Source: Hymenobacter sp. GOD-10R (GTDB lineage Bacteria > Bacteroidota > Bacteroidia > Cytophagales > Hymenobacteraceae). Taken from it: a DNA stretch of 64,000 nt. Every line of letters begins with the position of its first letter. Within the stretch, counting starts at the first letter, position 1. The translations under genes were made by a program, and so were the position numbers. Location: assembly GCF_035609205.1 (NCBI RefSeq), contig NZ_CP141184.1:3190501-3254500 (forward strand). Reading direction: 5' to 3'. Below, one piece after another: positions 1 through 64,000 of this stretch. The notes beneath the pieces are model-generated. The model was not told the origin of the DNA. It saw only the letters and a list, made by a program, of their open reading frames with translations, and did not search any database.

Positions 1-84
1 GATCGCAGATGTGCTTCGGCTCAGCAAATCCCATTGCTTGACTGGTGCATGGTTCAGTTCCCCGCCCGCAGACGCTTGAGACAG

Positions 85-363
85 TTAAAATGGCGCCTGA
101 AAAGAGGGCCATGTAAAATAGAGAACGGCCCCTTGCAGCAGTGTCAGCAGCAGGGTAACGCTCCAGAAAGTGGCTTTGCGATTTTTATGGTGCAGCAGCC
201 AAATCGCCGCCCATGCGCCAAGCGCCGCGCCCGGCAGCGTAACAAGGTGGAGCGTTTTTTCGGCAATGCGTCGCTGGTTCTGTTGGGCTTTCCGTTTATC
301 CCAGGCGAAGAGCAGGAAACACAGCAGATTGAAGAAGAACAGGCAACTCAAGAGTAATTTCAT
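85..363 (-). CDS. DUF1294 family small membrane protein
   Basis: A 92-residue protein with an ATG start. An N-terminal hydrophobic segment (about residues 3-20) runs into a W-D-K-R-K motif, then an R-I-A-E-K-T-L-H-L segment, a second hydrophobic helix and an H-H-K-N-R-K-A-T-F box, then a last hydrophobic helix. The D-K-x-A, R-x-x-E-x-x-L-H and H-K-x-x-K-x-x-F pattern is the hallmark of DUF1294, a family of small inner-membrane proteins of unknown function. Length matches the family. No operon partner is visible: the upstream side (364-1178) is empty and the downstream side reaches the window edge. The family call is good; the function is unknown. Confidence 0.85.
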   Translation of the reverse strand: MKLLLSCLFFFNLLCFLLFAWDKRKAQQNQRRIAEKTLHLVTLPGAALGAWAAIWLLHHKNRKATFWSVTLLLTLLQGAVLYFTWPSFQAPF

Positions 364-1178
364 GGTGCGGGAGGTGGGCCTTTCTGCTTAGGCTATTCGG
401 CGTTTCGGCCTGGGTAGTCGCGGCACTGGTCTGAACCGCTTATGCGGGCTCAAAAAGGGCCGAGGAGGGCGAGATACTAGTGGGTTGGCAGCTGAAGCGT
501 GCACCAGCAGGGCCGCAAGTTATGGAACTGCGTTCAAGAAAAATGCCGGAAAGACCTAGGATTGTTTTACTGAATAAGAAAGCCTAAAAGCTGCTCTTAC
601 TTCACGTTGAAACAGATTTTAGACGCCTCTGAAGTGAGGCCGGCTGTTCAGCAAAAGGAGCCATTCGTGAGCGGTTTTCATATCTTAGGGCGTTGGCCGT
701 GCGCCCCCACACTAATTCGTGAGCTGGTGAACAGCGGCTGGCATGCGACCAAGGTAGGGCCCTTTGCCTTCTTCCACCAGCTGGCTCACAGCTCACAGTG
801 TCTTCCACAGGCGTGTCGGGACCGGTCGAGGCGATACAGGTAGTACAAGTCGATCAACCGGTGCCCAAGTTTCGCAAGGAACGCTCCGCCACTTTGCGCA
901 CCTACTCGGCTCGGCCGCTGAAGCTTCAAATTATTTCTCCGCTTCATGTACAACTTGGCGCACTTGAAAACAGGCGGCCGCAAGGGGGGTATGTGGCGGA
1001 GCTAACAAGCGTAAACGCTAGCGTGAAAATGAAATGAATCGGCGAGTAAGATCCTGACCGAACTAGCCCGTGGGACGGAACCAGGCCCTGAATGGATTAG
1101 CTTAGTGCTGACACTTCCGCTGGAGTCCCGCGCCTAGTGGTCCTTAACCTAGGGAATAGCAATAGAAAAGCATCACTG
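364..1178. other. Long intergenic stretch without a convincing gene
   Basis: About 800 bases between the DUF1294 gene and the esterase gene. Short open frames on both strands (for example 607-843 and 798-1037 on plus) have biased, low-complexity translations rich in Arg, Ser and Pro and no recognisable motif. They overlap one another, as expected for non-coding GC-rich DNA. CCTAGG palindromes lie at 555 and 1148. I see no tRNA, riboswitch or strong terminator. It may hold promoters or a decayed gene. Confidence 0.6.
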
Positions 1179-2342
1179 CTATTGGAAAAGCTTCGGTACT
1201 AATTCACTCAGGTACAAGCTCCAGTTGGACCAGGTATGCCCCCCTTCCGTTTCTCGGTATTCGTAGTGCAAGCCCACTTCATCATACTTCTTGCGCAGGT
1301 TAACCACGGATGAATACAGAAAATCTTCTTTCCCCGTGCCAATCCAGTACAGTTTAGGCTTGGCCTTCACCAGGGCGTTGAGCTGGTGGTCGTATTCCTC
1401 CTGGTTAAAGATATGTAACCGGTTGTTATCCTGTAACCCCATGCTCATCACGCCGATATAGGCAAACAAGTTGGGGTTCGCGTTGGTAATATGCTGGGTT
1501 TGTAGCCTGCCCATCGAAAAACCGGCAATGGCCCGATTGTTTTTATCAGTATAGACGCGATACCTTTTTTCGATAAACGGCATCACCTCACTCACCAAGC
1601 TTTTTTCAAAGCGTCCGTTGCCCATGTTGTTAACCCCAGCTTGGGGATTGGAGTTGACCGGACCCGCATTGGGGGAGGCTATTTGTCCCGGATAGCCATT
1701 GGTCACGACCACAATCATTTCTTTGGCTTTGCCGGCGGCGATTAGATTATCCAACACCGCCCCGACGGGCCCCCGCGCGATCCAGGCATATTCGTCCCCG
1801 CCCGCGCCGTGCAATAAGTACAAGACGGGATACTTCTTCGTTGTATTTTCCAGATAACTAGGAGGCGTGTAGACCATCATTCTGCGGTTCATGCCCAGCG
1901 TCGGCGAGGGATACCACACGGCGGAAATCGTCCCGTGCGGCACCGCTTTGATCGTATATAAACTGCTTGGACCGCCGATAATAAAGATGCTTTCATAGCG
2001 TGTGCCGGCCCGTTCAGCATAGGAGTTGGCGGGATCGAGCAGTTCGACACCTTCCAGATAGAAGTTATAGCGATAAAAATCCGGGGCGAGCCTTGACGTG
2101 GTGAAGGACCAGATTGAATCGGTTTTCGTCAGGGCAAGAGGGGCTTCATTGTCTTTCATCCAAGAGCCTTTGAGCTTGACCGACGCCGCTGTAGGAGCTT
2201 TCAGACGAAAGGTAACCGTGTTATCGGCATTGATCTGCGGCGAAACAATGGTTTGTTTTGTTGGCTGTGCCCGCGCCAGGACCGCCAGGAGCAACATAAC
2301 CAACGTGAAGCATGCTTGGCGGAAGGAGGCCTTTCTCATCAT
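1179..2342 (-). CDS. Secreted esterase (feruloyl/acetyl-xylan esterase-like, CBM48-type N-terminus)
   Basis: A 387-residue protein with a Sec signal peptide (residues 1-25, ending A-R-A-Q). Residues about 30-125 look like the CBM48/E-set beta-sandwich that precedes many Bacteroidota polysaccharide esterases. Residues 145-387 form an alpha/beta hydrolase of the D-esterase type: a L-L-H-G-A-G-G-D-E oxyanion segment near 177, a G-F-S-M-G nucleophile elbow with Ser276, and plausible Asp340 and His369 to complete the triad. The family usually has Gly after S-M-G; here it is Arg279. The enzyme probably removes acyl groups from plant polysaccharides in the periplasm or outside. ATG codons at 2342 and 2339 are both possible starts. 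It stands alone, 30 kb from the SusCD locus. Confidence 0.85.
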   Translation of the reverse strand: MMRKASFRQACFTLVMLLLAVLARAQPTKQTIVSPQINADNTVTFRLKAPTAASVKLKGSWMKDNEAPLALTKTDSIWSFTTSRLAPDFYRYNFYLEGVELLDPANSYAERAGTRYESIFIIGGPSSLYTIKAVPHGTISAVWYPSPTLGMNRRMMVYTPPSYLENTTKKYPVLYLLHGAGGDEYAWIARGPVGAVLDNLIAAGKAKEMIVVVTNGYPGQIASPNAGPVNSNPQAGVNNMGNGRFEKSLVSEVMPFIEKRYRVYTDKNNRAIAGFSMGRLQTQHITNANPNLFAYIGVMSMGLQDNNRLHIFNQEEYDHQLNALVKAKPKLYWIGTGKEDFLYSSVVNLRKKYDEVGLHYEYRETEGGHTWSNWSLYLSELVPKLFQ

Positions 2343-3223
2343 CGTTTTTCGCAGGGGTTAAATTACAGGGATGGTCTGGGTTCTTGGAGAAGACCAAGAC
2401 CGGGGCTCTAGGAAGCAGCAGGAAGATAGGAGCAATTCTTACCGGATGTGTGTAGATAGGCTAAATAGAATAAAAGTCAAACGAGCGTCGGCTATTTAGC
2501 TACAGTGACCCCTAGAAAATGGGCTTAACGTGGTCCTGCTTTTCCTGTACAAACGGCCTTACTTGAGAGTAGTCAGAACCTATGCTGATCGAAGGCAAAA
2601 GCAGTTTCTTGCTAGAGTTATCTACTGGAACTACCCATTTCAAGCGACGGAACGGGGCTTGATTCCAAACAGGGTACATGATTTAAGTCAATGACGCTTT
2701 GGCTAAGTCATGTAGACGCACGGTCCTGCTGTCTCCTGAAACCTTGTTGAAAGCAGGCATTATGCCTCTCGGTATGGCCCTTCCACATACCATTATCGGG
2801 CGTTCACTAACCAGCCTGCGTCGTTCACTACTATTTGTTGTTAAGTAAGAACGGCTTGGTATTATTGCTATATTATTTTTACTGATTCTAATAGAAAACT
2901 AGATATACCATGTGCTCAATCGTGTAAATAGCTCATGTACTCCGCGCCAGTAATCTCTAGGAGCAATCGGCTTGAATTGCTTTGTGCTATTCTTCTACTA
3001 TTCAATTAATTACTAGCAAACGCAGCACAAATGAGCGGGTTGAAAGCTATCAAACAGTAGCCCCTCTACTTCTCACCAGCTTCTACGTGCTGCCGCAAGA
3101 AACTCCATCATCTTATTGGTTCACCTCCGCCAAGAAGTCCTGACGGAGGTAAAGCAACAAGTTGGCATACAACACTTACTGCATTGACTACCTACCGTTT
3201 CTTAACTTTTTAACTCATTGCCC
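2343..3223. other. Gene-free intergenic region with an AT-rich core
   Basis: Roughly 880 bases between two divergent genes. Composition changes sharply: 2830-3010 is AT-rich compared with the flanking coding DNA. No open frame of useful length or coding character is present. A short hairpin lies near its right end (3123-3150, listed separately). The region must contain the promoters of the esterase and of the collar protein, but I could not find a clear Bacteroidota -33 TTTG / -7 TAnnTTTG pair. Confidence 0.6.
3123..3150 (+). other. Hairpin upstream of the tail-collar gene
   Basis: ACCTCCG at 3123-3129 is the exact reverse complement of CGGAGGT at 3144-3150, with a 14-base loop. It sits about 75 bases before the ATG at 3224. 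It could be a 5'-UTR structure or an operator. The stem is only 7 bp, so chance is possible. Confidence 0.35.
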
Positions 3224-3943
3224 ATGCGTCTACTAGCTACTTCCTCTGGCTTTGCCAACTTACCCGCGGCTGCCGCTTCCCACCCGACCAACCAAGAACG
3301 CCGCAGTTGGCTTAAGCGTCTCGGCGCGGCGATAGGGCTCGGCATGCTCGGCGGCCCGGCCCTTGCTTCCTCCCACAAGGCTGCGTTCGACACGAATGGG
3401 GCTGAGCCGTACCTTGGGGAAATCATGCTCTTCGCCGGTAATTTCCAGGTAAGAGGCTACGCCTTCTGCAACGGACAGCTGCTATCCATCGTGCAGAATC
3501 AAGCGCTGTTCTCCATTTTGGGCACCACCTACGGCGGCAACGGCACCACCACCTTTGCCCTGCCCGACTTGCGTGGCCGCTTTCCCATGCATTTTGGGCA
3601 GGGGCCTGGGCTGCCCAATTACAACCTAGGGGAGGTGGCGGGTACCCCCTCGGTGACCCTAGGCGCGCAGCAAATGCCCGCGCACAATCACACCCTGAAT
3701 ATTTCGTCCGCCGCAGCGACCAGCAACTCACCGGCGGGCAATGTGCTGGCCGTGCCAAACGGTCTGGCCTCCGGCAGCGAGGAAAACGTGGCCGTTAAGG
3801 CGTATGCCGCCGCATCCAATGGCACCGCGAATAACAATTCCATCGGGACAGCAGGGAGCAGTCAGCCCGTTGGCGTGATGAATCCTTATCTGACACTGAA
3901 TTTTCAGATTGCCGTGCAAGGCCTCTACCCATCCCGCGACTAA
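3224..3943 (+). CDS. Phage tail-collar domain protein with Tat-like signal
   Basis: A 239-residue protein. The N-terminus carries a twin-arginine-like signal (E-R-R-S-W-L-K-R-L followed by a Gly/Ala/Leu helix to about residue 48). Residues 62-120 match the phage tail collar domain (Pfam Collar, microcystin-dependent-protein family): G-E-I-M-L-F-A-G-N, G-x-x-x-C-N-G-Q-L-L, Y-G-G-N-G and F-x-L-P-D-L-R-G-R-F. An A-H-N-H motif follows near 155 and an N-P-Y-L-T-L-N-F segment near the end. Such proteins are often exported in Bacteroidota and are not prophage remnants. I chose ATG 3224 over the in-frame TTG at 3218. The next gene, a T9SS-exported giant, starts 101 bases downstream on the same strand, so co-expression is plausible. 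Confidence 0.85.
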   Translation: MRLLATSSGFANLPAAAASHPTNQERRSWLKRLGAAIGLGMLGGPALASSHKAAFDTNGAEPYLGEIMLFAGNFQVRGYAFCNGQLLSIVQNQALFSILGTTYGGNGTTTFALPDLRGRFPMHFGQGPGLPNYNLGEVAGTPSVTLGAQQMPAHNHTLNISSAAATSNSPAGNVLAVPNGLASGSEENVAVKAYAAASNGTANNNSIGTAGSSQPVGVMNPYLTLNFQIAVQGLYPSRD

Positions 3944-4044
3944 GGGGCTATTGACCTAGGTCTTACAACGTGCAGTAGCCAGCCGCCATGGGCAAGCCCT
4001 GGTTTGGCTTCTCTTTTTATGCTAACTCCTTGTCTTCTTCCCGT

Positions 4045-7000
4045 ATGAGAAACGATTACTTCAGCAGGCCGTGGTCCACGTTGCTTTCTGCCGCAGCCTT
4101 GCTCTGGCTGTGGCTGGGCGCAACGATGCTGAGCCAGGCACAGGTGTACTATGCTGTCAGTGACGGCAACTTCGCCACGACTACAGATCAGTTGCGGCGT
4201 ATTAACCCCGATGGTACAGGTGACGTGCTGCTCAAAAGCAACTTCATCCAAACGCCCGGTCAGGTGGTGCTGGATGCGGCCAACAACCGCCTGCTCATTG
4301 CCGACATTCGCGCCAGCCAACCTACGGCTACGACCAACAGCAAAATCGTGGCTGTAAGCCTCGCCAGTGGCAACGCCGCCACGACCTTCGTGACGCCCGC
4401 CTTCATTGCCGGCTCTACCACGACCGCCGTCAGCAGCCTAGTGCTGGACCGCGCCAATAACTACCTGTATTACACGGTTAGCGACGGCAACTTTGCGACG
4501 ACTACGGACCAGTTACGGCGCATCAACCTGGATGGCACGGGCGACGTGCTGCTCAAGAGTAACTTCATTCAGACACCTGGCCCAATGGTGCTGGACGCGG
4601 CCAACAACCGCCTGCTCATCGCTGACATTCGTGCCAGCCAACCTACGGCTACGACCAACAGCAAGATTGTGGCCGTGAGTCTCGCTTCCGGCAATGCGGT
4701 GAGCACCTTCCTAACACCGGCCTTCATTGCCGGCTCTACCACCACAGCCGTCAGTAGCCTCGCCATAGACCAGGCGAATAGCTCCTTATACTATACCGTC
4801 AATGATGGCAGCTTCGCGACGACTACGGACCAATTACGGCGCATCAACTTGAATGGCACGGGTGACGTGTTGCTCAAGAGTAACTTCATTCAGACACCTG
4901 GCCCGATGGTGCTGGACGCGGCTAACAACCGCTTGCTCATCGCCGACATTCGTGCCAGCCAACCTACGGCTACGACCAACAGCAAGATTGTGGCCGTGAG
5001 TCTCGCTTCCGGCAATGCGGTGAGCACCTTCCTAACACCGGCCTTCATTGCCGGCTCTACCACCACAGCCGTCAGTGGCTTGGCCGTGCCGGAAGCAGCT
5101 GCACCCACGGTAGCAACAGCTACGCCTACGCCTTCTACCATCACAAGTACTGGCGCTACCCTAGGCGGCAACGTAACCGCTGACGGGGGCGCAACCGTGA
5201 CGGAGCGGGGCGTGGTCTACAGTAGCACCAATGCAACCCCGACTATCGGCAGCGGAACCAAAGTGGTGATTGGCGCAAACCTAGGAAGCTTCTCGCAGGC
5301 TGTCACGGGCTTGAGCAGCAGCACTCTGTATTACGTGCGGGCCTATGCGACTAACACGGCCGGCACCAGCTACGGTAGCGTAGTTTCCTTCTCGACCCTA
5401 GCTCCGGCGACGGTTGCTTCACTGGTACGAGCAGATGCTTCACCTACCAACGCCGTGAGCGTGCGCTACACGCTCACGTTCAGTCAGCCTGTTACGGGTT
5501 TGTCGCCGAGTAACTTCGTCGTAGTAGGTGCGGGGGTTAGCGGCGCTAATGTGCGCACGGTCACGGGTGCGGGCACTACCTACACCATCACGGTGAATAC
5601 GGGTGCCGGCAACGGCACGATAGAGCTACGGTTAGCAAACACTATCGGCCTGAGCCCGGAGGTTTCGAATGTGCCCTTCAGCGGTCAGACTTACACTATC
5701 GACCGCACGCCGCCGGTGGTGAGCGGGGTGGTGAACGGCGGCGTGTATAACAGCGCCCGCACCATCACCTTCGATGAAGGCACGGCTACGCTCAATGGCA
5801 ATCCGTTCACATCGGGCTCTACGGTGAGCACGGAAGGCACCTACACGCTGGTGGTGACGGATGCGGCCACCAACGCCACGACGGTCAGCTTCACCCTCGA
5901 CCTGGCCGCACCCACGGGTACCCTAGCTATCAACGGTGGCGCGGCCCGCACGAACTCGACCAGCGTGACCTTAAACCTGACCAGCAGCGGCGCCACGCAG
6001 ATGCGTTTCTCCAATGACGGCACCACCTTCACCGCCTTCGAGCCTATCGCCAGCACCAAAGCCTGGACCTTGCCCACCGGCGACGGCCCCAAGACTGTGT
6101 ACTTGCAATTGCAAGATGCAGCGGGCAACATCTCGGCTTCTATCACCGACGACATCCTCCTGGATCAGACGGCGCCCACGGTTACTTCCCTCACGCGCTT
6201 TTCGCCTACCACCATCGCCACGAACCTGACGTCGGTCACCTTCCGCGTCATTTTTAGCGAGAGCGTGACGGGCGTAGAGGTCAGTGACTTCACGTTGAAC
6301 ACAGGGGGGGCTACCGGCAACGTCACAGCGGTAAGCGGCACCGGTACGAGCTACGATGTCACCGTCAGCGGTATCGCGGGTAACGGCAGCTTGTTCCCCA
6401 ACTTGCGCGTGGGCAGCGTGACTGACCTCGCGGGTAATCTGAACACAGCGGGCAGTACATCGGGTGAGTTTTACGTTATTGACAACCTAGCTCCGGAAAC
6501 GGTCTTCACCGCCACGCCGCCGGCGACGAGCAACAGCGCGACGGCCACCTTCACGTTCTCGGGTACCGATACTAACGGCAGCGGCGTAGTCGGCTTCCAG
6601 GCGAGCCTTGACGGCGTAGCTTTCACGTCGGCGAGCAGCCCCGTGACACTAACTGGCTTAGCCGACGGGCCGCATAACTTCCAGGTACGCGCTGTGGATG
6701 CGGCTGGAAATGTGGATGCCACCCCGGCTTCCTACAACTGGACCATCGATGCCACCATACCCACGGTATCCATCGGCAGCGTGGCGAACAACCCAACCAG
6801 CACTTCGCCCATTCCGGTGGTGGTGATGTTCTCGGAAATCGTCACGGACTTTATTCCGGCCGACGTGAGCGTGAACAATGGGACAGTCACCGACTTCAGC
6901 AGCGGCGGCAGCGGCCGCACGTATACCTTTAACGTAACGCCCGCAGCGAGTGGTACGGTGACGGTGAACATCGCGGCGAACGTGGCCCAAGATGCGGCCG

Positions 7001-9186
7001 GCAACGGCAACACCGCCGCCACGCCCTTCAGTATTCAGTACAACGTGCCCAATCAGGGGCCGACGGACCTTCAGCTTAGCCGCACGTCGGTGGCCGAAAA
7101 CGCCCCGGTGAACACGCTGGTGGGCACCTTCAGCAGCACCGATCCGAACACCGGCGACACGTTCACCTACGCGTTGGTGAGCGGCGCGGGCGCAACCGAT
7201 AATGCGGCCTTCACCATCCCGGCCGGCACTAACACCCTGCGCACGGCGGCCGTGTTCGACTACGAAACCAAGAATAGCTACAGCATCCGCGTGCGCACCA
7301 CCGACGCGGGCGGCCTCAGCTACGAGAAGGCGCTTACGATTCAGGTCACGAATGTGAACGAAGCGCCCGTGGTGGCCAATCAGACCTTCACCATCGGGGA
7401 AGGAGCACCCGCTGGCACGGTCGTGGGCACGGTGGTGGCCTCTGACCCCGATGCGGGCCAGACACTGACCTATTCCATTACGGCCGGCAACACGGACGGA
7501 GCTTTCCGCTTCAGTGGCAACCAGCTGCAAGTAGCCAACATGGCAGCGTTGAACTACGGCACCACGCCCACCTTCACGCTTACCGTGCAGGTAGCCGACA
7601 ACAGCCTAGCTTCCACGGCCACCATCACAGTGACGCTCACACCGGCTACGCAGGTGCTCTATCGTCTCAACGCCGGTGGCCCTGCCGTGAACACGAGCCT
7701 CGGTTCGTTCGCCGCCGACCAGTACTTCTCGCCCAGCCGCACGGGGGCGAACAGCGGGCCGATTGCCGGCACGACGGACGATGCCTTGTACCAGACCGAG
7801 CGGTTTGAGGGCGCCTTCGGCTACAGCCTGCGCGTGCCCAACGGTACGTATCAGGTCGTGCTGCACTTTGCTGAGCTCTACTGGACCCAGCCCGGGCAGC
7901 GTATCTTCGACGTGCGCGCCGAAAACCAGTTGGTGCTCGACAACTACGACATCCTCAAGAAGGTCGCCCCGTTCACGGCCACGACTGAGACCTTCTCGGT
8001 GGTGGTGACCGACGGGGTACTCAACCTGGACTTGTCGGCCCTGCAGAGCGATGGAGGCCGGGATGCGGCCAAGCTCTCGGCCCTGGAAGTGCTTTCCCGC
8101 AGCAGCGGCCCCAATCAACCGCCTGTTCTTGCTAACCAAAGCTTCTCAGTGGTCGAGGGCAGCGCCCCCGGTACGCTGGTGGGCACCGTGGTGGCCTCCG
8201 ACCCGGATGCCGGGCAACGCCTCACCTACAGCCTGACAGCGGGCAACACGGACGGGGCCTTCACCTTCGTGGGCAATCAGCTGCAAGTGGCCAATGCGGC
8301 GGCTGTGCGCTCGGCCACCTCGCCCTTCACCCTCTCGGTGCGCGTCACCGATGACGGGCAGCCCGCGCTGAGTGCCACGGCCACGGTCACGGTGAGCGTG
8401 ACGCCGGGCATGCAGGTGCTCTATCGCCTGCACGCCGGTGGCCCCGCCGTGAACACCAGCCTCGGCCAGTTCGCGGCTGACCAGTACTTCTCGCCCAGCC
8501 GTACGGGGGCCAACTCGGGTCCGATTGCCGGTACCACGGACGATGCCTTGTACCAGACCGAGCGGTTTGAGGGCGCGTTTGGCTACAGCCTGCGCGTACC
8601 CAACGGCACCTACCAAGTGGTGCTGCACTTTGCCGAGCTCTACTGGACTCAGCCTGGTCAGCGCCTCTTCGACGTGCGCGCCGAAAACCAGTTGGTGCTC
8701 GACAACTATGACATCCTGCGCAAGGTCGCCCCGTTCACGGCCACGACTGAGACCTTCTCCGTGGTCGTGACCGATGGGGTGCTCAACCTAGACTTGTCGG
8801 CCCTGGAAAGCGACGGGGGCCGGGATGCGGCCAAGCTCTCGGCCCTGGAGGTACTCTCACCGAGCAGCCGTGCTAGCACGAGCCTAGCCAGTAACGCAGT
8901 GCTACCCACCGCCGCCTCGGGTCGCCTCGCCGCGCGGCTAGAAGCAGCGCCGAACCCCGCCGCCGACCAGGTCCGCGTCAGCTTCCAGCTTCCACGCGCG
9001 GAAGCCTACACGCTGGCGGTGTATGATCTGACGGGGCGCACGCTGAGCCAGCAGGGTGGCCAGCCCGTAGCCGCGGGCGAACGCCAGCAAGTGCGTCTAT
9101 CGCTGGGAGCCTACCCGGTGGGCGTGTACCTAATACGCCTGACCACGGCCTCCGGCACCCAGCAGGTGCGCGTGGTCAAGAACTGA
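4045..9186 (+). CDS. Giant T9SS-exported repeat/cadherin/malectin surface protein
   Basis: A 1,713-residue secreted protein. ATG 4045 puts a classic signal peptide (ending S-Q-A-Q) at the N-terminus; the in-frame ATG at 3988 would add 19 unhelpful residues. Order: three 107-residue propeller-like repeats (about 35-348), an FN3-type domain (352-452), several bacterial Ig-like domains (456-1002), a cadherin-like domain (1003-1105), then two cadherin+malectin modules (1106-1352 and 1356-1606), and a T9SS type A sorting domain (1631-1713; starts E-A-A-P-N-P-A, ends with a short basic tail). Malectin domains bind carbohydrate and cadherin domains bind calcium, so adhesion or glycan binding at the surface is the likely role. 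No catalytic domain is seen. Repeats are also near-identical in DNA. Confidence 0.88.
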   Translation: MRNDYFSRPWSTLLSAAALLWLWLGATMLSQAQVYYAVSDGNFATTTDQLRRINPDGTGDVLLKSNFIQTPGQVVLDAANNRLLIADIRASQPTATTNSKIVAVSLASGNAATTFVTPAFIAGSTTTAVSSLVLDRANNYLYYTVSDGNFATTTDQLRRINLDGTGDVLLKSNFIQTPGPMVLDAANNRLLIADIRASQPTATTNSKIVAVSLASGNAVSTFLTPAFIAGSTTTAVSSLAIDQANSSLYYTVNDGSFATTTDQLRRINLNGTGDVLLKSNFIQTPGPMVLDAANNRLLIADIRASQPTATTNSKIVAVSLASGNAVSTFLTPAFIAGSTTTAVSGLAVPEAAAPTVATATPTPSTITSTGATLGGNVTADGGATVTERGVVYSSTNATPTIGSGTKVVIGANLGSFSQAVTGLSSSTLYYVRAYATNTAGTSYGSVVSFSTLAPATVASLVRADASPTNAVSVRYTLTFSQPVTGLSPSNFVVVGAGVSGANVRTVTGAGTTYTITVNTGAGNGTIELRLANTIGLSPEVSNVPFSGQTYTIDRTPPVVSGVVNGGVYNSARTITFDEGTATLNGNPFTSGSTVSTEGTYTLVVTDAATNATTVSFTLDLAAPTGTLAINGGAARTNSTSVTLNLTSSGATQMRFSNDGTTFTAFEPIASTKAWTLPTGDGPKTVYLQLQDAAGNISASITDDILLDQTAPTVTSLTRFSPTTIATNLTSVTFRVIFSESVTGVEVSDFTLNTGGATGNVTAVSGTGTSYDVTVSGIAGNGSLFPNLRVGSVTDLAGNLNTAGSTSGEFYVIDNLAPETVFTATPPATSNSATATFTFSGTDTNGSGVVGFQASLDGVAFTSASSPVTLTGLADGPHNFQVRAVDAAGNVDATPASYNWTIDATIPTVSIGSVANNPTSTSPIPVVVMFSEIVTDFIPADVSVNNGTVTDFSSGGSGRTYTFNVTPAASGTVTVNIAANVAQDAAGNGNTAATPFSIQYNVPNQGPTDLQLSRTSVAENAPVNTLVGTFSSTDPNTGDTFTYALVSGAGATDNAAFTIPAGTNTLRTAAVFDYETKNSYSIRVRTTDAGGLSYEKALTIQVTNVNEAPVVANQTFTIGEGAPAGTVVGTVVASDPDAGQTLTYSITAGNTDGAFRFSGNQLQVANMAALNYGTTPTFTLTVQVADNSLASTATITVTLTPATQVLYRLNAGGPAVNTSLGSFAADQYFSPSRTGANSGPIAGTTDDALYQTERFEGAFGYSLRVPNGTYQVVLHFAELYWTQPGQRIFDVRAENQLVLDNYDILKKVAPFTATTETFSVVVTDGVLNLDLSALQSDGGRDAAKLSALEVLSRSSGPNQPPVLANQSFSVVEGSAPGTLVGTVVASDPDAGQRLTYSLTAGNTDGAFTFVGNQLQVANAAAVRSATSPFTLSVRVTDDGQPALSATATVTVSVTPGMQVLYRLHAGGPAVNTSLGQFAADQYFSPSRTGANSGPIAGTTDDALYQTERFEGAFGYSLRVPNGTYQVVLHFAELYWTQPGQRLFDVRAENQLVLDNYDILRKVAPFTATTETFSVVVTDGVLNLDLSALESDGGRDAAKLSALEVLSPSSRASTSLASNAVLPTAASGRLAARLEAAPNPAADQVRVSFQLPRAEAYTLAVYDLTGRTLSQQGGQPVAAGERQQVRLSLGAYPVGVYLIRLTTASGTQQVRVVKN
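4147..5090 (+). repeat. Three tandem 321-bp coding repeats
   Basis: Equivalent points begin at 4147, 4468 and 4789, an exact 321-bp (107-codon) period. Copies 2 and 3 are almost identical over about 200 bases (for example 4560-4760 against 4881-5081), while copy 1 differs at many third positions. The pattern implies recent duplication or gene conversion of the last two copies. The unit encodes a propeller-like segment with an L-R-R-I-N-x-(D/N)-G-T-G-D motif. Confidence 0.9.
7363..8866 (+). repeat. Duplicated cadherin-malectin module, 762-bp period
   Basis: The cadherin+malectin block beginning near 7363 is repeated from near 8125. The same codons for Q-V-L-Y-R-L start at 7651 and 8413, giving a 762-bp (254-codon) offset. 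The malectin halves (7651-8096 and 8413-8858) are nearly identical at DNA level, while the cadherin halves have diverged more. This is consistent with duplication followed by conversion of the malectin part. Confidence 0.88.
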
Positions 9187-9218
9187 TCTGCGGTACTCAC
9201 CTGTAATGGGTTCTTTAC

Positions 9219-9261
9219 CCACGGCCCGGTAAGCGACAAGGCGTCGTTTGCCGGGCCGTGG
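9219..9261 (+). terminator. Rho-independent-type hairpin after the T9SS gene
   Basis: CACGGCCCGG (9220-9229) pairs perfectly with CCGGGCCGTG (9251-9260), with one further C-G pair outside and a small inner stem around 9235-9247. It lies 34 bases after the stop codon at 9186. There is no long T tract, as is common for GC-rich Bacteroidota terminators. Confidence 0.7.
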
Positions 9262-9489
9262 TGCATCAGAACGGTGGATATCGAGCGCGTCTACGTAGCC
9301 AGGACAGCACCTACTGTGCCTCCCGGAACGGCTTGCCTGGTTTTCATGAATAACTAGGCTCCGCTAAATCAATTATTGGTATGCGTTTTTATTGAAGAGC
9401 AGTGTTTTCTGGCTAGGTTGCTTAGGAAAGCGACCATGTCTTTAAGTACACATTGCCTCGTGATTTGAAGCATATTTTAGGATGAACAC
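9262..9489. other. Intergenic space between convergent genes, no feature seen
   Basis: Apart from the hairpin at 9219-9261, the roughly 300-base space between the T9SS gene and the DUF4349 lipoprotein gene holds no open frame or RNA motif that I could recognise. The stretch 9350-9480 is AT-richer than its flanks. Confidence 0.5.
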
Positions 9490-10338
9490 TCACGATAAGC
9501 GGCGACGTCGCCACGTGCGCCAGAGAACAAGCCCCACGCCGAGCAGTACCCAGATCGGCCATAGGTAGAGGATGCCCACCACCAAGCTAGCCGTCAGCTC
9601 CCAGCCGCCGTACACCGCCTCCAGCAGGCGACTGCCAAACGAAATGACGGGGGCATCGGGCGCGGACAACACCAAGGGCTGGTAGAGCTTGAGCGTGATA
9701 GTGGAGAAGGCTACTTCGTCGTTGAGTACCTTGAGCCGGCTTTCGACCGCCTCAATCTCCTCGCGCACTGCCCCGACTTTCGCTTCCACTTCTAGCACGT
9801 CGCTTACCTTGTGCGCTTGTTGGAGCAGCGCTAGGTAGCGCTGCTCCAACAAGCGCTTATTGCGCAAACGAGCCGTAACGTCGGCGTGCTCGGCGGTGAC
9901 GTCTTCCGACGTCAAGCTTTTACGCTCAACCGTACCTAGGGTGCTCAAACGAGACAACAGCGCCATAACTTGGGCCGGCCGCACCCGAATGGTTGTTTCC
10001 TGCCGCCATTCGTCGTCGGTGCGGGTTTGAGTGGCGGTTTGGGTCCAGCCCCGATTGGCTTGCACGAGGCTATCGACGCGGCTAATGGCGCGGGGAAGGT
10101 CTTTTACTTTCAGGTCAAGCTCCGCGTTGTAGACGAGCTGCCGGTTGAGGCCCGCGTCCGGCAAAGCATTAGGAGTGGTTTCCTCCGGTGGCGGTGGTGC
10201 TGAGGGAGGGGGCAGCGGCCCTGCCACTTCCACAGGCGGGCCGACTGTGCTTGGCGAAACAGCTTGCTCCGGCTGGCTGCCGCACCCAACCAAAAAAATC
10301 AATGCGGGTAATAGCCAAGGTAGTTTAGGCATAACCAT
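9490..10338 (-). CDS. DUF4349 lipoprotein with C-terminal membrane helix
   Basis: A 282-residue protein. Its N-terminus is a lipoprotein signal with lipobox L-V-G-C (Cys at about 19), followed by a Pro/Ser/Glu-rich linker (25-60). The DUF4349 region (about 65-230) opens with R-Q-L-V-Y-N-A-E-L-D-L-K-V, contains a long amphipathic coiled coil with V-E-A-K-V-x-x-V-R-E-E-I-E, and ends with a F-S-T-I-T-L-x-L-Y strand. A C-terminal hydrophobic helix (about 245-272) is followed by Arg residues. Family members are envelope proteins of unknown function. The ORF extends to a TTG at 10347, but ATG 10338 or 10332 places the signal better. Confidence 0.82.
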   Translation of the reverse strand: MVMPKLPWLLPALIFLVGCGSQPEQAVSPSTVGPPVEVAGPLPPPSAPPPPEETTPNALPDAGLNRQLVYNAELDLKVKDLPRAISRVDSLVQANRGWTQTATQTRTDDEWRQETTIRVRPAQVMALLSRLSTLGTVERKSLTSEDVTAEHADVTARLRNKRLLEQRYLALLQQAHKVSDVLEVEAKVGAVREEIEAVESRLKVLNDEVAFSTITLKLYQPLVLSAPDAPVISFGSRLLEAVYGGWELTASLVVGILYLWPIWVLLGVGLVLWRTWRRRRLS

Positions 10339-10557
10339 GATGCGCAACGGCTGAACGGGTGCAAGACTAGACCAGGGCTCTGACTCTAAGTAGGAACCTA
10401 GCTTTTATACAAAAAGCAACCGGCAGGTAACCCGCCTTACACCATCCTGCCAACGCGTGCGGCGCCGTTTGCCAACAGCTACTTAGATTGCGCAGTGCAT
10501 ACCTCGCTTATGCTCATCAGGAGGCTATTACTTTCAGAATTATTATTCATTGCTTCA

Positions 10558-10905
10558 ATGGAAACTGCCGCCCTCCAACATCTTTTTCACCCGGAACCTG
10601 GTCAGTGGGGCTTGCGCGGCGACCCGCATCTGTGGCGGGAGCTTCGGCAGGTGTTCGAGGTGCTACAGTTGCCAGACAGCCCGGCTGCGATAGAGGCTTT
10701 GCTGCACCACCTTTACCTGAACCTGGTGGGCGAAGTAGCAGTTGCGGGTCGGCAGCCGTTTGTCGCGCGGTATGCGAGTGGGGGCATGAGCAGCGGGCAC
10801 GTTGCCGCTGCTTTCTGGCTAGAAAAAGGCTTCCCGCTCTTGCAAAGCCGTTTACAAGAGCTGCTACGCGCGCAGTTAGCCGCAGCCGCTAGCCCCGAAA
10901 CCTAG
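10558..10905 (+). CDS. Conserved hypothetical protein with a GGMSSG motif
   Basis: A 115-residue soluble protein starting at ATG 10558 (an earlier in-frame GTG/ATG would add a poorly conserved leader). Conserved-looking blocks are F-H-P-E-P-x-Q-W-G-L-R-G-D-P-x-L-W-R-E-L near the start and R-Y-A-S-G-G-M-S-S-G-H-V with F-W and P-L-L near the end. I have the impression that similar small proteins occur in several phyla, but no function is known to me. It is divergent from the DUF4349 lipoprotein gene and convergent with the HEAT-like gene that follows. Confidence 0.65.
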   Translation: METAALQHLFHPEPGQWGLRGDPHLWRELRQVFEVLQLPDSPAAIEALLHHLYLNLVGEVAVAGRQPFVARYASGGMSSGHVAAAFWLEKGFPLLQSRLQELLRAQLAAAASPET

Positions 10906-10919
10906 CACCAGGATTCTGC

Positions 10920-11609
10920 CTACCTAGCCTTTCCAACGGACAGCGGGAAAAGCTGAAGCGTAGCGGTCGGCACTTGGTCTAGAAAGAGTTGCTGGGCCTG
11001 ACGATAAGCCCGTGGGGCCCGTTTCCGGCAAATCAGCCCAAACAACGTATCGGCTCGAAGTGCCACTGCTGAAGCAGTAGGCGCCGGAGCAGGTAGGTGG
11101 TAGAGGTGGCGCAGGGCATTCAGGGCATGGTAGCGAATCAGATAATCGGGGTGGGTGAACAAGCGCAGCACAGCCCTGGCAACGGAGGCGCCCACTTGCG
11201 GCAGCGTGAAAGACTCGTGCAGTCCTACCAGCACGTTTATCAGCTGCGTGGTATTGGTTGCGGTAGTCAGTACTTCGGCTAGGAGCGTGCAGTTGAGGCC
11301 AGCCGGGTTGATTTGGGCAATGGCGGTGAGGGCGTAGTGGGCTTCAAACCCTTGGCGCATAAGGTAGTGCAACAGGGGCAAGGCCTCTTCGCTTCGCAGG
11401 TGGCCTAGGCCCAGTAACGCACGTGCGTCGGCGTTGCGGTTGCGCAGGGCAGTTAGCAGCTCCGTTTCGGCTTGGGTGCGCTCGGCGGGCGAGAGAACAT
11501 CCAGACAGGCCGTATTAGCCTCGTAGCCATCGTGCCAAGCTAGGTAGTGGTCAATGGGTCCAAAATAGGCTCGGCGAAACACCGCCAGCGGTGCGTCTGG
11601 GTTCGGCAT
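10920..11609 (-). CDS. Alpha-helical HEAT-repeat-like hypothetical protein
   Basis: A 229-residue cytoplasmic protein with no signal or membrane segment. Repeated helical pairs such as A-R-A-L-L-G-L-G-H-L-R-S-E-E-A-L-P-L-L-H and a later R-Y-H-A-L-N-A-L-R-H-L suggest a HEAT/ARM-type solenoid, usually a protein-protein scaffold. ATG 11609 is preferred over the in-frame TTG at 11624. No family name could be assigned. It lies 15 bases downstream of, and convergent with, the preceding gene. Confidence 0.65.
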   Translation of the reverse strand: MPNPDAPLAVFRRAYFGPIDHYLAWHDGYEANTACLDVLSPAERTQAETELLTALRNRNADARALLGLGHLRSEEALPLLHYLMRQGFEAHYALTAIAQINPAGLNCTLLAEVLTTATNTTQLINVLVGLHESFTLPQVGASVARAVLRLFTHPDYLIRYHALNALRHLYHLPAPAPTASAVALRADTLFGLICRKRAPRAYRQAQQLFLDQVPTATLQLFPLSVGKAR

Positions 11610-11869
11610 GGGGCTAGGTGACAAGCGAGTATATGCTTAGGGCAAGTTGCGGAAGCTAGCGCAAGTTAGAGTTTGTACTCTACTTACTTTAGAGCCAGCA
11701 GAAGGCACACGTCGAGGCAAGCGAATAGCTAGGGTTGCGGTCAGCAGTGAGGTAGTTGGGCTTCGCTTAATCAGAGCGTCCGCAGTTTTGCAATCGGCCA
11801 CCAGCAAACTACGTACATAGCTGAGCTGGAAATCTTTCAGCCTAATCATCACCGACACCTAGCCTCGCC

Positions 11870-12871
11870 ATGCCGTTCAGCTTCTTTCGCAGCCAACTAG
11901 CCGAAGTGATTCAATGGGACGCGCCGCAGCTGCACCAACTGCTGTGGCAGTTTCCATCTGCGCACGACGAAGTAAAAAATGCCAGCAAACTGCTTGTTGG
12001 GCCGGGGCAGGGGGCGCTGCTGGTGTACGAAGGACGCGTGGCGGATGTGTTGAGCACGGAAGGCGTTTACTCCCTCGCAACGGATAATCACCCGTTTGTC
12101 ACCACGTTGCGCAAGCTGCGCACGGGAGGCGAGAGCGAGCATAAGCTGAAAATCTATTTCTATCGGCGCGCCGAAAACGTAAACCAGCCCTGGGGAACGC
12201 CCACCCCGGTGAAGTACCTCGACCCGGTGTACGGCTTTCCGGTGGAGCTAGGTGCCCACGGCAACCTGTCGTTCGCGGTAGCCAATGCCCGACAGTTTTT
12301 CACAGAAGTGGTGGGCTTGAGCGATTTATACACTGTGCCGCAGGCTAAGGCGCTGCTGCAAAGTCGCATAACGCAAGAGCTAGCCACGCAGCTTGCGGCC
12401 GCGCAGTTTTCTTATCAGCAGCTTGATGCCCAGCTCAGCGCGTTAGCGGCGCGCTTGCGCGAGCCATTGGCGGCCGAATGTAGCCGCTTGGGTTTACTGC
12501 TCACCGACTTCCGCCTGACCGGTACCGTGTTCGACGCGGCTACGCAGCAGCGCATAGGTCGCGTGGCTGATGCCACCACCGATGTGCAAGCTGCCAAAGT
12601 AGCGGGCATGACGTACGCCGAGCGCGAACAATTACAAGCGCTGCGCGATGCCGCCCGCACCAGCGGCGGAATAGCCGGAGCGGGCTTGCAGCTCGGAGTA
12701 GGGGTGGAGCTCGGCAAACACCTAGCTTCTCCGCTACCAGCCGCCTCTACCGCGCCGGCCCCGACCGACCCCGTGCAGCAATTGCAAAAGCTCAAACTAT
12801 TGCTCGACGAAGGAATCCTGACGCCGGAAGAGTTTGAGGCCAAGAAAAAGATCTGGCTTGACCAGCTGTAA
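11870..12871 (+). CDS. SPFH-domain protein with C-terminal SHOCT motif (YdjI/virion-core-like)
   Basis: A 333-residue protein. Residues 1-220 look like the SPFH variant found in YdjI-like bacterial proteins: E-V-I-Q-W-D near the start, L-L-V-G-P-G-Q-G-A-L-L-V-Y-E-G-R-V, a P-V-x-Y-L-D-P-V-Y-G-F-P-V-E-L-G-A-H-G segment, then a coiled-coil helix ending in A-D-A-T-T-D-V-Q-A-A-K-V-A-G-M-T-Y. A Gly/Ala-rich stretch follows (about 265-300). The last 32 residues are a SHOCT motif (L-L-D-E-G-I-L-T-P-E-E-F-E-A-K-K). These proteins form membrane-associated oligomers, some linked with phage-shock or toxin-immunity loci. The gene ends 5 bases from the convergent gene at 12876. Confidence 0.85.
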   Translation: MPFSFFRSQLAEVIQWDAPQLHQLLWQFPSAHDEVKNASKLLVGPGQGALLVYEGRVADVLSTEGVYSLATDNHPFVTTLRKLRTGGESEHKLKIYFYRRAENVNQPWGTPTPVKYLDPVYGFPVELGAHGNLSFAVANARQFFTEVVGLSDLYTVPQAKALLQSRITQELATQLAAAQFSYQQLDAQLSALAARLREPLAAECSRLGLLLTDFRLTGTVFDAATQQRIGRVADATTDVQAAKVAGMTYAEREQLQALRDAARTSGGIAGAGLQLGVGVELGKHLASPLPAASTAPAPTDPVQQLQKLKLLLDEGILTPEEFEAKKKIWLDQL

Positions 12872-12875
12872 GCGG

Positions 12876-13349
12876 TTAGTCGCTGCCGGGCTGTAGGGTC
12901 TGGATGGTATGGCGAATGATGGGGTCCATGGCAGCTTTGCGGCCGGTAGGATACTGCCACACGAACGTGGTGAGCGTGCCGGCTTTCAACACGGTTTTCT
13001 CGTAAAAAACACGGCCCTTCAACGTGCCCGACAGCGCGAAGCCAGTGCTGGTTTTCTGGTCGAGGGTGATGGTGGCGTGCTTTTGCTGCCAGCCTTCGCG
13101 CGCCATTCGCCGGTAGGCAGGCAAGCCGCCGTCCAAGGCGTCGTAGGCCGCGTAGGCGCTCAGCTCGGTTTGCCCATCAGCCGAAACGAAGCGACGACCA
13201 TCGCCGTTGTCGGCCTCGGGTTGGGGCCGCAGGTCGGCGGGGTAGTCGAGGCGAAAGTTAAAGCGGGCGTTGTGGTAGGTTTTGTAGGTGGGTGGCGCGG
13301 CTAGGCTAGCCAGTAGCAGTAGGGCAGCAGGAAGCGAGAAGTTGGCCAT
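12876..13349 (-). CDS. Secreted hypothetical protein (PsbP-like fold possible)
   Basis: A 157-residue protein with a short Sec signal (residues 1-18, ending S-L-A-A-P). The mature part begins Y-K-T-Y-H-N-A-R-F-N-F-R-L-D-Y-P, a pattern (short beta strand, Y-P, then D/E residues) seen in many exported proteins with a PsbP/Mog1-like fold. No catalytic motif is visible. The ATG at 13349 is clear. It is convergent with the SPFH gene and divergent from the WG-repeat lipoprotein gene. Its function is unknown. Confidence 0.7.
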   Translation of the reverse strand: MANFSLPAALLLLASLAAPPTYKTYHNARFNFRLDYPADLRPQPEADNGDGRRFVSADGQTELSAYAAYDALDGGLPAYRRMAREGWQQKHATITLDQKTSTGFALSGTLKGRVFYEKTVLKAGTLTTFVWQYPTGRKAAMDPIIRHTIQTLQPGSD

Positions 13350-13515
13350 CGAATAAGGGGAGCGGTAAAAGCAGAGCCAGCAAGAAGTCGCAAATACCGT
13401 TCAAACGCAACCGTATACCTTGCGTTATTGCTGCCAACTTCCGCCTGTACAGGTGTGCCAGCCTAGCTACCAACCTTACGAGGCGTAAGTGCGAATACCC
13501 GTGAAAGCTCATCCT

Positions 13516-14070
13516 ATGCTGCGCCGCCGTTACCTGCTATTGTTGCTCAGCGCTTTGCTGTTGAGCGCCTGCTATCCTGACGCTGTAAAGAATCCTGTTG
13601 CTGATACTCCGTTGCGCCTCGTCGTGCGGCAGTCGGATGATGCTTATGCCTACGTGTCAGCGGCGGGCGACACAGTTATTCCCTTCGGCCGCTACCCAAT
13701 GTGCGCCACCGACCGATTTGACAAGCTAGCGTTGGTGCTCAAGCCCGGCCTGGGCTGGGTGGGCATCGACCGGCAGGAGCGGGTGCTGTTTCGGGCTTAC
13801 CTCTTCGACAACGGACCCGACTACCCCGCCGAGGGCGTGATGCGCATCGTGAATGCAGCGGGCCTGATTGGGTACGCCGACACTGCCACCGGGCGCGTGG
13901 TGTTGCCGCCACGCTACGAGGCCGCGTATCCGTTTGCCAACGGCCGGGCGCAGGTAGGCAACCGCTGCCAGGTGTTACGCGACGGGGAGCATTCCGTATG
14001 GAGTTGCGGCCAGTGGCAGTACATCGACCACCAGGGCCGGGTGCTGCCCGATTCGCCCGCACCCTACTGA
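13516..14070 (+). CDS. WG-repeat lipoprotein
   Basis: A 184-residue protein starting at ATG 13516 (M-L-R-R-R-Y then a Leu-rich helix). Lipobox L-L-S-A-C gives a lipidated Cys near residue 19. The mature part contains WG (KWG)-type repeats: G-L-G-W-V-G-I-D-R-Q, G-L-I-G-Y-A-D-T-A-T-G-R-V-V-L-P-P-R-Y-E-A-A-Y-P-F-A-N-G-R-A-Q-V and W-Q-Y-I-D-H-Q-G-R-V-L. These are common surface or periplasmic lipoproteins of unknown role in Bacteroidota. A secreted protein gene follows 24 bases later on the same strand, so the two probably form an operon. Confidence 0.8.
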   Translation: MLRRRYLLLLLSALLLSACYPDAVKNPVADTPLRLVVRQSDDAYAYVSAAGDTVIPFGRYPMCATDRFDKLALVLKPGLGWVGIDRQERVLFRAYLFDNGPDYPAEGVMRIVNAAGLIGYADTATGRVVLPPRYEAAYPFANGRAQVGNRCQVLRDGEHSVWSCGQWQYIDHQGRVLPDSPAPY

Positions 14071-14094
14071 CCTAGCTTATCAACTAAGTTGCTA

Positions 14095-14721
14095 ATGAAT
14101 AACTATTTACTGACGAGTAGCTTTTTGTTTGCCGCGCTATCGGCCCATGCGCAACTGCGTGTTAGCCCATTGACCCCGGCCGCCGTGCCGGCTACGCTCA
14201 AGCACGCCGGCCGGGTAGTGCAAGCCGTGCGCTACACCGACCGCACCGGCACCTACATCGTGCTAGCCACCCAAACCGGCCCCAAAAGCGCCGCCAGTAC
14301 GGAAATGGACGACGCCCAGCGCGCCGACCTTTACGCCTACCAATACCCGGCGACGGGCAGCACGCCCACCTGGCAAATGCACGACTTCGTGACCGACTGC
14401 CCAGTGGATCTAGAAGCTAGGTTTCGCCCCAAAGGCCTCACTGTAACCGACCTCGACCAAAACGGCACGGCCGAAGTGTGGCTGGTGTATCGCACCGTAT
14501 GTCGCGGCGACGTGAGCCCGAGCACCCAGAAGATTATCATGTACGAAGGCCCGCGCAAGTATGCGGTGCGTGGTACCAGCCGCATCGTAATTAAGAGTCA
14601 GGCCTACGGTGAAGGTGGCAGCTACACCTTTGATGCCGCGCTAAAAGCTTCGCCCGCCGTCTTCCGCCAACACGCCGCCCAACTCTGGAAGCAGCATTTA
14701 GTAGAGGATATTTCCGAATAA
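14095..14721 (+). CDS. Secreted conserved protein (M949_RS01915-like)
   Basis: A 208-residue protein. ATG 14095 gives a clean signal peptide (ends A-H-A-Q); TTG 14089 is possible but less natural. The mature region carries the block D-L-D-Q-N-G-T-A-E-V-W-L-V-Y, then C-R-G-D-V-S-P-S-T-x-K-I-I-M-Y-E-G and K-Y-A-V-R-G. This resembles a family labelled M949_RS01915-type in Bacteroidota, recalled from memory. The D-x-D-x-N-G element looks like a calcium-binding loop. It is probably co-transcribed with the WG-repeat lipoprotein just upstream and is convergent with the lipoprotein gene at 14743. The molecular role is unknown. Confidence 0.7.
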   Translation: MNNYLLTSSFLFAALSAHAQLRVSPLTPAAVPATLKHAGRVVQAVRYTDRTGTYIVLATQTGPKSAASTEMDDAQRADLYAYQYPATGSTPTWQMHDFVTDCPVDLEARFRPKGLTVTDLDQNGTAEVWLVYRTVCRGDVSPSTQKIIMYEGPRKYAVRGTSRIVIKSQAYGEGGSYTFDAALKASPAVFRQHAAQLWKQHLVEDISE

Positions 14722-14742
14722 AGATTGTAGACTACTGCTTCC

Positions 14743-15468
14743 TCAGTCTAGGTTTGGGGAGTGGCGTAGCACCCGGAAGCTGAAGCGGATGGTGGCCTGA
14801 TGGGTGGAATCAACCACATCGGCGACGCAGGGCAGGCGCTTCTTTTTCTCGCCCTGGTGAAAGTAGGTATACAGGGTATCGGCGCGGGGTACGTTGGGCC
14901 GCAACGGGTAAGCACGCACGTACACCACCGAATCGTTGACGGGGGCAATGGCTACCGTGTGGAAAGGATAATCCATGGAGTAGCTGTTGCGGTCGTACAC
15001 CGCATTGTTGGTTTTCCAGCGGCGGTACTCCGTCAACATCAGTCGGTTGACGACGGGGAGGGCCATCTTCTGGGGCTCGTCGTTGGCGTAGTTCGTTACC
15101 TCTGGCTGCGTGTCGTGGTGGTAGCCGTAGTACCAATGATACCCTGTGCGATTGAGATACGAGTCGTGGAAAGTGTTCTGGAAGGTGAGCGTATCCAAGC
15201 CGTTCTGTTGCATGGCTGAAGCTGGCACGAACTGGGCCCGCACCAGCACTAGGCTGCGGTGCGCTTCGGTGTACTGAAACAAGCTGTCTTCGAGGTCCTC
15301 GTAAGGGGCCCAGTAGCTTTCGAGCGTGTCTTGCCGGTCGATGGGACGATAGTGAGCGGGCAGCGTTTCCAGTAGCGGTGCCGTAGAGATAGGCGGCTCC
15401 TTATAGGGCGTTTCACAGGCGGCCACGAGGGCTAGGCTAGCTACAGCCAGTAGGCGGTACCAATTCAT
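14743..15468 (-). CDS. Lipoprotein of unknown function
   Basis: A 241-residue protein with a lipoprotein signal (M-N-W-Y-R-L then A/V/L helix; lipobox V-A-A-C, Cys18). The mature part is rich in Tyr, His and Asp (for example Y-H-W-Y-Y-G-Y-H-H-D) and has no family motif that I recognise. Its ATG overlaps the TGA of a 45-residue lipoprotein ORF upstream (ATGA, 15465-15468), suggesting translational coupling. It is convergent with the secreted protein gene ending at 14721. Confidence 0.7.
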   Translation of the reverse strand: MNWYRLLAVASLALVAACETPYKEPPISTAPLLETLPAHYRPIDRQDTLESYWAPYEDLEDSLFQYTEAHRSLVLVRAQFVPASAMQQNGLDTLTFQNTFHDSYLNRTGYHWYYGYHHDTQPEVTNYANDEPQKMALPVVNRLMLTEYRRWKTNNAVYDRNSYSMDYPFHTVAIAPVNDSVVYVRAYPLRPNVPRADTLYTYFHQGEKKKRLPCVADVVDSTHQATIRFSFRVLRHSPNLD

Positions 15469-15602
15469 AGCATGGTGGTTAGGGTTAGCTCCACGTACTT
15501 GGGCCGGGACGGATCGAGTAGTCGGCCGTCGGCGTCGGGGCGACAGGCGGCGAGGCTGAGCAGGGCTGTCATACCCGTTAGCAGGAAATAGGAGCGATGC
15601 AT
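15465..15602 (-). CDS. Small (45-residue) lipoprotein ORF coupled to the next gene
   Basis: Reading the minus strand from ATG 15602 gives 45 codons ending in TGA at 15467-15465. The peptide has a lipoprotein signal (M-H-R-S-Y-F-L-L-T-G, hydrophobic stretch, S-L-A-A-C with Cys20) and a 25-residue polar tail. The stop overlaps the start of the 241-residue lipoprotein in an ATGA arrangement, which favours real translation. It could be a genuine micro-lipoprotein or the shortened remnant of a longer one. Confidence 0.5.
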   Translation of the reverse strand: MHRSYFLLTGMTALLSLAACRPDADGRLLDPSRPKYVELTLTTML

Positions 15603-15715
15603 CGTGGATCAGCTAACGAAAAACGGTCGGTGTGATGGGACGCTTGTAAGAGCAGAACGCTGACGCCACTCACATAGAGATAAAAGACAGCCCGAAGACG
15701 AGGCGTCAACCTAGG

Positions 15716-16327
15716 TTACTTTTCCTGGTAAATGTCAAACTTCAGGAACGGTACCCGGCCAAAGTTCTTGGCGGTGCGCATGGTGGTTTTGCCGTGCTTG
15801 GGGTCGGTGGCGTCGAAATGCTCGCTGCCGTCGCGATGCAGCAGCCAGGTGCGGGTGGCGGCGTCGTAGCGAAAGGTGATAAAGCGCGTCCAGCGCTGAG
15901 TGCTGCCGCCGTAGTGCTCCACAGTGAAGTAGCCATTCTTCACGGCCAGCCCCGAAAATGGGTCGCCCATCATGCCGCCGCAGTCCACGCAGTACACGGC
16001 ATTGTCGGAGCGGGCAGCTAGGGTGTAGGTGCCGCCCGCGCCACCCATAAACAGCAGCAGCGGGCGCTTAGTGGGGTGGTCGATAACGTCGGAGGTCTTT
16101 TGCTCATTGGGTCGGCGCAGCACTAGCGCCCAGTCGGGGGTGGCGTCGCGGTTTAGGTCGCCTTTCTCAGCGGCCAACACGGTGAAGCCTGCGGGCAAGG
16201 CGCGACGAACGGCGGCCGGCAACGCTGGCACTGCTTCCAGCGGCTGTTGGGCAAAAGCCGTTAAGGGCAGCAAGAGTACGACTAGCAAGTGTAACCTAGC
16301 TGACTGAAGTATAGAAAAGATCGTCAT
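15716..16327 (-). CDS. Secreted protein with conserved CGGMMGDPF motif, unknown function
   Basis: A 203-residue protein. ATG 16327, five bases after the upstream stop, gives a signal peptide ending A-F-A-Q; a second ATG at 16354 would overlap the upstream gene. The mature part includes G-D-L-N-R-D-A-x-P-D-W-A-L-V-L (a calcium-loop-like element), then V-Y-C-V-D-C-G-G-M-M-G-D-P-F and F-T-V-E-H-Y-G-G-S-x-Q-R-W. This arrangement recurs in exported proteins of unknown function in Bacteroidota and Proteobacteria, as far as I recall. It is likely co-transcribed with the SUKH-type gene just upstream. Confidence 0.7.
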   Translation of the reverse strand: MTIFSILQSARLHLLVVLLLPLTAFAQQPLEAVPALPAAVRRALPAGFTVLAAEKGDLNRDATPDWALVLRRPNEQKTSDVIDHPTKRPLLLFMGGAGGTYTLAARSDNAVYCVDCGGMMGDPFSGLAVKNGYFTVEHYGGSTQRWTRFITFRYDAATRTWLLHRDGSEHFDATDPKHGKTTMRTAKNFGRVPFLKFDIYQEK

Positions 16328-16331
16328 GTAG

Positions 16332-16859
16332 TTACTCCTCAAATACCGACTCATGTACCAGTCCGCGCACGAAAGCCTCGAAAGTAGGCGCTAGCGTAAC
16401 AATTTGGTAGTCATTTTCCTGGTCGACGTGCACCACTGCCGGCTCGCCGGTAGGGCCGCAGGCCCGGTAATCGAGCATCACTAAATCGTGGCCGGCCGAG
16501 GGGCAGTCGCACACCACCACGCCAATGGCCGGGTATTCCCACTCGTCAATCATGAACTGGCTACCTAGGTCGCCGCAGAGCGAGTAGCTTTTGGTGCGAC
16601 CGATGCCGCTGATACTGGTAATGGCAATGTGGTCGTCGGCCCAGCCGGTCGCTTCAGTGGTCGGAAAGCAGGTGTTGTGCGGGATGCCACCGTTGCGCTG
16701 CTTCATTAGGGCTATGTAAAACGCAGGTAGTTTATAGCCTAGCTCGTCTTCTACGGATCGAATTAGCTCGTCGGAAGGGGGCGCCTCGGTGTGGGCCTCG
16801 CGGGCGTAGTCGCTGTCTTCCCAAAAGGTAGCAGGGTCGAAATCAGGTAAATCGGGCAT
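16332..16859 (-). CDS. SMI1/KNR4 (SUKH) family protein
   Basis: A 175-residue protein. It fits the SUKH-1 pattern: an N-terminal W-x-D-S-x-Y-A segment, then L-I-R-S-V-E-D-E-L-G-Y-K-L-P-A-F-Y-I-A-L-M-K-x-x-N-G-G, an I-S-G-I-G stretch, E-W-E-Y-P-x-I-G-V-V-V-C-D-C-P-S-A-G-H-D-L-V-M-L-D-Y, and a C-terminal F-E-A-F-V-x-G-L segment. SUKH proteins are frequent immunity proteins of polymorphic toxin systems but also occur alone. No toxin gene is visible beside it. It probably heads a two-gene unit with the secreted protein at 15716. Confidence 0.85.
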   Translation of the reverse strand: MPDLPDFDPATFWEDSDYAREAHTEAPPSDELIRSVEDELGYKLPAFYIALMKQRNGGIPHNTCFPTTEATGWADDHIAITSISGIGRTKSYSLCGDLGSQFMIDEWEYPAIGVVVCDCPSAGHDLVMLDYRACGPTGEPAVVHVDQENDYQIVTLAPTFEAFVRGLVHESVFEE

Positions 16860-17002
16860 GGGGGAGGATGTAGGGAATCAGTGTAATACGGCCGAGGTGC
16901 CAGTTGAGTGAGAAGAACATTCTGTTATGCGCCCGAGGCATGAGCGCACCCTAGGTCTTCAGCTTAGCCCATTAAATTGCGGAATGAGAGTATTAGGGCA
17001 CC

Positions 17003-17785
17003 TCACAGCACAAAGTCAGCATCTACCATGCGTATCACGTATGGACCGCGCCGGGGGTAGTGCTTAGGAAACGTACCTAGGTGTTCGGGCTGGCCGCCGT
17101 GGGTGGTAAGTGCCTGTTGCACAGCCGTTGTTACCGCAGCGCTGTCGGTGTGGCGCAGGGAGCTGCCGCCCACGCCCTGCCGGCCATTGCCAAAAAACAC
17201 CATGAGATTGACGTGCTCGCCCAGCTGGCGGTCGAAGTAATACAGCACGTCGAGCTCAAACTGCTGGCTAAGCAAGTCTAGGTCTTGGAAAAAGGCAGAT
17301 TGATGCGCGAGTGGCAAGTGGCAGTCTAGGCGCAGCAAGGAGGTCTGCGCGTTGTGGTTGCCCGGCGACGAACTTACGGCTTGCAAGATGCCCCCGTAGC
17401 GGTACGGCGGCGTATCGGGGGGCTGGGTGAGGCGCAGCAGCGGCGTGTCGGTGGGCAGGGGCGTGGTTGTGGGCGTTACTTGCTCCTGGCGCAGCACGGC
17501 TTCCAACTCCCCAGCCACGTGAAAGACGTAATCGGATAGGCTGTAATCGTCCAACGTGAGGCGTAGTACTTGGTCGTGGGCTTGGGCAAATAGCCAAGCC
17601 TCAGGGTAGCGGGCAGCCACGGCGCGCACTTGTTCCAGCAAACGCGCAGGGGCCGCCGCATGCACCGTAACCGTTAGCGAGGCCGGGCCGTCGGCGTGGC
17701 CCCCCAAGCCCCGGCGAAAGGTGAAATAATCGAAGTGGTAAAGGCCTTCGGGAAAGCCGTAATACCAATACACGCCGAGCAGCAT
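17003..17785 (-). CDS. Hypothetical cytoplasmic protein
   Basis: A 260-residue protein with no signal, membrane helix or known motif. The N-terminus M-L-L-G-V-Y-W-Y-Y-G-F-P-E-G-L-Y and the later G-G-I-L-Q-A-V-S-S-S-P-G-N-H segment look like folded beta-rich structure. The C-terminus has V-N-L-M-V-F-F-G-N-G-R-Q-G-V-G-G-S-S-L-R-H-T-D-S. The codon pattern and length support a real gene. It lies between immunity-like genes (SUKH at 16332, YwqG at 18198), so a role in the same conflict-type neighbourhood is possible but unproven. Confidence 0.6.
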   Translation of the reverse strand: MLLGVYWYYGFPEGLYHFDYFTFRRGLGGHADGPASLTVTVHAAAPARLLEQVRAVAARYPEAWLFAQAHDQVLRLTLDDYSLSDYVFHVAGELEAVLRQEQVTPTTTPLPTDTPLLRLTQPPDTPPYRYGGILQAVSSSPGNHNAQTSLLRLDCHLPLAHQSAFFQDLDLLSQQFELDVLYYFDRQLGEHVNLMVFFGNGRQGVGGSSLRHTDSAAVTTAVQQALTTHGGQPEHLGTFPKHYPRRGPYVIRMVDADFVL

Positions 17786-17833
17786 AGGCTAGGTTTTAGT
17801 GAAAGTCGCAGTAAAATTCCCACTCCGCCGTGA

Positions 17834-18152
17834 CGACATGATGGTATCATTATCTACCACATCGCCAGCGTCATTGGCCGGGCCCACTTGCGCGGCGACA
17901 CGGCTTACTGCTTCAATAAAGCATCCGACGAAGAACACGGTTGTAAGCTCAAGATTGCTTTTGCTGCCAATGCCGCTACGGTGCAAAGTATGCCCGGTTT
18001 TCGAGAAGACTGCTACTTTGGAGGCAGCATGACCCCGGACGAAACCTACCGGCGTGTCAGCCGCACCATTCCGCAGCAAGGTGATGGATAACGCCGGCGA
18101 CACCCTGCGCTTCGCCCACTTACCCTCAGACTTGCTGGAGAACAATCGTTAG
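17834..18152 (+). pseudogene. Frameshifted remnant of a protein gene
   Basis: One plus frame (17834-18091) reads a protein-like stretch with Y-H-I-A-S-V-I-G-R-A-H-L-R-G-D-T-A-Y-C and M-P-G-F-R-E-D-C-Y-F-G-G-S-M-T-P-D-E-T-Y-R-R. It then stops. A different frame continues the sense with V-M-D-N-A-G-D-T-L-R-F-A-H-L-P-S-D-L-L-E-N-N-R before TAG 18150-18152. The frames fuse well around 18060-18080, implying a one-base indel. There is no good start: the first frame is closed by a stop at 17831. It is probably the decayed 3' part of a lipoprotein-like gene; a sequencing error could also explain the frameshift. Confidence 0.6.
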
Positions 18153-18197
18153 CTACCGCCATTCGCAGTCTCTGCTACAACGATTCTCTTCTGAGAC

Positions 18198-19103
18198 TTA
18201 GAAACATTGGAGCACTTGCCACACTGCCCCAAAATCGCGTTGCGCTAGCGCCTCGCGGGGTATCCAAAAATACAGGCGACCTAGGTCTTCCCACATCATG
18301 TTGGCTTCGGCTTCGTGGCTGTCGAGTTGCAACAGCAGTTCCCATTCGGTAGTGGCGGCCTGCTTGAGCTCTTCCACCTGCTCGTCGCTGATACCTAGCT
18401 TCTGCTGCGTCTCTTGTAAGCCCTGCGTGCTGCCGTGGTACAGGCCGCGCGTGACGAGGGCACACTGCGCCCGCATGGGGTTTTGGATAACATCGGGGTT
18501 GCCCAGCAGGCGACTGGTACCATCTCCGTGGCGGTGCAACAGCCGCCAGTAGCCTTCGTGCTGCTCCTCGCTTAGCTCTTCTTCGGTAATACCAACTTCG
18601 TCTTCCCAGGGGTTGGGGAAAGTCATTTCGGCGGCAAACGAAAGGGCCACCTCCGGGAAAGCTGTGTAGTCCTCTAGCGACAAATCGGCGGGGAGCAGAC
18701 GCGGCGCCAACACCGCGTCCGGACCATGATACTGCACCACCGCTCGGCCCCGATTAGCGGGGTCGTAGCCCCAGGGCTGCTCTTGTGCATCGTAGAAAAA
18801 CGACAGCCACCCAGCCGACGGCAGCACCGCGGCAGCCGGGTAAATAGCTAGCTCGGCTAGGTTCAATTGAACCAGAAAGCTCAACGACCGGCCCTGCCAA
18901 GTAGGCCAGCCAACCGCGGCGGGCAAATCGGGAACACCGCCTAGACGCGAAGCGCCCAGGGGCAACGGTGCGGCGGCCAGAGCAGGCGACACCCGAATGC
19001 TCGGGCGGCAGTACGGCGCCAAACGGGGCCAAAAGGTACCTAGGCCTTCGGCCTCGGCAGCCGCTTGCAGGTCGTCTAGGGTTTGTGGGGGGAGGCTCGT
19101 CAT
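18198..19103 (-). CDS. YwqG/DUF1963 family protein
   Basis: A 301-residue cytoplasmic protein. DUF1963 signatures are clear: S-R-L-G-G-V-P-D-L-P-A-A-V-G-W-P, S-F-L-V-Q-L-N-L-A-E-L, L-P-S-A-G-W-L-S-F-F-Y-D-A, then W-E-L-L-L-Q-L-D-S and F-W-I-P-R-E-A-L near the C-terminus. YwqG proteins are uncharacterised; some occur in toxin-immunity loci. Its ATG (19103-19101) overlaps the TGA (19102-19100) of the DUF4132 gene, so it is translationally coupled and is the last gene of the SWIM-DUF6493-Ubl-DUF4132 cluster. Confidence 0.88.
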   Translation of the reverse strand: MTSLPPQTLDDLQAAAEAEGLGTFWPRLAPYCRPSIRVSPALAAAPLPLGASRLGGVPDLPAAVGWPTWQGRSLSFLVQLNLAELAIYPAAAVLPSAGWLSFFYDAQEQPWGYDPANRGRAVVQYHGPDAVLAPRLLPADLSLEDYTAFPEVALSFAAEMTFPNPWEDEVGITEEELSEEQHEGYWRLLHRHGDGTSRLLGNPDVIQNPMRAQCALVTRGLYHGSTQGLQETQQKLGISDEQVEELKQAATTEWELLLQLDSHEAEANMMWEDLGRLYFWIPREALAQRDFGAVWQVLQCF

Positions 19104-21589
19104 AGCTGGCGCAGAATAGTTTCGTCGGTAATCTTGTCGTCGTCCATCAGCAGCAGGGCCTTGCTCAGGATGATGGATAGCACGGCGTCGCCTTCGAAGG
19201 GCAGGAATACGTCGTGGGCGCCCATGTTCTTGCTAGAGCGGTCGGGCACAATGCACAGGTACTGGTCGTTGGGCTCCATCAGGATGTTGCCCGAACCTAG
19301 GTGAATCTTGTAGGTGCGCCGCTTGCCCCGCACCACCAAGAAGTTGCCTTTGATCTCGCTGACGCGGCCAATTTTCAGGCGCGGCACTAGGCGCTCCAGC
19401 ACCAACTTGCGGCTCTTGGCCACTTCGCCTAGCTCACCGAAGCTGTAGCTTTCCCAGTAGTTGCGGAATTGGGCTAGGCCGCCGTTGTCGCGCCACTGTG
19501 GGTCGTTGCCCACCGAGGCCACCCCCACGAACAGGTCCACGTCGCGCATCACCTCCGAAAAGGCCAGCGGCGGTACCTCGGGCAACGGCACCGGCTGGCC
19601 GTCGCGGGTAATGCGTACCTGATCGGTGCTGACGTAGTTGTAGATACCGGTGTCGTTCCACTCGCCGTCGGCGTATACCTCGCTCACCCAGTACTCGGCT
19701 TGCAGGTTGTGGCTAGGTAGTGCTAGGCTCGCTATTTCGGAATCGTAGCCCTTGTCGTAGGCGCCAAGCAAACTGTAGCGCCAGCCGCGCAACTTCGCTA
19801 AACTGTTGAACTGATGCTGCTTGAGAATATGCGCGGCCATACGGTTGGAGTAGGTGCGCGTGCGTTCCTCCGGCGGGGTGAGCAAATACACCTCCCGAAA
19901 CGCCTGCTTGAGCGGTTGGCGAAGTTGGTGGGCTTCGAGCAATTGGCGCCAGGCTAATACCTCTTCCATCGAAGCTAGCACGGGGTGCCAGAGCTGCGCC
20001 TGCGTGTCGGGGCTAGGTAGTGGCACGGGCTGCCCGTGCGCATCACGCCATTGCTCGTCGAGCCAGAGCGCATCGTGGTGGGAGCTGTCGGGCTGGTGCA
20101 GGCGCCAGATGAGCGGACGAGCGAGGAGGCTCATCAAGCCGTGTTGGAAGTAGTACTGCTCGAACCACGTCCACGGAATGCGCCGTTCGTCCACGAAGCT
20201 GCGGTCGAGCCGGTCGCGTTGGGCAGCGTAGGTTTGCTGGGCTTGCGTCTGGGCCGCTTTCAGCTCTTTCAGTTCGTCGGCGTGCGTGGCTTTGAGGGCA
20301 GCGGGGACGCTTTTGAGCGCTTTGCTGGTCTTCTGCCACTGCACGTCGGCCTTACCATCGGTGAGGGTAAGTGTGGCGGTGTACTCACCAAATACCTCTT
20401 CCAAGCGGCCGTTTTTCAGCCCGAAGTCGGGCGCGGCCATGTCCTCGATTTCGGCGGGCGTGACACCTAGCTTTTGCGACTCCTCGGCGATGTAGCGCGC
20501 AATCAGCTCCTGAGTGTTGGTCTGCCGGATTTTGGAGCGCACCCGCGCCAGCGCCGCCACGCCCGGCAGCCCGTTCTGCGACAAGACCAGCAGGCAGGCG
20601 TTACCTAGCCCCGCCGCCAGTGGTCCTTTGCCCGGAATCTTGCGGTAGCACTTGGCGGCTAGTGCGGCTATAGATTGCAGCAGCAGTTCGTTAACCAGTG
20701 GCTGTATGGTCCACAGTAAGCCTTTAACGGTATTTAAGCTTGACTCCTGCAGAAACAGGTATTCGGTATGTGTGTACGTGTAATTGGGGTAGTTATAAGT
20801 CCGCTCTGTAGCCTCAACCGGTACACTCAACAACACTTGTAGCCACTCCTGAACTCTCGGGCCGAGTTGCTCCACTCCTATAGCGGCTGCCGCAACGTCG
20901 AGTGTTTTTTGGTACTTGGCGCTAGGCCGTGTTCCGCTCGCTTTTTGCCAGAGTTGCAACAGCGTCAGCCAAGAGTGGGTGAGAGAGTCGGCTTGATCCA
21001 ACTTGCCCACAAATTGATTCAGGTGCCGGCCGAAAGGATCAGCTTCGCTAAAAACGACCGTCGGCAGTATTTCAAGTCCCGCACCTTGCTGCAAAATCTC
21101 CTGAATCTTAACGCGTGCTTTGGCGACCTCTTTCAGGTCTGTCGTCGCAACATTTGTGTACTCCAAGAGCTGCAATAAGTAGTCTTGCAGCAGCTTCCCC
21201 AAGCTTTGCTTTTTCGTAAGCTTAGCCACCTGAATCAAGGTAAGACCAACAGGGTATCCCCAAAAGGCCATTCGTCGGGCCTCATAATCAATGATGTCAA
21301 ACTCTAATCCGTATAGGCGAAATAAGTGCACGTACTCTTCTTGGCTAAGCTTGGGAGTACCACGCATCAGGTTAGTGAGAAGCTCACCTACGGTATACCG
21401 AGTGCTGTAATCTTGTCGTTGCACACATTCGCGCATCATGGTTGCTAGCGCAAGGACAAGGCGTCCTTGGTAACGAGAATCAGCTTTCCGCACGCTTTGG
21501 TACGCGGGTAAGTCGCCGACCTTGACCCCGTAAGGTTTGGCTATGACGACTTCTATTAATTGCTGTAGAATAGGTTGAAGATCAACCAT
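19100..21589 (-). CDS. DUF4132 (MolR/YehI-like) protein
   Basis: About 829 residues from ATG 21589. The open frame extends to 21748, but that would overlap the beta-grasp gene. The C-terminal 270 residues match DUF4132: L-R-Q-P-L-K-Q-A-F-R-E-V-Y-L-L-T-P-P-E-E, then S-N-R-M-A-A-H-I-L, L-R-G-W-R-Y-S, and a late V-D-L-F-V-G-V-A-S-V-G-N-D-P-Q-W. A coiled coil of Ala/Gln/Lys (about 440-480) precedes this domain, and the N-terminal half is helical. DUF4132 proteins include E. coli YehI, encoded with SWIM, MoxR and VWA proteins. The 5' third of the gene (20700-21600) is clearly poorer in GC than the rest, suggesting mosaicism. It is coupled to YwqG by an ATGA overlap. Confidence 0.8.
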   Translation of the reverse strand: MVDLQPILQQLIEVVIAKPYGVKVGDLPAYQSVRKADSRYQGRLVLALATMMRECVQRQDYSTRYTVGELLTNLMRGTPKLSQEEYVHLFRLYGLEFDIIDYEARRMAFWGYPVGLTLIQVAKLTKKQSLGKLLQDYLLQLLEYTNVATTDLKEVAKARVKIQEILQQGAGLEILPTVVFSEADPFGRHLNQFVGKLDQADSLTHSWLTLLQLWQKASGTRPSAKYQKTLDVAAAAIGVEQLGPRVQEWLQVLLSVPVEATERTYNYPNYTYTHTEYLFLQESSLNTVKGLLWTIQPLVNELLLQSIAALAAKCYRKIPGKGPLAAGLGNACLLVLSQNGLPGVAALARVRSKIRQTNTQELIARYIAEESQKLGVTPAEIEDMAAPDFGLKNGRLEEVFGEYTATLTLTDGKADVQWQKTSKALKSVPAALKATHADELKELKAAQTQAQQTYAAQRDRLDRSFVDERRIPWTWFEQYYFQHGLMSLLARPLIWRLHQPDSSHHDALWLDEQWRDAHGQPVPLPSPDTQAQLWHPVLASMEEVLAWRQLLEAHQLRQPLKQAFREVYLLTPPEERTRTYSNRMAAHILKQHQFNSLAKLRGWRYSLLGAYDKGYDSEIASLALPSHNLQAEYWVSEVYADGEWNDTGIYNYVSTDQVRITRDGQPVPLPEVPPLAFSEVMRDVDLFVGVASVGNDPQWRDNGGLAQFRNYWESYSFGELGEVAKSRKLVLERLVPRLKIGRVSEIKGNFLVVRGKRRTYKIHLGSGNILMEPNDQYLCIVPDRSSKNMGAHDVFLPFEGDAVLSIILSKALLLMDDDKITDETILRQL

Positions 21590-21687
21590 TTCAACATCTA
21601 AAGCATCGAATAAGCTAATAACAAGTGGGTTCAAACTATGGATTGCTATAAGTGAAGGAATTGTACCAAAGCAGACATTCTCCGGCC

Positions 21688-22080
21688 TCAACCGCCCACC
21701 AGTGGCGTCAGCTTCACGAAGCTGGCCGTAGCACCCGTGCCGAGCCATACTTCCTCATCCAAACTCTCCACCTGCCGGTCGTTCACCAACACAAAAAAAC
21801 CATTCTGCTCAAAGGCCTCCAGCGCCCGGTACACCTGTTGCTCCGCGTCGATCTGCTTGGCCGAGCGCACCCGGTAGCCGTTCAGCACCCGCTCCGAATC
21901 AGTAGGCTGCACTAGCCCGTGGAAGGTGTCGCTCTGGCGCTGGTTGTAAGCAGCTACTTCGTCGTGCACACGATGGGTAATCAACTCGCGTACGGTGAGC
22001 ATTTCTTGGTTTATTTCCAGCTCTAGCCGGCTAATGATACTGCCGGTGGCGGTTTCGTCGAGGATGGTGAGTAGGGGCAT
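21688..22080 (-). CDS. Beta-grasp (ubiquitin/ThiS/MoaD-like) protein ending in Gly-Gly
   Basis: A 130-residue protein; ATG 22080 is preferred over TTG 22086. It opens with a hydrophobic strand (P-L-L-T-I-L-D-E-T-A-T-G), a second strand L-E-L-E-I, and a helix typical of this fold (L-T-V-R-E-L-I-x-x-R-V). After an insertion, residues 95-130 read F-F-V-L-V-N-D-R-Q-V, L-D-E-E-V-W-L, S-F-V-K-L-T-P-L-V-G-G, stop. The V-N-x-x-x-V ... D-E-V ... P-(L/V)-x-G-G layout is what MoaD, ThiS and Ub-like carriers show, and the protein ends exactly at Gly-Gly. It lies between DUF6493 and DUF4132 genes on the same strand. No E1, E2 or JAB gene is in the window. The fold call is inference from pattern. Confidence 0.65.
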   Translation of the reverse strand: MPLLTILDETATGSIISRLELEINQEMLTVRELITHRVHDEVAAYNQRQSDTFHGLVQPTDSERVLNGYRVRSAKQIDAEQQVYRALEAFEQNGFFVLVNDRQVESLDEEVWLGTGATASFVKLTPLVGG

Positions 22081-22213
22081 AAGCAACAGTTAAGGTTACG
22101 TGAACTGCCAAGCAGTAATCCTATTGGGTACTCAACAAGGTATTGGGTTTGAGAAAAGGAAGCAGAAGCTCGAAACGCCGGAAATACCTCCTAGCCGGCT
22201 GTGGTTCGAAGCC

Positions 22214-22248
22214 GCAGGCGTCCGGCTGGTAGCGTTGCGGACGCCTGC
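22214..22248 (-). terminator. Hairpin between the DUF6493 and beta-grasp genes
   Basis: GCAGGCGTCC (22214-22223) pairs perfectly with GGACGCCTGC (22239-22248), leaving a 15-base loop. On the minus strand it follows the DUF6493 stop (22266) by 17 bases and precedes the beta-grasp start by about 130 bases. There is no T tract. It may terminate, attenuate or stabilise the operon transcript. Confidence 0.55.
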
Positions 22249-22265
22249 ATTCGTCTTGAGCACTA

Positions 22266-25200
22266 CTACTTTAGCAATGCGCCGGCTGCCTTTTTCAAGC
22301 TGTCTACGCTCTGCCACTCGCGTAGGCGGGTTTGTACCGCTTCCGGTATCGAACGGCGCACCCGCTTCGAGGTATCAGCGTAGGTATCAAGCAGCTTAGC
22401 CGTGTTGCGCAAGGGCGCGACGGGCAGCTGCGGCAGTAGCGCTTCGAGGGCCTGGCACAACGCGTCGTCGGTGCGGAGGCTGATGGCGCGCACCTGAGCC
22501 AACCCGTCGGTGAGGCGGGCCAAAGGAGCACGACCCGTTGCTACCAAACGCCCGAGGGCGCGACCTAGGTCGGCGGGCACTAAGCGGCCGGTGTCGGTGG
22601 CGCTTAGCAAAACTTCCAGCGCCATGGCACGCACGGTGGGGGCCTGGTGCACCAAGCCAGCGGCCAGCAGCGTCGAGGTACCAACGGCGTGGTGTGGCCC
22701 CGTGCCTAGCAGCCCGGCCAAGGAGCGCTGCATGGTGTCGCGGACTTCGGAGCCCGCCTCGTCGGTGCGGCAGCACGTACGCAGCACGTGCCAGTGCAAC
22801 GGCTCGGGGTTGTTCGGTAACAGCGCCACAGTAGTCGGCACGTAGAAGTGCAACGTCCAGGCATACATATCAATGCGTTCAGAAAGACCAGCGTAAGCGG
22901 CGTAGGGGAGCAGGGGAGGAGCCGGTCGGGTGGCGGGCGTAACGGGCACCAGCAGCTCGACGTGCTTATCGGTGACGGTAGGCTTGCCTTTCTCCCAAGT
23001 GCGCACATACGTGAGGCCAATTTCGGCTAGCGTCCAGCCTGGCTGCCAGGGCCGAGCTAGGCCCGGAAGCTCGCCCAGCGCTGCCAGCGCGGGTAGCTCG
23101 GCGGTGGGGTAGCGGGTGCGAGCGGCCACGGCCCACAGCCAAGGCAGGGCCTCAGTCAGGTCGATGGGGATGATCTGCTCCGTTTCACTCTTGATAGGAA
23201 TAAGCTTACCTAGCTTTTCCTTGGCTCGCTGCAACAAGCTAACGCCAGCCGTCAGACTCGTGGTAGTAGTAGCTAACCAAGCTGGTAGCTCAGCAGCGTG
23301 AGGCGGTGCAGAGGCAGGCACGGGTACCGGCACCGCATCGAGGGGCGTGGTGGTGCGGGTAGAGGAAGTGCCGTAGTGCCTTATCTGCTCCGTTTGTGGC
23401 GCGGCTGGTGCACTAGCGCAGGTTTCCGCTGTGGTGATGGGAAGTGGCGCGCCTTCTTCAACAGGAGCTAGCAGCCAGGTTAGCAACTCGCGCAGGTCGG
23501 CGTTGTGCAATTCAGGCAGGTGGGCGCGGGCTTGGGCGGCATCGTCGGGGTTCGACCACGCGCAACGGGCTAGGGCCACCACTAAGTCGGCGGCATCGGG
23601 GGTTTCGTCGGCGGCTTGGTAGGCTAGCAGCTTCTGCACCAACACGCTAGGGGCTACCCAATGCGGCTCGTGAGTGGCAGTGCTCAGCAAGGGTAGGGGC
23701 GTGGCACCGGGGCGCAGACGGGCCTCAGCAGCAGCCAAACGGCGCTGCTCCAAATACAGCAGCGGATCAGGCTTTTGGTACTCATTAGGACACAGATTGA
23801 CGCGTGCTACCTGCGGCTGCTCGAAGGTATTAATCAGGCCAATTACCAATGCCGTCAGCAAATCGACAGGCCCTTTCCGGCCAGTACCCTGAAAGTTGCG
23901 CATAATCGCTTCTGCCTCGGCCGGCGTTTTGTTCGACGTAAGCCAGCTCAGCACCTGCTTGATATAAGGTTGTAGCTGGGTGGCGTGGTCGGGGGGTAAG
24001 TGCGGGCGCAGGCGGAGCAACCCATCCACCCAGCGGTCCACGACCACGGGGTTGTCGGCCGCCAATAATGGACCCGTTAGGAACAGCAATTCGTGCCAAT
24101 CGGCTACGGGCGCTAGCACATTGGCAGAGCTAAGGTCGGGCACGAAGTGCGTGAGTGGCGCGTAGCCGGCATCGGGTGCGGTTTCGACCTCGGTCGTAGC
24201 AGGCGCCGTGAGCCAAGGCGCTAGGCGGGTGCCGGCCGCTGGAGTTAGCAGGTCAGCGTAGGCAGTTAAGGTGGCGGTGATTTCTGCTGTTTCGTCTTCG
24301 GAAAGTAGCGGTTTTTTAGCACCCAGCACCGTGGCCAGCAAGCGGGCGGCACGGTCCTGCACGCCCGCATCGGCGTGGGACAGGGCGGCAGTGGCTAGGC
24401 GAGCTAGGGCAGGAGCAGAAGTTGGTTGCGGCTTCAACAGCTTCTCAAAACCCGCTAGTAGCGTTTTGATACCCGTTTTCAGATCCGGCCGCGTCATGAG
24501 GCCGTCGGCGTATTGTAGGAGCGGAGCTAGGTCGAAACCTGGTTCTTCCCACAGCTCTTTTAGCTGCTCGATGGCAAAGTTTACCACCACTGGTAGGGGG
24601 TGGGCTAGCAGTTCTACTAGCTCGTTTTGCCGGGCTAGGCGTTCGGCTAGGGTAGGTTTCAATTCCGCAAATACGTCCTTAAACCAGCCTAGCAACGGCC
24701 GTTTGAAGTCGCGCCGCAAGGCCAGCAGACTACGCGTGAGCAGCTCGTTGCGGTCAAGATCACCCGCGGCACTTAGCTTAGTCAGCAGGGTTTTCCACCC
24801 GATTGAAATGCCATCCGGGTACGGACCGATGTAGGTGCTGTCGTAGTTGACATTGGTTTCGTAGTCGAACAGCAGCCATAAGTCGCGGCCCAGCAGCTCG
24901 GGGTCGGCCCGCAAGTCCCTGAGTACGAAATCTTCTACTTCCTGCGGGGTGAATTTGCGCTTGCTCTCTTGGCCGCGGTCGTAACGCGAAAGTCGATTGC
25001 CGAGCAGTTGGGCGAAGGTTGGCGCGTCATAGTTAATAAGGCCTTCGCGCTCTAAGGCCCGCAGCTCAGCGTAGTCGGGCGCCTGCCACAGGTTGGTGCG
25101 GGTGGCAAGGGCTAGCATGTCGCCCAGCCAATCGGGCCGGAAGTGGCGCAGCACCTGCCAATGTAGGTCGTAGTGCTGGCGGTTATCGAGCTGGTTGCGC

Positions 25201-25490
25201 AGGCTCCAGGGTAGCTCGAAGCTGCGGGCTAGGCCTTCCTTGCGCGTAAACGTAGCTAGCCCTGACATGGCCAGCATGGCTTGCTGTTCGCTGGTCAGCA
25301 GGCGCTCGTAGTGCGTACGCCCCTTTTTGTCTTCTACCGGGCGATATTCCTCGAGGCGCTTTTTGAGATGCTGCGTGAGGCGGCGCAGGGTCATAGCTTC
25401 CTTTTTATCGAGGCTTATTAGGAAGGGTACCAGCTCTTTGGCGGTTTGGTGTAGGATAATGTGCTCGAACGTTTCGGCAGCAGTAGACAT
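22266..25490 (-). CDS. Very large DUF6493-like helical protein
   Basis: About 1,074 residues from ATG 25490. The N-terminal 250 residues (M-S-T-A-A-E-T-F-E-H-I-I, then R-L-T-Q-H-L-K-K-R-L-E-E-Y, and V-N-Y-D-S-T-Y-I-G-P-Y-P-D-G) resemble proteins labelled DUF6493 in Bacteroidota, from memory. The middle (about 250-650) is a HEAT/ARM-like alpha solenoid with many L-L and A-A helices. A Pro/Thr/Ala-rich linker lies near 720-770, and a second helical region fills the C-terminus. No catalytic motif is seen, so a scaffold is likely. It sits between the SWIM gene (103 bases upstream) and the beta-grasp gene, all on one strand. Confidence 0.75.
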   Translation of the reverse strand: MSTAAETFEHIILHQTAKELVPFLISLDKKEAMTLRRLTQHLKKRLEEYRPVEDKKGRTHYERLLTSEQQAMLAMSGLATFTRKEGLARSFELPWSLRNQLDNRQHYDLHWQVLRHFRPDWLGDMLALATRTNLWQAPDYAELRALEREGLINYDAPTFAQLLGNRLSRYDRGQESKRKFTPQEVEDFVLRDLRADPELLGRDLWLLFDYETNVNYDSTYIGPYPDGISIGWKTLLTKLSAAGDLDRNELLTRSLLALRRDFKRPLLGWFKDVFAELKPTLAERLARQNELVELLAHPLPVVVNFAIEQLKELWEEPGFDLAPLLQYADGLMTRPDLKTGIKTLLAGFEKLLKPQPTSAPALARLATAALSHADAGVQDRAARLLATVLGAKKPLLSEDETAEITATLTAYADLLTPAAGTRLAPWLTAPATTEVETAPDAGYAPLTHFVPDLSSANVLAPVADWHELLFLTGPLLAADNPVVVDRWVDGLLRLRPHLPPDHATQLQPYIKQVLSWLTSNKTPAEAEAIMRNFQGTGRKGPVDLLTALVIGLINTFEQPQVARVNLCPNEYQKPDPLLYLEQRRLAAAEARLRPGATPLPLLSTATHEPHWVAPSVLVQKLLAYQAADETPDAADLVVALARCAWSNPDDAAQARAHLPELHNADLRELLTWLLAPVEEGAPLPITTAETCASAPAAPQTEQIRHYGTSSTRTTTPLDAVPVPVPASAPPHAAELPAWLATTTTSLTAGVSLLQRAKEKLGKLIPIKSETEQIIPIDLTEALPWLWAVAARTRYPTAELPALAALGELPGLARPWQPGWTLAEIGLTYVRTWEKGKPTVTDKHVELLVPVTPATRPAPPLLPYAAYAGLSERIDMYAWTLHFYVPTTVALLPNNPEPLHWHVLRTCCRTDEAGSEVRDTMQRSLAGLLGTGPHHAVGTSTLLAAGLVHQAPTVRAMALEVLLSATDTGRLVPADLGRALGRLVATGRAPLARLTDGLAQVRAISLRTDDALCQALEALLPQLPVAPLRNTAKLLDTYADTSKRVRRSIPEAVQTRLREWQSVDSLKKAAGALLK

Positions 25491-25592
25491 AGGCAAGCGG
25501 GAGTATCGTACTGTGTATAAAAGCTAGGAAAAACGTGTTGGCGTCCGCAGTAACAACTGGCTGACGCCGCAGGTATCGGGCTGGCTAGCGGC

Positions 25593-26933
25593 CTACCCAA
25601 ACCGCAGTTGCGCGGCCAAGATGTGCTTACACGGGCCGCGCTGGCCTTGGTGGCTGGAGTACCACTGGCAAGTGCAGCGGGCCGGCTCAGCCCCACCTAG
25701 CACCACGGTATGCCACACATCGGTACCGCGTACGCGCACCTCGGTGCGACCTCCGGCGCCCACGCCCACCAACTGCACATCGTCGGCCTCGGCGAGCAGG
25801 GCACGAGCGTTTTTTAGGCGCGGGTTCAGGCTGAGGATGCGCTCGGTTTTGAAGGGCAAGCGGCGGTAGAAGTATTCGTTTTCGCGCAGGTCGAAACCAA
25901 GCAGACCTAGGGCCGAGAGGTGGGCACACAGCCGCGTTACGGTGGCCGGGCTTAAGTCGTGCGTTAGGCCGAATAGGGTAGGGTTGAAGGTTTCGTTGCT
26001 GTGAAAGAGGTTGTTGGCGCCCGCCAGCCACTCGGCAGGCAATTCCTCCGCCAGCGTTTCGAGCTGGGTGCCCTCGCCCGAAAAGCCCCGGTTTACTTCG
26101 GCCGACAAGGCCAGCAGAAACTCTTGGCCTCCACCTAGAGTCAGCAGCATGGCACTGGCTTGGCCGTCGGGGGTGGCGTATACGCGCACGGTTTCACCCA
26201 GGGGCAATAAGCCTTCGAGTAGGCGCAAGCGGTGCGCGCCGCCTACGCGCACGGCCCCGGCGGCCGCTACCGGCGCGAAGGTGGGTCGCCCGCCGCGCAG
26301 CACGAGGTACGTATCGGTGCGGGAAGTGCCGGCGGGGAGTGAATGCAGTAGTTGCGTAGCCTGCACGCGACTCATGGTCAGGCGTTCCTCCATGCGCGAG
26401 AGGTAGTCTTGAGCGGCTGTTAGGCCGCGCAACCAGCGCTCCGGCAGCGTCACTTTGCGCTCGGTAACGTGACCGGCCGCGCGCTCCAAGGTCACTTCCT
26501 GCTGTCCCACGCTCAGGCGCACCGGCTCGGTGCGGCTAATGCGGCTGAGCGCATTAATCATGGGCTCGTTGAAATCGACGTTGGTGGTACCGCTCTGCAC
26601 AAACTCGCCGTCGAGCGCCGCCGGACCTAGGTCGAGGCGGGCGTACACGCCGTTGCACGACGAAAAAGCCTCAAAGCGCAATCGTCCCGCGCCCGCCGTC
26701 ACGATGGGGTCGCGCAGGGCGGCGCTCTGCGGTACGAAGCGCGAGGCCACTACTTTGGCTAATGTGGTTAGCCCACGGGCGGTCAGCCAAGGGTCGCGCA
26801 ACTGTCCGCGAAAAAAGCAGGCGGCGCCCGCAGTGGGGGTGTTTTCGGCGTAAGCTGCCAAGAGCAGCGCGTCGCCTTCCGGGCGGCGGGTCAGGGCCGA
26901 GGACTGGGCGTAGGTGTAAGCAAAGTCAGTCAT
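25593..26933 (-). CDS. SWIM zinc-finger protein
   Basis: About 446 residues from ATG 26933. The C-terminal 30 residues carry the SWIM zinc finger C-x-C-x(n)-C-x-H (C-T-C-Q-W-Y-S-S-H, then G-P-C-K-H-I-L-A-A). The large N-terminal part (about 1-400) resembles proteins of the YehQ type that accompany DUF4132, MoxR and VWA genes; it includes D-F-N-E-P-M-I-N-A-L and W-L-x-G-x-x-x-L-F. SWIM fingers bind nucleic acid or protein, and in some eukaryotic proteins support ubiquitin transfer. It is the first gene of the minus-strand cluster and carries the probable promoter in 26934-27180. Confidence 0.85.
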   Translation of the reverse strand: MTDFAYTYAQSSALTRRPEGDALLLAAYAENTPTAGAACFFRGQLRDPWLTARGLTTLAKVVASRFVPQSAALRDPIVTAGAGRLRFEAFSSCNGVYARLDLGPAALDGEFVQSGTTNVDFNEPMINALSRISRTEPVRLSVGQQEVTLERAAGHVTERKVTLPERWLRGLTAAQDYLSRMEERLTMSRVQATQLLHSLPAGTSRTDTYLVLRGGRPTFAPVAAAGAVRVGGAHRLRLLEGLLPLGETVRVYATPDGQASAMLLTLGGGQEFLLALSAEVNRGFSGEGTQLETLAEELPAEWLAGANNLFHSNETFNPTLFGLTHDLSPATVTRLCAHLSALGLLGFDLRENEYFYRRLPFKTERILSLNPRLKNARALLAEADDVQLVGVGAGGRTEVRVRGTDVWHTVVLGGAEPARCTCQWYSSHQGQRGPCKHILAAQLRFG

Positions 26934-27180
26934 AGGGGCACGCGGAGAAGAGTGAATACTGGTTGTCACCAGCTACCAGGTACGTTATTTACACACTGCA
27001 AGTATGCAACTAAGTTAATGTATTTACTAACTTTTTTAGCTAAAAGTTTTACTAATTTATTTGGCTTGTGATTTTAGCAACAAGCGCCGCGCTACGTCAA
27101 CGTAGATTTCGGATTAGTACAAAATCACAGCCTTGGGCTGCGACAGGTTTAAAACAGGCTGCGCTACTTAGCAAGAACGG

Positions 27181-27789
27181 TTAGGCAGTCTTCGCTTGGC
27201 GCAACTGCCTCACACCCGCGGCGCCGCGGTAGATAGCGATGCCCAGGAAAATGCGCACCACTATGCCGGCCGTGCCTTGTCCGCTGCCGAGCAGTAGCAC
27301 ACCGTCGATTACTAATAAGGTGAGGGCGGCATAAAAAGCCCACCCAGCTAAGCGGTACTTGCCCAGCCAACCTAGGCCCGCATATAGCAGTGCCTCCACC
27401 AGCGTACCCCAGCCAAACCCAAGCTGCTCCAGCAACTCCACTCGCCCCAGCATGGCCCCCAACGACAGCGCCCCATTTAAGCCCGCAACGAGCATAATGG
27501 CCGCAAAGGCAGTCGTAACCTGCGTCTGCGGGTCGTTGACGGTGCCACTCAGGGGGCGGTCATCTACCTGGAAGTCGAGGCCTTGCGCGCCAAATTTCTG
27601 TTGTAGCCGCACCAGCAGCCGGCGGCCATCGGGCAAATGAAATTCATGACCGGCTTTCAACTCGGCGGGGCTAAGGCGACCTAGCTCTTGACCCTGATAA
27701 TTAAGTTGGAAATCACGAAAAAATAGACGCCAACTCGCCGTTAGAGCTTCCGTGCGGGCAGAGTCGAGGTAATACGTTTTGGTAGGCAT
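27181..27789 (-). CDS. Four-helix membrane protein of unknown function
   Basis: A 202-residue protein starting at ATG 27789 (M-P-T-K-T-Y-Y-L-D); the longer frame to 27909 adds a poorly supported leader. Residues 1-90 look soluble with a short beta domain (R-D-F-Q-L-N-Y-Q-G-Q-E-L-G-R-L-S-P). Residues 95-190 contain about four hydrophobic helices. No family was recognised. It is divergent from the zinc-ribbon protein gene at 27887 and separate from the SWIM operon by 247 bases of AT-rich DNA. Confidence 0.65.
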   Translation of the reverse strand: MPTKTYYLDSARTEALTASWRLFFRDFQLNYQGQELGRLSPAELKAGHEFHLPDGRRLLVRLQQKFGAQGLDFQVDDRPLSGTVNDPQTQVTTAFAAIMLVAGLNGALSLGAMLGRVELLEQLGFGWGTLVEALLYAGLGWLGKYRLAGWAFYAALTLLVIDGVLLLGSGQGTAGIVVRIFLGIAIYRGAAGVRQLRQAKTA

Positions 27790-27886
27790 CGAATGAATTA
27801 GAGTATACTTATATAGCCTAAATGTACAGATTGCGAGGAAGGCTAAAGCTGCTACCGGGTTGCTTACTTTTCGTACAGCTGAACTT

Positions 27887-29095
27887 ATGGCCAAAACCAT
27901 TCGCCCCATTCGCTGCCCGCAGTGCGGCAGCCCCGATAAGAGTACGCTTGGCTCCGACCTATTTCGTTGTAACGCCTGCCAAACGGAGTACTACCTCGAC
28001 TCCGACGATATAACGGTGCACGTGCGCCACCACTACGCCGCGCCGCCAGTAGCACCACCGGCACGGCGCCCACCCTTGTCCTGGGGCCAACGGGTGGGCA
28101 TCGGGCTGTGTGGGTTGGTGGCCGTGGGGGCCATTACCTGGTTGGTGGTACTGCTCACCCGCTCAGCCCAACCGTTTCAAGCGGCCATTCCGGTGGCCAA
28201 GCCGACCTTCTATCTCACCAACTTTGTGTACGCTGATGCGCGTCGGCAGCCCGTGTACGTGACGATCCGCACTGATGCGCCGCGCTGGGGTAGCGACTCG
28301 ACGACCTGGACGGCCGTCTTTTTCGATGCTCGTACCGGCCGCCTGCGCCGCGAGCAGGAGCTTTTGCCCCTAGGTCGGCACCCCGACGAGCACCTCTTTA
28401 GCTGGCATACTTTCCCGAATGGCCACGTGTACGTGCTCCACGACCAGGCTACATTGTACCGGATTGATCCGCGTACCGATCAGCTCACCGACGTTAGCCA
28501 ACGCTTGCTCGCCAACCAACCCGCCGCCAGCAGCGGCGTGGCGCAGTTTGCCTTCGACACTGACCACGAAGCGTTGCGTGTGCTCACCAATGAGGGCCAA
28601 ACCCTCTATTATCGACCCACCACCGGCCAGCTTTTTACCAACGGTGAAGCTTTGTACCGCGCGGCCGACCGGCAACAGCCGCCACAATTTTTCTACTTCG
28701 AACAAGCTTCAGGCGACTTTCAAGCGGCCTCGCGCAGCCGCCTGATCCGGAGTCGGGCTGCCGGGGAGCTAGGTCGCTTCGATACGGTTGCTGTGGCGCC
28801 TGGCCGCCGCTACTTCGATGCCCGCGTGCTCTATCAAGATGCCACGACGCTGCTTGTTCTTACCGCCACAACACCCCGGCGCGAGGGCCCACACCTGCTG
28901 CAACGCCTCAGCGTGCCCGATGACCGTATTCTGTGGAGCCACCCTGCCAAGTCCTACGATTTTCAGGAAGTGGTGCGTATTGCCGATGGCTTTGCCCTGC
29001 ACTACCGCGGCGGCCCCGACTACGCGCACGGTGCCCTGCTGCTAGCCAACGACGGGCACGAAATCCGCGACTTTCAACGTAAGCGCATGGAGTAA
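27887..29095 (+). CDS. Membrane-anchored protein: zinc ribbon, one helix, beta-propeller-like ectodomain
   Basis: A 402-residue protein with ATG 27887. Residues 8-40 form a zinc ribbon (R-C-P-Q-C-G-S, then F-R-C-N-A-C-Q). After a Pro/Ala-rich linker a single transmembrane helix lies at about 70-95. The remaining 300 residues are exported and repetitive in a propeller-like way (repeated Y-R-I-D-x-R-T, Y-Y-R-P-T-T-G-Q-L). The order zinc ribbon, helix, ectodomain suggests the N-terminus senses or binds something in the cytoplasm. Its specific role is unknown. Confidence 0.7.
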   Translation: MAKTIRPIRCPQCGSPDKSTLGSDLFRCNACQTEYYLDSDDITVHVRHHYAAPPVAPPARRPPLSWGQRVGIGLCGLVAVGAITWLVVLLTRSAQPFQAAIPVAKPTFYLTNFVYADARRQPVYVTIRTDAPRWGSDSTTWTAVFFDARTGRLRREQELLPLGRHPDEHLFSWHTFPNGHVYVLHDQATLYRIDPRTDQLTDVSQRLLANQPAASSGVAQFAFDTDHEALRVLTNEGQTLYYRPTTGQLFTNGEALYRAADRQQPPQFFYFEQASGDFQAASRSRLIRSRAAGELGRFDTVAVAPGRRYFDARVLYQDATTLLVLTATTPRREGPHLLQRLSVPDDRILWSHPAKSYDFQEVVRIADGFALHYRGGPDYAHGALLLANDGHEIRDFQRKRME

Positions 29096-29120
29096 TCGAA
29101 AAGCTAGGTGCCACGCCGGG

Positions 29121-29405
29121 CTAGTGGGTTTGCTTGACGTACGTTTCCGTTTCGGGGGCACGGTCGTTCCAACCCGCCCAGAACGACTTGAGCACCAGCC
29201 GGCGGCCATCGTACGACACCACCTGGTACACGTCGACTTTCGGTGGACAATTGGGCAGGTCGCGCTCGGTGCTGCGCGTGAAGAAGGTGTGCTGGTCGAG
29301 CCAGGTGATTTTCAGGGTTTGCGGGGCTTGGCAGGCTATTTCGTTGCGCCACAGCACTGTGCCCTTACCCTGAAACTCGAACCCGGCGCAACCGGAGCCA
29401 GCCAA
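29121..29405 (-). pseudogene. Lipoprotein fragment with decayed N-terminus
   Basis: About 94 residues with a TTG as the only usable start. The frame reads V-L-A-G-S-G-C-A-G at its beginning, a lipobox-like stretch, but upstream codons give no ATG or signal helix before a stop. The body (T-V-L-W-R-N-E-I-A-C-Q-A-P-Q-T-L and D-G-R-R-L-V-L-K-S) looks like a real small periplasmic domain. It is probably a lipoprotein gene whose 5' end was lost, or one using an unusual start. It is convergent with the zinc-ribbon gene. Confidence 0.45.
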
Positions 29406-29473
29406 TACGAAGGAAGCGGCCCGGCGGTCGACTGTACGTAGCCTTTTCCGCTGGTCCCGTAGCCACTAGCGGG

Positions 29474-29827
29474 CTACGGCCAGCGTCCCCAAGTGACGGC
29501 GAGCGCGCCGACCAGCATCAGCAGCAGAAAAGGAACCGTCCCAAAGTCGCGGCGTTGGGTGTGGACGGCCACTGCCGCGGCCAGCACCACACTCATCCCG
29601 GCGGCAGCCAAAGGCGTGAGCACCGGCCATAGGCCGGTGAGCGCTGGTCCGATGATCCCGACTGCTCCAAGTAGCTCCACCACCCCCAGTCCCCGTAGAA
29701 AGGCGAGTGAAAAATACGCCGGTGCCAACTGACGCACCTTCGCGGCTGATAGCACTAGCTTCAGCGCGCCAGTCAGCAAAAACAGTCCGGCTAGCAGCCA
29801 CTGCCAAACCCATAGAGCCGTATTCAT
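29474..29827 (-). CDS. DoxX-like membrane protein
   Basis: A 117-residue protein with ATG 29827. Four hydrophobic helices and the pattern W-L-L-A-G-L-F-L-L-T-G-A-L-K-L, R-G-L-G-V-V-E-L-L-G-A-V-G-I-I-G-P and L-T-P-L-A-A-A-G-M-S match DoxX-like (DoxX_2/DUF417-type) proteins, small inner-membrane proteins linked to redox or sulfur metabolism. Its ATG overlaps the TGA of the upstream open frame (ATGA at 29824-29827), hinting at coupling with a second, poorly defined gene. Confidence 0.8.
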   Translation of the reverse strand: MNTALWVWQWLLAGLFLLTGALKLVLSAAKVRQLAPAYFSLAFLRGLGVVELLGAVGIIGPALTGLWPVLTPLAAAGMSVVLAAAVAVHTQRRDFGTVPFLLLMLVGALAVTWGRWP

Positions 29828-30345
29828 GCTCCTGCTGTTGAAGGCTGACGGAACCTGCAGCCAGGGTACTGCCCCGTCCGCTTTCGACCAATCAGGCCGC
29901 CGAGTAAGATACCCGCCACGTTCGCCGGTGAGAAAACCAGCGCATCGGGCAAGCCGCCAATGTCGCACGCGCGGTCATCCAAGGGGTATGCCAGCCGGAC
30001 TGGCTGCCTATTTTTCCTCGGCGCCAACCGCTTGGGCCGGTTCAGCAGTCCGGCCGCCAGGGGGTAGGTTGACGGGTTGGTCTCACACTGGTCGTAGCGC
30101 GTTACCTGGTAGCCCTGCTTTGCCAGTGCTCGGTGGGCACCGGTGCCGTCAAAGAGCAGGGTGCTTTCTTGCAGCGGGCTGGCTAGGTGCTTATCAGCCA
30201 GCGTCCTCCCAGGGCTGGCCACAGTACCGGACGGGGCTCGTGCGGGCAGGCCCACGACTAGCACCCGCGACCGGAATTGGGTTCGTAAGTGAGGAAGGGG
30301 GAGGCCCCACCGGGGCCTGTTGCGAAACAGGGAGAAACATTGCAT
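29824..30345 (-). CDS. Uncertain ORF coupled to the DoxX-like gene
   Basis: An open frame of 173 codons with ATG 30345, ending in an ATGA overlap with the DoxX-like gene. Its central part has protein-like character (L-L-F-D-G-T-G-A-H-R-A-L-A-K-Q-G-Y-Q-V-T-R-Y) and ends A-N-V-A-G-I-L-L-G-G-L-I-G-R-K, a glycine-zipper-like helix. The first 45 residues are Arg-rich and unconvincing, so the true start may be internal or the gene may be damaged. No family recognised. The opposite strand is also open here, which lowers confidence. Confidence 0.35.
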   Translation of the reverse strand: MQCFSLFRNRPRWGLPLPHLRTQFRSRVLVVGLPARAPSGTVASPGRTLADKHLASPLQESTLLFDGTGAHRALAKQGYQVTRYDQCETNPSTYPLAAGLLNRPKRLAPRKNRQPVRLAYPLDDRACDIGGLPDALVFSPANVAGILLGGLIGRKRTGQYPGCRFRQPSTAGA

Positions 30346-30461
30346 TGGAGGGCGATTAACGTTGGTTTTACGAACCAGTACCTACTTGCCTTTGAGGTAG
30401 GCGCTTGGCGGCAGCGCTCTGCCAGGCAAGTGACCAAGACGTCATTCGGTGAAGCGGTGCG

Positions 30462-31088
30462 TTATTGGGGCGGCCTGTCGGTATCCAACTCTTTCTGCAA
30501 GGCCGCCAGGCGCTGTAGCGGTGCGGCAAACTGATGCTGGTTCTCCCAGCGCAGGGCTAGGTAGAAAATGGCAACGATTAGCCCGACGAGCCAGAGTGCG
30601 GGACCCAGTGAGTGGGTAATAGCCGGCACCCAGCCGACCCGGATAAATACGGCCACTACCACCAGCGCCGTTACGGGCGTCGCCACCACATCAAAGCGCT
30701 TTTTGAAGCGAAAAAACTGCCCTAGCTGTTCGGACTGCTGGGCTATCTGCGCGGCGAGAGTACCTGGGGCTGCTGGCGGGCCGAGAAGCGGCCGTTGAGC
30801 GAAGTCCCGAAATTTGCGCCAGAAAACCGTTGTGAACGGCAGGTATAACGCGATACCCACGCCACATACCAGCAGCGTTCGAGCATCGAACCGATACCGC
30901 CAGCCCACATATGCCAGGCCAGTATACACCATGGCCTGCCAGATGGCACCGCCGACTACGTAGCGCCCCACGCGGCGCTGCTCGCGTCGGTGGCGCGTCG
31001 TGACCAGTGTGCGTAGGTCGGCGGCGGGTAGGGGAGCCGGCGGAGGGCAGCCCCAGGCGGCTTTTAGGGTTTCCAGTTCGTTGCTCAT
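30462..31088 (-). CDS. Membrane protein partner of the ECF sigma factor
   Basis: A 208-residue protein with ATG 31088. A short soluble N-terminus (M-S-N-E-L-E-T-L-K-A-A-W) precedes four hydrophobic helices at about 45-65, 72-90, 135-155 and 160-180, with a basic loop (F-W-R-K-F-R-D-F) between pairs. It starts 5 bases after the ECF sigma stop. The position and topology fit the membrane proteins that often follow ECF sigma genes in Bacteroidota; it may act as the anti-sigma factor, though no ASD motif is obvious. Confidence 0.7.
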   Translation of the reverse strand: MSNELETLKAAWGCPPPAPLPAADLRTLVTTRHRREQRRVGRYVVGGAIWQAMVYTGLAYVGWRYRFDARTLLVCGVGIALYLPFTTVFWRKFRDFAQRPLLGPPAAPGTLAAQIAQQSEQLGQFFRFKKRFDVVATPVTALVVVAVFIRVGWVPAITHSLGPALWLVGLIVAIFYLALRWENQHQFAAPLQRLAALQKELDTDRPPQ

Positions 31089-31093
31089 GCTGA

Positions 31094-31597
31094 TCAGCGG
31101 GCCTCGGCGCCCACGCGGGTCTGTTCAAGTTTTTTACGGATGCGGACTAATCGTACACTCACGTGGCTCACGCTCAGACCCGTGACCGCGGCAATCTGCG
31201 CGTAGGGCTGCTCCTCTAGGTAGAGCAATACCACAGCCTTGTCCACGGCCGAGAGCTGCTCAATGGTGGAGTAGAGCACGCGCAGCTGTTCGGCTTCAGG
31301 GCCCTCTGGCGGCGTGGCCAGCGTGCGCACCCAGTCCTCAAGCGGCTCGGCCACCGGCCGCCGCCGGCGCTGGCGCTCGTAGGTTAGGGCCGTGTTCAGG
31401 GCCACGCGGTAGAGCCAGGTCGAAAACTGGGCGGTGCCCCGGAAGTGGGGGTACGCCTTCCAGAGCTGGTAGAGTATTTCCTGCTGTAGATCCTGCCTCT
31501 CCTCGGCCTGCCGACCATAGAGGCGGCACACGCGCTGCACCAACCCCAGATGCGGGTTGAGCTGGGTCAGAAAGGCTGTTTCGAGTTCCTGGTGCAT
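31094..31597 (-). CDS. ECF RNA polymerase sigma factor
   Basis: A 167-residue sigma-70 family protein. Region 2 is present (E-E-R-Q-D-L-Q-Q-E-I-L-Y-Q-L-W-K-A-Y, then F-S-T-W-L-Y-R-V-A-L-N-T-A-L) and region 4 follows (L-S-A-V-D-K-A-V-V-L-L-Y-L-E-E-Q-P-Y-A-Q-I-A-A-V-T-G-L-S-V). The linker is Pro/Glu-rich. It directs RNA polymerase to a set of promoters controlled by the membrane partner encoded just downstream. ATG 31597 is clear. Confidence 0.93.
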   Translation of the reverse strand: MHQELETAFLTQLNPHLGLVQRVCRLYGRQAEERQDLQQEILYQLWKAYPHFRGTAQFSTWLYRVALNTALTYERQRRRRPVAEPLEDWVRTLATPPEGPEAEQLRVLYSTIEQLSAVDKAVVLLYLEEQPYAQIAAVTGLSVSHVSVRLVRIRKKLEQTRVGAEAR

Positions 31598-31804
31598 GGG
31601 GCGGCGTACCGAGCGGGGTGGGCGTCTACTTACTTAGTCGTCGAAGTCCGCGAAAAACTACACGATGCGCCCGATTTATTACCGCGCGGCAACGGACTCC
31701 CCCAGCTAGGCTAGCTAGAGTTTTCTAGAGGTTCACCAGGAGGCAGCTTTTCTTAGGATGATCCGGGGTATATATTAGTATCCCTAGATTTCGTGAACAA
31801 CTAG
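31598..31804. other. Promoter-containing spacer upstream of the sigma factor
   Basis: Roughly 200 bases with mixed composition and no open frame. It should carry the autoregulated promoter of the ECF sigma gene. No consensus could be fixed by eye. Confidence 0.35.
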
Positions 31805-32160
31805 GCTAGACTCGGGGAGCTAAAAAAGGATGTTCTCGTGAACAAAAGGCTGCTGATGGCTAGGCGGTTCAGCGCAACCGCCCTCTCGCAGGATGTGAGC
31901 CATTTCACGGGCCAGGTACAGCACACAGCTGAAGTGGTGTTGCCACAAGGTGGCACCAAGGGTGGCGGTGCGGTCCAAGCAGGAGCCTCACGCTGAGCCA
32001 TCTCTGCAGCGCCGGGTGTAGCTTGGCATCGAAGAGCATGTGCCCCGCGGCCAGGCAGTAGGTATCGGCCCGAATGCTGCACACCAACACGCGCTCGATA
32101 CCGAGCGCCTTAGAAATGCTCGGTAACCTGCACCAGAGGCAGGTAGCTCTGTTTGACAAA
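31805..32160 (-). pseudogene. Degraded gene read in more than one frame
   Basis: On the minus strand, one frame reads R-V-F-V-K-Q-S-Y-L-P-L-V-Q-V-T-E-H-F and stops. A second contains M-L-F-D-A-K-L-H-P-A-L-Q-R-W. A third gives D-R-T-A-T-L-G-A-T-L-W-Q-H-H-F-S-C and then Y-L-A-R-E-M-A-H-I-L-R-E-G-G-C-A-E before a stop at about 31830. The pieces look like successive parts of one protein with at least two frameshifts. No family was recognised. It is probably a decayed gene. Confidence 0.45.
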
Positions 32161-32570
32161 CACGCGGTTCGCTGGGGTCAGCGGCTCGTCCTGAACGGCG
32201 TGACGGCTTCGTCGCGCCGTAAGGATGGAGTAATTAGCTGGTCCACCCAGTTTCATACCGTTGAGCCGGCGATGTCCGCAAAATTCCGCGTCTTCCGAGA
32301 TTGATGCCCAACGCGTGGGCGGCCGCTTGGGTTGAGCGGCTTTCTTGGGCTAGGCACAGGACCTTGGCTAGGAAAGCGGTATCGTGTTATCCATTCATTG
32401 GGCGACGTAACACTCTTTTTGATAGTCATCACAGAAGGAAGCTACATTCTTCTGCTATGCGGCTAGCTCAGACCACCGTTGAGGAGCCGGATCAAAGAAT
32501 AAAATTTGAATTTTAAAAAAATCCGCCACTACATTTACAACACCAATTCTTTCACCTACAAAGGATTGTT
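32161..32570. other. Spacer before the riboswitch, no gene seen
   Basis: About 400 bases of mixed composition. Short plus-strand frames (32074-32304, 32301-32516) have no coding character. The last 70 bases before the riboswitch are AT-rich and presumably hold its promoter. I see no other feature. Confidence 0.45.
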
Positions 32571-32659
32571 TTTATACAGAGGCGCGGAGAGACAGGCTCG
32601 ACGAAACGCCGGCAACCCCCGGAAACTCCGGAACGGTGCCAAGTCCTGACCATATAAAG
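32571..32659 (+). ncRNA. S-box (SAM-I) riboswitch aptamer
   Basis: The segment keeps the S-box core in order: a closing stem (TTTATACAG at 32571-32579 with CTG and TATAAA at 32646-32658), then G-G-C-G ... G-A-G-A-G-A-C-A-G-G-C-T-C, the kink-turn G-A-C-G-A-A, C-G-C-C-G-G-C-A-A-C-C, a small C-C-G-G/C-C-G-G hairpin with a 5-base loop, and G-G-T-G-C-C-A-A-G-T-C-C-T-G. All conserved strands of the SAM-binding four-way junction are recognisable. Normally it controls methionine or SAM genes. The next intact plus-strand gene is a SusC 700 bases away, so it appears orphaned. Confidence 0.85.
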
Positions 32660-32670
32660 ACAACAACACC

Positions 32671-32787
32671 GTGAATTCGTTCAGCAACCTCCCCGCTAGT
32701 ATCTCCAACCGCCTCGCTGTACAGCATGGGTGTTGTGGCATGATGCGTGGTTCCGTCTGTATGCCGACGGTGAGCCAAGGCTGCTAG
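32671..32787 (+). CDS. Possible 38-residue Cys/Met-containing leader peptide
   Basis: A GTG-initiated frame begins 12 bases after the riboswitch and encodes 38 residues, with a central H-G-C-C-G-M-M-R-G-S-V-C-M-P. Three Cys and three Met sit together in a peptide downstream of a SAM sensor, so it could be a translated leader linked to sulfur supply. It may equally be a chance frame. Confidence 0.25.
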   Translation: MNSFSNLPASISNRLAVQHGCCGMMRGSVCMPTVSQGC

Positions 32788-33371
32788 GGCGGACACCAGC
32801 TTCTTGCTTCCTTTTTTGTAGCTGCTCACTGCGCTGCTAGGCCTGCTGTGGCTTGCTATAGGTTCTAGGCAATTGCTCTGCGGGGTTGCATCACTTTTCC
32901 TGCAGTGGGTTGGTGGGCTGTCTTAGTTACCGCTTGGCGCTGTCCCTGCTAACTGAATGAGCTGGTTGCCATAACGAAAATAGCCGAAATCTGCCCTTGA
33001 TGGTAGTATCCGGCGTCTTTGAGTGCAATATGCCGGCGCTATCAGGAAGACGGATGAGTGGTGCACGGGCGCAGAGGTTGCAATCAACTGCTACTAGACA
33101 AAGTGTCCAGCGGGCAGGTAGCGGTTGACTTCGGAGCGCCGGATATCGAGCAGATCGTTGAAAAGCCAAGCCGCCAACGCTCATTACGGCTCGCACAAAG
33201 TTTTTTGCTTCTACCCGTGCGCCACCCCTAGTTCACTTATTGAGAAGGACGAGCACCGACTTTCCACGCTTAGGTAGTTCTCTCTACTCCATTCGAAAGC
33301 CACTTTCAAACGGATTCCCACGCTGTGCGGCCTAGCCAGACTACTTCTCCCATTATCACATTCCTTACTCT
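32788..33371. other. Spacer upstream of susC, possible gene remnants
   Basis: Nearly 600 bases. A minus-strand piece near 33110-33160 reads N-D-L-L-D-I-R-R-S-E-V-N-R-Y-L-P-A-G-H before a stop, possibly a gene fragment. No intact frame. The last 150 bases must contain the SusC promoter, but no TAnnTTTG box was found. Confidence 0.4.
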
Positions 33372-36300
33372 ATGAACAAACCAGTACACAAGCTAGGATA
33401 CGGCAGCCTGCTGCTTACGCTGCTAAGTGGCTTGCCATTACACAGTCAAGCACGAGAGCTGGCAGACGAACCATACGTGCCAACAGAGTCTGAAAACGCT
33501 AAAATAGCTCGGGTGGGGAGCAGAGCGGTCCTACATAATCTGAGAGAACGGCATGCAGCGGATATCCTTTCTTTCAATTTCGTGGCGGAGGTAGACCAAA
33601 CGGTAAAAGGCCGGATAACCGATGAAAAGGGCGAGGCTTTGCAGGGTGTGACCGTGCTTCTGAAAGGAACAACTAATGGTACTGCTACGGGAGCCGATGG
33701 CAGCTATTCGCTAACCGTACCGGATGGGGGCGGCACGTTGCTGATTTCCTTTATCGGCTACCAAGCCCAGGAGGTACCGCTCAGCAACAGAGCCACCGTC
33801 AACATCACGCTGTTGCCGGACACCAAAGCCCTCGAGGAAGTGGTGGTAGTGGGCTACGGGGTGCAGCGCAAATCCGATCTGACTGGCTCGGTGGCCAGCG
33901 CCGACCTAGAGGCATTTCGCGAAGCTCCTAATACCAACATTGCGCAGTCTTTACAAGGCACGGTACCTGGGCTAAATGTAGGCCAAGTGAACTCGGCCGG
34001 CGGCAACCCCACCATTCAGGTACGCGGGGCCAATACCATTAATGGCAACGCCAATGTGCTGATTGTATTGGACGGTATTATCTACAATGGTTCGCTGGCC
34101 TCCATCAATCCGGATGATGTGGCCTCTATTGATGTGCTGAAGGATGCCAGTTCCACAGCCGTGTACGGTGCGCAAGCGGCCAATGGGGTGCTGCTCGTTA
34201 CCACCCGCAGGGGTAAAGCTGGGAAGACGCGCATTGCCTACACCGGCTCGTATGCCACGCAGACGCCTAGTGTGAACCTGCGCCCGCAAAACCGCGAGGA
34301 GCTACTACAGCGCATCCGCGACCTGAATTACACCCAGGCATATCTCGCGCCCGAATACACAACCCCGAATCCGAATTTCGACCTGACCAAGTTCGTGGAT
34401 CAAATCCACCTGAACGCGGATGGTACTATTCGCACTGCCGATTTCAACTGGTGGGATGCGGCCACTCAGCGGGGGGCCATCCAGGACCACCAGCTTAGCA
34501 TTTCGGGGGGAAGCGAGAAAACGACGTACCTCGTTTCCGGAGGCTACACCAAACAGCTCGGCTACATCATCAATGACAAGTTCAGCCGCAAGAGTGTGCG
34601 CATCAACTTGGAAACCCAAGCCACCAAGTGGTGGAAGATTGGCGCGCAGACGTTTGGCTCCTTCAACGATTTCAGCGGCGAAGAGCCGACCCTGTCTGAT
34701 ATCGTGCGCATGTCGCCCATGCACGAGCCCTACGACGAAGCCGGCAACCTAATTCCTTTTCCTACCGGAACGGGGCAGGCGAATCCCTTTCTAAGCTCCG
34801 ACGTGAGCGACTCCGACAAGCGCATGACGCTGTTCGGCAACTTCTACTCCGAACTCAGTGCTCCTTTCCTCGAAGGCCTGACGTACCGGCTCAACTTCGG
34901 CAATAACTACCGCACCAACAATCACTATTACGCCAGTCGGTGGGCGGCGGGCCAAACCGGCCAGGCCTATAAGGACCTAGATACGAATTACGACTACACG
35001 CTCGACAACATTCTGACCTATCATAAATCGATTGGCAAACATGAGTTGACGGCCACCTTGCTCTACAGCGCCATCGAGCGGCAGTATTCCCGCACGTACG
35101 CCAACGCCACGGGCTTTTCCAACCTTACGCTAGGGTATAACAGCCTGGAACAGGGCACCAACCAGTTCACGGCTTCCGATGCGTGGGAGGAGCAGCTCAA
35201 CGCGCAGATGGCCCGCCTCAACTATAAGTACAACGAGCGGTATTTGCTGACAGCCACCGTGCGCCGTGACGGCTTCTCTGGCTTTGCTGCCAACGAGAAA
35301 TACGGGATTTTTCCGTCGGCTGCCTTCGGCTGGATCCTCACGGAAGAACCCTTTTTCCGATTCGCGCCCATTAATTTCCTCAAGCTAAGGGCGGGCTACG
35401 GCACAAATGGCAACCTGACCAGTCGTTACTCGTCGCTGGCCCGTTTGGAGCCCAGTGCCGCGTACGTGTTCGGTGATGGGGGCACCACCGTGTTCGGGCA
35501 GCAGGTCAGCACGTTGGCTAATCCGAACTTAAAATGGGAGTCGACACGGGGCCTGAATGCAGGGCTGGACTTTGTGGTGCTGAAGAACCGGATTTCGGGT
35601 AGCCTCGACTACTATAACAACCGCACCAACGACCTACTTTTCGACGTGGCGTTGCCGACTGTCTCAGGCTTTTCGTCTATTCGCACCAATGTAGGCAACC
35701 TCAAAAATGCGGGCTTGGAGCTAACGCTTACCACGCAAAATATTGCCGCCAAGAATTTAAAATGGAGCACCACGTTCAATATTTCCGGCAACCGCAACAA
35801 AATCATTAGGCTGGTGGGAGCTGATGCCAACGGCGACGGCAAGGAAGACGATTTGGTGAGTAGCAACCTCTTCATTGGCCGCTCCATCGGTACCATCTAC
35901 GACCTAAAACCCAACGGCTTCTACCAGGTAGGGGATGATATTCCGGCCGGCTATTATCCGGGCACATTCCGCATCGTGGATGCCAACGGAGACGGCAAGA
36001 TTGACCGGGCCGGTGACCGGGTGTTCTTAGGGCGTAAGGAGCCCGATTATCGCACCAGCCTGCTCAACACGGTGGAGTACAAGGGCTTTACGTTTCGGGT
36101 GTTTCTGAACGCGGTGCTGGGTGGCAACAACAGCTATATCGCCGCCAACAACCCCGCCAACAATATCGGGGGGCTGCTGGATGTGCCTTCGAAGCGGCTC
36201 AACTACCTGAATGCCCTTGATTTCTGGTCTCCCTCCAATCCTAACGCCCTTTATGCCCGTTCTGCCGTTGCGCCGGCGCTAGCGCCGGGCGTGTACCAGA

Positions 36301-36524
36301 ATCGCAGCTTTGTGCGCTTGCAGGATATTTCCCTGGCGTACCGCTTTAGCGGCACCATCATCGACAAGCTGCACGCCGACAACCTGAGCGTGTTCGTTAG
36401 CGCCAAAAACCTTTACACCTGGACCAACTGGGTGGGCTGGGACCCGGAAACCGAACAAGGAATAGACGACTCCGGTCGGCCCGTGCTCAAGGGCTACTCG
36501 TTGGGTCTCACCGTCGCATTCTGA
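33372..36524 (+). CDS. susC: SusC/RagA TonB-linked outer-membrane transporter
   Basis: A 1,050-residue protein. The signal peptide is followed by a 60-residue stretch, then a carboxypeptidase-regulatory-like domain (about residues 77-155: V-K-G-R-I-T-D-E-K-G-E-A-L-Q-G-V-T-V). The TonB-box and plug begin near 156 (E-V-V-V-V-G-Y-G-V-Q-R-K-S-D-L-T-G-S-V, then P-G-L-N-V, I-Q-V-R-G, I-D-V-L-K-D-A-S-S-T-A-V-Y-G). A beta-barrel fills the rest and ends in L-G-L-T-V-A-F. It imports oligosaccharides with its SusD partner, whose gene starts 12 bases downstream. No N-terminal STN domain is present, so direct anti-sigma control is unlikely. Confidence 0.95.
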   Translation: MNKPVHKLGYGSLLLTLLSGLPLHSQARELADEPYVPTESENAKIARVGSRAVLHNLRERHAADILSFNFVAEVDQTVKGRITDEKGEALQGVTVLLKGTTNGTATGADGSYSLTVPDGGGTLLISFIGYQAQEVPLSNRATVNITLLPDTKALEEVVVVGYGVQRKSDLTGSVASADLEAFREAPNTNIAQSLQGTVPGLNVGQVNSAGGNPTIQVRGANTINGNANVLIVLDGIIYNGSLASINPDDVASIDVLKDASSTAVYGAQAANGVLLVTTRRGKAGKTRIAYTGSYATQTPSVNLRPQNREELLQRIRDLNYTQAYLAPEYTTPNPNFDLTKFVDQIHLNADGTIRTADFNWWDAATQRGAIQDHQLSISGGSEKTTYLVSGGYTKQLGYIINDKFSRKSVRINLETQATKWWKIGAQTFGSFNDFSGEEPTLSDIVRMSPMHEPYDEAGNLIPFPTGTGQANPFLSSDVSDSDKRMTLFGNFYSELSAPFLEGLTYRLNFGNNYRTNNHYYASRWAAGQTGQAYKDLDTNYDYTLDNILTYHKSIGKHELTATLLYSAIERQYSRTYANATGFSNLTLGYNSLEQGTNQFTASDAWEEQLNAQMARLNYKYNERYLLTATVRRDGFSGFAANEKYGIFPSAAFGWILTEEPFFRFAPINFLKLRAGYGTNGNLTSRYSSLARLEPSAAYVFGDGGTTVFGQQVSTLANPNLKWESTRGLNAGLDFVVLKNRISGSLDYYNNRTNDLLFDVALPTVSGFSSIRTNVGNLKNAGLELTLTTQNIAAKNLKWSTTFNISGNRNKIIRLVGADANGDGKEDDLVSSNLFIGRSIGTIYDLKPNGFYQVGDDIPAGYYPGTFRIVDANGDGKIDRAGDRVFLGRKEPDYRTSLLNTVEYKGFTFRVFLNAVLGGNNSYIAANNPANNIGGLLDVPSKRLNYLNALDFWSPSNPNALYARSAVAPALAPGVYQNRSFVRLQDISLAYRFSGTIIDKLHADNLSVFVSAKNLYTWTNWVGWDPETEQGIDDSGRPVLKGYSLGLTVAF

Positions 36525-36536
36525 TCGATTTATACC

Positions 36537-38198
36537 ATGAAAAACCTAGCTAAATTATCTCTGCTCCTGCCGTTTCTGGTTCTGGCTTCCTGCAACAAAG
36601 ATTTTCTGAACGAGCAGCCTGCCGATTTTCTCAGCGCCCAAAACGGCTACGTAACCTATAAAGACTTCAACGCGGGGGTAAACAACCTCTACAAGCTGGT
36701 GCGCGCGGAATTCTATACGTCCAATGAAAATAACCCCATGGACTTCTTGTATGGAACCGATATAGTATTCGATGGCCAACCCAGCATCCGGCGCTTTACG
36801 AACCACGCCGCTACGCTGGATCCGTCGGGCGATATTCCGTTGGCGCATTGGCGGGATTTGTACAAAATAATTTCGGAAACGAATACCCTGCTCGCGCGCC
36901 TACCCGCCGCCCAAATGAGCGACAATGAAAAGCTTCTTATCGAAGCGCGGGCGAAGTTTTTTCGGGCATTTTCCTATCGCACCCTAGCCTACCTGTACGG
37001 GGGTGTGCCGATCGTGCTGGAAGAACTCTCCGCGCCAAAATACAACTTCGTGCGCGCCTCCAAGGCGGCCGTACTCAGCCAGGTCATTGACGACCTGACG
37101 TTTGCTACCACTAATCTGCCGGGCATCACGCAGGTGCAGAATGGGGAAATAAGCAAACCTGCTGCGCAACACCTGCTAGCCGAAGTGTACTTGGCAACCG
37201 GCGACTACAACAACGCCATTACCACGGCCACGGCCGTCATCAACGACCCTAATGTGCGCCTGATGCGTAACCGGTTTGGCTCGCGCTCGAGCGTGACGCC
37301 CGGCGATGTGTACTGGGACCTATTTCAGGTTCGAAATCAAAACCGCAGCTCAGGCAATACGGAAGGCCTGTGGGTGGTCCAGTTTGAAACCGATGTGCCG
37401 GGTGGTTCGGCCTTGTCGACTGCCCGAGCCGGCACCGCCCCCTACGAGCGGCACCACGGCCCCAACCTCATCGATTTTCGGTTGGGCAACCTCTTGCCGT
37501 TCCGCTGGCCGACCGGGGATTACACGGGCGGCCGGGGCATCGGCTGGGCTGTGTCGACGAAGTACTTCAGTAATACCATCTGGGCCAGTGACTTCACAAC
37601 CGACCTGCGGAATGCCAATCACAATTTTGTGCGCGTTTACACCTACAACAACCCGGCTGTGCCCAGCCTATTCGGTCAAACGGTGTCAGCCGATGCGCCC
37701 CCGGCGGGCATCACTGTGCCGAGCCGCTCGTTCTACGCCTACCAATCGAAGGTAACCACGCCCTTTACGCATCCGGCTAACCTATACGCCAATGCGGCCA
37801 CGTTCCAACTCAAGGACATTGCCGGCGGGACCTATACGGATCAGTACATGTTCCGGCTGGCGGAAACTTACCTCATTCGCGCGGAAGCCAACCTAGGTAA
37901 GGGCGACAAAGCCGCGGCCGCAACCGATATCAACGTAATTCGCAGCCGCGTCAATGCCAGGCCCATAGCCGCCAACGACGTGACCATCGACTACATTCTC
38001 GACGAGCGGATGCGTGAGCTTGGCATGGAAGAGAAGCGGCGCCTGACGCTTATGCGCCTAGGCCTGCTGTATGACCGGGTGAAGCGCTTCAACCCGTATT
38101 ACGGCGACATTCAGGTGAAGCACAACCTGTTTCCAATTCCTTTTGCGGAAATCGAGCGCAACCGCGAAGCCGTATTGGAGCAAAATCCGGGGTATTAA
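36537..38198 (+). CDS. susD: RagB/SusD family nutrient-binding lipoprotein
   Basis: A 553-residue protein with lipobox L-A-S-C (Cys19) followed by N-K-D-F-L-N-E-Q-P-A-D, the usual SusD N-terminus. TPR-like helices follow (A-R-A-K-F-F-R-A-F-S-Y-R-T-L-A-Y-L-Y-G-G-V-P-I-V, A-Q-H-L-L-A-E-V-Y-L-A-T-G-D-Y). The C-terminus has Y-L-I-R-A-E-A-N, D-I-N-V-I-R-S-R-V-N-A and L-D-E-R-M-R-E-L-G-M-E, and ends N-P-G-Y. It caps the SusC barrel and binds glycan at the cell surface. It is co-transcribed with susC. Confidence 0.95.
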   Translation: MKNLAKLSLLLPFLVLASCNKDFLNEQPADFLSAQNGYVTYKDFNAGVNNLYKLVRAEFYTSNENNPMDFLYGTDIVFDGQPSIRRFTNHAATLDPSGDIPLAHWRDLYKIISETNTLLARLPAAQMSDNEKLLIEARAKFFRAFSYRTLAYLYGGVPIVLEELSAPKYNFVRASKAAVLSQVIDDLTFATTNLPGITQVQNGEISKPAAQHLLAEVYLATGDYNNAITTATAVINDPNVRLMRNRFGSRSSVTPGDVYWDLFQVRNQNRSSGNTEGLWVVQFETDVPGGSALSTARAGTAPYERHHGPNLIDFRLGNLLPFRWPTGDYTGGRGIGWAVSTKYFSNTIWASDFTTDLRNANHNFVRVYTYNNPAVPSLFGQTVSADAPPAGITVPSRSFYAYQSKVTTPFTHPANLYANAATFQLKDIAGGTYTDQYMFRLAETYLIRAEANLGKGDKAAAATDINVIRSRVNARPIAANDVTIDYILDERMRELGMEEKRRLTLMRLGLLYDRVKRFNPYYGDIQVKHNLFPIPFAEIERNREAVLEQNPGY

Positions 38199-38273
38199 TA
38201 CTTTCATTAGATCATTGAGCCAAGAACCAATAGGCTGCGAATGGTGCAATCAATTAACTGCTTGCTTAACTAT

Positions 38274-39758
38274 ATGATACAACGAACAACCAACCGACTA
38301 CCTAGGAAAGTGACCCACTGGCTCGTGGTGCTGCTAAGCGTGGGGGCCGGCCTCGCGTTCGGCCAGTTGAAACGCCCCGCGAAACGCCCCCCTAACATCA
38401 TTTTTATTGTGGCCGATGACCTGGGCTACGGGGAGGTTAGTTGCTATGGGCAGCAACGGTACCAGACCCCGAACATCGACCGGCTAGCCAGTGAAGGGCT
38501 GAAGTTTACGCAGGGCTACGCAGGAACGGCCGTCTGTTCGCCCTCCCGCTCGTCGTTCTTCACCGGCCAGCACACCGGCCACACGCCTGTGCGCGGCAAC
38601 CTCGCGGTGCCGCCGGAGGGACAATATCCCCTGCCAGCATCGAGTCGCATCATTCCGCAATTGCTCAAGCAAGCCGGCTATGCTACTGGGTGTTTCGGTA
38701 AATGGGGCTTGGGCGGACCAGGGAGCAGTGGCGACCCGGTAAACCAAGGAATTGATGAATTCTTCGGTTACAACAGCCAAACGCTGGCGCACAATTACTA
38801 CCCCTACTACCTCTGGCACAACCGGGAAAAGATTATGCTCCCGGAAAACCGCGGGAGCCGCTCAGGCACCTACGCCCCAGAACTAATTCAGCAGCACCTG
38901 CTGGCCTTTATCGAGCAGCATCAGGCTCAGCCCTTTGCCGTCTTCATGACCACTCCGATTCCGCACGCCGAGCTTGTCGCACCGCCGGCCTATATGCAGC
39001 AAACCATCGGCAAATACGGTCCGGAAAAACCTTACATCGGCCCCGATACTAGCCTAGCATCCTTCACCAAGACGGGCGCTTACCTGTCGCAGCCGCACCC
39101 ACGGGCCGCTGTGGTGGCCATGATGCAGGTGTTAGACGACCAAGTAGGGCAAATCATGCACAAGCTCAAGCAACTTAATTTGGATGATAACACCCTGGTT
39201 ATCTTCACCTCTGATAATGGCCCTTCTGCCGAGGGGGGTAAAGATTTAGCGTATTTTAACAGCAGCGGGGGGCTGCGAGGAGCAAAACGGGATTTGTACG
39301 AAGGCGGTGTTCGGGTGCCCTTCATTGTGCGGTGGCCCGGTCGGGTGAAAGCCGGAACCGTCACCCCGCAGCTCGCCGCTTTCTGGGACCTGTTGCCCAC
39401 GTTCATGGACGTAGCGGGTCTGAAAACCCCGGCTGGCATCGATGGTGTTTCACTGCTGCCCACCCTTACCGGGCTAGGCAGACAGCAGCAACATCCCTAT
39501 CTGTACTGGGAATTTTATGAGCAGGGGGGCAGCGTAGCCGCTCGCTGGGGAAAGTGGAAAGCTGTCCGCCTGAACATGGCCACGACGCCCAATGGGCCCA
39601 TTGAGCTTTATGACTTAACTGCCGACCCCAGTGAAAAGCACGATGTGGCGTCGCAGCACCCGGATGTAATCGACCATTTTGCACAAATCTTCACCAAGGA
39701 ACATGTGCCGTCGCCGGTGTTTCATTTTCAGCCAAAGAAAGCAGCCGCCGTCGAGTGA
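38274..39758 (+). CDS. Secreted sulfatase (formylglycine-dependent, Cys type)
   Basis: About 494 residues; ATG 38274 gives a signal peptide ending F-G-Q, whereas ATG 38241 adds 11 residues. Metal ligands Asp48-Asp49 lie in I-F-I-V-A-D-D-L-G-Y-G. The sulfatase signature C-S-P-S-R is at 88-92, so Cys88 would be converted to formylglycine. Further motifs: F-G-K-W-G-L-G-G, T-P-I-P-H-A-E, F-T-S-D-N-G-P and a C-terminal sulfatase subdomain with P-F-I-V-R-W-P-G-R-V. The arylsulfatase-A-like shape and position directly after SusCD suggest desulfation of a sulfated polysaccharide. The maturase is not in the window. Confidence 0.92.
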   Translation: MIQRTTNRLPRKVTHWLVVLLSVGAGLAFGQLKRPAKRPPNIIFIVADDLGYGEVSCYGQQRYQTPNIDRLASEGLKFTQGYAGTAVCSPSRSSFFTGQHTGHTPVRGNLAVPPEGQYPLPASSRIIPQLLKQAGYATGCFGKWGLGGPGSSGDPVNQGIDEFFGYNSQTLAHNYYPYYLWHNREKIMLPENRGSRSGTYAPELIQQHLLAFIEQHQAQPFAVFMTTPIPHAELVAPPAYMQQTIGKYGPEKPYIGPDTSLASFTKTGAYLSQPHPRAAVVAMMQVLDDQVGQIMHKLKQLNLDDNTLVIFTSDNGPSAEGGKDLAYFNSSGGLRGAKRDLYEGGVRVPFIVRWPGRVKAGTVTPQLAAFWDLLPTFMDVAGLKTPAGIDGVSLLPTLTGLGRQQQHPYLYWEFYEQGGSVAARWGKWKAVRLNMATTPNGPIELYDLTADPSEKHDVASQHPDVIDHFAQIFTKEHVPSPVFHFQPKKAAAVE

Positions 39759-40033
39759 ATTATACCAAAGCGTAGACTAGCCGTGCATTAGTACAGAGAA
39801 CTGCTTAGTATTTGCGCTAGAGGTAAGTGCTTAGACAGGTGAAATTAATATATACTTTTATGAACACTTAGAACATTCATCTATACGGCCTAGAAAACGC
39901 GGTTGCTCCGGGCTGTTTGTCTTAGGTAAGCTGAACACCGCCGCCTACCTCCTCTAACCGGTAGAGCAGAACGCGTAAATACATACAAGCACCTTTCCTA
40001 TGACAGCGCCCACGGCCAACGCCTGCCCGTTGT

Positions 40034-40777
40034 ATGTTAAGGCTCACGCCTAGCACTCCACTCCCTGTTCTAGCCTGCATGGCCCGCGCAAGTCAACGCT
40101 TTCTGATTCTACTCTGGTCCTGCACGTTCGGCGCAATGGCGCTGGGATCGATGGTCGCTTATGGCGAGCCCCTGTACTGGCTGAGTGGGGTTCTACTGTG
40201 GGGCAGTGGGTTCTTCACGTTATTGGTTCAAGCGCCTCACCTCGCTCTCACTCGATCAGCGAGGGTGACGTGGTTACGTTACTTGGTGGGGGTTGGAGCG
40301 CTGGGCGTTGCCTTCTGCTACTTCGCCACCTCCCTTGCATTCTTTACCGGGTGGTTTATGGGCCTGTTCAGTGTGTTGCTACTGATTATCCCCCAAAGGC
40401 GAACTGGTCGGCTGGCGCTACTTATGACAACTGTCGGCTTGGTTGTACTGCCCTGGGGTGTTTTATGTCACACCAGTCTGCTGCCTTCTATTGCCGCTGG
40501 TAACCAGGCACACCTGCGCGTGCTGCTAACGTGCGGCGCGGACGTGAACGAACTTCGCCAGCACGATACTCCTTTGATTGCTGCTGTTCGCCTAGGCCGG
40601 GCCGATCTGGTAGAAATGTTGCTGCGTCATGGCGCGGACCCGAATGGACGCAGCAGCGCTTTTATGAATGCAACGCCCGTCTTGTTCGATGCCGCTCGGC
40701 TGCCAGCCGAGAAGCACCGCGTGCTACAACTGCTGCTGGAGTATGGTGCCGACTCAAACCTGACGAATGGTAGCTAG
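40034..40777 (+). CDS. Membrane protein with C-terminal ankyrin repeats
   Basis: A 247-residue protein. Four to five hydrophobic helices occupy about residues 20-155, followed by ankyrin-type repeats (about 165-245): V-L-L-T-C-G-A-D-V-N-E, then T-P-L-I-A-A-V-R-L-G-R-A-D-L-V-E-M-L-L-R-H-G-A-D-P-N-G, and V-L-Q-L-L-L-E-Y-G-A-D-S-N-L. The chain stops just inside the last repeat (T-N-G-S), so the C-terminus may be shortened. ATG 40034 or 40079 could start it. It may be a membrane-bound protein-protein adapter. It is not clearly linked to the polysaccharide genes. Confidence 0.7.
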   Translation: MLRLTPSTPLPVLACMARASQRFLILLWSCTFGAMALGSMVAYGEPLYWLSGVLLWGSGFFTLLVQAPHLALTRSARVTWLRYLVGVGALGVAFCYFATSLAFFTGWFMGLFSVLLLIIPQRRTGRLALLMTTVGLVVLPWGVLCHTSLLPSIAAGNQAHLRVLLTCGADVNELRQHDTPLIAAVRLGRADLVEMLLRHGADPNGRSSAFMNATPVLFDAARLPAEKHRVLQLLLEYGADSNLTNGS

Positions 40778-40940
40778 GCAATGCAACCATGGCGCGGCCG
40801 CGGTGCTCTTCTGTTTAGGTGAGTTTATCTCTTCCTATTTTCCTAAGACCACGATTCATGAAAGTGCTGCCAGAGCTTTGCTAAGGGGTAGACGACCAAT
40901 CCCACTTTTTGTTCTCATTCATTCTTTTATCTCTGCTTCT

Positions 40941-41342
40941 ATGCGCACCTGTACTTGCCTTCACCACTTAGCCGGCTTCGGCCTGCTACTCTTCTTAGGG
41001 TTCAGCGGCTGCACGGCCGAGGATACCGTTTGCCCTGCAACAACGACCGAGTGCAGCGAACTCGTCACGGTGCGTTTCTGTGCAAGCTATGGTGATAGCC
41101 CCACGTGCGTGGCCAATCACACGACGCTGCAAGTAGCCAGTAGCTACCCCGGGTTGCCAGCTGGCTACCATGTGTTGCCGGTGGGCGCAGAGTGGCGGGC
41201 CTATCAGGCGCGGCAAGTGAACGGACAGGTGCTGCGGGTAGGTTTTAAGCTCGGGCCTGCGCTACCGCCCAATGTGGATGGCCTCAGAACCGCTACTATC
41301 ACCTGCTTGGAAACAGCGGAGGAGCAATCGTTAGGTAAGTAG
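40941..41342 (+). CDS. Cys-rich lipoprotein of unknown function
   Basis: A 133-residue protein with ATG 40941. The signal (M-R-T-C-T-C-L-H-H, Leu-rich helix) ends in F-S-G-C, a lipobox-like site. The mature part has several Cys (T-V-C-P, T-E-C-S, R-F-C-A-S, P-T-C-V), suggesting disulfides, and Y-P-G-L-P-A-G-Y-H-V-L-P-V-G. The longer frame to 40767 has no support. No family recognised. Confidence 0.6.
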   Translation: MRTCTCLHHLAGFGLLLFLGFSGCTAEDTVCPATTTECSELVTVRFCASYGDSPTCVANHTTLQVASSYPGLPAGYHVLPVGAEWRAYQARQVNGQVLRVGFKLGPALPPNVDGLRTATITCLETAEEQSLGK

Positions 41343-41432
41343 TAGATCGGGGGCAAGATGTAGTCAGCTTCACGTGGCCTCGTACAAGAACCCGACTCAC
41401 CCGTTCCCTCCGTGGGGCAAGCGGGCGCGTGC

Positions 41433-41638
41433 CTAGAGCAACTTTAAGAATGAACTGGTATCGATACTCGCCTGGCTGGTACCACGGCGCTTACCATTTT
41501 TCGGATTCCACTCACTGGGGAGTAAGCAGAACTTGGTGGAGTACTCGCTATGCTGGCCGTGGATGGTGATACGCAGGGAGATCGGCGCGTGGCCGGCTGT
41601 TTTGGCTTTGTGCTTTTTTGCCAAAACAGCAGCTCCAT
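41433..41638 (-). pseudogene. N-terminal fragment of a tyrosine integrase (arm-binding domain)
   Basis: One frame starts M-E-L-L-F-W at 41638 and loses frame; the next frame continues K-K-H-K-A-K-T-A-G-H-A-P-I-S-L-R-I-T-I-H-G-Q and then S-E-Y-S-T-K-F and P-S-E-W-N-P-K. That is the Arm-DNA-binding domain of Bacteroidota site-specific recombinases (typical pattern: L-R-I-T-I-N-G, E-F-S-T, P-x-E-W). The rest (SAM-like and catalytic domains) is absent: the frame ends at 41433. A one-base shift near 41620 plus 3' loss shows it is dead. Confidence 0.7.
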
Positions 41639-41809
41639 CGGAAGTGAATGTGACCTGTTCCCGTGCCGCAGGAATAGGGCGGCCGGGTATTGCAGGGTGA
41701 ATAGATGATCGATTTTGGAATCATAGAAAGCGTACTAATCCGTAACAGCACGAGAAATCGGCAGTAGGGCTAAGGACATACGAACCCCAGCACCGGTTTT
41801 AGCCGGGCT

Positions 41810-42367
41810 GTGTTTTGGCGTTTTTCACAGTTCTATAGGGATGAGGGGAAGGGCGAGGGTGTGCTGCGAGGGGTAACCGGAAAGGTAACCACGCTTTTTC
41901 GACTGCTCCTTACTACGTGGTGGCGGCTTACGAACTTACTCGTGCTCTTCACGCATACAATCAAGCACGAGCTGTCTCCTCAAGCGCCCACGAAACAGGC
42001 GCGCCTAGCGCACCGACAATATTTAGGAGCTGTACGCTCCGATCAAGGTCGGGTGCTCTTTTACGTAGTTACTGAATTTTACACCGTTCCGGCCGCGCAA
42101 AGCGCGCATGGACATAGCCGTGTCGTCTTACTCGCGGTCCAGCAACGCCCGGCTGGGCAGTATGTGGTCGACCTGCCCGGGGAGCTGCCCTATCAACCGG
42201 AACGCAACACACTTTACTTTCGCTATCAAGATACCCAGCAGCGCTGGCTGGTGCATACCCAACGGCTCAGGACGAAGATGCCGCGTACTATATGCGTCGA
42301 ACCGGCCACCAACTGCTTCTTGCTGGAAATGCAAGTCGCTCCCTCTTACAAGCATCAAGACGAGTAA
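41810..42367 (+). CDS. Hypothetical protein
   Basis: A 185-residue frame from a GTG. Residues 25-50 include a modest hydrophobic stretch; from 65 on the sequence is beta-like with no motif. Composition and length suggest a real but orphan gene, perhaps with a different start. It lies just after the integrase fragment and before a strong hairpin at 42440, and could be cargo of the lost element. I do not recognise it. Confidence 0.45.
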   Translation: MFWRFSQFYRDEGKGEGVLRGVTGKVTTLFRLLLTTWWRLTNLLVLFTHTIKHELSPQAPTKQARLAHRQYLGAVRSDQGRVLFYVVTEFYTVPAAQSAHGHSRVVLLAVQQRPAGQYVVDLPGELPYQPERNTLYFRYQDTQQRWLVHTQRLRTKMPRTICVEPATNCFLLEMQVAPSYKHQDE

Positions 42368-42430
42368 GTGCTTCATCAACGACACTCCGTAAGCAATACA
42401 CGGGTCGATAATTCTGGTTTAGAATACTAC

Positions 42431-42523
42431 GATCGAGTTTGTATCATTTCACAAACGCCCTCCCAAGAAATGATACATCAGCTCATAAGTCAGGCTGATT
42501 ATTATGGTTGAGCTTGTGTCATT
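42431..42523 (+). repeat. Imperfect direct repeat of 18 bases
   Basis: GATCGAGTTTGTATCATT (42431-42448) recurs as GGTTGAGCTTGTGTCATT (42506-42523), with 14 of 18 positions identical. The first copy overlaps the hairpin at 42440. It could mark regulator sites or remnants of a mobile-element end. Confidence 0.35.
42440..42477 (+). terminator. Strong hairpin downstream of the hypothetical gene
   Basis: TGTATCATTTC (42440-42450) pairs perfectly with GAAATGATACA (42467-42477) around a 16-base loop. It starts 73 bases after the stop codon at 42367 and so may be a terminator. It lacks a T tract. Confidence 0.5.
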
Positions 42524-42802
42524 CAGCATTAGTGTATGTTGCGCGTCTGATTCAGGCCTGAATTATCCTGCCTCACCTGGGAGCATAGCTGGCCTTGCTT
42601 TGGCAAATAATTGGTTAGGTGCTGGTTATCGAGCGCATGCCTCCACTTTAAACGCGCCCTGACATGAACGGCTAACACTATGTAGCTAGCCGTTGCGTGG
42701 CTTTCAGTTGGCAATCTTACCTCCCTGCGTTCTATCTTCGGCTGCCCTGCGGTGGGCGTCAAGCTATTCCTAGATACCCTCTTATCACCTACCCTTACGC
42801 GT
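42524..42802. other. Upstream region of the GxGYxYP gene, nothing else seen
   Basis: About 280 bases without a credible open frame. It presumably includes the promoter of the gene at 42803. No riboswitch or clear operator was found. Confidence 0.4.
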
Positions 42803-44851
42803 ATGATTTGTTTAGGCAGACTACTGGGAGCGGTGCTTTGGTGCCTGCTCCAGTTGAGCTTGGTTCCCGCGAGGGGCCAAGTGAAATGGCCCGCTACGCA
42901 ACTGCTTCCGTCCTTCCACAAGCCGGCCAAAACGCAGGATCTAATCTATCTGCGCGAAGCGCCTTCCCGGTGGCAAGCCGAAGGTTCATCGCTTAAGCAC
43001 GGCACGGGACGCAGGGAAGGTGACGGGTGGCTTTGCCAGTCGGGCAGGGACGAGCCTAATCAGCCTATGGTGTATGGGCCCTTGGTGTACGGCCCCTATG
43101 CCACCCGTATGCCGGCCGGACCCCAGGTAGCCGAGTTTCGCTTGCAGGTTGACAACAACACGGCCACTAACGATTCGATCGTAGATATCGACGTTCGAAA
43201 TGTAACCACGGGCCAAACGTTGGCCACGCAGACGCTTACCCGGCGGCAATTCCCCCTCGCCTCCGACTATACCACCTTTACGCTGCCCTTTGTCCTACCG
43301 GTGGCCGATCAAGTCCTAGAATTGCGCGTGTTTTGGCGTGGCACTTCCTCCACGAAGGTGGACTGGGTGGGACTACAGCACAATCCATCGGCGGCCGAAA
43401 TGTATTTGTTTGCCTCGCTGAAAGGTCTCGTCAACCAGAAACAGCCGCGCATCTTCTCCTACGAAGGTGACGCCTTCGCCGAGGGACCCTATACCTGGTT
43501 GGAGTCGTTGGGGTTGCTCTGGTCTGAACCCGCCGATAAGTGGGACCTGATCACCAAGTACCGGCACGAGCTAGCGGGCCTGATCGTGTATGATCCCGCG
43601 CAGCTGCACACCGTGAACCTGGCCACGTTGCTGGCCAAGGATAGAAAGGCCCTGATTGCCTCGCCCGACCTTGTCTCCCGGCTCACGGCTGCTCCCTATA
43701 ACTTGCCAGTCTTGCTGGACTTGCGCGGCCAGTTTCGCAGCAAGCTGCAGGTCTATCAGACCATTTACAACACGTATTGGCCGACGCTTGATCATCGATT
43801 GCTGATTGGACTGAATCCCGAGGCCCACAAAGCCGCCTTACGGGAGTATGCCACGGCGCTCGGGGCGGCCGTGATCTGGCTCGACCCACAAGTGGCCGGC
43901 GAGAGTGAACTGCTCAACCGCTTCTTGGCCGCCATGCCAGCGGGCGCGAACGTGATGGGGTGGTGGCCCGAGGAACAACCCGGCGTGGAGCGGGCCTCCG
44001 GCTATGGCCTAGCCACCATCGCCAGCGATTACGCCACCAACCTGACGGTGCATAGCGGGATGCCCCGGAAAATAACCCGGAAGCCTATCCCGCCGAAACC
44101 CGCCCTGCAAAACAAGATCTACGTGGCCTTCATCCTAAGTGACGGCGACAACTTACAATACGTCGAGCACCTGATGCGTAAGCTGTGGAACAACCCCGAC
44201 CGCGGAGCGGTGCCGATGGGCTGGACGCTCTCACCGGCTATGGTGGATGCCATGCCGGGCGCCTTGAACTACTACTGGCAAACCGCGACGGCCAACGACA
44301 ACCTCGTTTCGGGCCCTTCGGGCTACGGCTACGCGTATCCGAATAGCTTTCCCAATCAGCTTGCCTTGGACCAGTTCGTGGCCAAAACCGAGGAATACAA
44401 TCGGCGGGCGGGCTTGCGGGTAGTCACGGTTTGGAACACGATCCGTGGGGGCATCAACGAGCAGGTCGGTCGGCGCTTTGCCGAGAAAGCCCCCTCTTTG
44501 CTGGGGGTGACCGGCCAAAACACAGGCGGGGGCCTGACCATCTACCAGCAGCGGTTGCCTGGTCTGGCCCTATCCTGCAATTACTGCACAAGCGAACAAG
44601 CCATGAAAGACCACATTGCCACGGCCGCGGCGGGGTGGGATGGCCACGGGCCGCGCTTCGTCCTAATCCAGGCGCAGCCCTGGACCAACGTGACCCCCAC
44701 TACGTTCAAAAACGTGGCCACTTCGCTCAACGCTGATTATGTGGTGGTGCGGTCCGACCATCTTTTTCAACTGATCCGGCAGGCCAACGGCCTCTCATTG
44801 AACCCGAGCAGCAAATCCGCGGGGCGCGCCCGGGTAATGCAACCTCGTTGA
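42803..44851 (+). CDS. GxGYxYP-domain putative glycoside hydrolase
   Basis: About 682 residues from ATG 42803, with signal peptide (M-I-C-L-G-R-L-L, ending A-R-G-Q). The name-giving motif appears as S-G-P-S-G-Y-G-Y-A-Y-P-N-S-F near residue 515. The preceding part contains a GxGYxYP N-terminal domain (M-Y-L-F-A-S-L-K-G-L-V-N-Q-K-Q-P-R-I-F and W-x-x-Y-W-P). A jelly-roll-like stretch lies between 60 and 195. Family members lie near SusCD genes and are predicted polysaccharide hydrolases; the catalytic residues are unproven. Here the gene is about 4.6 kb from susD. Confidence 0.85.
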   Translation: MICLGRLLGAVLWCLLQLSLVPARGQVKWPATQLLPSFHKPAKTQDLIYLREAPSRWQAEGSSLKHGTGRREGDGWLCQSGRDEPNQPMVYGPLVYGPYATRMPAGPQVAEFRLQVDNNTATNDSIVDIDVRNVTTGQTLATQTLTRRQFPLASDYTTFTLPFVLPVADQVLELRVFWRGTSSTKVDWVGLQHNPSAAEMYLFASLKGLVNQKQPRIFSYEGDAFAEGPYTWLESLGLLWSEPADKWDLITKYRHELAGLIVYDPAQLHTVNLATLLAKDRKALIASPDLVSRLTAAPYNLPVLLDLRGQFRSKLQVYQTIYNTYWPTLDHRLLIGLNPEAHKAALREYATALGAAVIWLDPQVAGESELLNRFLAAMPAGANVMGWWPEEQPGVERASGYGLATIASDYATNLTVHSGMPRKITRKPIPPKPALQNKIYVAFILSDGDNLQYVEHLMRKLWNNPDRGAVPMGWTLSPAMVDAMPGALNYYWQTATANDNLVSGPSGYGYAYPNSFPNQLALDQFVAKTEEYNRRAGLRVVTVWNTIRGGINEQVGRRFAEKAPSLLGVTGQNTGGGLTIYQQRLPGLALSCNYCTSEQAMKDHIATAAAGWDGHGPRFVLIQAQPWTNVTPTTFKNVATSLNADYVVVRSDHLFQLIRQANGLSLNPSSKSAGRARVMQPR

Positions 44852-44863
44852 CCGGGCGCGCCC
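44822..44863 (+). terminator. 12-bp hairpin spanning the stop codon of the GxGYxYP gene
   Basis: GGGCGCGCCCGG (44822-44833) is the exact complement of CCGGGCGCGCCC (44852-44863). The 18-base loop contains the stop codon (44849-44851). The stem can end transcripts from both sides, since the DUF4260 gene converges from 44884. Part of the stem is coding sequence. Confidence 0.65.
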
Positions 44864-44883
44864 GCCTAAAGCTCTGTGCTCCC

Positions 44884-45288
44884 TTATGCTTGTGCGGCGC
44901 TGCTGGCCAACACGGAATCTACCAGCTCAGTGGCCGTACGATCCCCCACCTGACCCAGGTGAGTGTCGTGGAAACCGGTACCATACTTGAGTCCGTAGCC
45001 CAGCACGCGGTCGAAGGCGCTGTGCAACAGTAGCACGGTGCCTGCGAGCAGCAACACGGGCTGACCTAGCCACCAGCCGGCAACACCCACTGCTACGGCG
45101 AGGGCTTTGTGGTGAGCGAAGTTGTAGCACAGGGCGCCCACCCGCGGTCCGGCCAGATAGCCCAGCAGGCTCAGGTCCGGCAACAAAAAGGTGGCGGGCA
45201 GTACCCACCAGGAGTAGGGCAGGTGCGTGAAGATGAATAGGGCGAGCAGCAGTTGGGCAAGTTCTTCCAGTTTAAGGAGGTTCTTCAT
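44884..45288 (-). CDS. DUF4260 membrane protein
   Basis: A 134-residue protein starting at ATG 45288 (M-K-N-L-L-K-L-E-E-L-A-Q). Three to four hydrophobic helices. Motifs fit DUF4260: F-L-L-P-D-L-S-L-L-G-Y-L-A-G-P-R-V-G-A-L-C-Y-N, A-H-H-K-A-L-A, then H-S-A-F-D-R-V-L-G-Y-G-L-K-Y and F-H-D-T-H-L-G. Function unknown. The frame runs to 45360 but the earlier start is not supported. Confidence 0.85.
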   Translation of the reverse strand: MKNLLKLEELAQLLLALFIFTHLPYSWWVLPATFLLPDLSLLGYLAGPRVGALCYNFAHHKALAVAVGVAGWWLGQPVLLLAGTVLLLHSAFDRVLGYGLKYGTGFHDTHLGQVGDRTATELVDSVLASSAAQA

Positions 45289-45767
45289 GGGGCCGTTGGG
45301 AAGCGAGGTGAAACCGAATACCCAAAGGTCCCAGTTCTGGCCGCTCGGGAACGATAACAAAAGCTAAGAAAAACACGGGGGTACTTCCTGCTTGCGGGCT
45401 ATCGGTGCGGAGTACGCTCAGGTGCCCTTTGTCCGGATTCTCCGTTCCGACCCTAAAAGATACAGGTTAAGAACGCTATAACTACATGCATTAGGACTTG
45501 TCAGGGGTCAATTGATAGCTGCGTCCTACTCTTTCCCTTGAACACTTTGCGCTAAAAGCTATTACTTCAACTACTTGCCAACCCGGCCCTCAGTGTGCAT
45601 TCTACTAGGCTTAGACGAGCCGCACCGCCTGCTAACCCTGCCCAAGTAGCCCCTGCTCTTTTCCACCACCTGCACGTTTACGAACGCTTTTCCCGTGCTG
45701 TATCCGTTCGCTGATTTTCTTGGCTAAATTCATACTTTCAGCACTTGTTCTTCCATACCGATTCCTG
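45289..45767. other. Spacer between divergent genes, no gene seen
   Basis: About 480 bases separating DUF4260 and the DUF1080 lipoprotein. No frame with coding features, no RNA motif. It contains the promoters of both genes. Confidence 0.45.
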
Positions 45768-46562
45768 ATGCGTCTCATTCCCGTTGCGATCCTAGTGCTG
45801 CTGGCACTAGCTAGTTGTACCACTGGTCAGCATTCGCGCCAGCAGGCAGAATGGCTCCCGCTCTTTAATGGTCAGGATCTGCAGGATTGGATGGTGAAAA
45901 TCCAGCATCATGAGGTAGGCGAGAATTTCGGCAATACGTTTCGCGTAGCCGATGGCGTTATCCAGGTGCGCTATGATCAGTACGGAGAGTTCAATGATCA
46001 ATTCGGCCACTTGTACTACAAAGTACCCTTCTCCCAGTATCATCTCAAACTCGAGTACCGCTTTGTCGGCGCGCTGCAGCAAGGCGCTCCGAGCTACACC
46101 TTACGCAATAGTGGCGTCATGTTCCACTCGCAAGACCCGCGCTCGATGCCGAAGGAACAGGATTGGCCTATTTCCATTGAGTTTCAATTTCTGGGTGGGC
46201 TGGGCGATGGGAAGCCGCGTCCCACCGGCAACATGTGTTCGCCGGGCACGCAGATCGTGTACAACGGGCAACTCGATGAGCGCCACTGCATCGAGTCAAC
46301 CTCGAAGACCTATGATGGAGATCAGTGGGTCCGCGCAGAGCTCATCGTGCTAGGCGACTCAAGTATTACCCATATCATCAATGGCGATACGGTCATGCGC
46401 TACTCGAAGCCGCAGATTGGCGGTGGAGTCGTAAATCGGTACGATCCGGTGATGAAACAGGATGGCAAACTATTAACGAGCGGGTTTATTGCCCTACAAA
46501 GCGAAGGACAGCCGGTGGACTTTCGAAAGATCGAACTGAAAGATTTGTCCAAAAAGCGGTAG
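45768..46562 (+). CDS. DUF1080 (3-keto-disaccharide hydrolase) lipoprotein
   Basis: A 264-residue protein. ATG 45768 gives lipobox A-L-A-S-C (Cys17). The DUF1080 signature begins W-L-P-L-F-N-G-Q-D-L-Q-D-W. A concanavalin-like sandwich follows, with Y-Y-K-V-P-F-S-Q-Y-H-L-K-L-E-Y-R-F, then N-S-G-V-M-F-H-S-Q and W-P-I-S-I-E-F-Q-F-L-G-G. The C-terminal part has G-F-I-A-L-Q-S-E-G-Q-P-V-D-F-R-K-I-E-L. DUF1080 enzymes act on 3-keto-glycosides or related sugars and are common in polysaccharide-use clusters. An IS110 insertion lies just downstream. Confidence 0.9.
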   Translation: MRLIPVAILVLLALASCTTGQHSRQQAEWLPLFNGQDLQDWMVKIQHHEVGENFGNTFRVADGVIQVRYDQYGEFNDQFGHLYYKVPFSQYHLKLEYRFVGALQQGAPSYTLRNSGVMFHSQDPRSMPKEQDWPISIEFQFLGGLGDGKPRPTGNMCSPGTQIVYNGQLDERHCIESTSKTYDGDQWVRAELIVLGDSSITHIINGDTVMRYSKPQIGGGVVNRYDPVMKQDGKLLTSGFIALQSEGQPVDFRKIELKDLSKKR

Positions 46563-46593
46563 CGCGACCGCAACGGCCACGGGCAAGCAATTG

Positions 46594-47852
46594 ACAGGAT
46601 GAACGGTGTTAAAAGTCAAGCATTCAAGGGTAGATTTTTCATAAAATCAGCTTGGTAGGGCACGCCCGATTTGACAATAGCGAAGGCCTGTTTGAGCAGC
46701 TTGTTGCAGACGGCAATCAGAGCTAGTTTGCCGTTCTTGCCCTTGGCCACCAGTCGATCATAGAGTGCCTGACAAGCCGCGTTATATCGCTTAGCAGCAA
46801 AATTGCACATAAACAGCTTCCCGCGAATCAGGCTGCCACCCATTTTGGTGATACGCACTTTACCCCGCACGCTCGTGCCCGAGCTGTGCTCCCGTGGCGA
46901 GAGTCCGGCCATGGCAATGAGTTGCCGGTAATTAGCGAGACGGGTGAAGCCCCCGGCAAACAAGAGCAACATGCTGGCCGTCTTGCGGCCAATTCCCGGA
47001 ATGGAGTAGAGCAAGGTGATTTCCTTGGAAAAACGTTGTTCCAATAAGCTCAGCAGCTCTGCTTCCACCGCTTGTAGCTGCCCCGTGAGTACTTTTAGGG
47101 TCTGTTGGAGTCGCTTCCAGGCTATTGGACTGATCACCGGTTGCTGGGCAAGCGCTTCTAACGCGTTGCTGACCATGATTTTCTGTTTGAGTAGTTGCTC
47201 GGTGACTTGCTCGAGTTGTCGGCACTCAACTAGCACTTGCTCATCCAGCTGCCAGGGCTTGGCGGGCTGCTGTTGGCCGAAGCGGAGCAGCCATTGGGCA
47301 TCTTTGCGGTCACTTTTGCCTTTGCTCAGATGCATCTGGACAAAACGCTTGATGACCAACGGATTCAGCACGACTACTTGACCACCTTGCGTGTGCAAGT
47401 AATAGGCACAAGCTAAGTAGTAGGTGCCGGTGGCCTCCATCACGAACAGGCACTGGCGGCCACACGCTTGCACGAGTTGCTGAAAGCCGGCTTTACTGTT
47501 GCTCACCTCCAGGTGACGCACCTGCTGTTCAACTTGGTAACAGATGGCCAACGTGGCTTTGCTCACATCAATACCAACGACGGGAATACGTAGTACAGAA
47601 TCCATGTCTCAAACCAATAAAAGGGTGAATACAAGGGAGAAAAGGACTTCTAGAGAAGCTTTTGCTATCCTGATACAGGCTCTCGGGCCTCATGGAACGG
47701 TACAAAGTGCCTCTAGAAAAGAGAGGGGATTGTCATGTAAAACAGGCTCACAATAGCCTCATAAGATTTGAATCTTGCTCCTCTCTTTTCCTTCTCAATG
47801 GCCTTCCTTACGATAGGTAGGCGAACATAGGACGTTAGTTTACTCATCCTGT
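46594..47852 (-). mobile_element. IS110-family insertion sequence (probable limits)
   Basis: The element contains one transposase gene (46616-47605) and an approximately 250-base upstream non-coding part (47606-47852). ACAGGATGA at 46594-46602 has its exact inverted match at 47844-47852, giving tentative ends and a length of about 1.26 kb. IS110 elements encode a bridge RNA in a non-coding end; the 47606-47852 part is the likely source. It lies between the DUF1080 and GH18 genes without disrupting either. Confidence 0.65.
46616..47605 (-). CDS. IS110-family transposase
   Basis: A 329-residue protein. The RuvC-like DEDD part shows G-I-D-V-S-K (Asp13), F-V-M-E-A-T-G-T-Y-Y (Glu57) and G-K-S-D-R-K-D-A (Asp99, Asp102). 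A long coiled-coil linker follows, then S-I-P-G-I-G-R-K-T-A-S-M-L and the Transposase_20 domain with A-M-A-G-L-S-P-R and G-T-S-V-R-G-K-V-R-I-T-K-M-G-G, which holds the serine used in recombination. The frame is intact and the length fits, so the element may be active. Confidence 0.95.
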   Translation of the reverse strand: MDSVLRIPVVGIDVSKATLAICYQVEQQVRHLEVSNSKAGFQQLVQACGRQCLFVMEATGTYYLACAYYLHTQGGQVVVLNPLVIKRFVQMHLSKGKSDRKDAQWLLRFGQQQPAKPWQLDEQVLVECRQLEQVTEQLLKQKIMVSNALEALAQQPVISPIAWKRLQQTLKVLTGQLQAVEAELLSLLEQRFSKEITLLYSIPGIGRKTASMLLLFAGGFTRLANYRQLIAMAGLSPREHSSGTSVRGKVRITKMGGSLIRGKLFMCNFAAKRYNAACQALYDRLVAKGKNGKLALIAVCNKLLKQAFAIVKSGVPYQADFMKNLPLNA

Positions 47853-47968
47853 TCAGGCAAACAGTATGTCGCTGAACACTCTGGATGATTTGTTAACTGC
47901 TTCCTTGCGCATATAGCTCCTTACCTTCGGGGTAGTTTAAACGTATTGGTTAGCTGGCTACCTTTTCT

Positions 47969-49078
47969 ATGCGAAATGTTTTCTACCAAGCGGTACTGCT
48001 GCTGATTACGGCCGGAAGCACCATTGCCCTGTCCATAAATAATCCTCCGGCTGCCTCTAAGCCTAACATGGCTGTCATTGCTTACTACGCTGGCGACGCC
48101 AACGGTTTTCAGCAATATCCGACCCAGCAGCTTACGCACATTATTTACAGCTTTTTGCACCTGAACGGTACGGCTTTCACCTTCGATACTCCTAAGGATC
48201 AATCTACAGTGGCCGCGCTAGTCGCTCTCAAGGATCAGAATTCGCGGCTGAAAGTTATGCTGTCGTTAGGAGGTTGGGGTGGATGCGAAACCTGCTCGCA
48301 GGTATTTGGCACCGCACAAGGGCGTGCGGAGTTTGCGACCTCGGTCAAGCAAGTACTGATTGCTACCCATACGGACGGCATCGACTTAGATTGGGAGTAC
48401 CCGGCAGTTGCTGGACCACCGGGTCACCGCTTCGCGCCTGAAGACCGCCATAACTTCACGCTCCTGATACAGACATTGCGCGCCACCCTAGGCAACGATT
48501 ATGAAATCAGCTTTGCCGCAGGGGGCTTCCCCGACTATCTCCAACACGCTGTGGAGTGGGCAGCCGTGATGCCGCTGGTTAATCGCGTTAATCTGATGAG
48601 CTACGATCTGGTCAACGGCTATAGCACTATCACAGGCCACCACACGCCTTTGTACGCCACTCCTCAGCAAGGACTCTCGATTGACAGCGGAGTGCATTTT
48701 CTGGATTCAGTTGGCGTAGCGCCGAACAAGATCGTGATTGGCGCGGCCTTTTACGCACGAGTATTTAGCGGGGTGCAGCCCCGCAACCAGGGTCTGTATC
48801 AGGCAGGAAAGTTCAAACAGACATTTAACTATAAAGAGTTTACCGATAGTCTATCCATGGCACGGGGTTTTGTCACATACTGGGACGACGTAGCGCAGGC
48901 CCCGTATGCCTACAGCGCTCGTCGGCAGGAGTTTGCCTCCTTCGACGACAAGAAATCCATTCAGCTGAAAACCCGGTATGCGCGGGCAAAACACCTCGGA
49001 GGTATTATGTTCTGGGAGCTGACAGGCGACAACCCCCAGCACGGTTTGCTGGAGAGTCTGTATCGGGCAGCCCGGTAG
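47969..49078 (+). CDS. Secreted GH18 chitinase-like glycosidase
   Basis: A 369-residue protein with a signal helix (residues 5-22). The GH18 barrel is clear: V-I-A-Y-Y-A-G, I-I-Y-S-F-L-H-L, V-M-L-S-L-G-G-W, and D-G-I-D-L-D-W-E at 136-143, giving the DxxDxDxE motif with catalytic Glu143. Later motifs are L-M-S-Y-D-L-V-N-G-Y, I-V-I-G-A-A-F-Y-A-R and G-G-I-M-F-W-E-L-T-G-D. It likely hydrolyses chitin or a GlcNAc-containing glycan in the periplasm or outside. No chitin-binding or T9SS domain follows. It lies beside the IS110 element. Confidence 0.94.
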   Translation: MRNVFYQAVLLLITAGSTIALSINNPPAASKPNMAVIAYYAGDANGFQQYPTQQLTHIIYSFLHLNGTAFTFDTPKDQSTVAALVALKDQNSRLKVMLSLGGWGGCETCSQVFGTAQGRAEFATSVKQVLIATHTDGIDLDWEYPAVAGPPGHRFAPEDRHNFTLLIQTLRATLGNDYEISFAAGGFPDYLQHAVEWAAVMPLVNRVNLMSYDLVNGYSTITGHHTPLYATPQQGLSIDSGVHFLDSVGVAPNKIVIGAAFYARVFSGVQPRNQGLYQAGKFKQTFNYKEFTDSLSMARGFVTYWDDVAQAPYAYSARRQEFASFDDKKSIQLKTRYARAKHLGGIMFWELTGDNPQHGLLESLYRAAR

Positions 49079-49227
49079 CATTCGTTTAAAGTTGAGCTGC
49101 ACCCATGCGGAGCACTTAGCGGATGAAATACGAAGATCCACCCGCTTCTTGGATGGATCCTGCTGGCCGATCACTGCTAGAGTTTGAAATGCACTGCGCA
49201 TCCGCGCCGTATGCCTAGCTTTGTGGT

Positions 49228-49443
49228 ATGGCTTCTATCAATCGTGTTGAGTTCACCACCACTTCCGTTTACATATTTCTGTCTGGCGGCAGCTTCTGGT
49301 CGTGCTTGTTGACGGCTAAGCCGGCGACGTTCCTCTATCATGCCACTTCTGCCCAGCGGGCTAACTGGCAGCTGGCGAACAAGGATACAGCAGTGGAGTG
49401 GCCAGACCTAGGGGAGACGCTCACGATGGAGCAAATGAAGTAG
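49228..49443 (+). CDS. DUF2442-like small protein
   Basis: A 71-residue protein from ATG 49228. The end W-Q-L-A-N-K-D-T-A-V-E-W-P-D-L-G-E-T-L-T matches the DUF2442 pattern (R-x-x-W-x-L ... I-x-W-P-x-L-D-E-D-(I/L)-S), and the front has S-V-Y-I-F-L-S-G-G. DUF2442 proteins often pair with DUF4160 in toxin-antitoxin-like modules; no partner is visible here. It may be a solitary or orphaned antitoxin-type gene. Confidence 0.6.
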   Translation: MASINRVEFTTTSVYIFLSGGSFWSCLLTAKPATFLYHATSAQRANWQLANKDTAVEWPDLGETLTMEQMK

Positions 49444-49588
49444 CACCGCTAGGGAAGATTTGCAACAAAAGTGGAGGAACCCGCTAGAGAGCGAGCAGCG
49501 CCATCACCTATTCTTGAAAGAGCAAGAACTATTCGGTGACGAGTCCAACTCCATTTTTAATTAATCGTTTGTCTAGCCAGTTTTATTA

Positions 49589-50695
49589 ATGAACAATAAA
49601 GAACTGGCCCCCAAGCCGCACTACCCCATATTAGACGGCCTTCGCGGAGTTGCAGCCATCATCGTTGTTACTTTTCACCTAACCGAGCCATTAGCCACCG
49701 GGCATTTAGATAATCTCGTCAACCACGGGTACCTGGCAGTCGATTTCTTCTTTCTGTTATCTGGTTTCGTGATCGGCTATGCGTACGACGAGCGCTGGCC
49801 TAAAATGACCGTTGGTAATTTTTTCAAACGTCGTATTGAGCGTCTGCAACCCATGGTGGTGTTGGGGATGACCCTCGGCGCTATCGGCTTTTATTTCACC
49901 GATTCTACGCTCTGGCCGCTCATTCATACGGTTCCGGGCTGGAAGATGCTGCTGGTACTGCTGATCGGTTACACGATCCTGCCTGTGCCTTTGGCGCTTG
50001 ACATCCGAGGCTGGGAAGAGATGCACCCCTTGAATAGCGTAGGATGGTCCTTATTCTTTGAATACGTTGCCAACATCCTCTATGCTATCTGGATTCGAAA
50101 ATTTTCCAACACAGCCTTAGGCATCTTCGTTGGTATCGCGGCTCTTGCACTCGCCCACCTGGCCATCACAAATGGCGACGTCAGTGGGGGCTGGACCCTG
50201 AATGTGGAACAGGTGCGCATTGGGCTAACCCGTACCATGTACCCTTTCTTTGCCGGGCTGCTACTTTCACGTGTAGCGAAGCCGACGCGTATTAATAATG
50301 CCTTTTTGTGGTGCAGCCTCTTAATAGCTGTTGTACTGTACATGCCACGCATTGGCGGCGCGGAGCATGGTTGGCTAAACGGGCTCTACGAAGCGGGTTG
50401 CATTATCTTCGTTTTCCCGCTTATCGTGTACCTAGGTGCCAGTGGCGTGCTGCAAACGCAGCGAGAGAACAGGATCTGCAAATTCTTAGGAGACATATCC
50501 TATCCGCTGTACCTGGTGCATTACCCGCTGGTCTATTTTTACGTTGCTTGGATCAGCAATCATAAAGGCGCAACGCTTGGGCAAGTGTGGCCCTATGCGT
50601 TGCTCATTCTAACCGGAGGAATTGTTTTGGCCTACGCCGCCTTGAAATGGTATGATGAGCCGGTTCGCAAATGGTTGCGAAAAAAGCTTGCGTAG
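49589..50695 (+). CDS. Acyltransferase 3 (OafA/NodX type) membrane protein
   Basis: A 368-residue protein with about ten hydrophobic helices. The N-terminal motif L-D-G-L-R-G-V-A-A-I-I-V-V-T-F-H (His31) and the F-F-F-L-L-S-G-F-V segment identify the acyltransferase-3 family, as does P-L-N-S-V-G-W-S-L-F-F-E-Y. It ends with F-L-G-D-I-S-Y-P-L-Y-L-V-H-Y-P-L. Such enzymes O-acetylate surface or secreted glycans. It stands alone between the GH18/DUF2442 genes and a lipoprotein gene. Confidence 0.92.
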   Translation: MNNKELAPKPHYPILDGLRGVAAIIVVTFHLTEPLATGHLDNLVNHGYLAVDFFFLLSGFVIGYAYDERWPKMTVGNFFKRRIERLQPMVVLGMTLGAIGFYFTDSTLWPLIHTVPGWKMLLVLLIGYTILPVPLALDIRGWEEMHPLNSVGWSLFFEYVANILYAIWIRKFSNTALGIFVGIAALALAHLAITNGDVSGGWTLNVEQVRIGLTRTMYPFFAGLLLSRVAKPTRINNAFLWCSLLIAVVLYMPRIGGAEHGWLNGLYEAGCIIFVFPLIVYLGASGVLQTQRENRICKFLGDISYPLYLVHYPLVYFYVAWISNHKGATLGQVWPYALLILTGGIVLAYAALKWYDEPVRKWLRKKLA

Positions 50696-50769
50696 AACCG
50701 CAATAGGGGCGATAGTGTCAAAAAAGGCGACAGCTACTAATACTACTACCGTTTAGTGACGCACGGAGA

Positions 50770-50792
50770 GCGAGGCATGGAAAATACCTCGC
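50770..50792. terminator. Short hairpin between convergent genes
   Basis: GCGAGG (50770-50775) pairs with CCTCGC (50787-50792), with an A-rich loop. It lies in the 120-base space between the acyltransferase stop and the lipoprotein stop, a sensible site for a bidirectional terminator. Confidence 0.45.
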
Positions 50793-50815
50793 CATCCATC
50801 ACGGCTAAGTACTCA

Positions 50816-51313
50816 CTACAACTTGTGCAACTCCTGCGAGAGAGAGCCAGTTAAAAAAAGGTCGTTAGCTACATAGGGTCCTTTCTGAGTTTGATCAAGC
50901 GTCACGCTCATCGTCTTCTTGCCGTCCACCACGATGCTGGCAGTAAGTTGGGAGTTCGTGGGTGGTACATAGCCGCCTGACCCACACCCGAGAAACGAGG
51001 TGCGTACGCTAACAGCATTCGTATTTAGTGCATCAATGCTCGCTAATGAGCCGAGCGTATACGTTGTATCAACGCTGCCGCCGACGTAATCCTTCTGGGC
51101 AATAAGGGTGGTCGTAACGACTCCATTCAGCCGCTGGGTGGTGTAGATCTGCAAGCTAGCACCAAGTTTAGGCAACAAGTTCTGACCTTCGACATGCACC
51201 GCGACGTTGTGCGAGGAGCTCTTAGGAGTGGCATCCTCCTCCTTGCTGCCGCAGCTCAGAAGAGGAAGAATAGATACGTAAAGGGTATACCGGAGTAGGG
51301 ATAAATTTTTCAT
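50816..51313 (-). CDS. Lipoprotein, paralogue of the one at 61716
   Basis: A 165-residue protein. The signal ends L-P-L-L-S-C (Cys21) and continues G-S-K-E-E-D-A-T-P. The mature part is a beta-rich domain with N-V-A-V-H-V-E-G-Q and I-V-V-D-G-K-K-T-M-S-V-T-L-D. Its C-terminus (F-L-T-G-S-L-S-Q-E-L-H-K-L) parallels the end of the 61716 lipoprotein (Y-L-M-G-S-T-A-V-Q-M-D-K-L). No known family. Confidence 0.7.
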   Translation of the reverse strand: MKNLSLLRYTLYVSILPLLSCGSKEEDATPKSSSHNVAVHVEGQNLLPKLGASLQIYTTQRLNGVVTTTLIAQKDYVGGSVDTTYTLGSLASIDALNTNAVSVRTSFLGCGSGGYVPPTNSQLTASIVVDGKKTMSVTLDQTQKGPYVANDLFLTGSLSQELHKL

Positions 51314-51622
51314 GGCTAATATTAGTGCATACTAATACTTTGCCAAGTTCCTTCTCAGTACCTGCGTGTCAATGCGAGTCTCTTCTCCTTCATGACGCCG
51401 ATAGGCCTGACCAGCGAGCAGGAGTTTGGCCAGAAAAAGAAGCGAAGAAGAGAGTTGCGATTACGATATACTGGTGACTGAAGGCTGTCGAGCATTTTAC
51501 CAATATCACAGTCAAAGGAAGTAGAGCTGCCTTTGATCAATAGGGTTAGACATGCTAGGTAATTTGCTGGCTACTCCGCCGGCAGACTTCTTAAGAACCC
51601 AGTAGTCCACTGCCTACATCAA
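51314..51622. other. Spacer without a gene
   Basis: About 310 bases upstream of the lipoprotein gene and downstream of the exporter. The minus frame 51355-51540 lacks coding features. Nothing else seen. Confidence 0.4.
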
Positions 51623-52840
51623 TTACGCCAAGGGCTTTGTGTGTACGCTCCAGGGTTGCTGAACGACCAGCCAGCGATAAAGCAAGTAAGCTGCCGTTCC
51701 GCAACCGGCAATAACGGCTGCCATAGGCACAGTAGTACCAGTGGCGAAGACACTAACCGTGATAGCAGCCACCGCTCCGCAGCTATACATGAGGGTGCCT
51801 AAGAGGGCAGAGGCACTACCAGCCTGCTGGGCATGCTGTTGCAACGCACCGGCTGTAGCATTGGGTGAAGTGAACCCCACGCTGCTGACGACCACAAATA
51901 AGGGTAAGGTGATGCCGTAAATACCTAGCCAGCCCGTGCTAGCTAACACGAGCAAGGTGAACCCGGCTAGCATATTGACGAGCGTCACTCCCCGCAGAAT
52001 CTGCTGGAAGGTGAAGCGTCGTAGTAAGCGGTTGTTCAGCTGCGAGGCGGCAATTAGGCCACTGGCATTTGCGCCGAACAGCAATCCGTACTGCTGGGCG
52101 GAGAGGCCAAATAGCTGCGTGAACACGAAAGATGACCCCGTGATATACGCAAACATAGAGGCCTGCACCATGCCAGCGGTGAGGGAGTAGCCTACAAACG
52201 CTCGGTCTTGCAACAGGCGTCCGTAGTTATGAAACGCCCGCCGGACTGCCTCGGGGTTGCGGCGTTCTGCTGGCAGGGTTTCAGGCAGCATGAGCAGAAT
52301 ACTTACCAGCGCTACGGCCGCCAAGCCCGCGAGCACCCAGAAAATCAGGCGCCAGTTGGCATGTGCCACAAAAAAGCTACCGACTGTAGGCGCCAGAATA
52401 GGAGCGACCCCCATGATCAACATCATGGTAGAAAACACGCGAGCCGCTTCGTTGCCTTCAAACTTGTCGCGGACGATGGCCCGGGCCAGCACCATGCCCG
52501 AGCAGCCCCCCACTGCTTGCAATAGGCGGAGCATAATCAAACTACTCACCGATGTAGCCCCGGCACAGCCAATAGCAGCCCCAGCATAGAGCATCATACC
52601 GGCCAGCAAATTCGGTTTGCGCCCCCATTGATCGGCTAGCGGACCATAGAGCAACTGCCCCAGCGCTAACCCGACGTTGTAGGCCGCTAGGGTGTACTGC
52701 ACTGCCGCGATATTCACCCCGAACTCCCGAGCAATGGCCGGAAACGCGGGCAGATACATATCGATGCTCATCGGGCCAAACGCCGTGAGCAGACCTAGCA
52801 GCACAATGAGCCCACGGTGGTCCGAGATAGATTTCGACAT
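51623..52840 (-). CDS. Bcr/CflA-type multidrug MFS exporter
   Basis: About 405 residues from ATG 52840 with twelve hydrophobic helices. The start region L-L-G-L-L-T-A-F-G-P-M-S-I-D-M-Y-L-P-A-F-P is characteristic of the Bcr/CflA subfamily, and G-P-L-A-D-Q-W-G-R-K-P is MFS motif A. An R-A-I-V-R-D segment follows on helix 4. It would expel drugs or metabolites by proton antiport. A 26-base inverted repeat about 100 bases upstream may be an operator. Confidence 0.93.
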   Translation of the reverse strand: MSKSISDHRGLIVLLGLLTAFGPMSIDMYLPAFPAIAREFGVNIAAVQYTLAAYNVGLALGQLLYGPLADQWGRKPNLLAGMMLYAGAAIGCAGATSVSSLIMLRLLQAVGGCSGMVLARAIVRDKFEGNEAARVFSTMMLIMGVAPILAPTVGSFFVAHANWRLIFWVLAGLAAVALVSILLMLPETLPAERRNPEAVRRAFHNYGRLLQDRAFVGYSLTAGMVQASMFAYITGSSFVFTQLFGLSAQQYGLLFGANASGLIAASQLNNRLLRRFTFQQILRGVTLVNMLAGFTLLVLASTGWLGIYGITLPLFVVVSSVGFTSPNATAGALQQHAQQAGSASALLGTLMYSCGAVAAITVSVFATGTTVPMAAVIAGCGTAAYLLYRWLVVQQPWSVHTKPLA

Positions 52841-52941
52841 GAAAGGAAAAGTAGTTCCGTGGCCCTCGGCCACGGCTGACCTAGCTTGGTTTGCGGCGGC
52901 AAAAGTAGCGCTCTCGCGCTGCTGCTAATGGAAACAATTAC

Positions 52942-52967
52942 ATGTTTGATGGATACAAATCAAACAT
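52942..52967. promoter_or_regulatory. Inverted repeat upstream of the MFS exporter (possible operator)
   Basis: ATGTTTGAT (52942-52950) is the exact inverse of ATCAAACAT (52959-52967), with an 8-base centre. It lies in the roughly 340-base space between the divergent exporter and DUF3500 genes, in locally AT-rich DNA. A TACTTTTG on the minus strand (52900-52907) fits the Bacteroidota -7 box TAnnTTTG, between the repeat and the exporter start. Confidence 0.5.
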
Positions 52968-53181
52968 AAATAATACAGGTGCGCGTGTTGAAATTGGGCT
53001 GTTATCTTGGAAGATGGGCTCTTTTTAGGGCGACTATCGATTAGTTTGGGGAGTTCGTCTAACAGGATCCAGGAACGGCAGAGTTTGCCAAAAAGCAAGA
53101 GGCGTGAGGCGTTAGGTTTGTCCTTAGAAAGCTAGCTAGTACTGATATCTAGGCTAGTTCACCTCCCTCACTCATTCTTTT

Positions 53182-54567
53182 ATGCGTATTGCTTCTTGCT
53201 TTATCATCACGGCTGTCTTGGCCAGTATGCTGACGTTTACCGGGTGTCAGGACGATGATACAACCTCGACCCCATCGTCGGCAGTGGTGACGGCTCTGTC
53301 GTGTAGCTCGGCTACTTTTTCTACCACGGCCGTGAGCGGGGCTGCTTACTCGGGCACGGCTTCGGTGCCTTACACGGGAGGCAACGGCAGTACCTATACC
53401 GCCGCTAGTGCAATCAGCTCTACGGGTGTTACGGGGCTGAGCGCCACTTTGCAAGCAGGTATCCTAGCTAGCGGAGAGGGTAGTTTGGCCTTCGTGCTTA
53501 CCGGAACGCCCTCGGGCACGGGCACGGCTACCTTCCCGCTGAGCTTTGGTGGACAGAGTTGCAGCTTCGCCCTGACCGTTAACTCGACGGGCTCTACGAC
53601 CGACTGCTCGTCGGCCACCGGCCTAGCTCGCATTGTGTGTCTGGCGGAAACGTTTAAAGCTACCCTGACGGCCACGCAACTGGCGACGGTTCAGCTAGGC
53701 TATTCTAAGACGGATGCCGTGAAGTGGTCGAACTTGCCGCAAGCGTTGACCCAAAACAAGCGCGTGGGCATCAACTTTGGCTCGCTCAGCACCACGCAGT
53801 TAGCCGCCGCCAAAGCCCTGCTGACTGCTGTGCTGGCGCAAGGCACCACCAACGAGGGCTACGACGAGATGGAAGGTAACCTAGCTGCCGACGATTACCT
53901 GGCTGCTAATGGCGGGGGCACTACCTACGGCGCGGGCAACTACTACATGGCGTTCCTGGGCACACCGAGTACCACGGGGCTGTGGGAGCTACAGTTTGGC
54001 GGGCACCACTATACGTTTGCCAATACGTACAATGGCGGTAAAATCACGGGCGTAACTCCCTCGTTCCGCGCTGTGGAGCCCATGGCGGCCATTACGGTCA
54101 ATGGCCGCACCTATCAGCCGGTGGAGCAAGAGCGCCAAGCTTTTGCGGCCATACTGGCTGGCCTGAGTACTACCGAGCAAACCACCGCAAAGCTGTCGTC
54201 TACATTTACCGACATCCTGCTAGGTCCTGGCGTTGATGGGCAATTTCCGACGACCAAGCAAGGACTGAAAGTAGGTAACATGAGCACCGCCGAAAAGGCC
54301 CTCGTGCTGAATGCTATTAAACTATATACAAGCGACTTGGATAGCGAAACGGCTGCTACAGTGTTGGCTACCTACACCGCAGATCTAGATAACACCTACG
54401 TTGCGTACTCTGGCACGCTGACCATGACTCAACAGAACGACTACGTGCGGATTGATGGGCCTCATGTCTGGATTGAATACTCCACGCAGGGAGGTATTGT
54501 CGTTCGGGGTACTCCGCACCCGCACTCGGTGTGGCGCGACCGTACCGGCGACTACGGTGGCAACTAA
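53182..54567 (+). CDS. DUF3500 secreted lipoprotein
   Basis: A 461-residue protein. Lipobox F-T-G-C (Cys22). An Ig-like beta region (about 35-140, Ser/Thr/Gly-rich) precedes the DUF3500 domain (145-461). DUF3500 features include F-K-A-T-L-T, W-S-N-L-P, R-V-G-I-N-F-G-S-L, A-D-D-Y-L, Y-Y-M-A-F-L-G-T-P-S, W-E-L-Q-F-G-G-H-H-Y and a C-terminal R-I-D-G-P-H-V-W-I-E. This family is regularly paired with HupE-like proteins, as here: the next gene begins 17 bases downstream. Biochemical role unknown. The N-terminal Ig part is an addition. Confidence 0.88.
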   Translation: MRIASCFIITAVLASMLTFTGCQDDDTTSTPSSAVVTALSCSSATFSTTAVSGAAYSGTASVPYTGGNGSTYTAASAISSTGVTGLSATLQAGILASGEGSLAFVLTGTPSGTGTATFPLSFGGQSCSFALTVNSTGSTTDCSSATGLARIVCLAETFKATLTATQLATVQLGYSKTDAVKWSNLPQALTQNKRVGINFGSLSTTQLAAAKALLTAVLAQGTTNEGYDEMEGNLAADDYLAANGGGTTYGAGNYYMAFLGTPSTTGLWELQFGGHHYTFANTYNGGKITGVTPSFRAVEPMAAITVNGRTYQPVEQERQAFAAILAGLSTTEQTTAKLSSTFTDILLGPGVDGQFPTTKQGLKVGNMSTAEKALVLNAIKLYTSDLDSETAATVLATYTADLDNTYVAYSGTLTMTQQNDYVRIDGPHVWIEYSTQGGIVVRGTPHPHSVWRDRTGDYGGN

Positions 54568-54584
54568 CCTAATCTCCTTCTTCC

Positions 54585-55913
54585 GTGAAGTATCCGCTTT
54601 TCTTCAGCAGCCGTCCAAACGGGCGGCTGCTGGTTTTCTGCTTAACCCTGTTGGTTCTGGCGCTGCCTTTCGCCTCTAGGGCCCATCCTATGCCCACATC
54701 GATGGTGCTGCTCAACGTGCACGCCCAGCGCATCGATGCCGAGGTACAGATTCCGCTGAATGAATTACAGGCCGCTTTTGGGCACGCCGTCAACGATTCG
54801 TCGGCTGGCTTAGTGGCGCGACTCGGACCTAGCTTGCGCGCCTATCTATCCCAACACATCCATTCCCAAAGCCCTAACGGCCGGCCTTGGACCGTGACCG
54901 TCGGAGAACTGGCGGTGCACGAAACCCAAAACCCAATCAACGGTAAGTATGGCGAGCTAACGGCGCAGGTGAAATTCGTGCCGCCCACTGGCGAAGAGGT
55001 ACGGCAATTCGTGTTCAACTATGACGCCGTTCTGCACCAAGTCGTGACGCATAAGATCATGGTAGCGGTGCGCCAGGACTGGGCTCGTGGCCACGTCGCG
55101 GATACAGCCACGGCGCAAGTGGGAGTGATTGAGCTCGATATTCGCAACAACCAAATTCACCCGCTGGCAGTCAACCTGGAAGCGGGCAGCATCTGGACGG
55201 GTTTTCGGGCGATGGTGCAACTCGGTATTCAGCACATTGCGGAGGGTACCGACCATTTGCTGTTTTTGCTGGTGCTGTTGCTGCCCGCGCCGCTGCTGAT
55301 CGTTGGGGGACGCTGGAGCAAGTTTGGTGGCGTGCGTTACAGCTTGGGGCGCTTAATGCTGATTGTTACAGCCTTTACCCTAGGTCACTCGCTTACGCTG
55401 CTGCTGGGCGCGCTGGGCTGGGTGCGGCTCCCCAGCCAACCGGTTGAAGTGCTCATTGCCCTGTCCATTCTGGTGTCGGCGGCGCATGCGGCACGGCCGC
55501 TGTTTGCGGGTCGCGAAGCCTGGGTGGCTGCGGGCTTTGGCTTGGTGCACGGACTGGCGTTTGCTAGCACGTTGGCCAATCTGCACTTGGATACTGGCCC
55601 CATGGCGTTGAGTATCCTTGGCTTCAACCTAGGTATTGAGCTGATGCAGCTACTGGTCATTGCCCTCACGATTCCATGGCTACTGCTACTGAGTCGCACG
55701 CCAGCTTACCGCACGGTGCGGTTGGTCGGGGCCTCATGGGCGGTCGTGGCGGCGGTGGCCTGGGTGGCTGAGCGCCTCACTGGTCAAGGCAACACGTTGG
55801 CAAAAGGCGTGGAGCAGGTAGCCGTCTATGCGCCGTATGGGTTGGTCGTGCTTGCCATCTTAGCATTGCTGCTGACCTGGCGACAACACCAGACTCGCCA
55901 GGCGCCTTATTAA
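54585..55913 (+). CDS. HupE/UreJ_2 family membrane protein
   Basis: A 442-residue protein from GTG 54585 with a signal peptide ending R-A-H-P-M. The N-terminal half (about 35-205) is exported and beta-rich. The C-terminal half has the HupE/UreJ_2 pattern: L-G-I-Q-H-I-A-E-G-T-D-H-L-L-F, a V-T-A-F-T-L-G-H-S-L-T-L segment, G-L-V-H-G-L-A-F-A-S and F-N-L-G-I-E-L-M-Q, with six to seven helices and conserved His residues. HupE proteins move nickel or related metals. The DUF3500 gene just upstream suggests joint function. Confidence 0.88.
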   Translation: MKYPLFFSSRPNGRLLVFCLTLLVLALPFASRAHPMPTSMVLLNVHAQRIDAEVQIPLNELQAAFGHAVNDSSAGLVARLGPSLRAYLSQHIHSQSPNGRPWTVTVGELAVHETQNPINGKYGELTAQVKFVPPTGEEVRQFVFNYDAVLHQVVTHKIMVAVRQDWARGHVADTATAQVGVIELDIRNNQIHPLAVNLEAGSIWTGFRAMVQLGIQHIAEGTDHLLFLLVLLLPAPLLIVGGRWSKFGGVRYSLGRLMLIVTAFTLGHSLTLLLGALGWVRLPSQPVEVLIALSILVSAAHAARPLFAGREAWVAAGFGLVHGLAFASTLANLHLDTGPMALSILGFNLGIELMQLLVIALTIPWLLLLSRTPAYRTVRLVGASWAVVAAVAWVAERLTGQGNTLAKGVEQVAVYAPYGLVVLAILALLLTWRQHQTRQAPY

Positions 55914-55943
55914 GGCAAAAGATAAAGGCAGGTAAGTAGCCGC

Positions 55944-56822
55944 TCAACTCGCTGGCTGTTTTTCCCGGAATTCGGTGGGCGACATGCCCGTATGCTTCCG
56001 GAAGAACTTGGCGAAATAGTTAGGATACTCAAAGTGAAGCAGGTACGCAATTTCGGACACCGAATAGGTGGTGTGCAGCAAGTAGTTGCGGGCTTCATCG
56101 AGAATATGCTCCTGCACAAGCTGGCTGGCCGATTTGCCGGCCACCTCCTGGCAAATACGGGTCAGATGCACGGGGGTAATAGCTAGCTCATCGGCTAACT
56201 GGGCGATGCTGTGGGTAGTGCCCACCTGCCGGACCCGCTGCTGGAACTTGCGGAAATAGTGCAGTGCGGCCGTGTTGGGCATCGCACCTAGGGCCTCGGT
56301 GTGCTGCCAGATGCGGAATAGTACGAGAAACAGGCGTTGCAGGCAGATGTGCAGCATTAGCCGCTTTTCGGGCTGATTGTCAAACATTTCCTTGTCAATG
56401 ACGGCCAGTAACTCCCGTACTTGGTCGGGCGAGTAAGGCTCTGCAAACCGCGTCAGACACTGCACCGCCCCGAACATAGGGGCTAGGGCTGGCAGGGCGG
56501 GAAATAGCTTATCGACCAGCGCGTCGGACAGGGTCAGGATACGGCCGGTAGCATCAGGGCTGTACACAAAGCCGTGCAAGGCAGTCGGCGGAATCAGCAG
56601 CACGACCGGGGCCGTGAAGTCGCGCTGCTGCGTGGCATCCTGAAAGGTGACGCGGCCCGTCTCGATGAAAAACACCTGGAATAGCCGGGCGTGCATGTGC
56701 GGCTGAATAACCCAATCGAAGCTCCGGCTGCGGGTTTCTAGCAGCTCGGAGAAGAGGTACTCCGCATCGGAGCGGGCATCGGCTTGCCCGTAAAGCCCAT
56801 CAAATTGAGTGATACGCTGCAC
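55944..56822 (-). CDS. AraC-family transcriptional regulator
   Basis: A 292-residue protein from GTG 56822. The N-terminal cupin-like part has H-M-H-A-R-L-F-Q-V-F-F-I-E-T-G-R-V, a PobA-like ligand pocket. The C-terminal HTH_18 domain contains S-I-A-Q-L-A-D-E-L-A-I-T-P-V-H-L-T-R-I-C-Q and Y-S-V-S-E-I-A-Y-L-L-H-F-E-Y-P-N-Y-F-A-K-F-F-R-K. It is divergent from copA, 195 bases away, and is convergent with the HupE gene, so it may control the copper genes. Confidence 0.9.
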   Translation of the reverse strand: MQRITQFDGLYGQADARSDAEYLFSELLETRSRSFDWVIQPHMHARLFQVFFIETGRVTFQDATQQRDFTAPVVLLIPPTALHGFVYSPDATGRILTLSDALVDKLFPALPALAPMFGAVQCLTRFAEPYSPDQVRELLAVIDKEMFDNQPEKRLMLHICLQRLFLVLFRIWQHTEALGAMPNTAALHYFRKFQQRVRQVGTTHSIAQLADELAITPVHLTRICQEVAGKSASQLVQEHILDEARNYLLHTTYSVSEIAYLLHFEYPNYFAKFFRKHTGMSPTEFREKQPAS

Positions 56823-57017
56823 AAAGAATGGTTTAGGGAGCTACAGTAAACAGGGCTAAAGTTGGCCTTTATTTTCGGGCAGCGATGAGTCAAATTATAC
56901 AAGTTATCGGAAAGATTCCGTACCAACTTCGGCGCTTTGCGGTCGTTCCTTTGTTGTATAGCTAGGTCGCATTTTGCAGTTCAAGATGCGGCCTCCTGTG
57001 CTACAGCGAATACTAGT
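56823..57017. promoter_or_regulatory. Divergent promoter region of araC-type regulator and copA
   Basis: The 195 bases hold the promoters of both genes. TTTG motifs occur at about 56937 and 56951, but I could not assign a full -33/-7 pair. A copper- or AraC-operator may be present but none stands out by eye. Confidence 0.35.
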
Positions 57018-59282
57018 ATGGAAGCCCCTCTTAAAACCGAAACCCTTGATATCGAAGGAATGACCTGCGCCTCCTGCGCCTCCTTCGTCGAAAAATCACT
57101 GAGCCGCACCCCCGGCGTGCAGCGCGCCATCGTCAACTTTGCCACCGAAAAAGCCACCATCGACTACTCGCCCGCGGAAGCTAGCCCGGCGACCCTGAAA
57201 GAGGCCGTGGTGAAGGCCGGCTACGGGGTAGTAGAGCGCGCCCCTGATACCAGCGCCGCCGAGCGTAACGCCGAAATTGACCGGCAAAAGGCGGCAGCCT
57301 ACCAAAAGCTCAAGCGCCGTTTTTGGGTGGCCACGAGCCTTGCCGTTCTGATTATGCCCCTAAGCATGCTCATGCTGTGGCCCGCCCTGATGCAGCACGT
57401 GAACATGCAGTGGCTCAATTACTTGTTGTTGGTACTGACCCTGCCCGTGCTTTTCTACAGCGGCCGCGAGTTTTACGCCTCCGCCTGGAACGGCTTCCGG
57501 CACCGCGCCGCCAACATGGATACGCTTATTGCCGTGGGCACCGGTGCGGCGTTTTTGTACAGCTTGGCGGCTACCCTAGTCCCCGGCTTTTTCACCAGTC
57601 GGGGCCTCATGCCCGAGGTGTATTATGATACCACCGTCACCATTATTGCCCTGATTCTGCTGGGAAAGGTGCTGGAGATGCGCGCCAAAACGCAGACTTC
57701 GGCCGCCATTCGGGCGCTCATGGGCTTGCAAGCCAAAACCGCGCGCGTGGTGCGTCCTGGCGGGCTGGAGGTTGACGTGCCCATCGAGCAAGTGCAGCTC
57801 GGCGATGTAGTCGTGGTGCGCCCAGGGGAGAAGGTCGCCACCGACGGCATCGTCCAGGAAGGGCACTCCGCCGTCGACGAAGCCATGCTGACGGGCGAAA
57901 GCCTGCCCGTGGAGAAAAAAGCCGGCGACCCGGTCTTTGGCGCCACCTTGAACAAAACGGGCTCTTTCCGCTTCAACGTGACGAAAGTGGGCGCCGACAC
58001 CATGCTCGCGCAGATTGTGAAGCTGGTAGAAGACGCCCAAGGCAGCCGTGCTCCCATTCAGCGCTTAGCCGACAAGGTTAGCGCCATCTTCGTGCCCACG
58101 GTGGTGGTCATCGCCATTCTTACGTTTGTGCTATGGTTTGATCTGGCGCCGGTGGAGGCCCGCTTACCGCTGGCACTCGTCAACTTCGTGGCCGTGCTGA
58201 TCATTGCCTGCCCGTGCGCGCTGGGCCTAGCTACGCCCACGGCCATCATGGTGAGCACGGGCAAGGGCGCCGAACACGGCGTGCTAATTCGCAACGCGGA
58301 AGCCCTGGAAAAAGCCTATAAGGTGAATACGGTGCTGCTCGATAAGACTGGGACCATCACCCGCGGTGAGCCAGCCGTGACCGATGTGGTGGCGCCGGGC
58401 CAAGATGAGCGCCAGTTGCTACAGTGGCTAGCCGCCGTGGAGCGGCAGTCGGAGCACCCGTTGGCCGAAGCTGTGGTGCGCCACGCCGATGCCCTAGGGC
58501 TAGCTCCCGTTGTGGCCACCAGCTTTCGGGCCGTGGAGGGCAAAGGCGCGGCCGCAACAGTGCAAGGGCAGGCCGTGCTCGTCGGAAACCGCCGTCTGCT
58601 AGCAGATGAAGGCATTACTCTCGCCCCGGCGCTTACGGCGCACGCTGACCAGCTGCTCGCCCAGGCCAAGACTGTACTGTACGTAGCCGTAGCTGGCAAA
58701 GCCGTCGGGCTGATCGGGGTGGCCGATACGGTGCGCGATACCTCTGCGGCCGCCATCAAACAACTGCAAAACCTAGGTATTGAGGTAGTGATGATGACCG
58801 GCGACAATCCGCAGACGGCGGCGCAAGTGGCTCAGCAAGTAGGCATCACGCGCTACTTTGCTGAGGTGTTGCCGCAGGATAAAGCCAGTAAGGTGAAGGA
58901 GTTGCAAGCCGAAGGCCGTACCGTGGCGATGGTCGGCGATGGAATCAACGACGCCCCGGCGCTGGCCCAGGCAGATGTGGGGCTGGCCATTGGTGCCGGC
59001 ACCGACGTGGCCATGGAAGCGGCCGGCATCACGCTCATGCGTTCCGACCTAGGGGGCGTGGTCACGGCCATTGCGCTTTCCCGCCAAACCATTCGCACCA
59101 TCAAGCAGAACCTGTTTTTTGCCTTTATCTATAATACACTGGGCATTCCGGTAGCAGCTGGACTGCTATACCCGCTGTTTGGCGTGCTGCTTTCGCCCAT
59201 GCTCGCGGCCGGGGCTATGGCCCTGAGCTCCGTATCGGTGCTGACCAACTCATTGCGGTTGCGCGCTTTCTCTCCCCGTTAA
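57018..59282 (+). CDS. copA: Copper-exporting P1B-type ATPase
   Basis: About 754 residues from ATG 57018. A single heavy-metal-associated domain is at the N-terminus (G-M-T-C-A-S-C, Cys17/Cys20). Eight hydrophobic helices, the actuator motif T-G-E-S (292-295), the metal site C-P-C (398-400), the phosphorylation motif D-K-T-G-T (Asp442), the S-E-H-P-L motif and [10 protein letters not shown] complete the pump. C-P-C with an HMA indicates Cu(I) export. It forms a two-gene operon with the cupredoxin and faces an AraC regulator. Confidence 0.95.
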
Positions 59283-59294
59283 TACCTGCTAGCT

Positions 59295-59672
59295 ATGGAT
59301 ACGACCGCAGTAATCGTGACGATAACCGGGCTGGCCTTGGCGGCCTTCGTCATTTGGTACTTCTTTTTCTCGGCGCGGCAAACGACCAGCGCGGTGTCTT
59401 CCTCGGGCGGGGTGCAGGAAGTCGCCATTACCGTGAAGGGCGGCTACTCGCCCGATGTGATTGAGGTGGAACGCGGCAAACCCGTGCAGCTAAGCTTCTA
59501 CCGCGCCGAAGAAAACAGCTGCTCAGAAGAGCTGCTATTTCCCGACTTCAACATCCGCCGGGACCTGCCAGCCTTCAAAACCACCCTGGTAGAGCTATTG
59601 CCGCAGCAAGTGGGCACGTTTGACTTCACCTGCGGCATGGGCATGCTGCGCGGAAGCCTGGTGGTCAAGTAA
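59295..59672 (+). CDS. Membrane-anchored cupredoxin-like protein
   Basis: A 125-residue protein with one N-terminal transmembrane helix (about 7-27) and an exported cupredoxin domain. I-T-V-K-G-G-Y-S-P-D-V-I-E-V-E-R-G-K-P-V is the usual opening; S-C-S-E-E-L-L-F-P-D-F and F-D-F-T-C-G-M-G-M-L carry the metal-ligand Cys/Met pattern. It starts 12 bases after copA and probably hands periplasmic copper to a partner. Confidence 0.88.
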   Translation: MDTTAVIVTITGLALAAFVIWYFFFSARQTTSAVSSSGGVQEVAITVKGGYSPDVIEVERGKPVQLSFYRAEENSCSEELLFPDFNIRRDLPAFKTTLVELLPQQVGTFDFTCGMGMLRGSLVVK

Positions 59673-59687
59673 ACGCCGCACGGCTGG

Positions 59688-59724
59688 CATACCGACCTAG
59701 GTTGCTCTATCCTAGGTTGGTATG
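59688..59724. terminator. Bidirectional hairpin terminator with CCTAGG in the stem
   Basis: CATACCGACCTAGG (59688-59701) pairs with CCTAGGTTGGTATG (59711-59724), 14 bp with one G-T wobble, loop of 9. It sits between the convergent cupredoxin and ABC-permease genes. Both arms end in CCTAGG. Confidence 0.75.
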
Positions 59725-59740
59725 TCAGGTCGATGCTTAT

Positions 59741-60865
59741 CTAGTACTTATATTGATAGCGGTATAAGAATACCCAAGCCGCCACGGCATTACCAATAAT
59801 AAGCAGCTCGGTAAAGCCAAACAGGTTTGTTAAGAGAAAGAAAATAAACAGGCCAAACACCAGCCGTAGGTAATACGTCATCTGTTGACCGAGCCAGTAA
59901 AGCAGGGCTCGAAATAATAAGGTGACACTTAGCAGCAACAAGGCCCCCAGTAGCCCCTGACTAGATTTCCCCACTACCAGAAACCAAACTAGCTCCGGCA
60001 GTACTAGTAAACTATACAAGGCCACCTGCTGACCATACACCTGCCACCGGCTATACGGAAAGTTGCGAGCGAAACGCAGGTAAAACAGCTCGAACTCACT
60101 GGCTTGGTAAATTAGAATCACATGGGCCACGGCCACGCATAAGCTGATTATCCCAAGTAGGCGCATGTCCGAGTGCGAATCTGGAAACACGCTAAAAATC
60201 AGTACAATGCTAACTAAGGACGCCAACTTAGTAACGGCATAGGCGACCCATTTCTTGCTGAATACCTCGTATAAGAATAGACTAAAGAGTGGCTTAGGCC
60301 AGCTTCTAAGCGCAGCTAGCCTATCTGCTTTGGGCGGTGCGACAACCGTGTTGTTATTGATCAACCGCGTGTAATGCGAGGCATTATATACCGTAAGAGC
60401 TAGCAAACAAATGGGTATGAGCAAAGGAATGAGCCAATACCCGAAAGCCATTCCAATGATCATGGCATATACGCCCAAGATGATAATGGGAATGGCTATA
60501 ACGAGTTGAACAATAGACCAAGTCTGTACTTGCCGCGTCCAACGTAATGCATTGCTGCTGTAAAATAAGAATTGCACATCTACTCTTTTTAACCTTCCGG
60601 CAACGTATTGCCGACTCTTCAAAGTATATAGCAAGAAGAGGCTAAAAAGAATTAGTACACCTAGGGGTTCACTAACTGTAGAGATAACTAGTTTTAACGC
60701 CGTCTGAATAAGTTGCTCCGGGGTTAGGTGCGTTTGATTCAGGACGTTTGTATAGAAGAAATTAATAAAAATTAGGACGAATAATGATAATAGTAGGCCT
60801 GTGTGCTCTCGGTAAAAACCATTGGCCACTACTTTAATTAATGCGCGGGTGAGAGGCTTTTTCAC
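59741..60865 (-). CDS. ABC transporter permease-like membrane protein
   Basis: A 374-residue protein with eight or more hydrophobic helices and basic loops (R-L-K-R-V, K-A-D-R-L). No standard ABC-2 motif is evident, but the ATPase gene upstream overlaps its ATG by 4 bases (60862-60865), the classic arrangement. It would form an exporter with that ATPase. The substrate is unknown. GC content is clearly lower than in neighbouring genes. Confidence 0.75.
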   Translation of the reverse strand: MKKPLTRALIKVVANGFYREHTGLLLSLFVLIFINFFYTNVLNQTHLTPEQLIQTALKLVISTVSEPLGVLILFSLFLLYTLKSRQYVAGRLKRVDVQFLFYSSNALRWTRQVQTWSIVQLVIAIPIIILGVYAMIIGMAFGYWLIPLLIPICLLALTVYNASHYTRLINNNTVVAPPKADRLAALRSWPKPLFSLFLYEVFSKKWVAYAVTKLASLVSIVLIFSVFPDSHSDMRLLGIISLCVAVAHVILIYQASEFELFYLRFARNFPYSRWQVYGQQVALYSLLVLPELVWFLVVGKSSQGLLGALLLLSVTLLFRALLYWLGQQMTYYLRLVFGLFIFFLLTNLFGFTELLIIGNAVAAWVFLYRYQYKY

Positions 60866-61497
60866 GAGCTATGCCGTATCGTGGTATGCTCCACTACTAT
60901 TTCCCGCACGTTCGGCAGTATTTCGCCCTCAAATGCTTGGTGTGAGGATAATAAAAACATCGTCCCGTGCTGCTGGTGTTGGCTAGCTATCCAGGAATAC
61001 AGGATAGGAAGGGACTCGATATCGAGGGTCGTCAGCGGCTCATCTAGCAGAATACAGGCGGGCCGCCCCATAAACGCCAGAACCAGAGAAAGTTTCTTAA
61101 GCATACCACTTGAGTACGTGCTGACCGGGTCGTTTACGTAGGAAGTCATATGCATACTTTCCACGTAAGAAATTTCCTGCTGAGGCGGAGCGTTTTTGGC
61201 GGATTTAAATAACTGGATGAGTTCGAGTCCAGTTAGAAATTCGGGAAATATAGGTTCTGCTTCCGCAAAATTTACCGCGCTACGATAGGTGACCGACTGC
61301 TTTTTAATATTTAGTTGCTTGTTTAAAATAATAGTGCCCTCATAGGGAGTTAAGCCGGCTATTGTTTTCAGCAGCGTACTCTTGCCCGACCCATTAATAC
61401 CTCGAACCCAGTAAATACCTGGGATACTTGTGAAATCATCTATTTGAAGAATTATGTGATGGTTGTATGATTTTTTGAAATTATTGATTTGTAGCAT
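60862..61497 (-). CDS. ABC transporter ATP-binding protein
   Basis: A 211-residue ATPase. Walker A G-I-N-G-S-G-K-S-T (about residues 33-41), Q-loop near 80, signature Y-S-S-G-M-L-K-K-L-S-L, Walker B A-C-I-L-L-D-E-P-L-T-T-L-D and H-loop L-L-S-S-H-Q are all present. S-S-G-M in place of L-S-G-G-Q is normal for small exporter ATPases of the ABC-2 group. ATG 61497 is clear. It is coupled to the permease gene. Confidence 0.92.
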   Translation of the reverse strand: MLQINNFKKSYNHHIILQIDDFTSIPGIYWVRGINGSGKSTLLKTIAGLTPYEGTIILNKQLNIKKQSVTYRSAVNFAEAEPIFPEFLTGLELIQLFKSAKNAPPQQEISYVESMHMTSYVNDPVSTYSSGMLKKLSLVLAFMGRPACILLDEPLTTLDIESLPILYSWIASQHQQHGTMFLLSSHQAFEGEILPNVREIVVEHTTIRHSS

Positions 61498-61653
61498 TTA
61501 CCGAAAAAGAATAAATGAGCAGCTGATCCGTGCTAACGGAGGAATACACAAGTTATTTTCCGTCACTATTCTGAATACTGTAGAAAAGTAGCCTGATGTG
61601 GGTTTGTACTGCGGTTCAGGCCAAGGCGGCAAACTCGGCTTGTGTATACGTCA

Positions 61654-61688
61654 GCCAGCCCGTTCTACCTAGGGTAAAACGGGCTGGC
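61654..61688 (-). terminator. Hairpin downstream of the 61716 lipoprotein
   Basis: GCCAGCCCGTT (61654-61664) pairs perfectly with AACGGGCTGGC (61678-61688). The loop carries TACC/GGTA and a CCTAGG. It follows the lipoprotein stop at 61716 on the minus strand by 27 bases. Confidence 0.65.
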
Positions 61689-61715
61689 CAGGGTAGCGCA
61701 ACTACTGCGAGCTAG

Positions 61716-62198
61716 CTATAGCTTATCCATTTGCACGGCGGTTGAGCCCATCAAGTATGGATTGTAGCTCACGCCGCCACCAATGCCTTTGGCGTCCAGT
61801 GTCACCGACTGGTTCGGCTGGCCGTCAATGAGGAACGTTACGGCTAAGGCGCTTGTGACTGGTGGGCGCAGGGTACTCGTGCGCGTGACGTTCTTGAACG
61901 CAATAGTGGCCGTGACGATGTCGGAGTTGCTGAACGTGCCGATGTTGTACGTTTTGTCGGCCGTATCGGCATACTGATCAGTGGTTTGCGGGCCTTCCTG
62001 CGCTGTGCTACCTGCCGCAATGAGCTGAGAAGTTACCTGTAGATCAGCGCCTAGACCGGCCAAATCACGCCCCGCCACACGCACCGCCACCACATGCGTC
62101 TTGACCGGGGCAGGGTCAGGCTTATCGTTGTCGCCGCAGTTCAGTAAAGGCAGCAAAGACATAGCTAATAGATAGCGAAGCGGAGCAATTAGTTTCAT
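61716..62198 (-). CDS. Lipoprotein, paralogue of the one at 50816
   Basis: A 160-residue protein from ATG 62198; the frame runs to 62465 but the first 89 residues lack support. The signal ends L-P-L-L-N-C, close to L-P-L-L-S-C of the 50816 protein. Beta-rich body with V-V-A-V-R-V-A-G-R-D-L and A-V-T-F-L-I-D-G-Q-P-N-Q-S-V-T-L-D. The terminal M-D-K-L echoes H-K-L in the paralogue. No family recognised. Confidence 0.7.
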   Translation of the reverse strand: MKLIAPLRYLLAMSLLPLLNCGDNDKPDPAPVKTHVVAVRVAGRDLAGLGADLQVTSQLIAAGSTAQEGPQTTDQYADTADKTYNIGTFSNSDIVTATIAFKNVTRTSTLRPPVTSALAVTFLIDGQPNQSVTLDAKGIGGGVSYNPYLMGSTAVQMDKL

Positions 62199-62352
62199 AC
62201 GGCTAAGATGCGGAGAAACCGTGAATCTTGGACGTGACCGGCATAGACTGGCTGGCCCCGATAGCAAAACGCAAGCTTCACTAAAGCATGACACTGCCAG
62301 CACATTAGCGTAACCTAGGCTGCTGAAATTTGTGCTAAAACAGCCTTCTGTT

Positions 62353-62469
62353 ATGAACAACTCAACGCAAACTACCCGCCGGCACTGGCTCATCCGGCTG
62401 GCCGCGCTCATCCGCCCACAAGCGGAGACCAAGACGCATACGACGTCTGCGGCCATGCTTTTCATCTAA
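62353..62469 (+). CDS. 38-residue ORF with a Tat-like start
   Basis: ATG 62353 to TAA 62469. The peptide starts M-N-N-S-T-Q-T-T-R-R-H-W-L-I-R-L-A-A-L-I. R-R-H-W-L-I-R-L resembles the R-R-S-W-L-K-R-L Tat signal of the collar protein at 3224. It may be the truncated beginning of a similar exported protein; the rest is missing. Confidence 0.35.
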   Translation: MNNSTQTTRRHWLIRLAALIRPQAETKTHTTSAAMLFI

Positions 62470-62487
62470 AACAGCAGGGCTTCTTTA

Positions 62488-62527
62488 GGCGCCAGACTGG
62501 ATTATAGTAAACCGGCAAACTGGCGCC
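62488..62527 (-). terminator. Hairpin downstream of the acyltransferase gene
   Basis: GGCGCCAG (62488-62495) matches CTGGCGCC (62520-62527) in inverse orientation, loop of 24. It follows the stop of the 62536 gene on the minus strand and so is a plausible terminator. Confidence 0.5.
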
Positions 62528-62535
62528 CGCGCCAC

Positions 62536-64000
62536 TTAATAGCGGTTGAGCAGGCGCCGGGTGCGCTCGGGCAAGTCGTAGGCATCCAGGATGATGAAGC
62601 CGTCCAGTGCGTTGGTGAAAGCCGGATCTAGGTTGAAGCCCACAAAGCGGGCGTTCTGCTGCATGTAATGGCGCAACAACACGGGTACACCCATGCCGCC
62701 GGGCTCCAGGCTAGCTACCAACTTGTTGAGGGCTTGCACATCATCGAGGCCGGTTTGCAGGACTGCTGCGGGCTCCTGCTTATCCAGTGGCCGGTAGCGG
62801 AACTGCTTGCGGGGCCGCACGTACGCCGCCATTTCGGCGTCGAAACAATGCCGGCGAATAAAGTCGATCATGACGGCCTTCGATAATGGCTGAAAGCGGC
62901 TGCTGATGCTCACCGGGCCAATCAGGTACCGGTATTCTGGGTGGGCACTCAGGTACAGGGCAATGCCTTTCCACAACAAGGTCAGGGGTAGGGGCTGCCG
63001 CTGGTACTCTGCCCGAACAAAGGAACGACCTAGCTCCAGCGACTGGCGCAACAGCGGGCACAGTGCTCGTTTCATTTTGAACAGCGAGTGCAGGTAAAAG
63101 CCTCGCCGGCCGTGCTGCCGCAGGATGCTCCGCCCGTGTCCAAGGCGGTAAGCGCCCACCACGCAGCGCTGCTGACGGTCGTAGAGAAACAAGTGGCGAT
63201 AGTAGGCGTCGTACGCATCTAGGTCGCACGGCTGCTGGGTGCCTTCGCCCTCGCCGCGAAAGGTGAGCTCGCGCAGCCTACTAATCTCACGCAGCACGTT
63301 CGGAATTTCCTTACTCTTGGCTACGTAAACCTCCCAGCGATGGTGCTGAAGCAGGAGCCGACCGGGGCGGAGGGCGGCTAGGTCGGCCTCCACTAAGACA
63401 GGAGTGGTTTCGGCAATGACCGGTGGGGCGAGCGGTGGGTGCACGCCGGGATCATTCCGCGGGGTGCCGCCACTGAGGGCGTGCACACGGGCCCGCAGAT
63501 ACGTCAGGCGCTCGGCGGCCGACAGGCCGCATAGCTCGGCCGCGGCTACGGCCGTGCCGATGCGTACCTGCACGCTGGTGCCGCGCTTGTTAAGCAGCTC
63601 GGCCGGCAGACGGGCCGTGCGCAGGAAGCTATGCAGCAATCCTAGCCAGCTAAAAGAGGTGCTGTTTTGCCCACTAATCCAGACGGGCACCACGGGCAGG
63701 CGCGTTGCGGTGAGCAGGCGCCCGGCGGTAGGGTGCCACACCGACTCGGTTACGCCCTGAAACAGGCCGGGACGGTGGGCGACTTCCCCCGCTGGGAACA
63801 GTAGCAGCGGAATATCATTGTGCAGAAAGCGCAGTAAGCGCCGCAGTCCTGGTACGTTGCGGCCAGGCGTTGGTGCATCGGGCTGCACCAGGACGAACTG
63901 CGCTCCTAATTGGGGCAGCAAGGGGGCCAAAAGCTCGTTGACCGCCACCCGCAAGTCGGGGCGTGCCTGGCCGAGGACGTGCAGGAGCACCAGGCCGTCG
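62536..64000 (-). CDS. Two-domain acyltransferase (OlsF-like, ornithine-lipid synthesis), 5' end outside window
   Basis: At least 485 residues; the gene runs off the right edge. The N-terminal part visible is a PlsC/LPLAT fold (I-P-L-L-L-F-P-A-G-E-V-A-H, P-V-V-P-V-W-I-S-G-Q-N-S). The C-terminal part, from about 200 to the end, is a GNAT/OlsB-type domain (V-Y-V-A-K-S-K-E-I-P, L-R-E-L-T-F-R-G-E-G, D-A-Y-Y-R-H-L-F-L-Y-D, V-V-G-A-Y-R-L). The order PlsC then OlsB is that of bifunctional OlsF, which makes ornithine lipids. Since the upstream end is missing, catalytic H-x4-D was not seen. Confidence 0.8.
   Translation of the reverse strand, partial: DGLVLLHVLGQARPDLRVAVNELLAPLLPQLGAQFVLVQPDAPTPGRNVPGLRRLLRFLHNDIPLLLFPAGEVAHRPGLFQGVTESVWHPTAGRLLTATRLPVVPVWISGQNSTSFSWLGLLHSFLRTARLPAELLNKRGTSVQVRIGTAVAAAELCGLSAAERLTYLRARVHALSGGTPRNDPGVHPPLAPPVIAETTPVLVEADLAALRPGRLLLQHHRWEVYVAKSKEIPNVLREISRLRELTFRGEGEGTQQPCDLDAYDAYYRHLFLYDRQQRCVVGAYRLGHGRSILRQHGRRGFYLHSLFKMKRALCPLLRQSLELGRSFVRAEYQRQPLPLTLLWKGIALYLSAHPEYRYLIGPVSISSRFQPLSKAVMIDFIRRHCFDAEMAAYVRPRKQFRYRPLDKQEPAAVLQTGLDDVQALNKLVASLEPGGMGVPVLLRHYMQQNARFVGFNLDPAFTNALDGFIILDAYDLPERTRRLLNRY

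Follow-up and report, generated by a model that had tools for sequence, protein, structure and literature searches.

A predicted ubiquitin-like protein, mostly ending in Gly-Gly, is paired with DUF4132-DUF7737 proteins and, in part of the Bacteroidota, with an adjacent E1 gene

We analysed a stretch of 64,000 nt from Hymenobacter sp. GOD-10R (contig NZ_CP141184.1, positions 3,190,501 to 3,254,500; hereafter, the window), whose genome is 7.5 Mb, and found that a small gene in it encodes a predicted ubiquitin-like protein, here called SMALL, that is encoded beside a large DUF4132-DUF7737 protein. We give a probability of about one half to the reading that SMALL is charged by an E1 and serves a DUF4132 machine as a ubiquitin-like subunit, with its tail most likely used for covalent joining. 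We document below the predicted fold, the tail pattern and its spread over the tree, the fixed gene pairing, and an E1 cassette that keeps its motif residues.

Results

The small gene encodes a predicted beta-grasp protein

The initial annotation had described an open reading frame of 130 residues ending exactly in Gly-Gly, leaving its strand unsaid. The frame is real, with position, length and terminal Gly-Gly as described, and lies on the minus strand; the plus strand of the same interval has internal stops.

21688..22080, minus strand: SMALL, 130-aa predicted ubiquitin-like protein (ATG at 22080, TGA at 21688-21690)
21691..21711, minus strand: SMALL tail codons, conserved L-T-P-L-V-G-G (Gly-Gly is GGC GGT at 21691-21696)

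The C-terminus reads F-V-K-L-T-P-L-V-G-G, and the motifs VNDRQV, LDEEVWL and TVREL, which had been named at the same time, are all found in the translation. At E≤0.001, a search with the single sequence matched 2947 proteins, counting that of the window itself, and a four-sequence profile matched 7000 of 8000 scored candidates, the best 120 being listed in each case; given these many relatives, the frame is not a chance one. SMALL of the window matched no Pfam family at E≤1 or E≤10 and no NCBIfam or PADLOC model, in line with the earlier suggestion of a new family. The ThiS/MoaD family (PF02597) was absent from the four weak Pfam families matched by any of ten diverse members; the exactly terminal Gly-Gly of ThiS/MoaD is present in SMALL, the profile match is not. 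Sequence searches of the PDB returned no MoaD or ubiquitin relative for SMALL (two matches, best E 0.38, both unrelated) and one unrelated match (E 1.9) for the Deinococcus member. SMALL is not the housekeeping MoaD or ThiS, as the window's genome carries two separate PF02597 genes. A phage origin was rejected, with no match in a collection of 50,697 phage records. No perfect match to the Bacteroidota-type promoter motif occurred across the 64-kb window, an uninformative result.

A single AlphaFold model of SMALL is a beta-grasp, with a two-strand hairpin, a helix and further strands packed as in ubiquitin and MoaD, and with an insertion near residues 50-78. It is closest to MoaD and next to ubiquitin-like domains; a Foldseek search with the model gave no match at E≤0.001. 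The MoaD-like fold with an insertion that had been proposed is borne out by this model, and SMALL is predicted to be a free-standing MoaD/ubiquitin-like beta-grasp protein.

SMALL and a DUF4132-DUF7737 gene form the unit

The gene following SMALL and the optional neighbours are as follows.

19100..21748, minus strand: partner, DUF4132-DUF7737 protein (mechanical open reading frame, 882 aa)
19781..20323, minus strand: DUF4132 domain of the partner, residues 476-656 (PF13569, E 9.3e-40)
19103..19420, minus strand: DUF7737 domain of the partner, residues 777-882 (PF24879, E 2.1e-39)
18198..19103, minus strand: DUF1963 protein, overlapping the partner gene end, optional (3 of 26 Hymenobacter stretches with SMALL)
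22266..25496, minus strand: DUF6493-DUF7824-DUF7825 protein, optional upstream neighbour (7 of 26 Hymenobacter stretches with SMALL)
25593..26969, minus strand: SWIM zinc-finger protein, optional upstream neighbour (6 of 26 Hymenobacter stretches with SMALL)

The true start of the partner is probably further in, because many relatives begin just past the SMALL stop. Both domains were found in the partners of the window, L051, L054, L069, L070 and L071; the long partners scanned (L054, L071) have DUF5724 in addition, and the D. radiodurans architecture is DUF5724-DUF4132-DUF7737. We take loci of the DUF4132/DUF5724 kind to be MolR-like. A PDB sequence search with the partner gave nothing useful (one match at E 1.1; none in a second search).

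The locus table holds 76 stretches, namely the window and 75 loci (L012 and L049 are one place), chosen by a match to SMALL, DUF7737 or the partner, and the three profiles were run on all of them. The small gene is present in 68. The partner is visible in 66 of these (L179 and L138 are at contig ends, with no usable partner), and in 66 of 66 it lies on one strand with SMALL and within 1.7 kb, counting L161, where it is only a 470-base frame, L061, where it is split over frames, and L053, where one other gene stands between the two. Eight stretches carry the partner alone (L078, L080, L081, L129, L132, L133, L139, L209); they include stretches from Acetobacter, Burkholderia and E. coli and a second copy in Nonomuraea, and show that the partner can also occur with no SMALL beside it. 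The small gene was found in 38 and DUF7737 in 40 of 120 Hymenobacter genomes, the 38 all falling within the 40; the two extra genomes showed short open frames only (120 and 130 aa). DUF7737 was found in 13 of 395 genomes of the class, and all eight newly found ones have a GG-ending small gene beside the partner. Pairwise distances of SMALL and partner correlate over 60 loci (r 0.93, reached by none of 2000 permutations) and over 18 diverse Gly-Gly loci (r 0.66, reached by 1 of 2000), a correlation that is partly shared species history and was computed with the multi-partner loci and L130 left out. In one Hymenobacter genome (G493), three tandem partner genes stand behind one small gene (L131:4366-12826); it also has a partner copy with no small gene in its stretch (L129) and the sole GV-ending small gene (L130), and five DUF7737 matches were counted in the genome of L130.

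The initial annotation had spoken of a SWIM/DUF4132 locus. The SWIM part is not supported as it was put: SWIM occurs in only 6 of the 26 Hymenobacter stretches with SMALL, and neither SWIM nor DUF6493 in any stretch outside Hymenobacter, these counts being lower bounds since the stretches are unequal in length. SWIM is thus ruled out as a core component. From the optional SWIM and DUF6493 genes and the 66/66 pairing, it follows that SMALL and the DUF4132-DUF7737 gene are the unit.

Several surroundings deserve mention in their own right. The SWIM protein of the window matches the PADLOC model SWIM_XIII (4.4e-59). One Gly-Gly locus (L173:766-7690) is preceded by a type I specificity subunit, PDC-M62A/B-like genes and a PD-(D/E)XK nuclease, in what looks like a defence island. 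In L177, the partner gene and a reverse-transcriptase-like gene (11138-11767; best PADLOC match RT_UG17) are arranged tail to tail. In Bacteroides finegoldii, 7 bases separate the end of a rhomboid protease gene (L079:5239-6993) from the small gene. A YhcG/DUF1016 nuclease and an RtcB RNA ligase are encoded next to two E1 cassettes (L051:8891-9973, L121:8814-10262).

The Gly-Gly tail is conserved across four phyla and replaced in one clade

Among the matches listed, 152 of the 153 distinct Gly-Gly-type SMALL proteins (window's included) end in GG and one in GV, and a separate search for a distant branch gave 120 of 120 YW endings among the best 120 of 1544. The 68 fetched copies divide into 48 ending in GG, 16 in G-x-[YL]-W, 2 in GGW, one in GV (L130) and one frameshifted in the assembly, the small gene of an E1 cassette (L178:6177-6545). 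Copies with an exactly terminal Gly-Gly span Bacteroidota, Deinococcota, Actinomycetota and Pseudomonadota; the 18 with G-x-[YL]-W or GGW are one Bacteroidota clade. The terminal Gly-Gly expected of homologues therefore stands for those 48 of 68 copies but not for this sister clade, and homologues lacking it, which had been named beforehand as counter-evidence, do exist. Members from the plasmid collection, from Nonomuraea (49% identity), Novosphingobium (33%) and four Deinococcus, end in GG in six of six cases; two plasmid-filed records, NZ_LT559118.1 (11.85 Mb) and NZ_CP134663.1 (4.9 Mb), are chromosome-like by size. A Bacteroides member has the tail LSGRLW.

In an alignment of 22 copies less than 70% mutually identical, the last ten columns have a mean entropy of 0.60 bits versus 1.83 for all columns, and L-x-x-L-x-G-G is invariant, the final GG by construction, as the set was taken from rows ending in GG. 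The Gly-Gly is written with all four Gly codons and in 13 codon pairs, and GGAGG or AGGAG occurs in the last nine bases of only 12 of 47 SMALL genes; this codon spread rules out that the codons serve as the ribosome-binding site of the next gene.

In a midpoint-rooted tree of 48 partner C-terminal halves, with some long branches and Hymenobacter reduced to five rows, the YW and GGW loci are grouped (support 99/96) and Deinococcus, with GG and a long partner, is sister to them (100/99 for the whole). All remaining branches with a small gene have GG, and the tail needs two changes on this tree. Because of this placement, Gly-Gly is probably ancestral and the aromatic tail derived. The small gene comes after the partner gene, not before it, in nine YW loci. 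One genome (G1223) carries both systems, a YW locus with a long partner (L166) and a GG locus with a shorter one (L177). Two related copies (L175:7264-7743, L176:7496-8002) end in LAGGW, with a single Trp after the Gly-Gly; this may mark a site of processing or an intermediate between the two kinds of tail.

Partner residues invariant in both tail types (alignments of 45 and 36 rows) include H159, Q182, Q186, R189, E190, Y192, R306, D309 and H387. This invariance extends to the YW clade and to three loci without SMALL; the partner thus functions there with no Gly-Gly tail.

A ThiF/MoeB-type E1 follows the partner in many Gly-Gly loci

A PF00899 (ThiF) search of 22 small-gene genomes gave a match touching the partner gene in six. 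With later additions, ten loci have a cassette E1 (L051, L121, L122, L125, L126, L128, L169, L174, L178, L180), the open frames of which, counted from the preceding stop, overlap the partner end by 4 to 97 bases. An E1 of ThiF/MoeB type directly follows the partner in 10 of 17 non-Hymenobacter Bacteroidota Gly-Gly loci with a visible partner (L178, with its frameshift, counted for the E1 and not for the tail) and is missing in the other 7. No adjacent E1 was seen in the 18 loci of the YW/GGW clade, in 26 Hymenobacter stretches (the window's included; L138 is cut inside the partner), or in six stretches from Deinococcus, Nonomuraea and Novosphingobium. Comparison of 10/17 Gly-Gly with 0/17 YW/GGW loci (L161 omitted) gives a Fisher p of 0.0003, with relatedness not removed. 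The window's genome has E1 genes elsewhere, outside the SMALL locus. It also has a 769-aa frame with ThiF and JAB matches (G000:C2:23063-24163), apparently a different E1-JAB fusion.

All ten cassette E1s keep G.GGLG, N..RQ, K, D..D, R and a cysteine aligned with the catalytic one of ThiF. The L051 enzyme has E. coli ThiF as its best match (3.7e-37). The six cassette E1s tested match MoeB/ThiF NCBIfam models below every cut-off listed, and in a tree of 28 rows, these six fall outside a supported clade (98/97) made up of 16 of the 22 non-cassette rows; the E1s of L169, L174, L178 and L180 are absent from both comparisons. A single clade of the six was neither supported nor rejected (AU p 0.27); in a second tree, HK_L147 was omitted as a long branch.

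No PF02597 match was found in five E1-cassette genomes (G606, G618, G716, G1222, G864). In G606, G618 and G716, only partial PF00899 matches occur besides the cassette E1: those in frames of 754, 785 and 754 aa and, for G618 and G716, an additional one each, in a distant group outside the MoeB/ThiF clade that we take for TcdA. None of the three has a second E1 placeable with MoeB/ThiF, and since PF02597 is lacking as well, SMALL is the only visible ubiquitin-like substrate for their cassette E1. A JAB (PF14464) search of 23 genomes gave seven matches, none near a SMALL locus; it covered six of the ten E1 genomes, all but G1042, G1222, G1012 and G864. Among the selected neighbours scanned with Pfam, there was no E2 family, and no rhodanese, cysteine desulfurase or sulfur gene. 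Because the scanned neighbours are unlike one another, the cassette appears to be of two or three genes.

These results bear on a rather unlikely alternative, that SMALL is a sulfur carrier: the E1 would lead to a thiocarboxylate on its Gly-Gly, and the sulfur would pass to the DUF4132-DUF7737 protein as a synthase, as from MoaD to MoaE or ThiS to ThiG. The best structural match of SMALL is a MoaD, the cassette E1 is ThiF-like, no JAB was found near the loci and no E2 among the scanned neighbours, and a ubiquitin-like protein with a large partner and an E1 has the shape of MoaD-MoaE-MoeB. However, the lack of sulfur genes among the scanned neighbours speaks against it, and a tail that is the partner's substrate is hard to reconcile with the YW clade, where Gly-Gly is missing although the partner and its invariant residues persist. 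On the latter ground, covalent joining of SMALL is somewhat likelier than sulfur donation.

It is also conceivable, and in our view unlikely, that SMALL is a structural or regulatory subunit bound non-covalently, its tail merely inserting into the partner, the Gly-Gly serving packing and the E1 another purpose. The partner pairing is fixed and the E1 optional, as this would predict, and a whole clade has an aromatic tail, including G198, in which no ThiF and no PF02597 match was found at E≤0.001. Against it stand the exact C-terminal position of the Gly-Gly in copies from the four phyla and the motif-intact E1 that is the third gene in ten loci; no fewer than five of these loci belong to genomes in which ThiS/MoaD had no match.

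A probable member in Deinococcus radiodurans

In L071, the gene order is thioredoxin - small gene - DUF4132, and the small protein ends in LAGG. Because of this order, DR_A0165 (SEP068184) is very probably a member of the SMALL family and DR_A0166 its partner. According to the available text of PMC8533742, DR_A0165 is listed among the DdrO targets (motif at -83), and tagged DRA0166 goes up with mitomycin C in the wild type but not without irrE; the available text of PMC9650054 reports, against this, no DdrO-type motif in the DR_A0165 operator. The latter source describes DR_A0165 as raised by H2O2 and gamma rays, with more H2O2 resistance in the knockout and less in the complemented overexpressing strain, and its authors' model resembles MOCS2 (a MoaD) and SAMP1 (PMC9650054). 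The protein binds thioredoxin Trx1 (PMC9650054, text available), a point for sulfur transfer. Tagged at either end, it pulled down a shared set of 157 proteins (same source); that N- and C-tagged forms share these binders suggests non-covalent binding. The words glycine, conjugat and ubiquitin have 0 occurrences in the main text of PMC9650054. It was published there, as far as the available text goes, as a Deinococcus-only stress peptide, a claim contradicted by the relatives that our SMALL searches found in Bacteroidota, Nonomuraea and Novosphingobium.

Comparison with known systems

Unlike MoaD/MOCS2A and ThiS with their E1s MoeB and ThiF, SMALL has 130 aa with an insertion and no PF02597 match. 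The partner of MoaD or ThiS is MoaE or ThiG, whereas the fixed gene neighbour of SMALL is DUF4132-DUF7737 (66/66), a pairing seen here in the genes alone; and unlike MoeB and ThiF, the six cassette E1s tested reach no listed NCBIfam cut-off. SAMP1 and Urm1 are ubiquitin-like modifiers that work without an E2. SMALL resembles them in its single ubiquitin-like domain, its MoeB-like E1 and the lack of a dedicated E2 among the neighbours seen, and differs in its fixed gene pairing with one large partner and in that conjugation is only proposed for it. With BilABCD it shares a ubiquitin-like protein and an E1 in one bacterial operon. Bil, as the available text of PMC11354881 describes it, has two Ub domains in BilA, an E2 (BilB), a JAB peptidase (BilC) and an E1 with a Cys domain, whereas SMALL cassettes show only a single-domain E1 and, in 23 genomes, no JAB near the locus. 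CBASS Cap2/Cap3 is alike in bacterial E1-type chemistry on a C-terminal glycine, as proposed for SMALL, but conjugates the cGAS-like enzyme itself, with Cap2 as E1/E2 (PMC10097602, available text). The available text of the 2006 survey of prokaryotic ubiquitin-like systems (PMC1779556) has no class with DUF4132 or MolR, and 0 occurrences of 'molr'. Our literature search, with subscription papers and preprints largely outside it, found no paper on a ubiquitin-like protein combined with DUF4132-DUF7737. Fold class and E1 class are of known kinds; what appears to be new is that they occur together with DUF4132-DUF7737, in a setting where neither a JAB nor an E2 came to light in the genomes and neighbours scanned.

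Discussion

We propose that SMALL serves the DUF4132-DUF7737 protein encoded next to it as a dedicated subunit. In lineages with Gly-Gly, the terminal glycine of SMALL would be adenylated by a ThiF/MoeB-type E1, which in many Bacteroidota would be the third cassette gene and elsewhere, Hymenobacter included, may be a chromosomal MoeB or ThiF. The charged tail would then be used with the partner, most likely joining SMALL covalently to it or to a target that it presents; as with SAMP/Urm1-type systems, this would perhaps need neither a dedicated E2 nor a deubiquitinase. This order of events is what we infer. In one Bacteroidota clade, an aromatic tail would have replaced Gly-Gly, with no adjacent E1 and with non-covalent docking. 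A role in the response to DNA damage and oxidative stress is suggested by the probable D. radiodurans member.

A wider version of this proposal, which we advance tentatively and at somewhat less than even odds, is a multi-phylum ubiquitin-like system that works with an E1 and without an E2 or deubiquitinase, in which SMALL is joined to, or delivered by, the DUF4132-DUF7737 machine. It would be part of the DNA-damage and oxidative-stress response in Deinococcus, and in one Bacteroidota clade it would have exchanged the covalent Gly-Gly for an aromatic anchor and dispensed with the E1.

With this finding, the large and unexplained DUF4132 family gains a small partner that is conserved and, in some branches of the tree, a candidate enzyme chemistry. 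The YW/GGW sister clade, with no adjacent E1, offers a natural experiment in which a carrier-type ubiquitin-like protein is perhaps becoming a plain subunit. In addition, a stress peptide published as Deinococcus-only, with a knockout phenotype, probably belongs to a ubiquitin-like family that spans several phyla, with a C-terminal Gly-Gly open to experiment.
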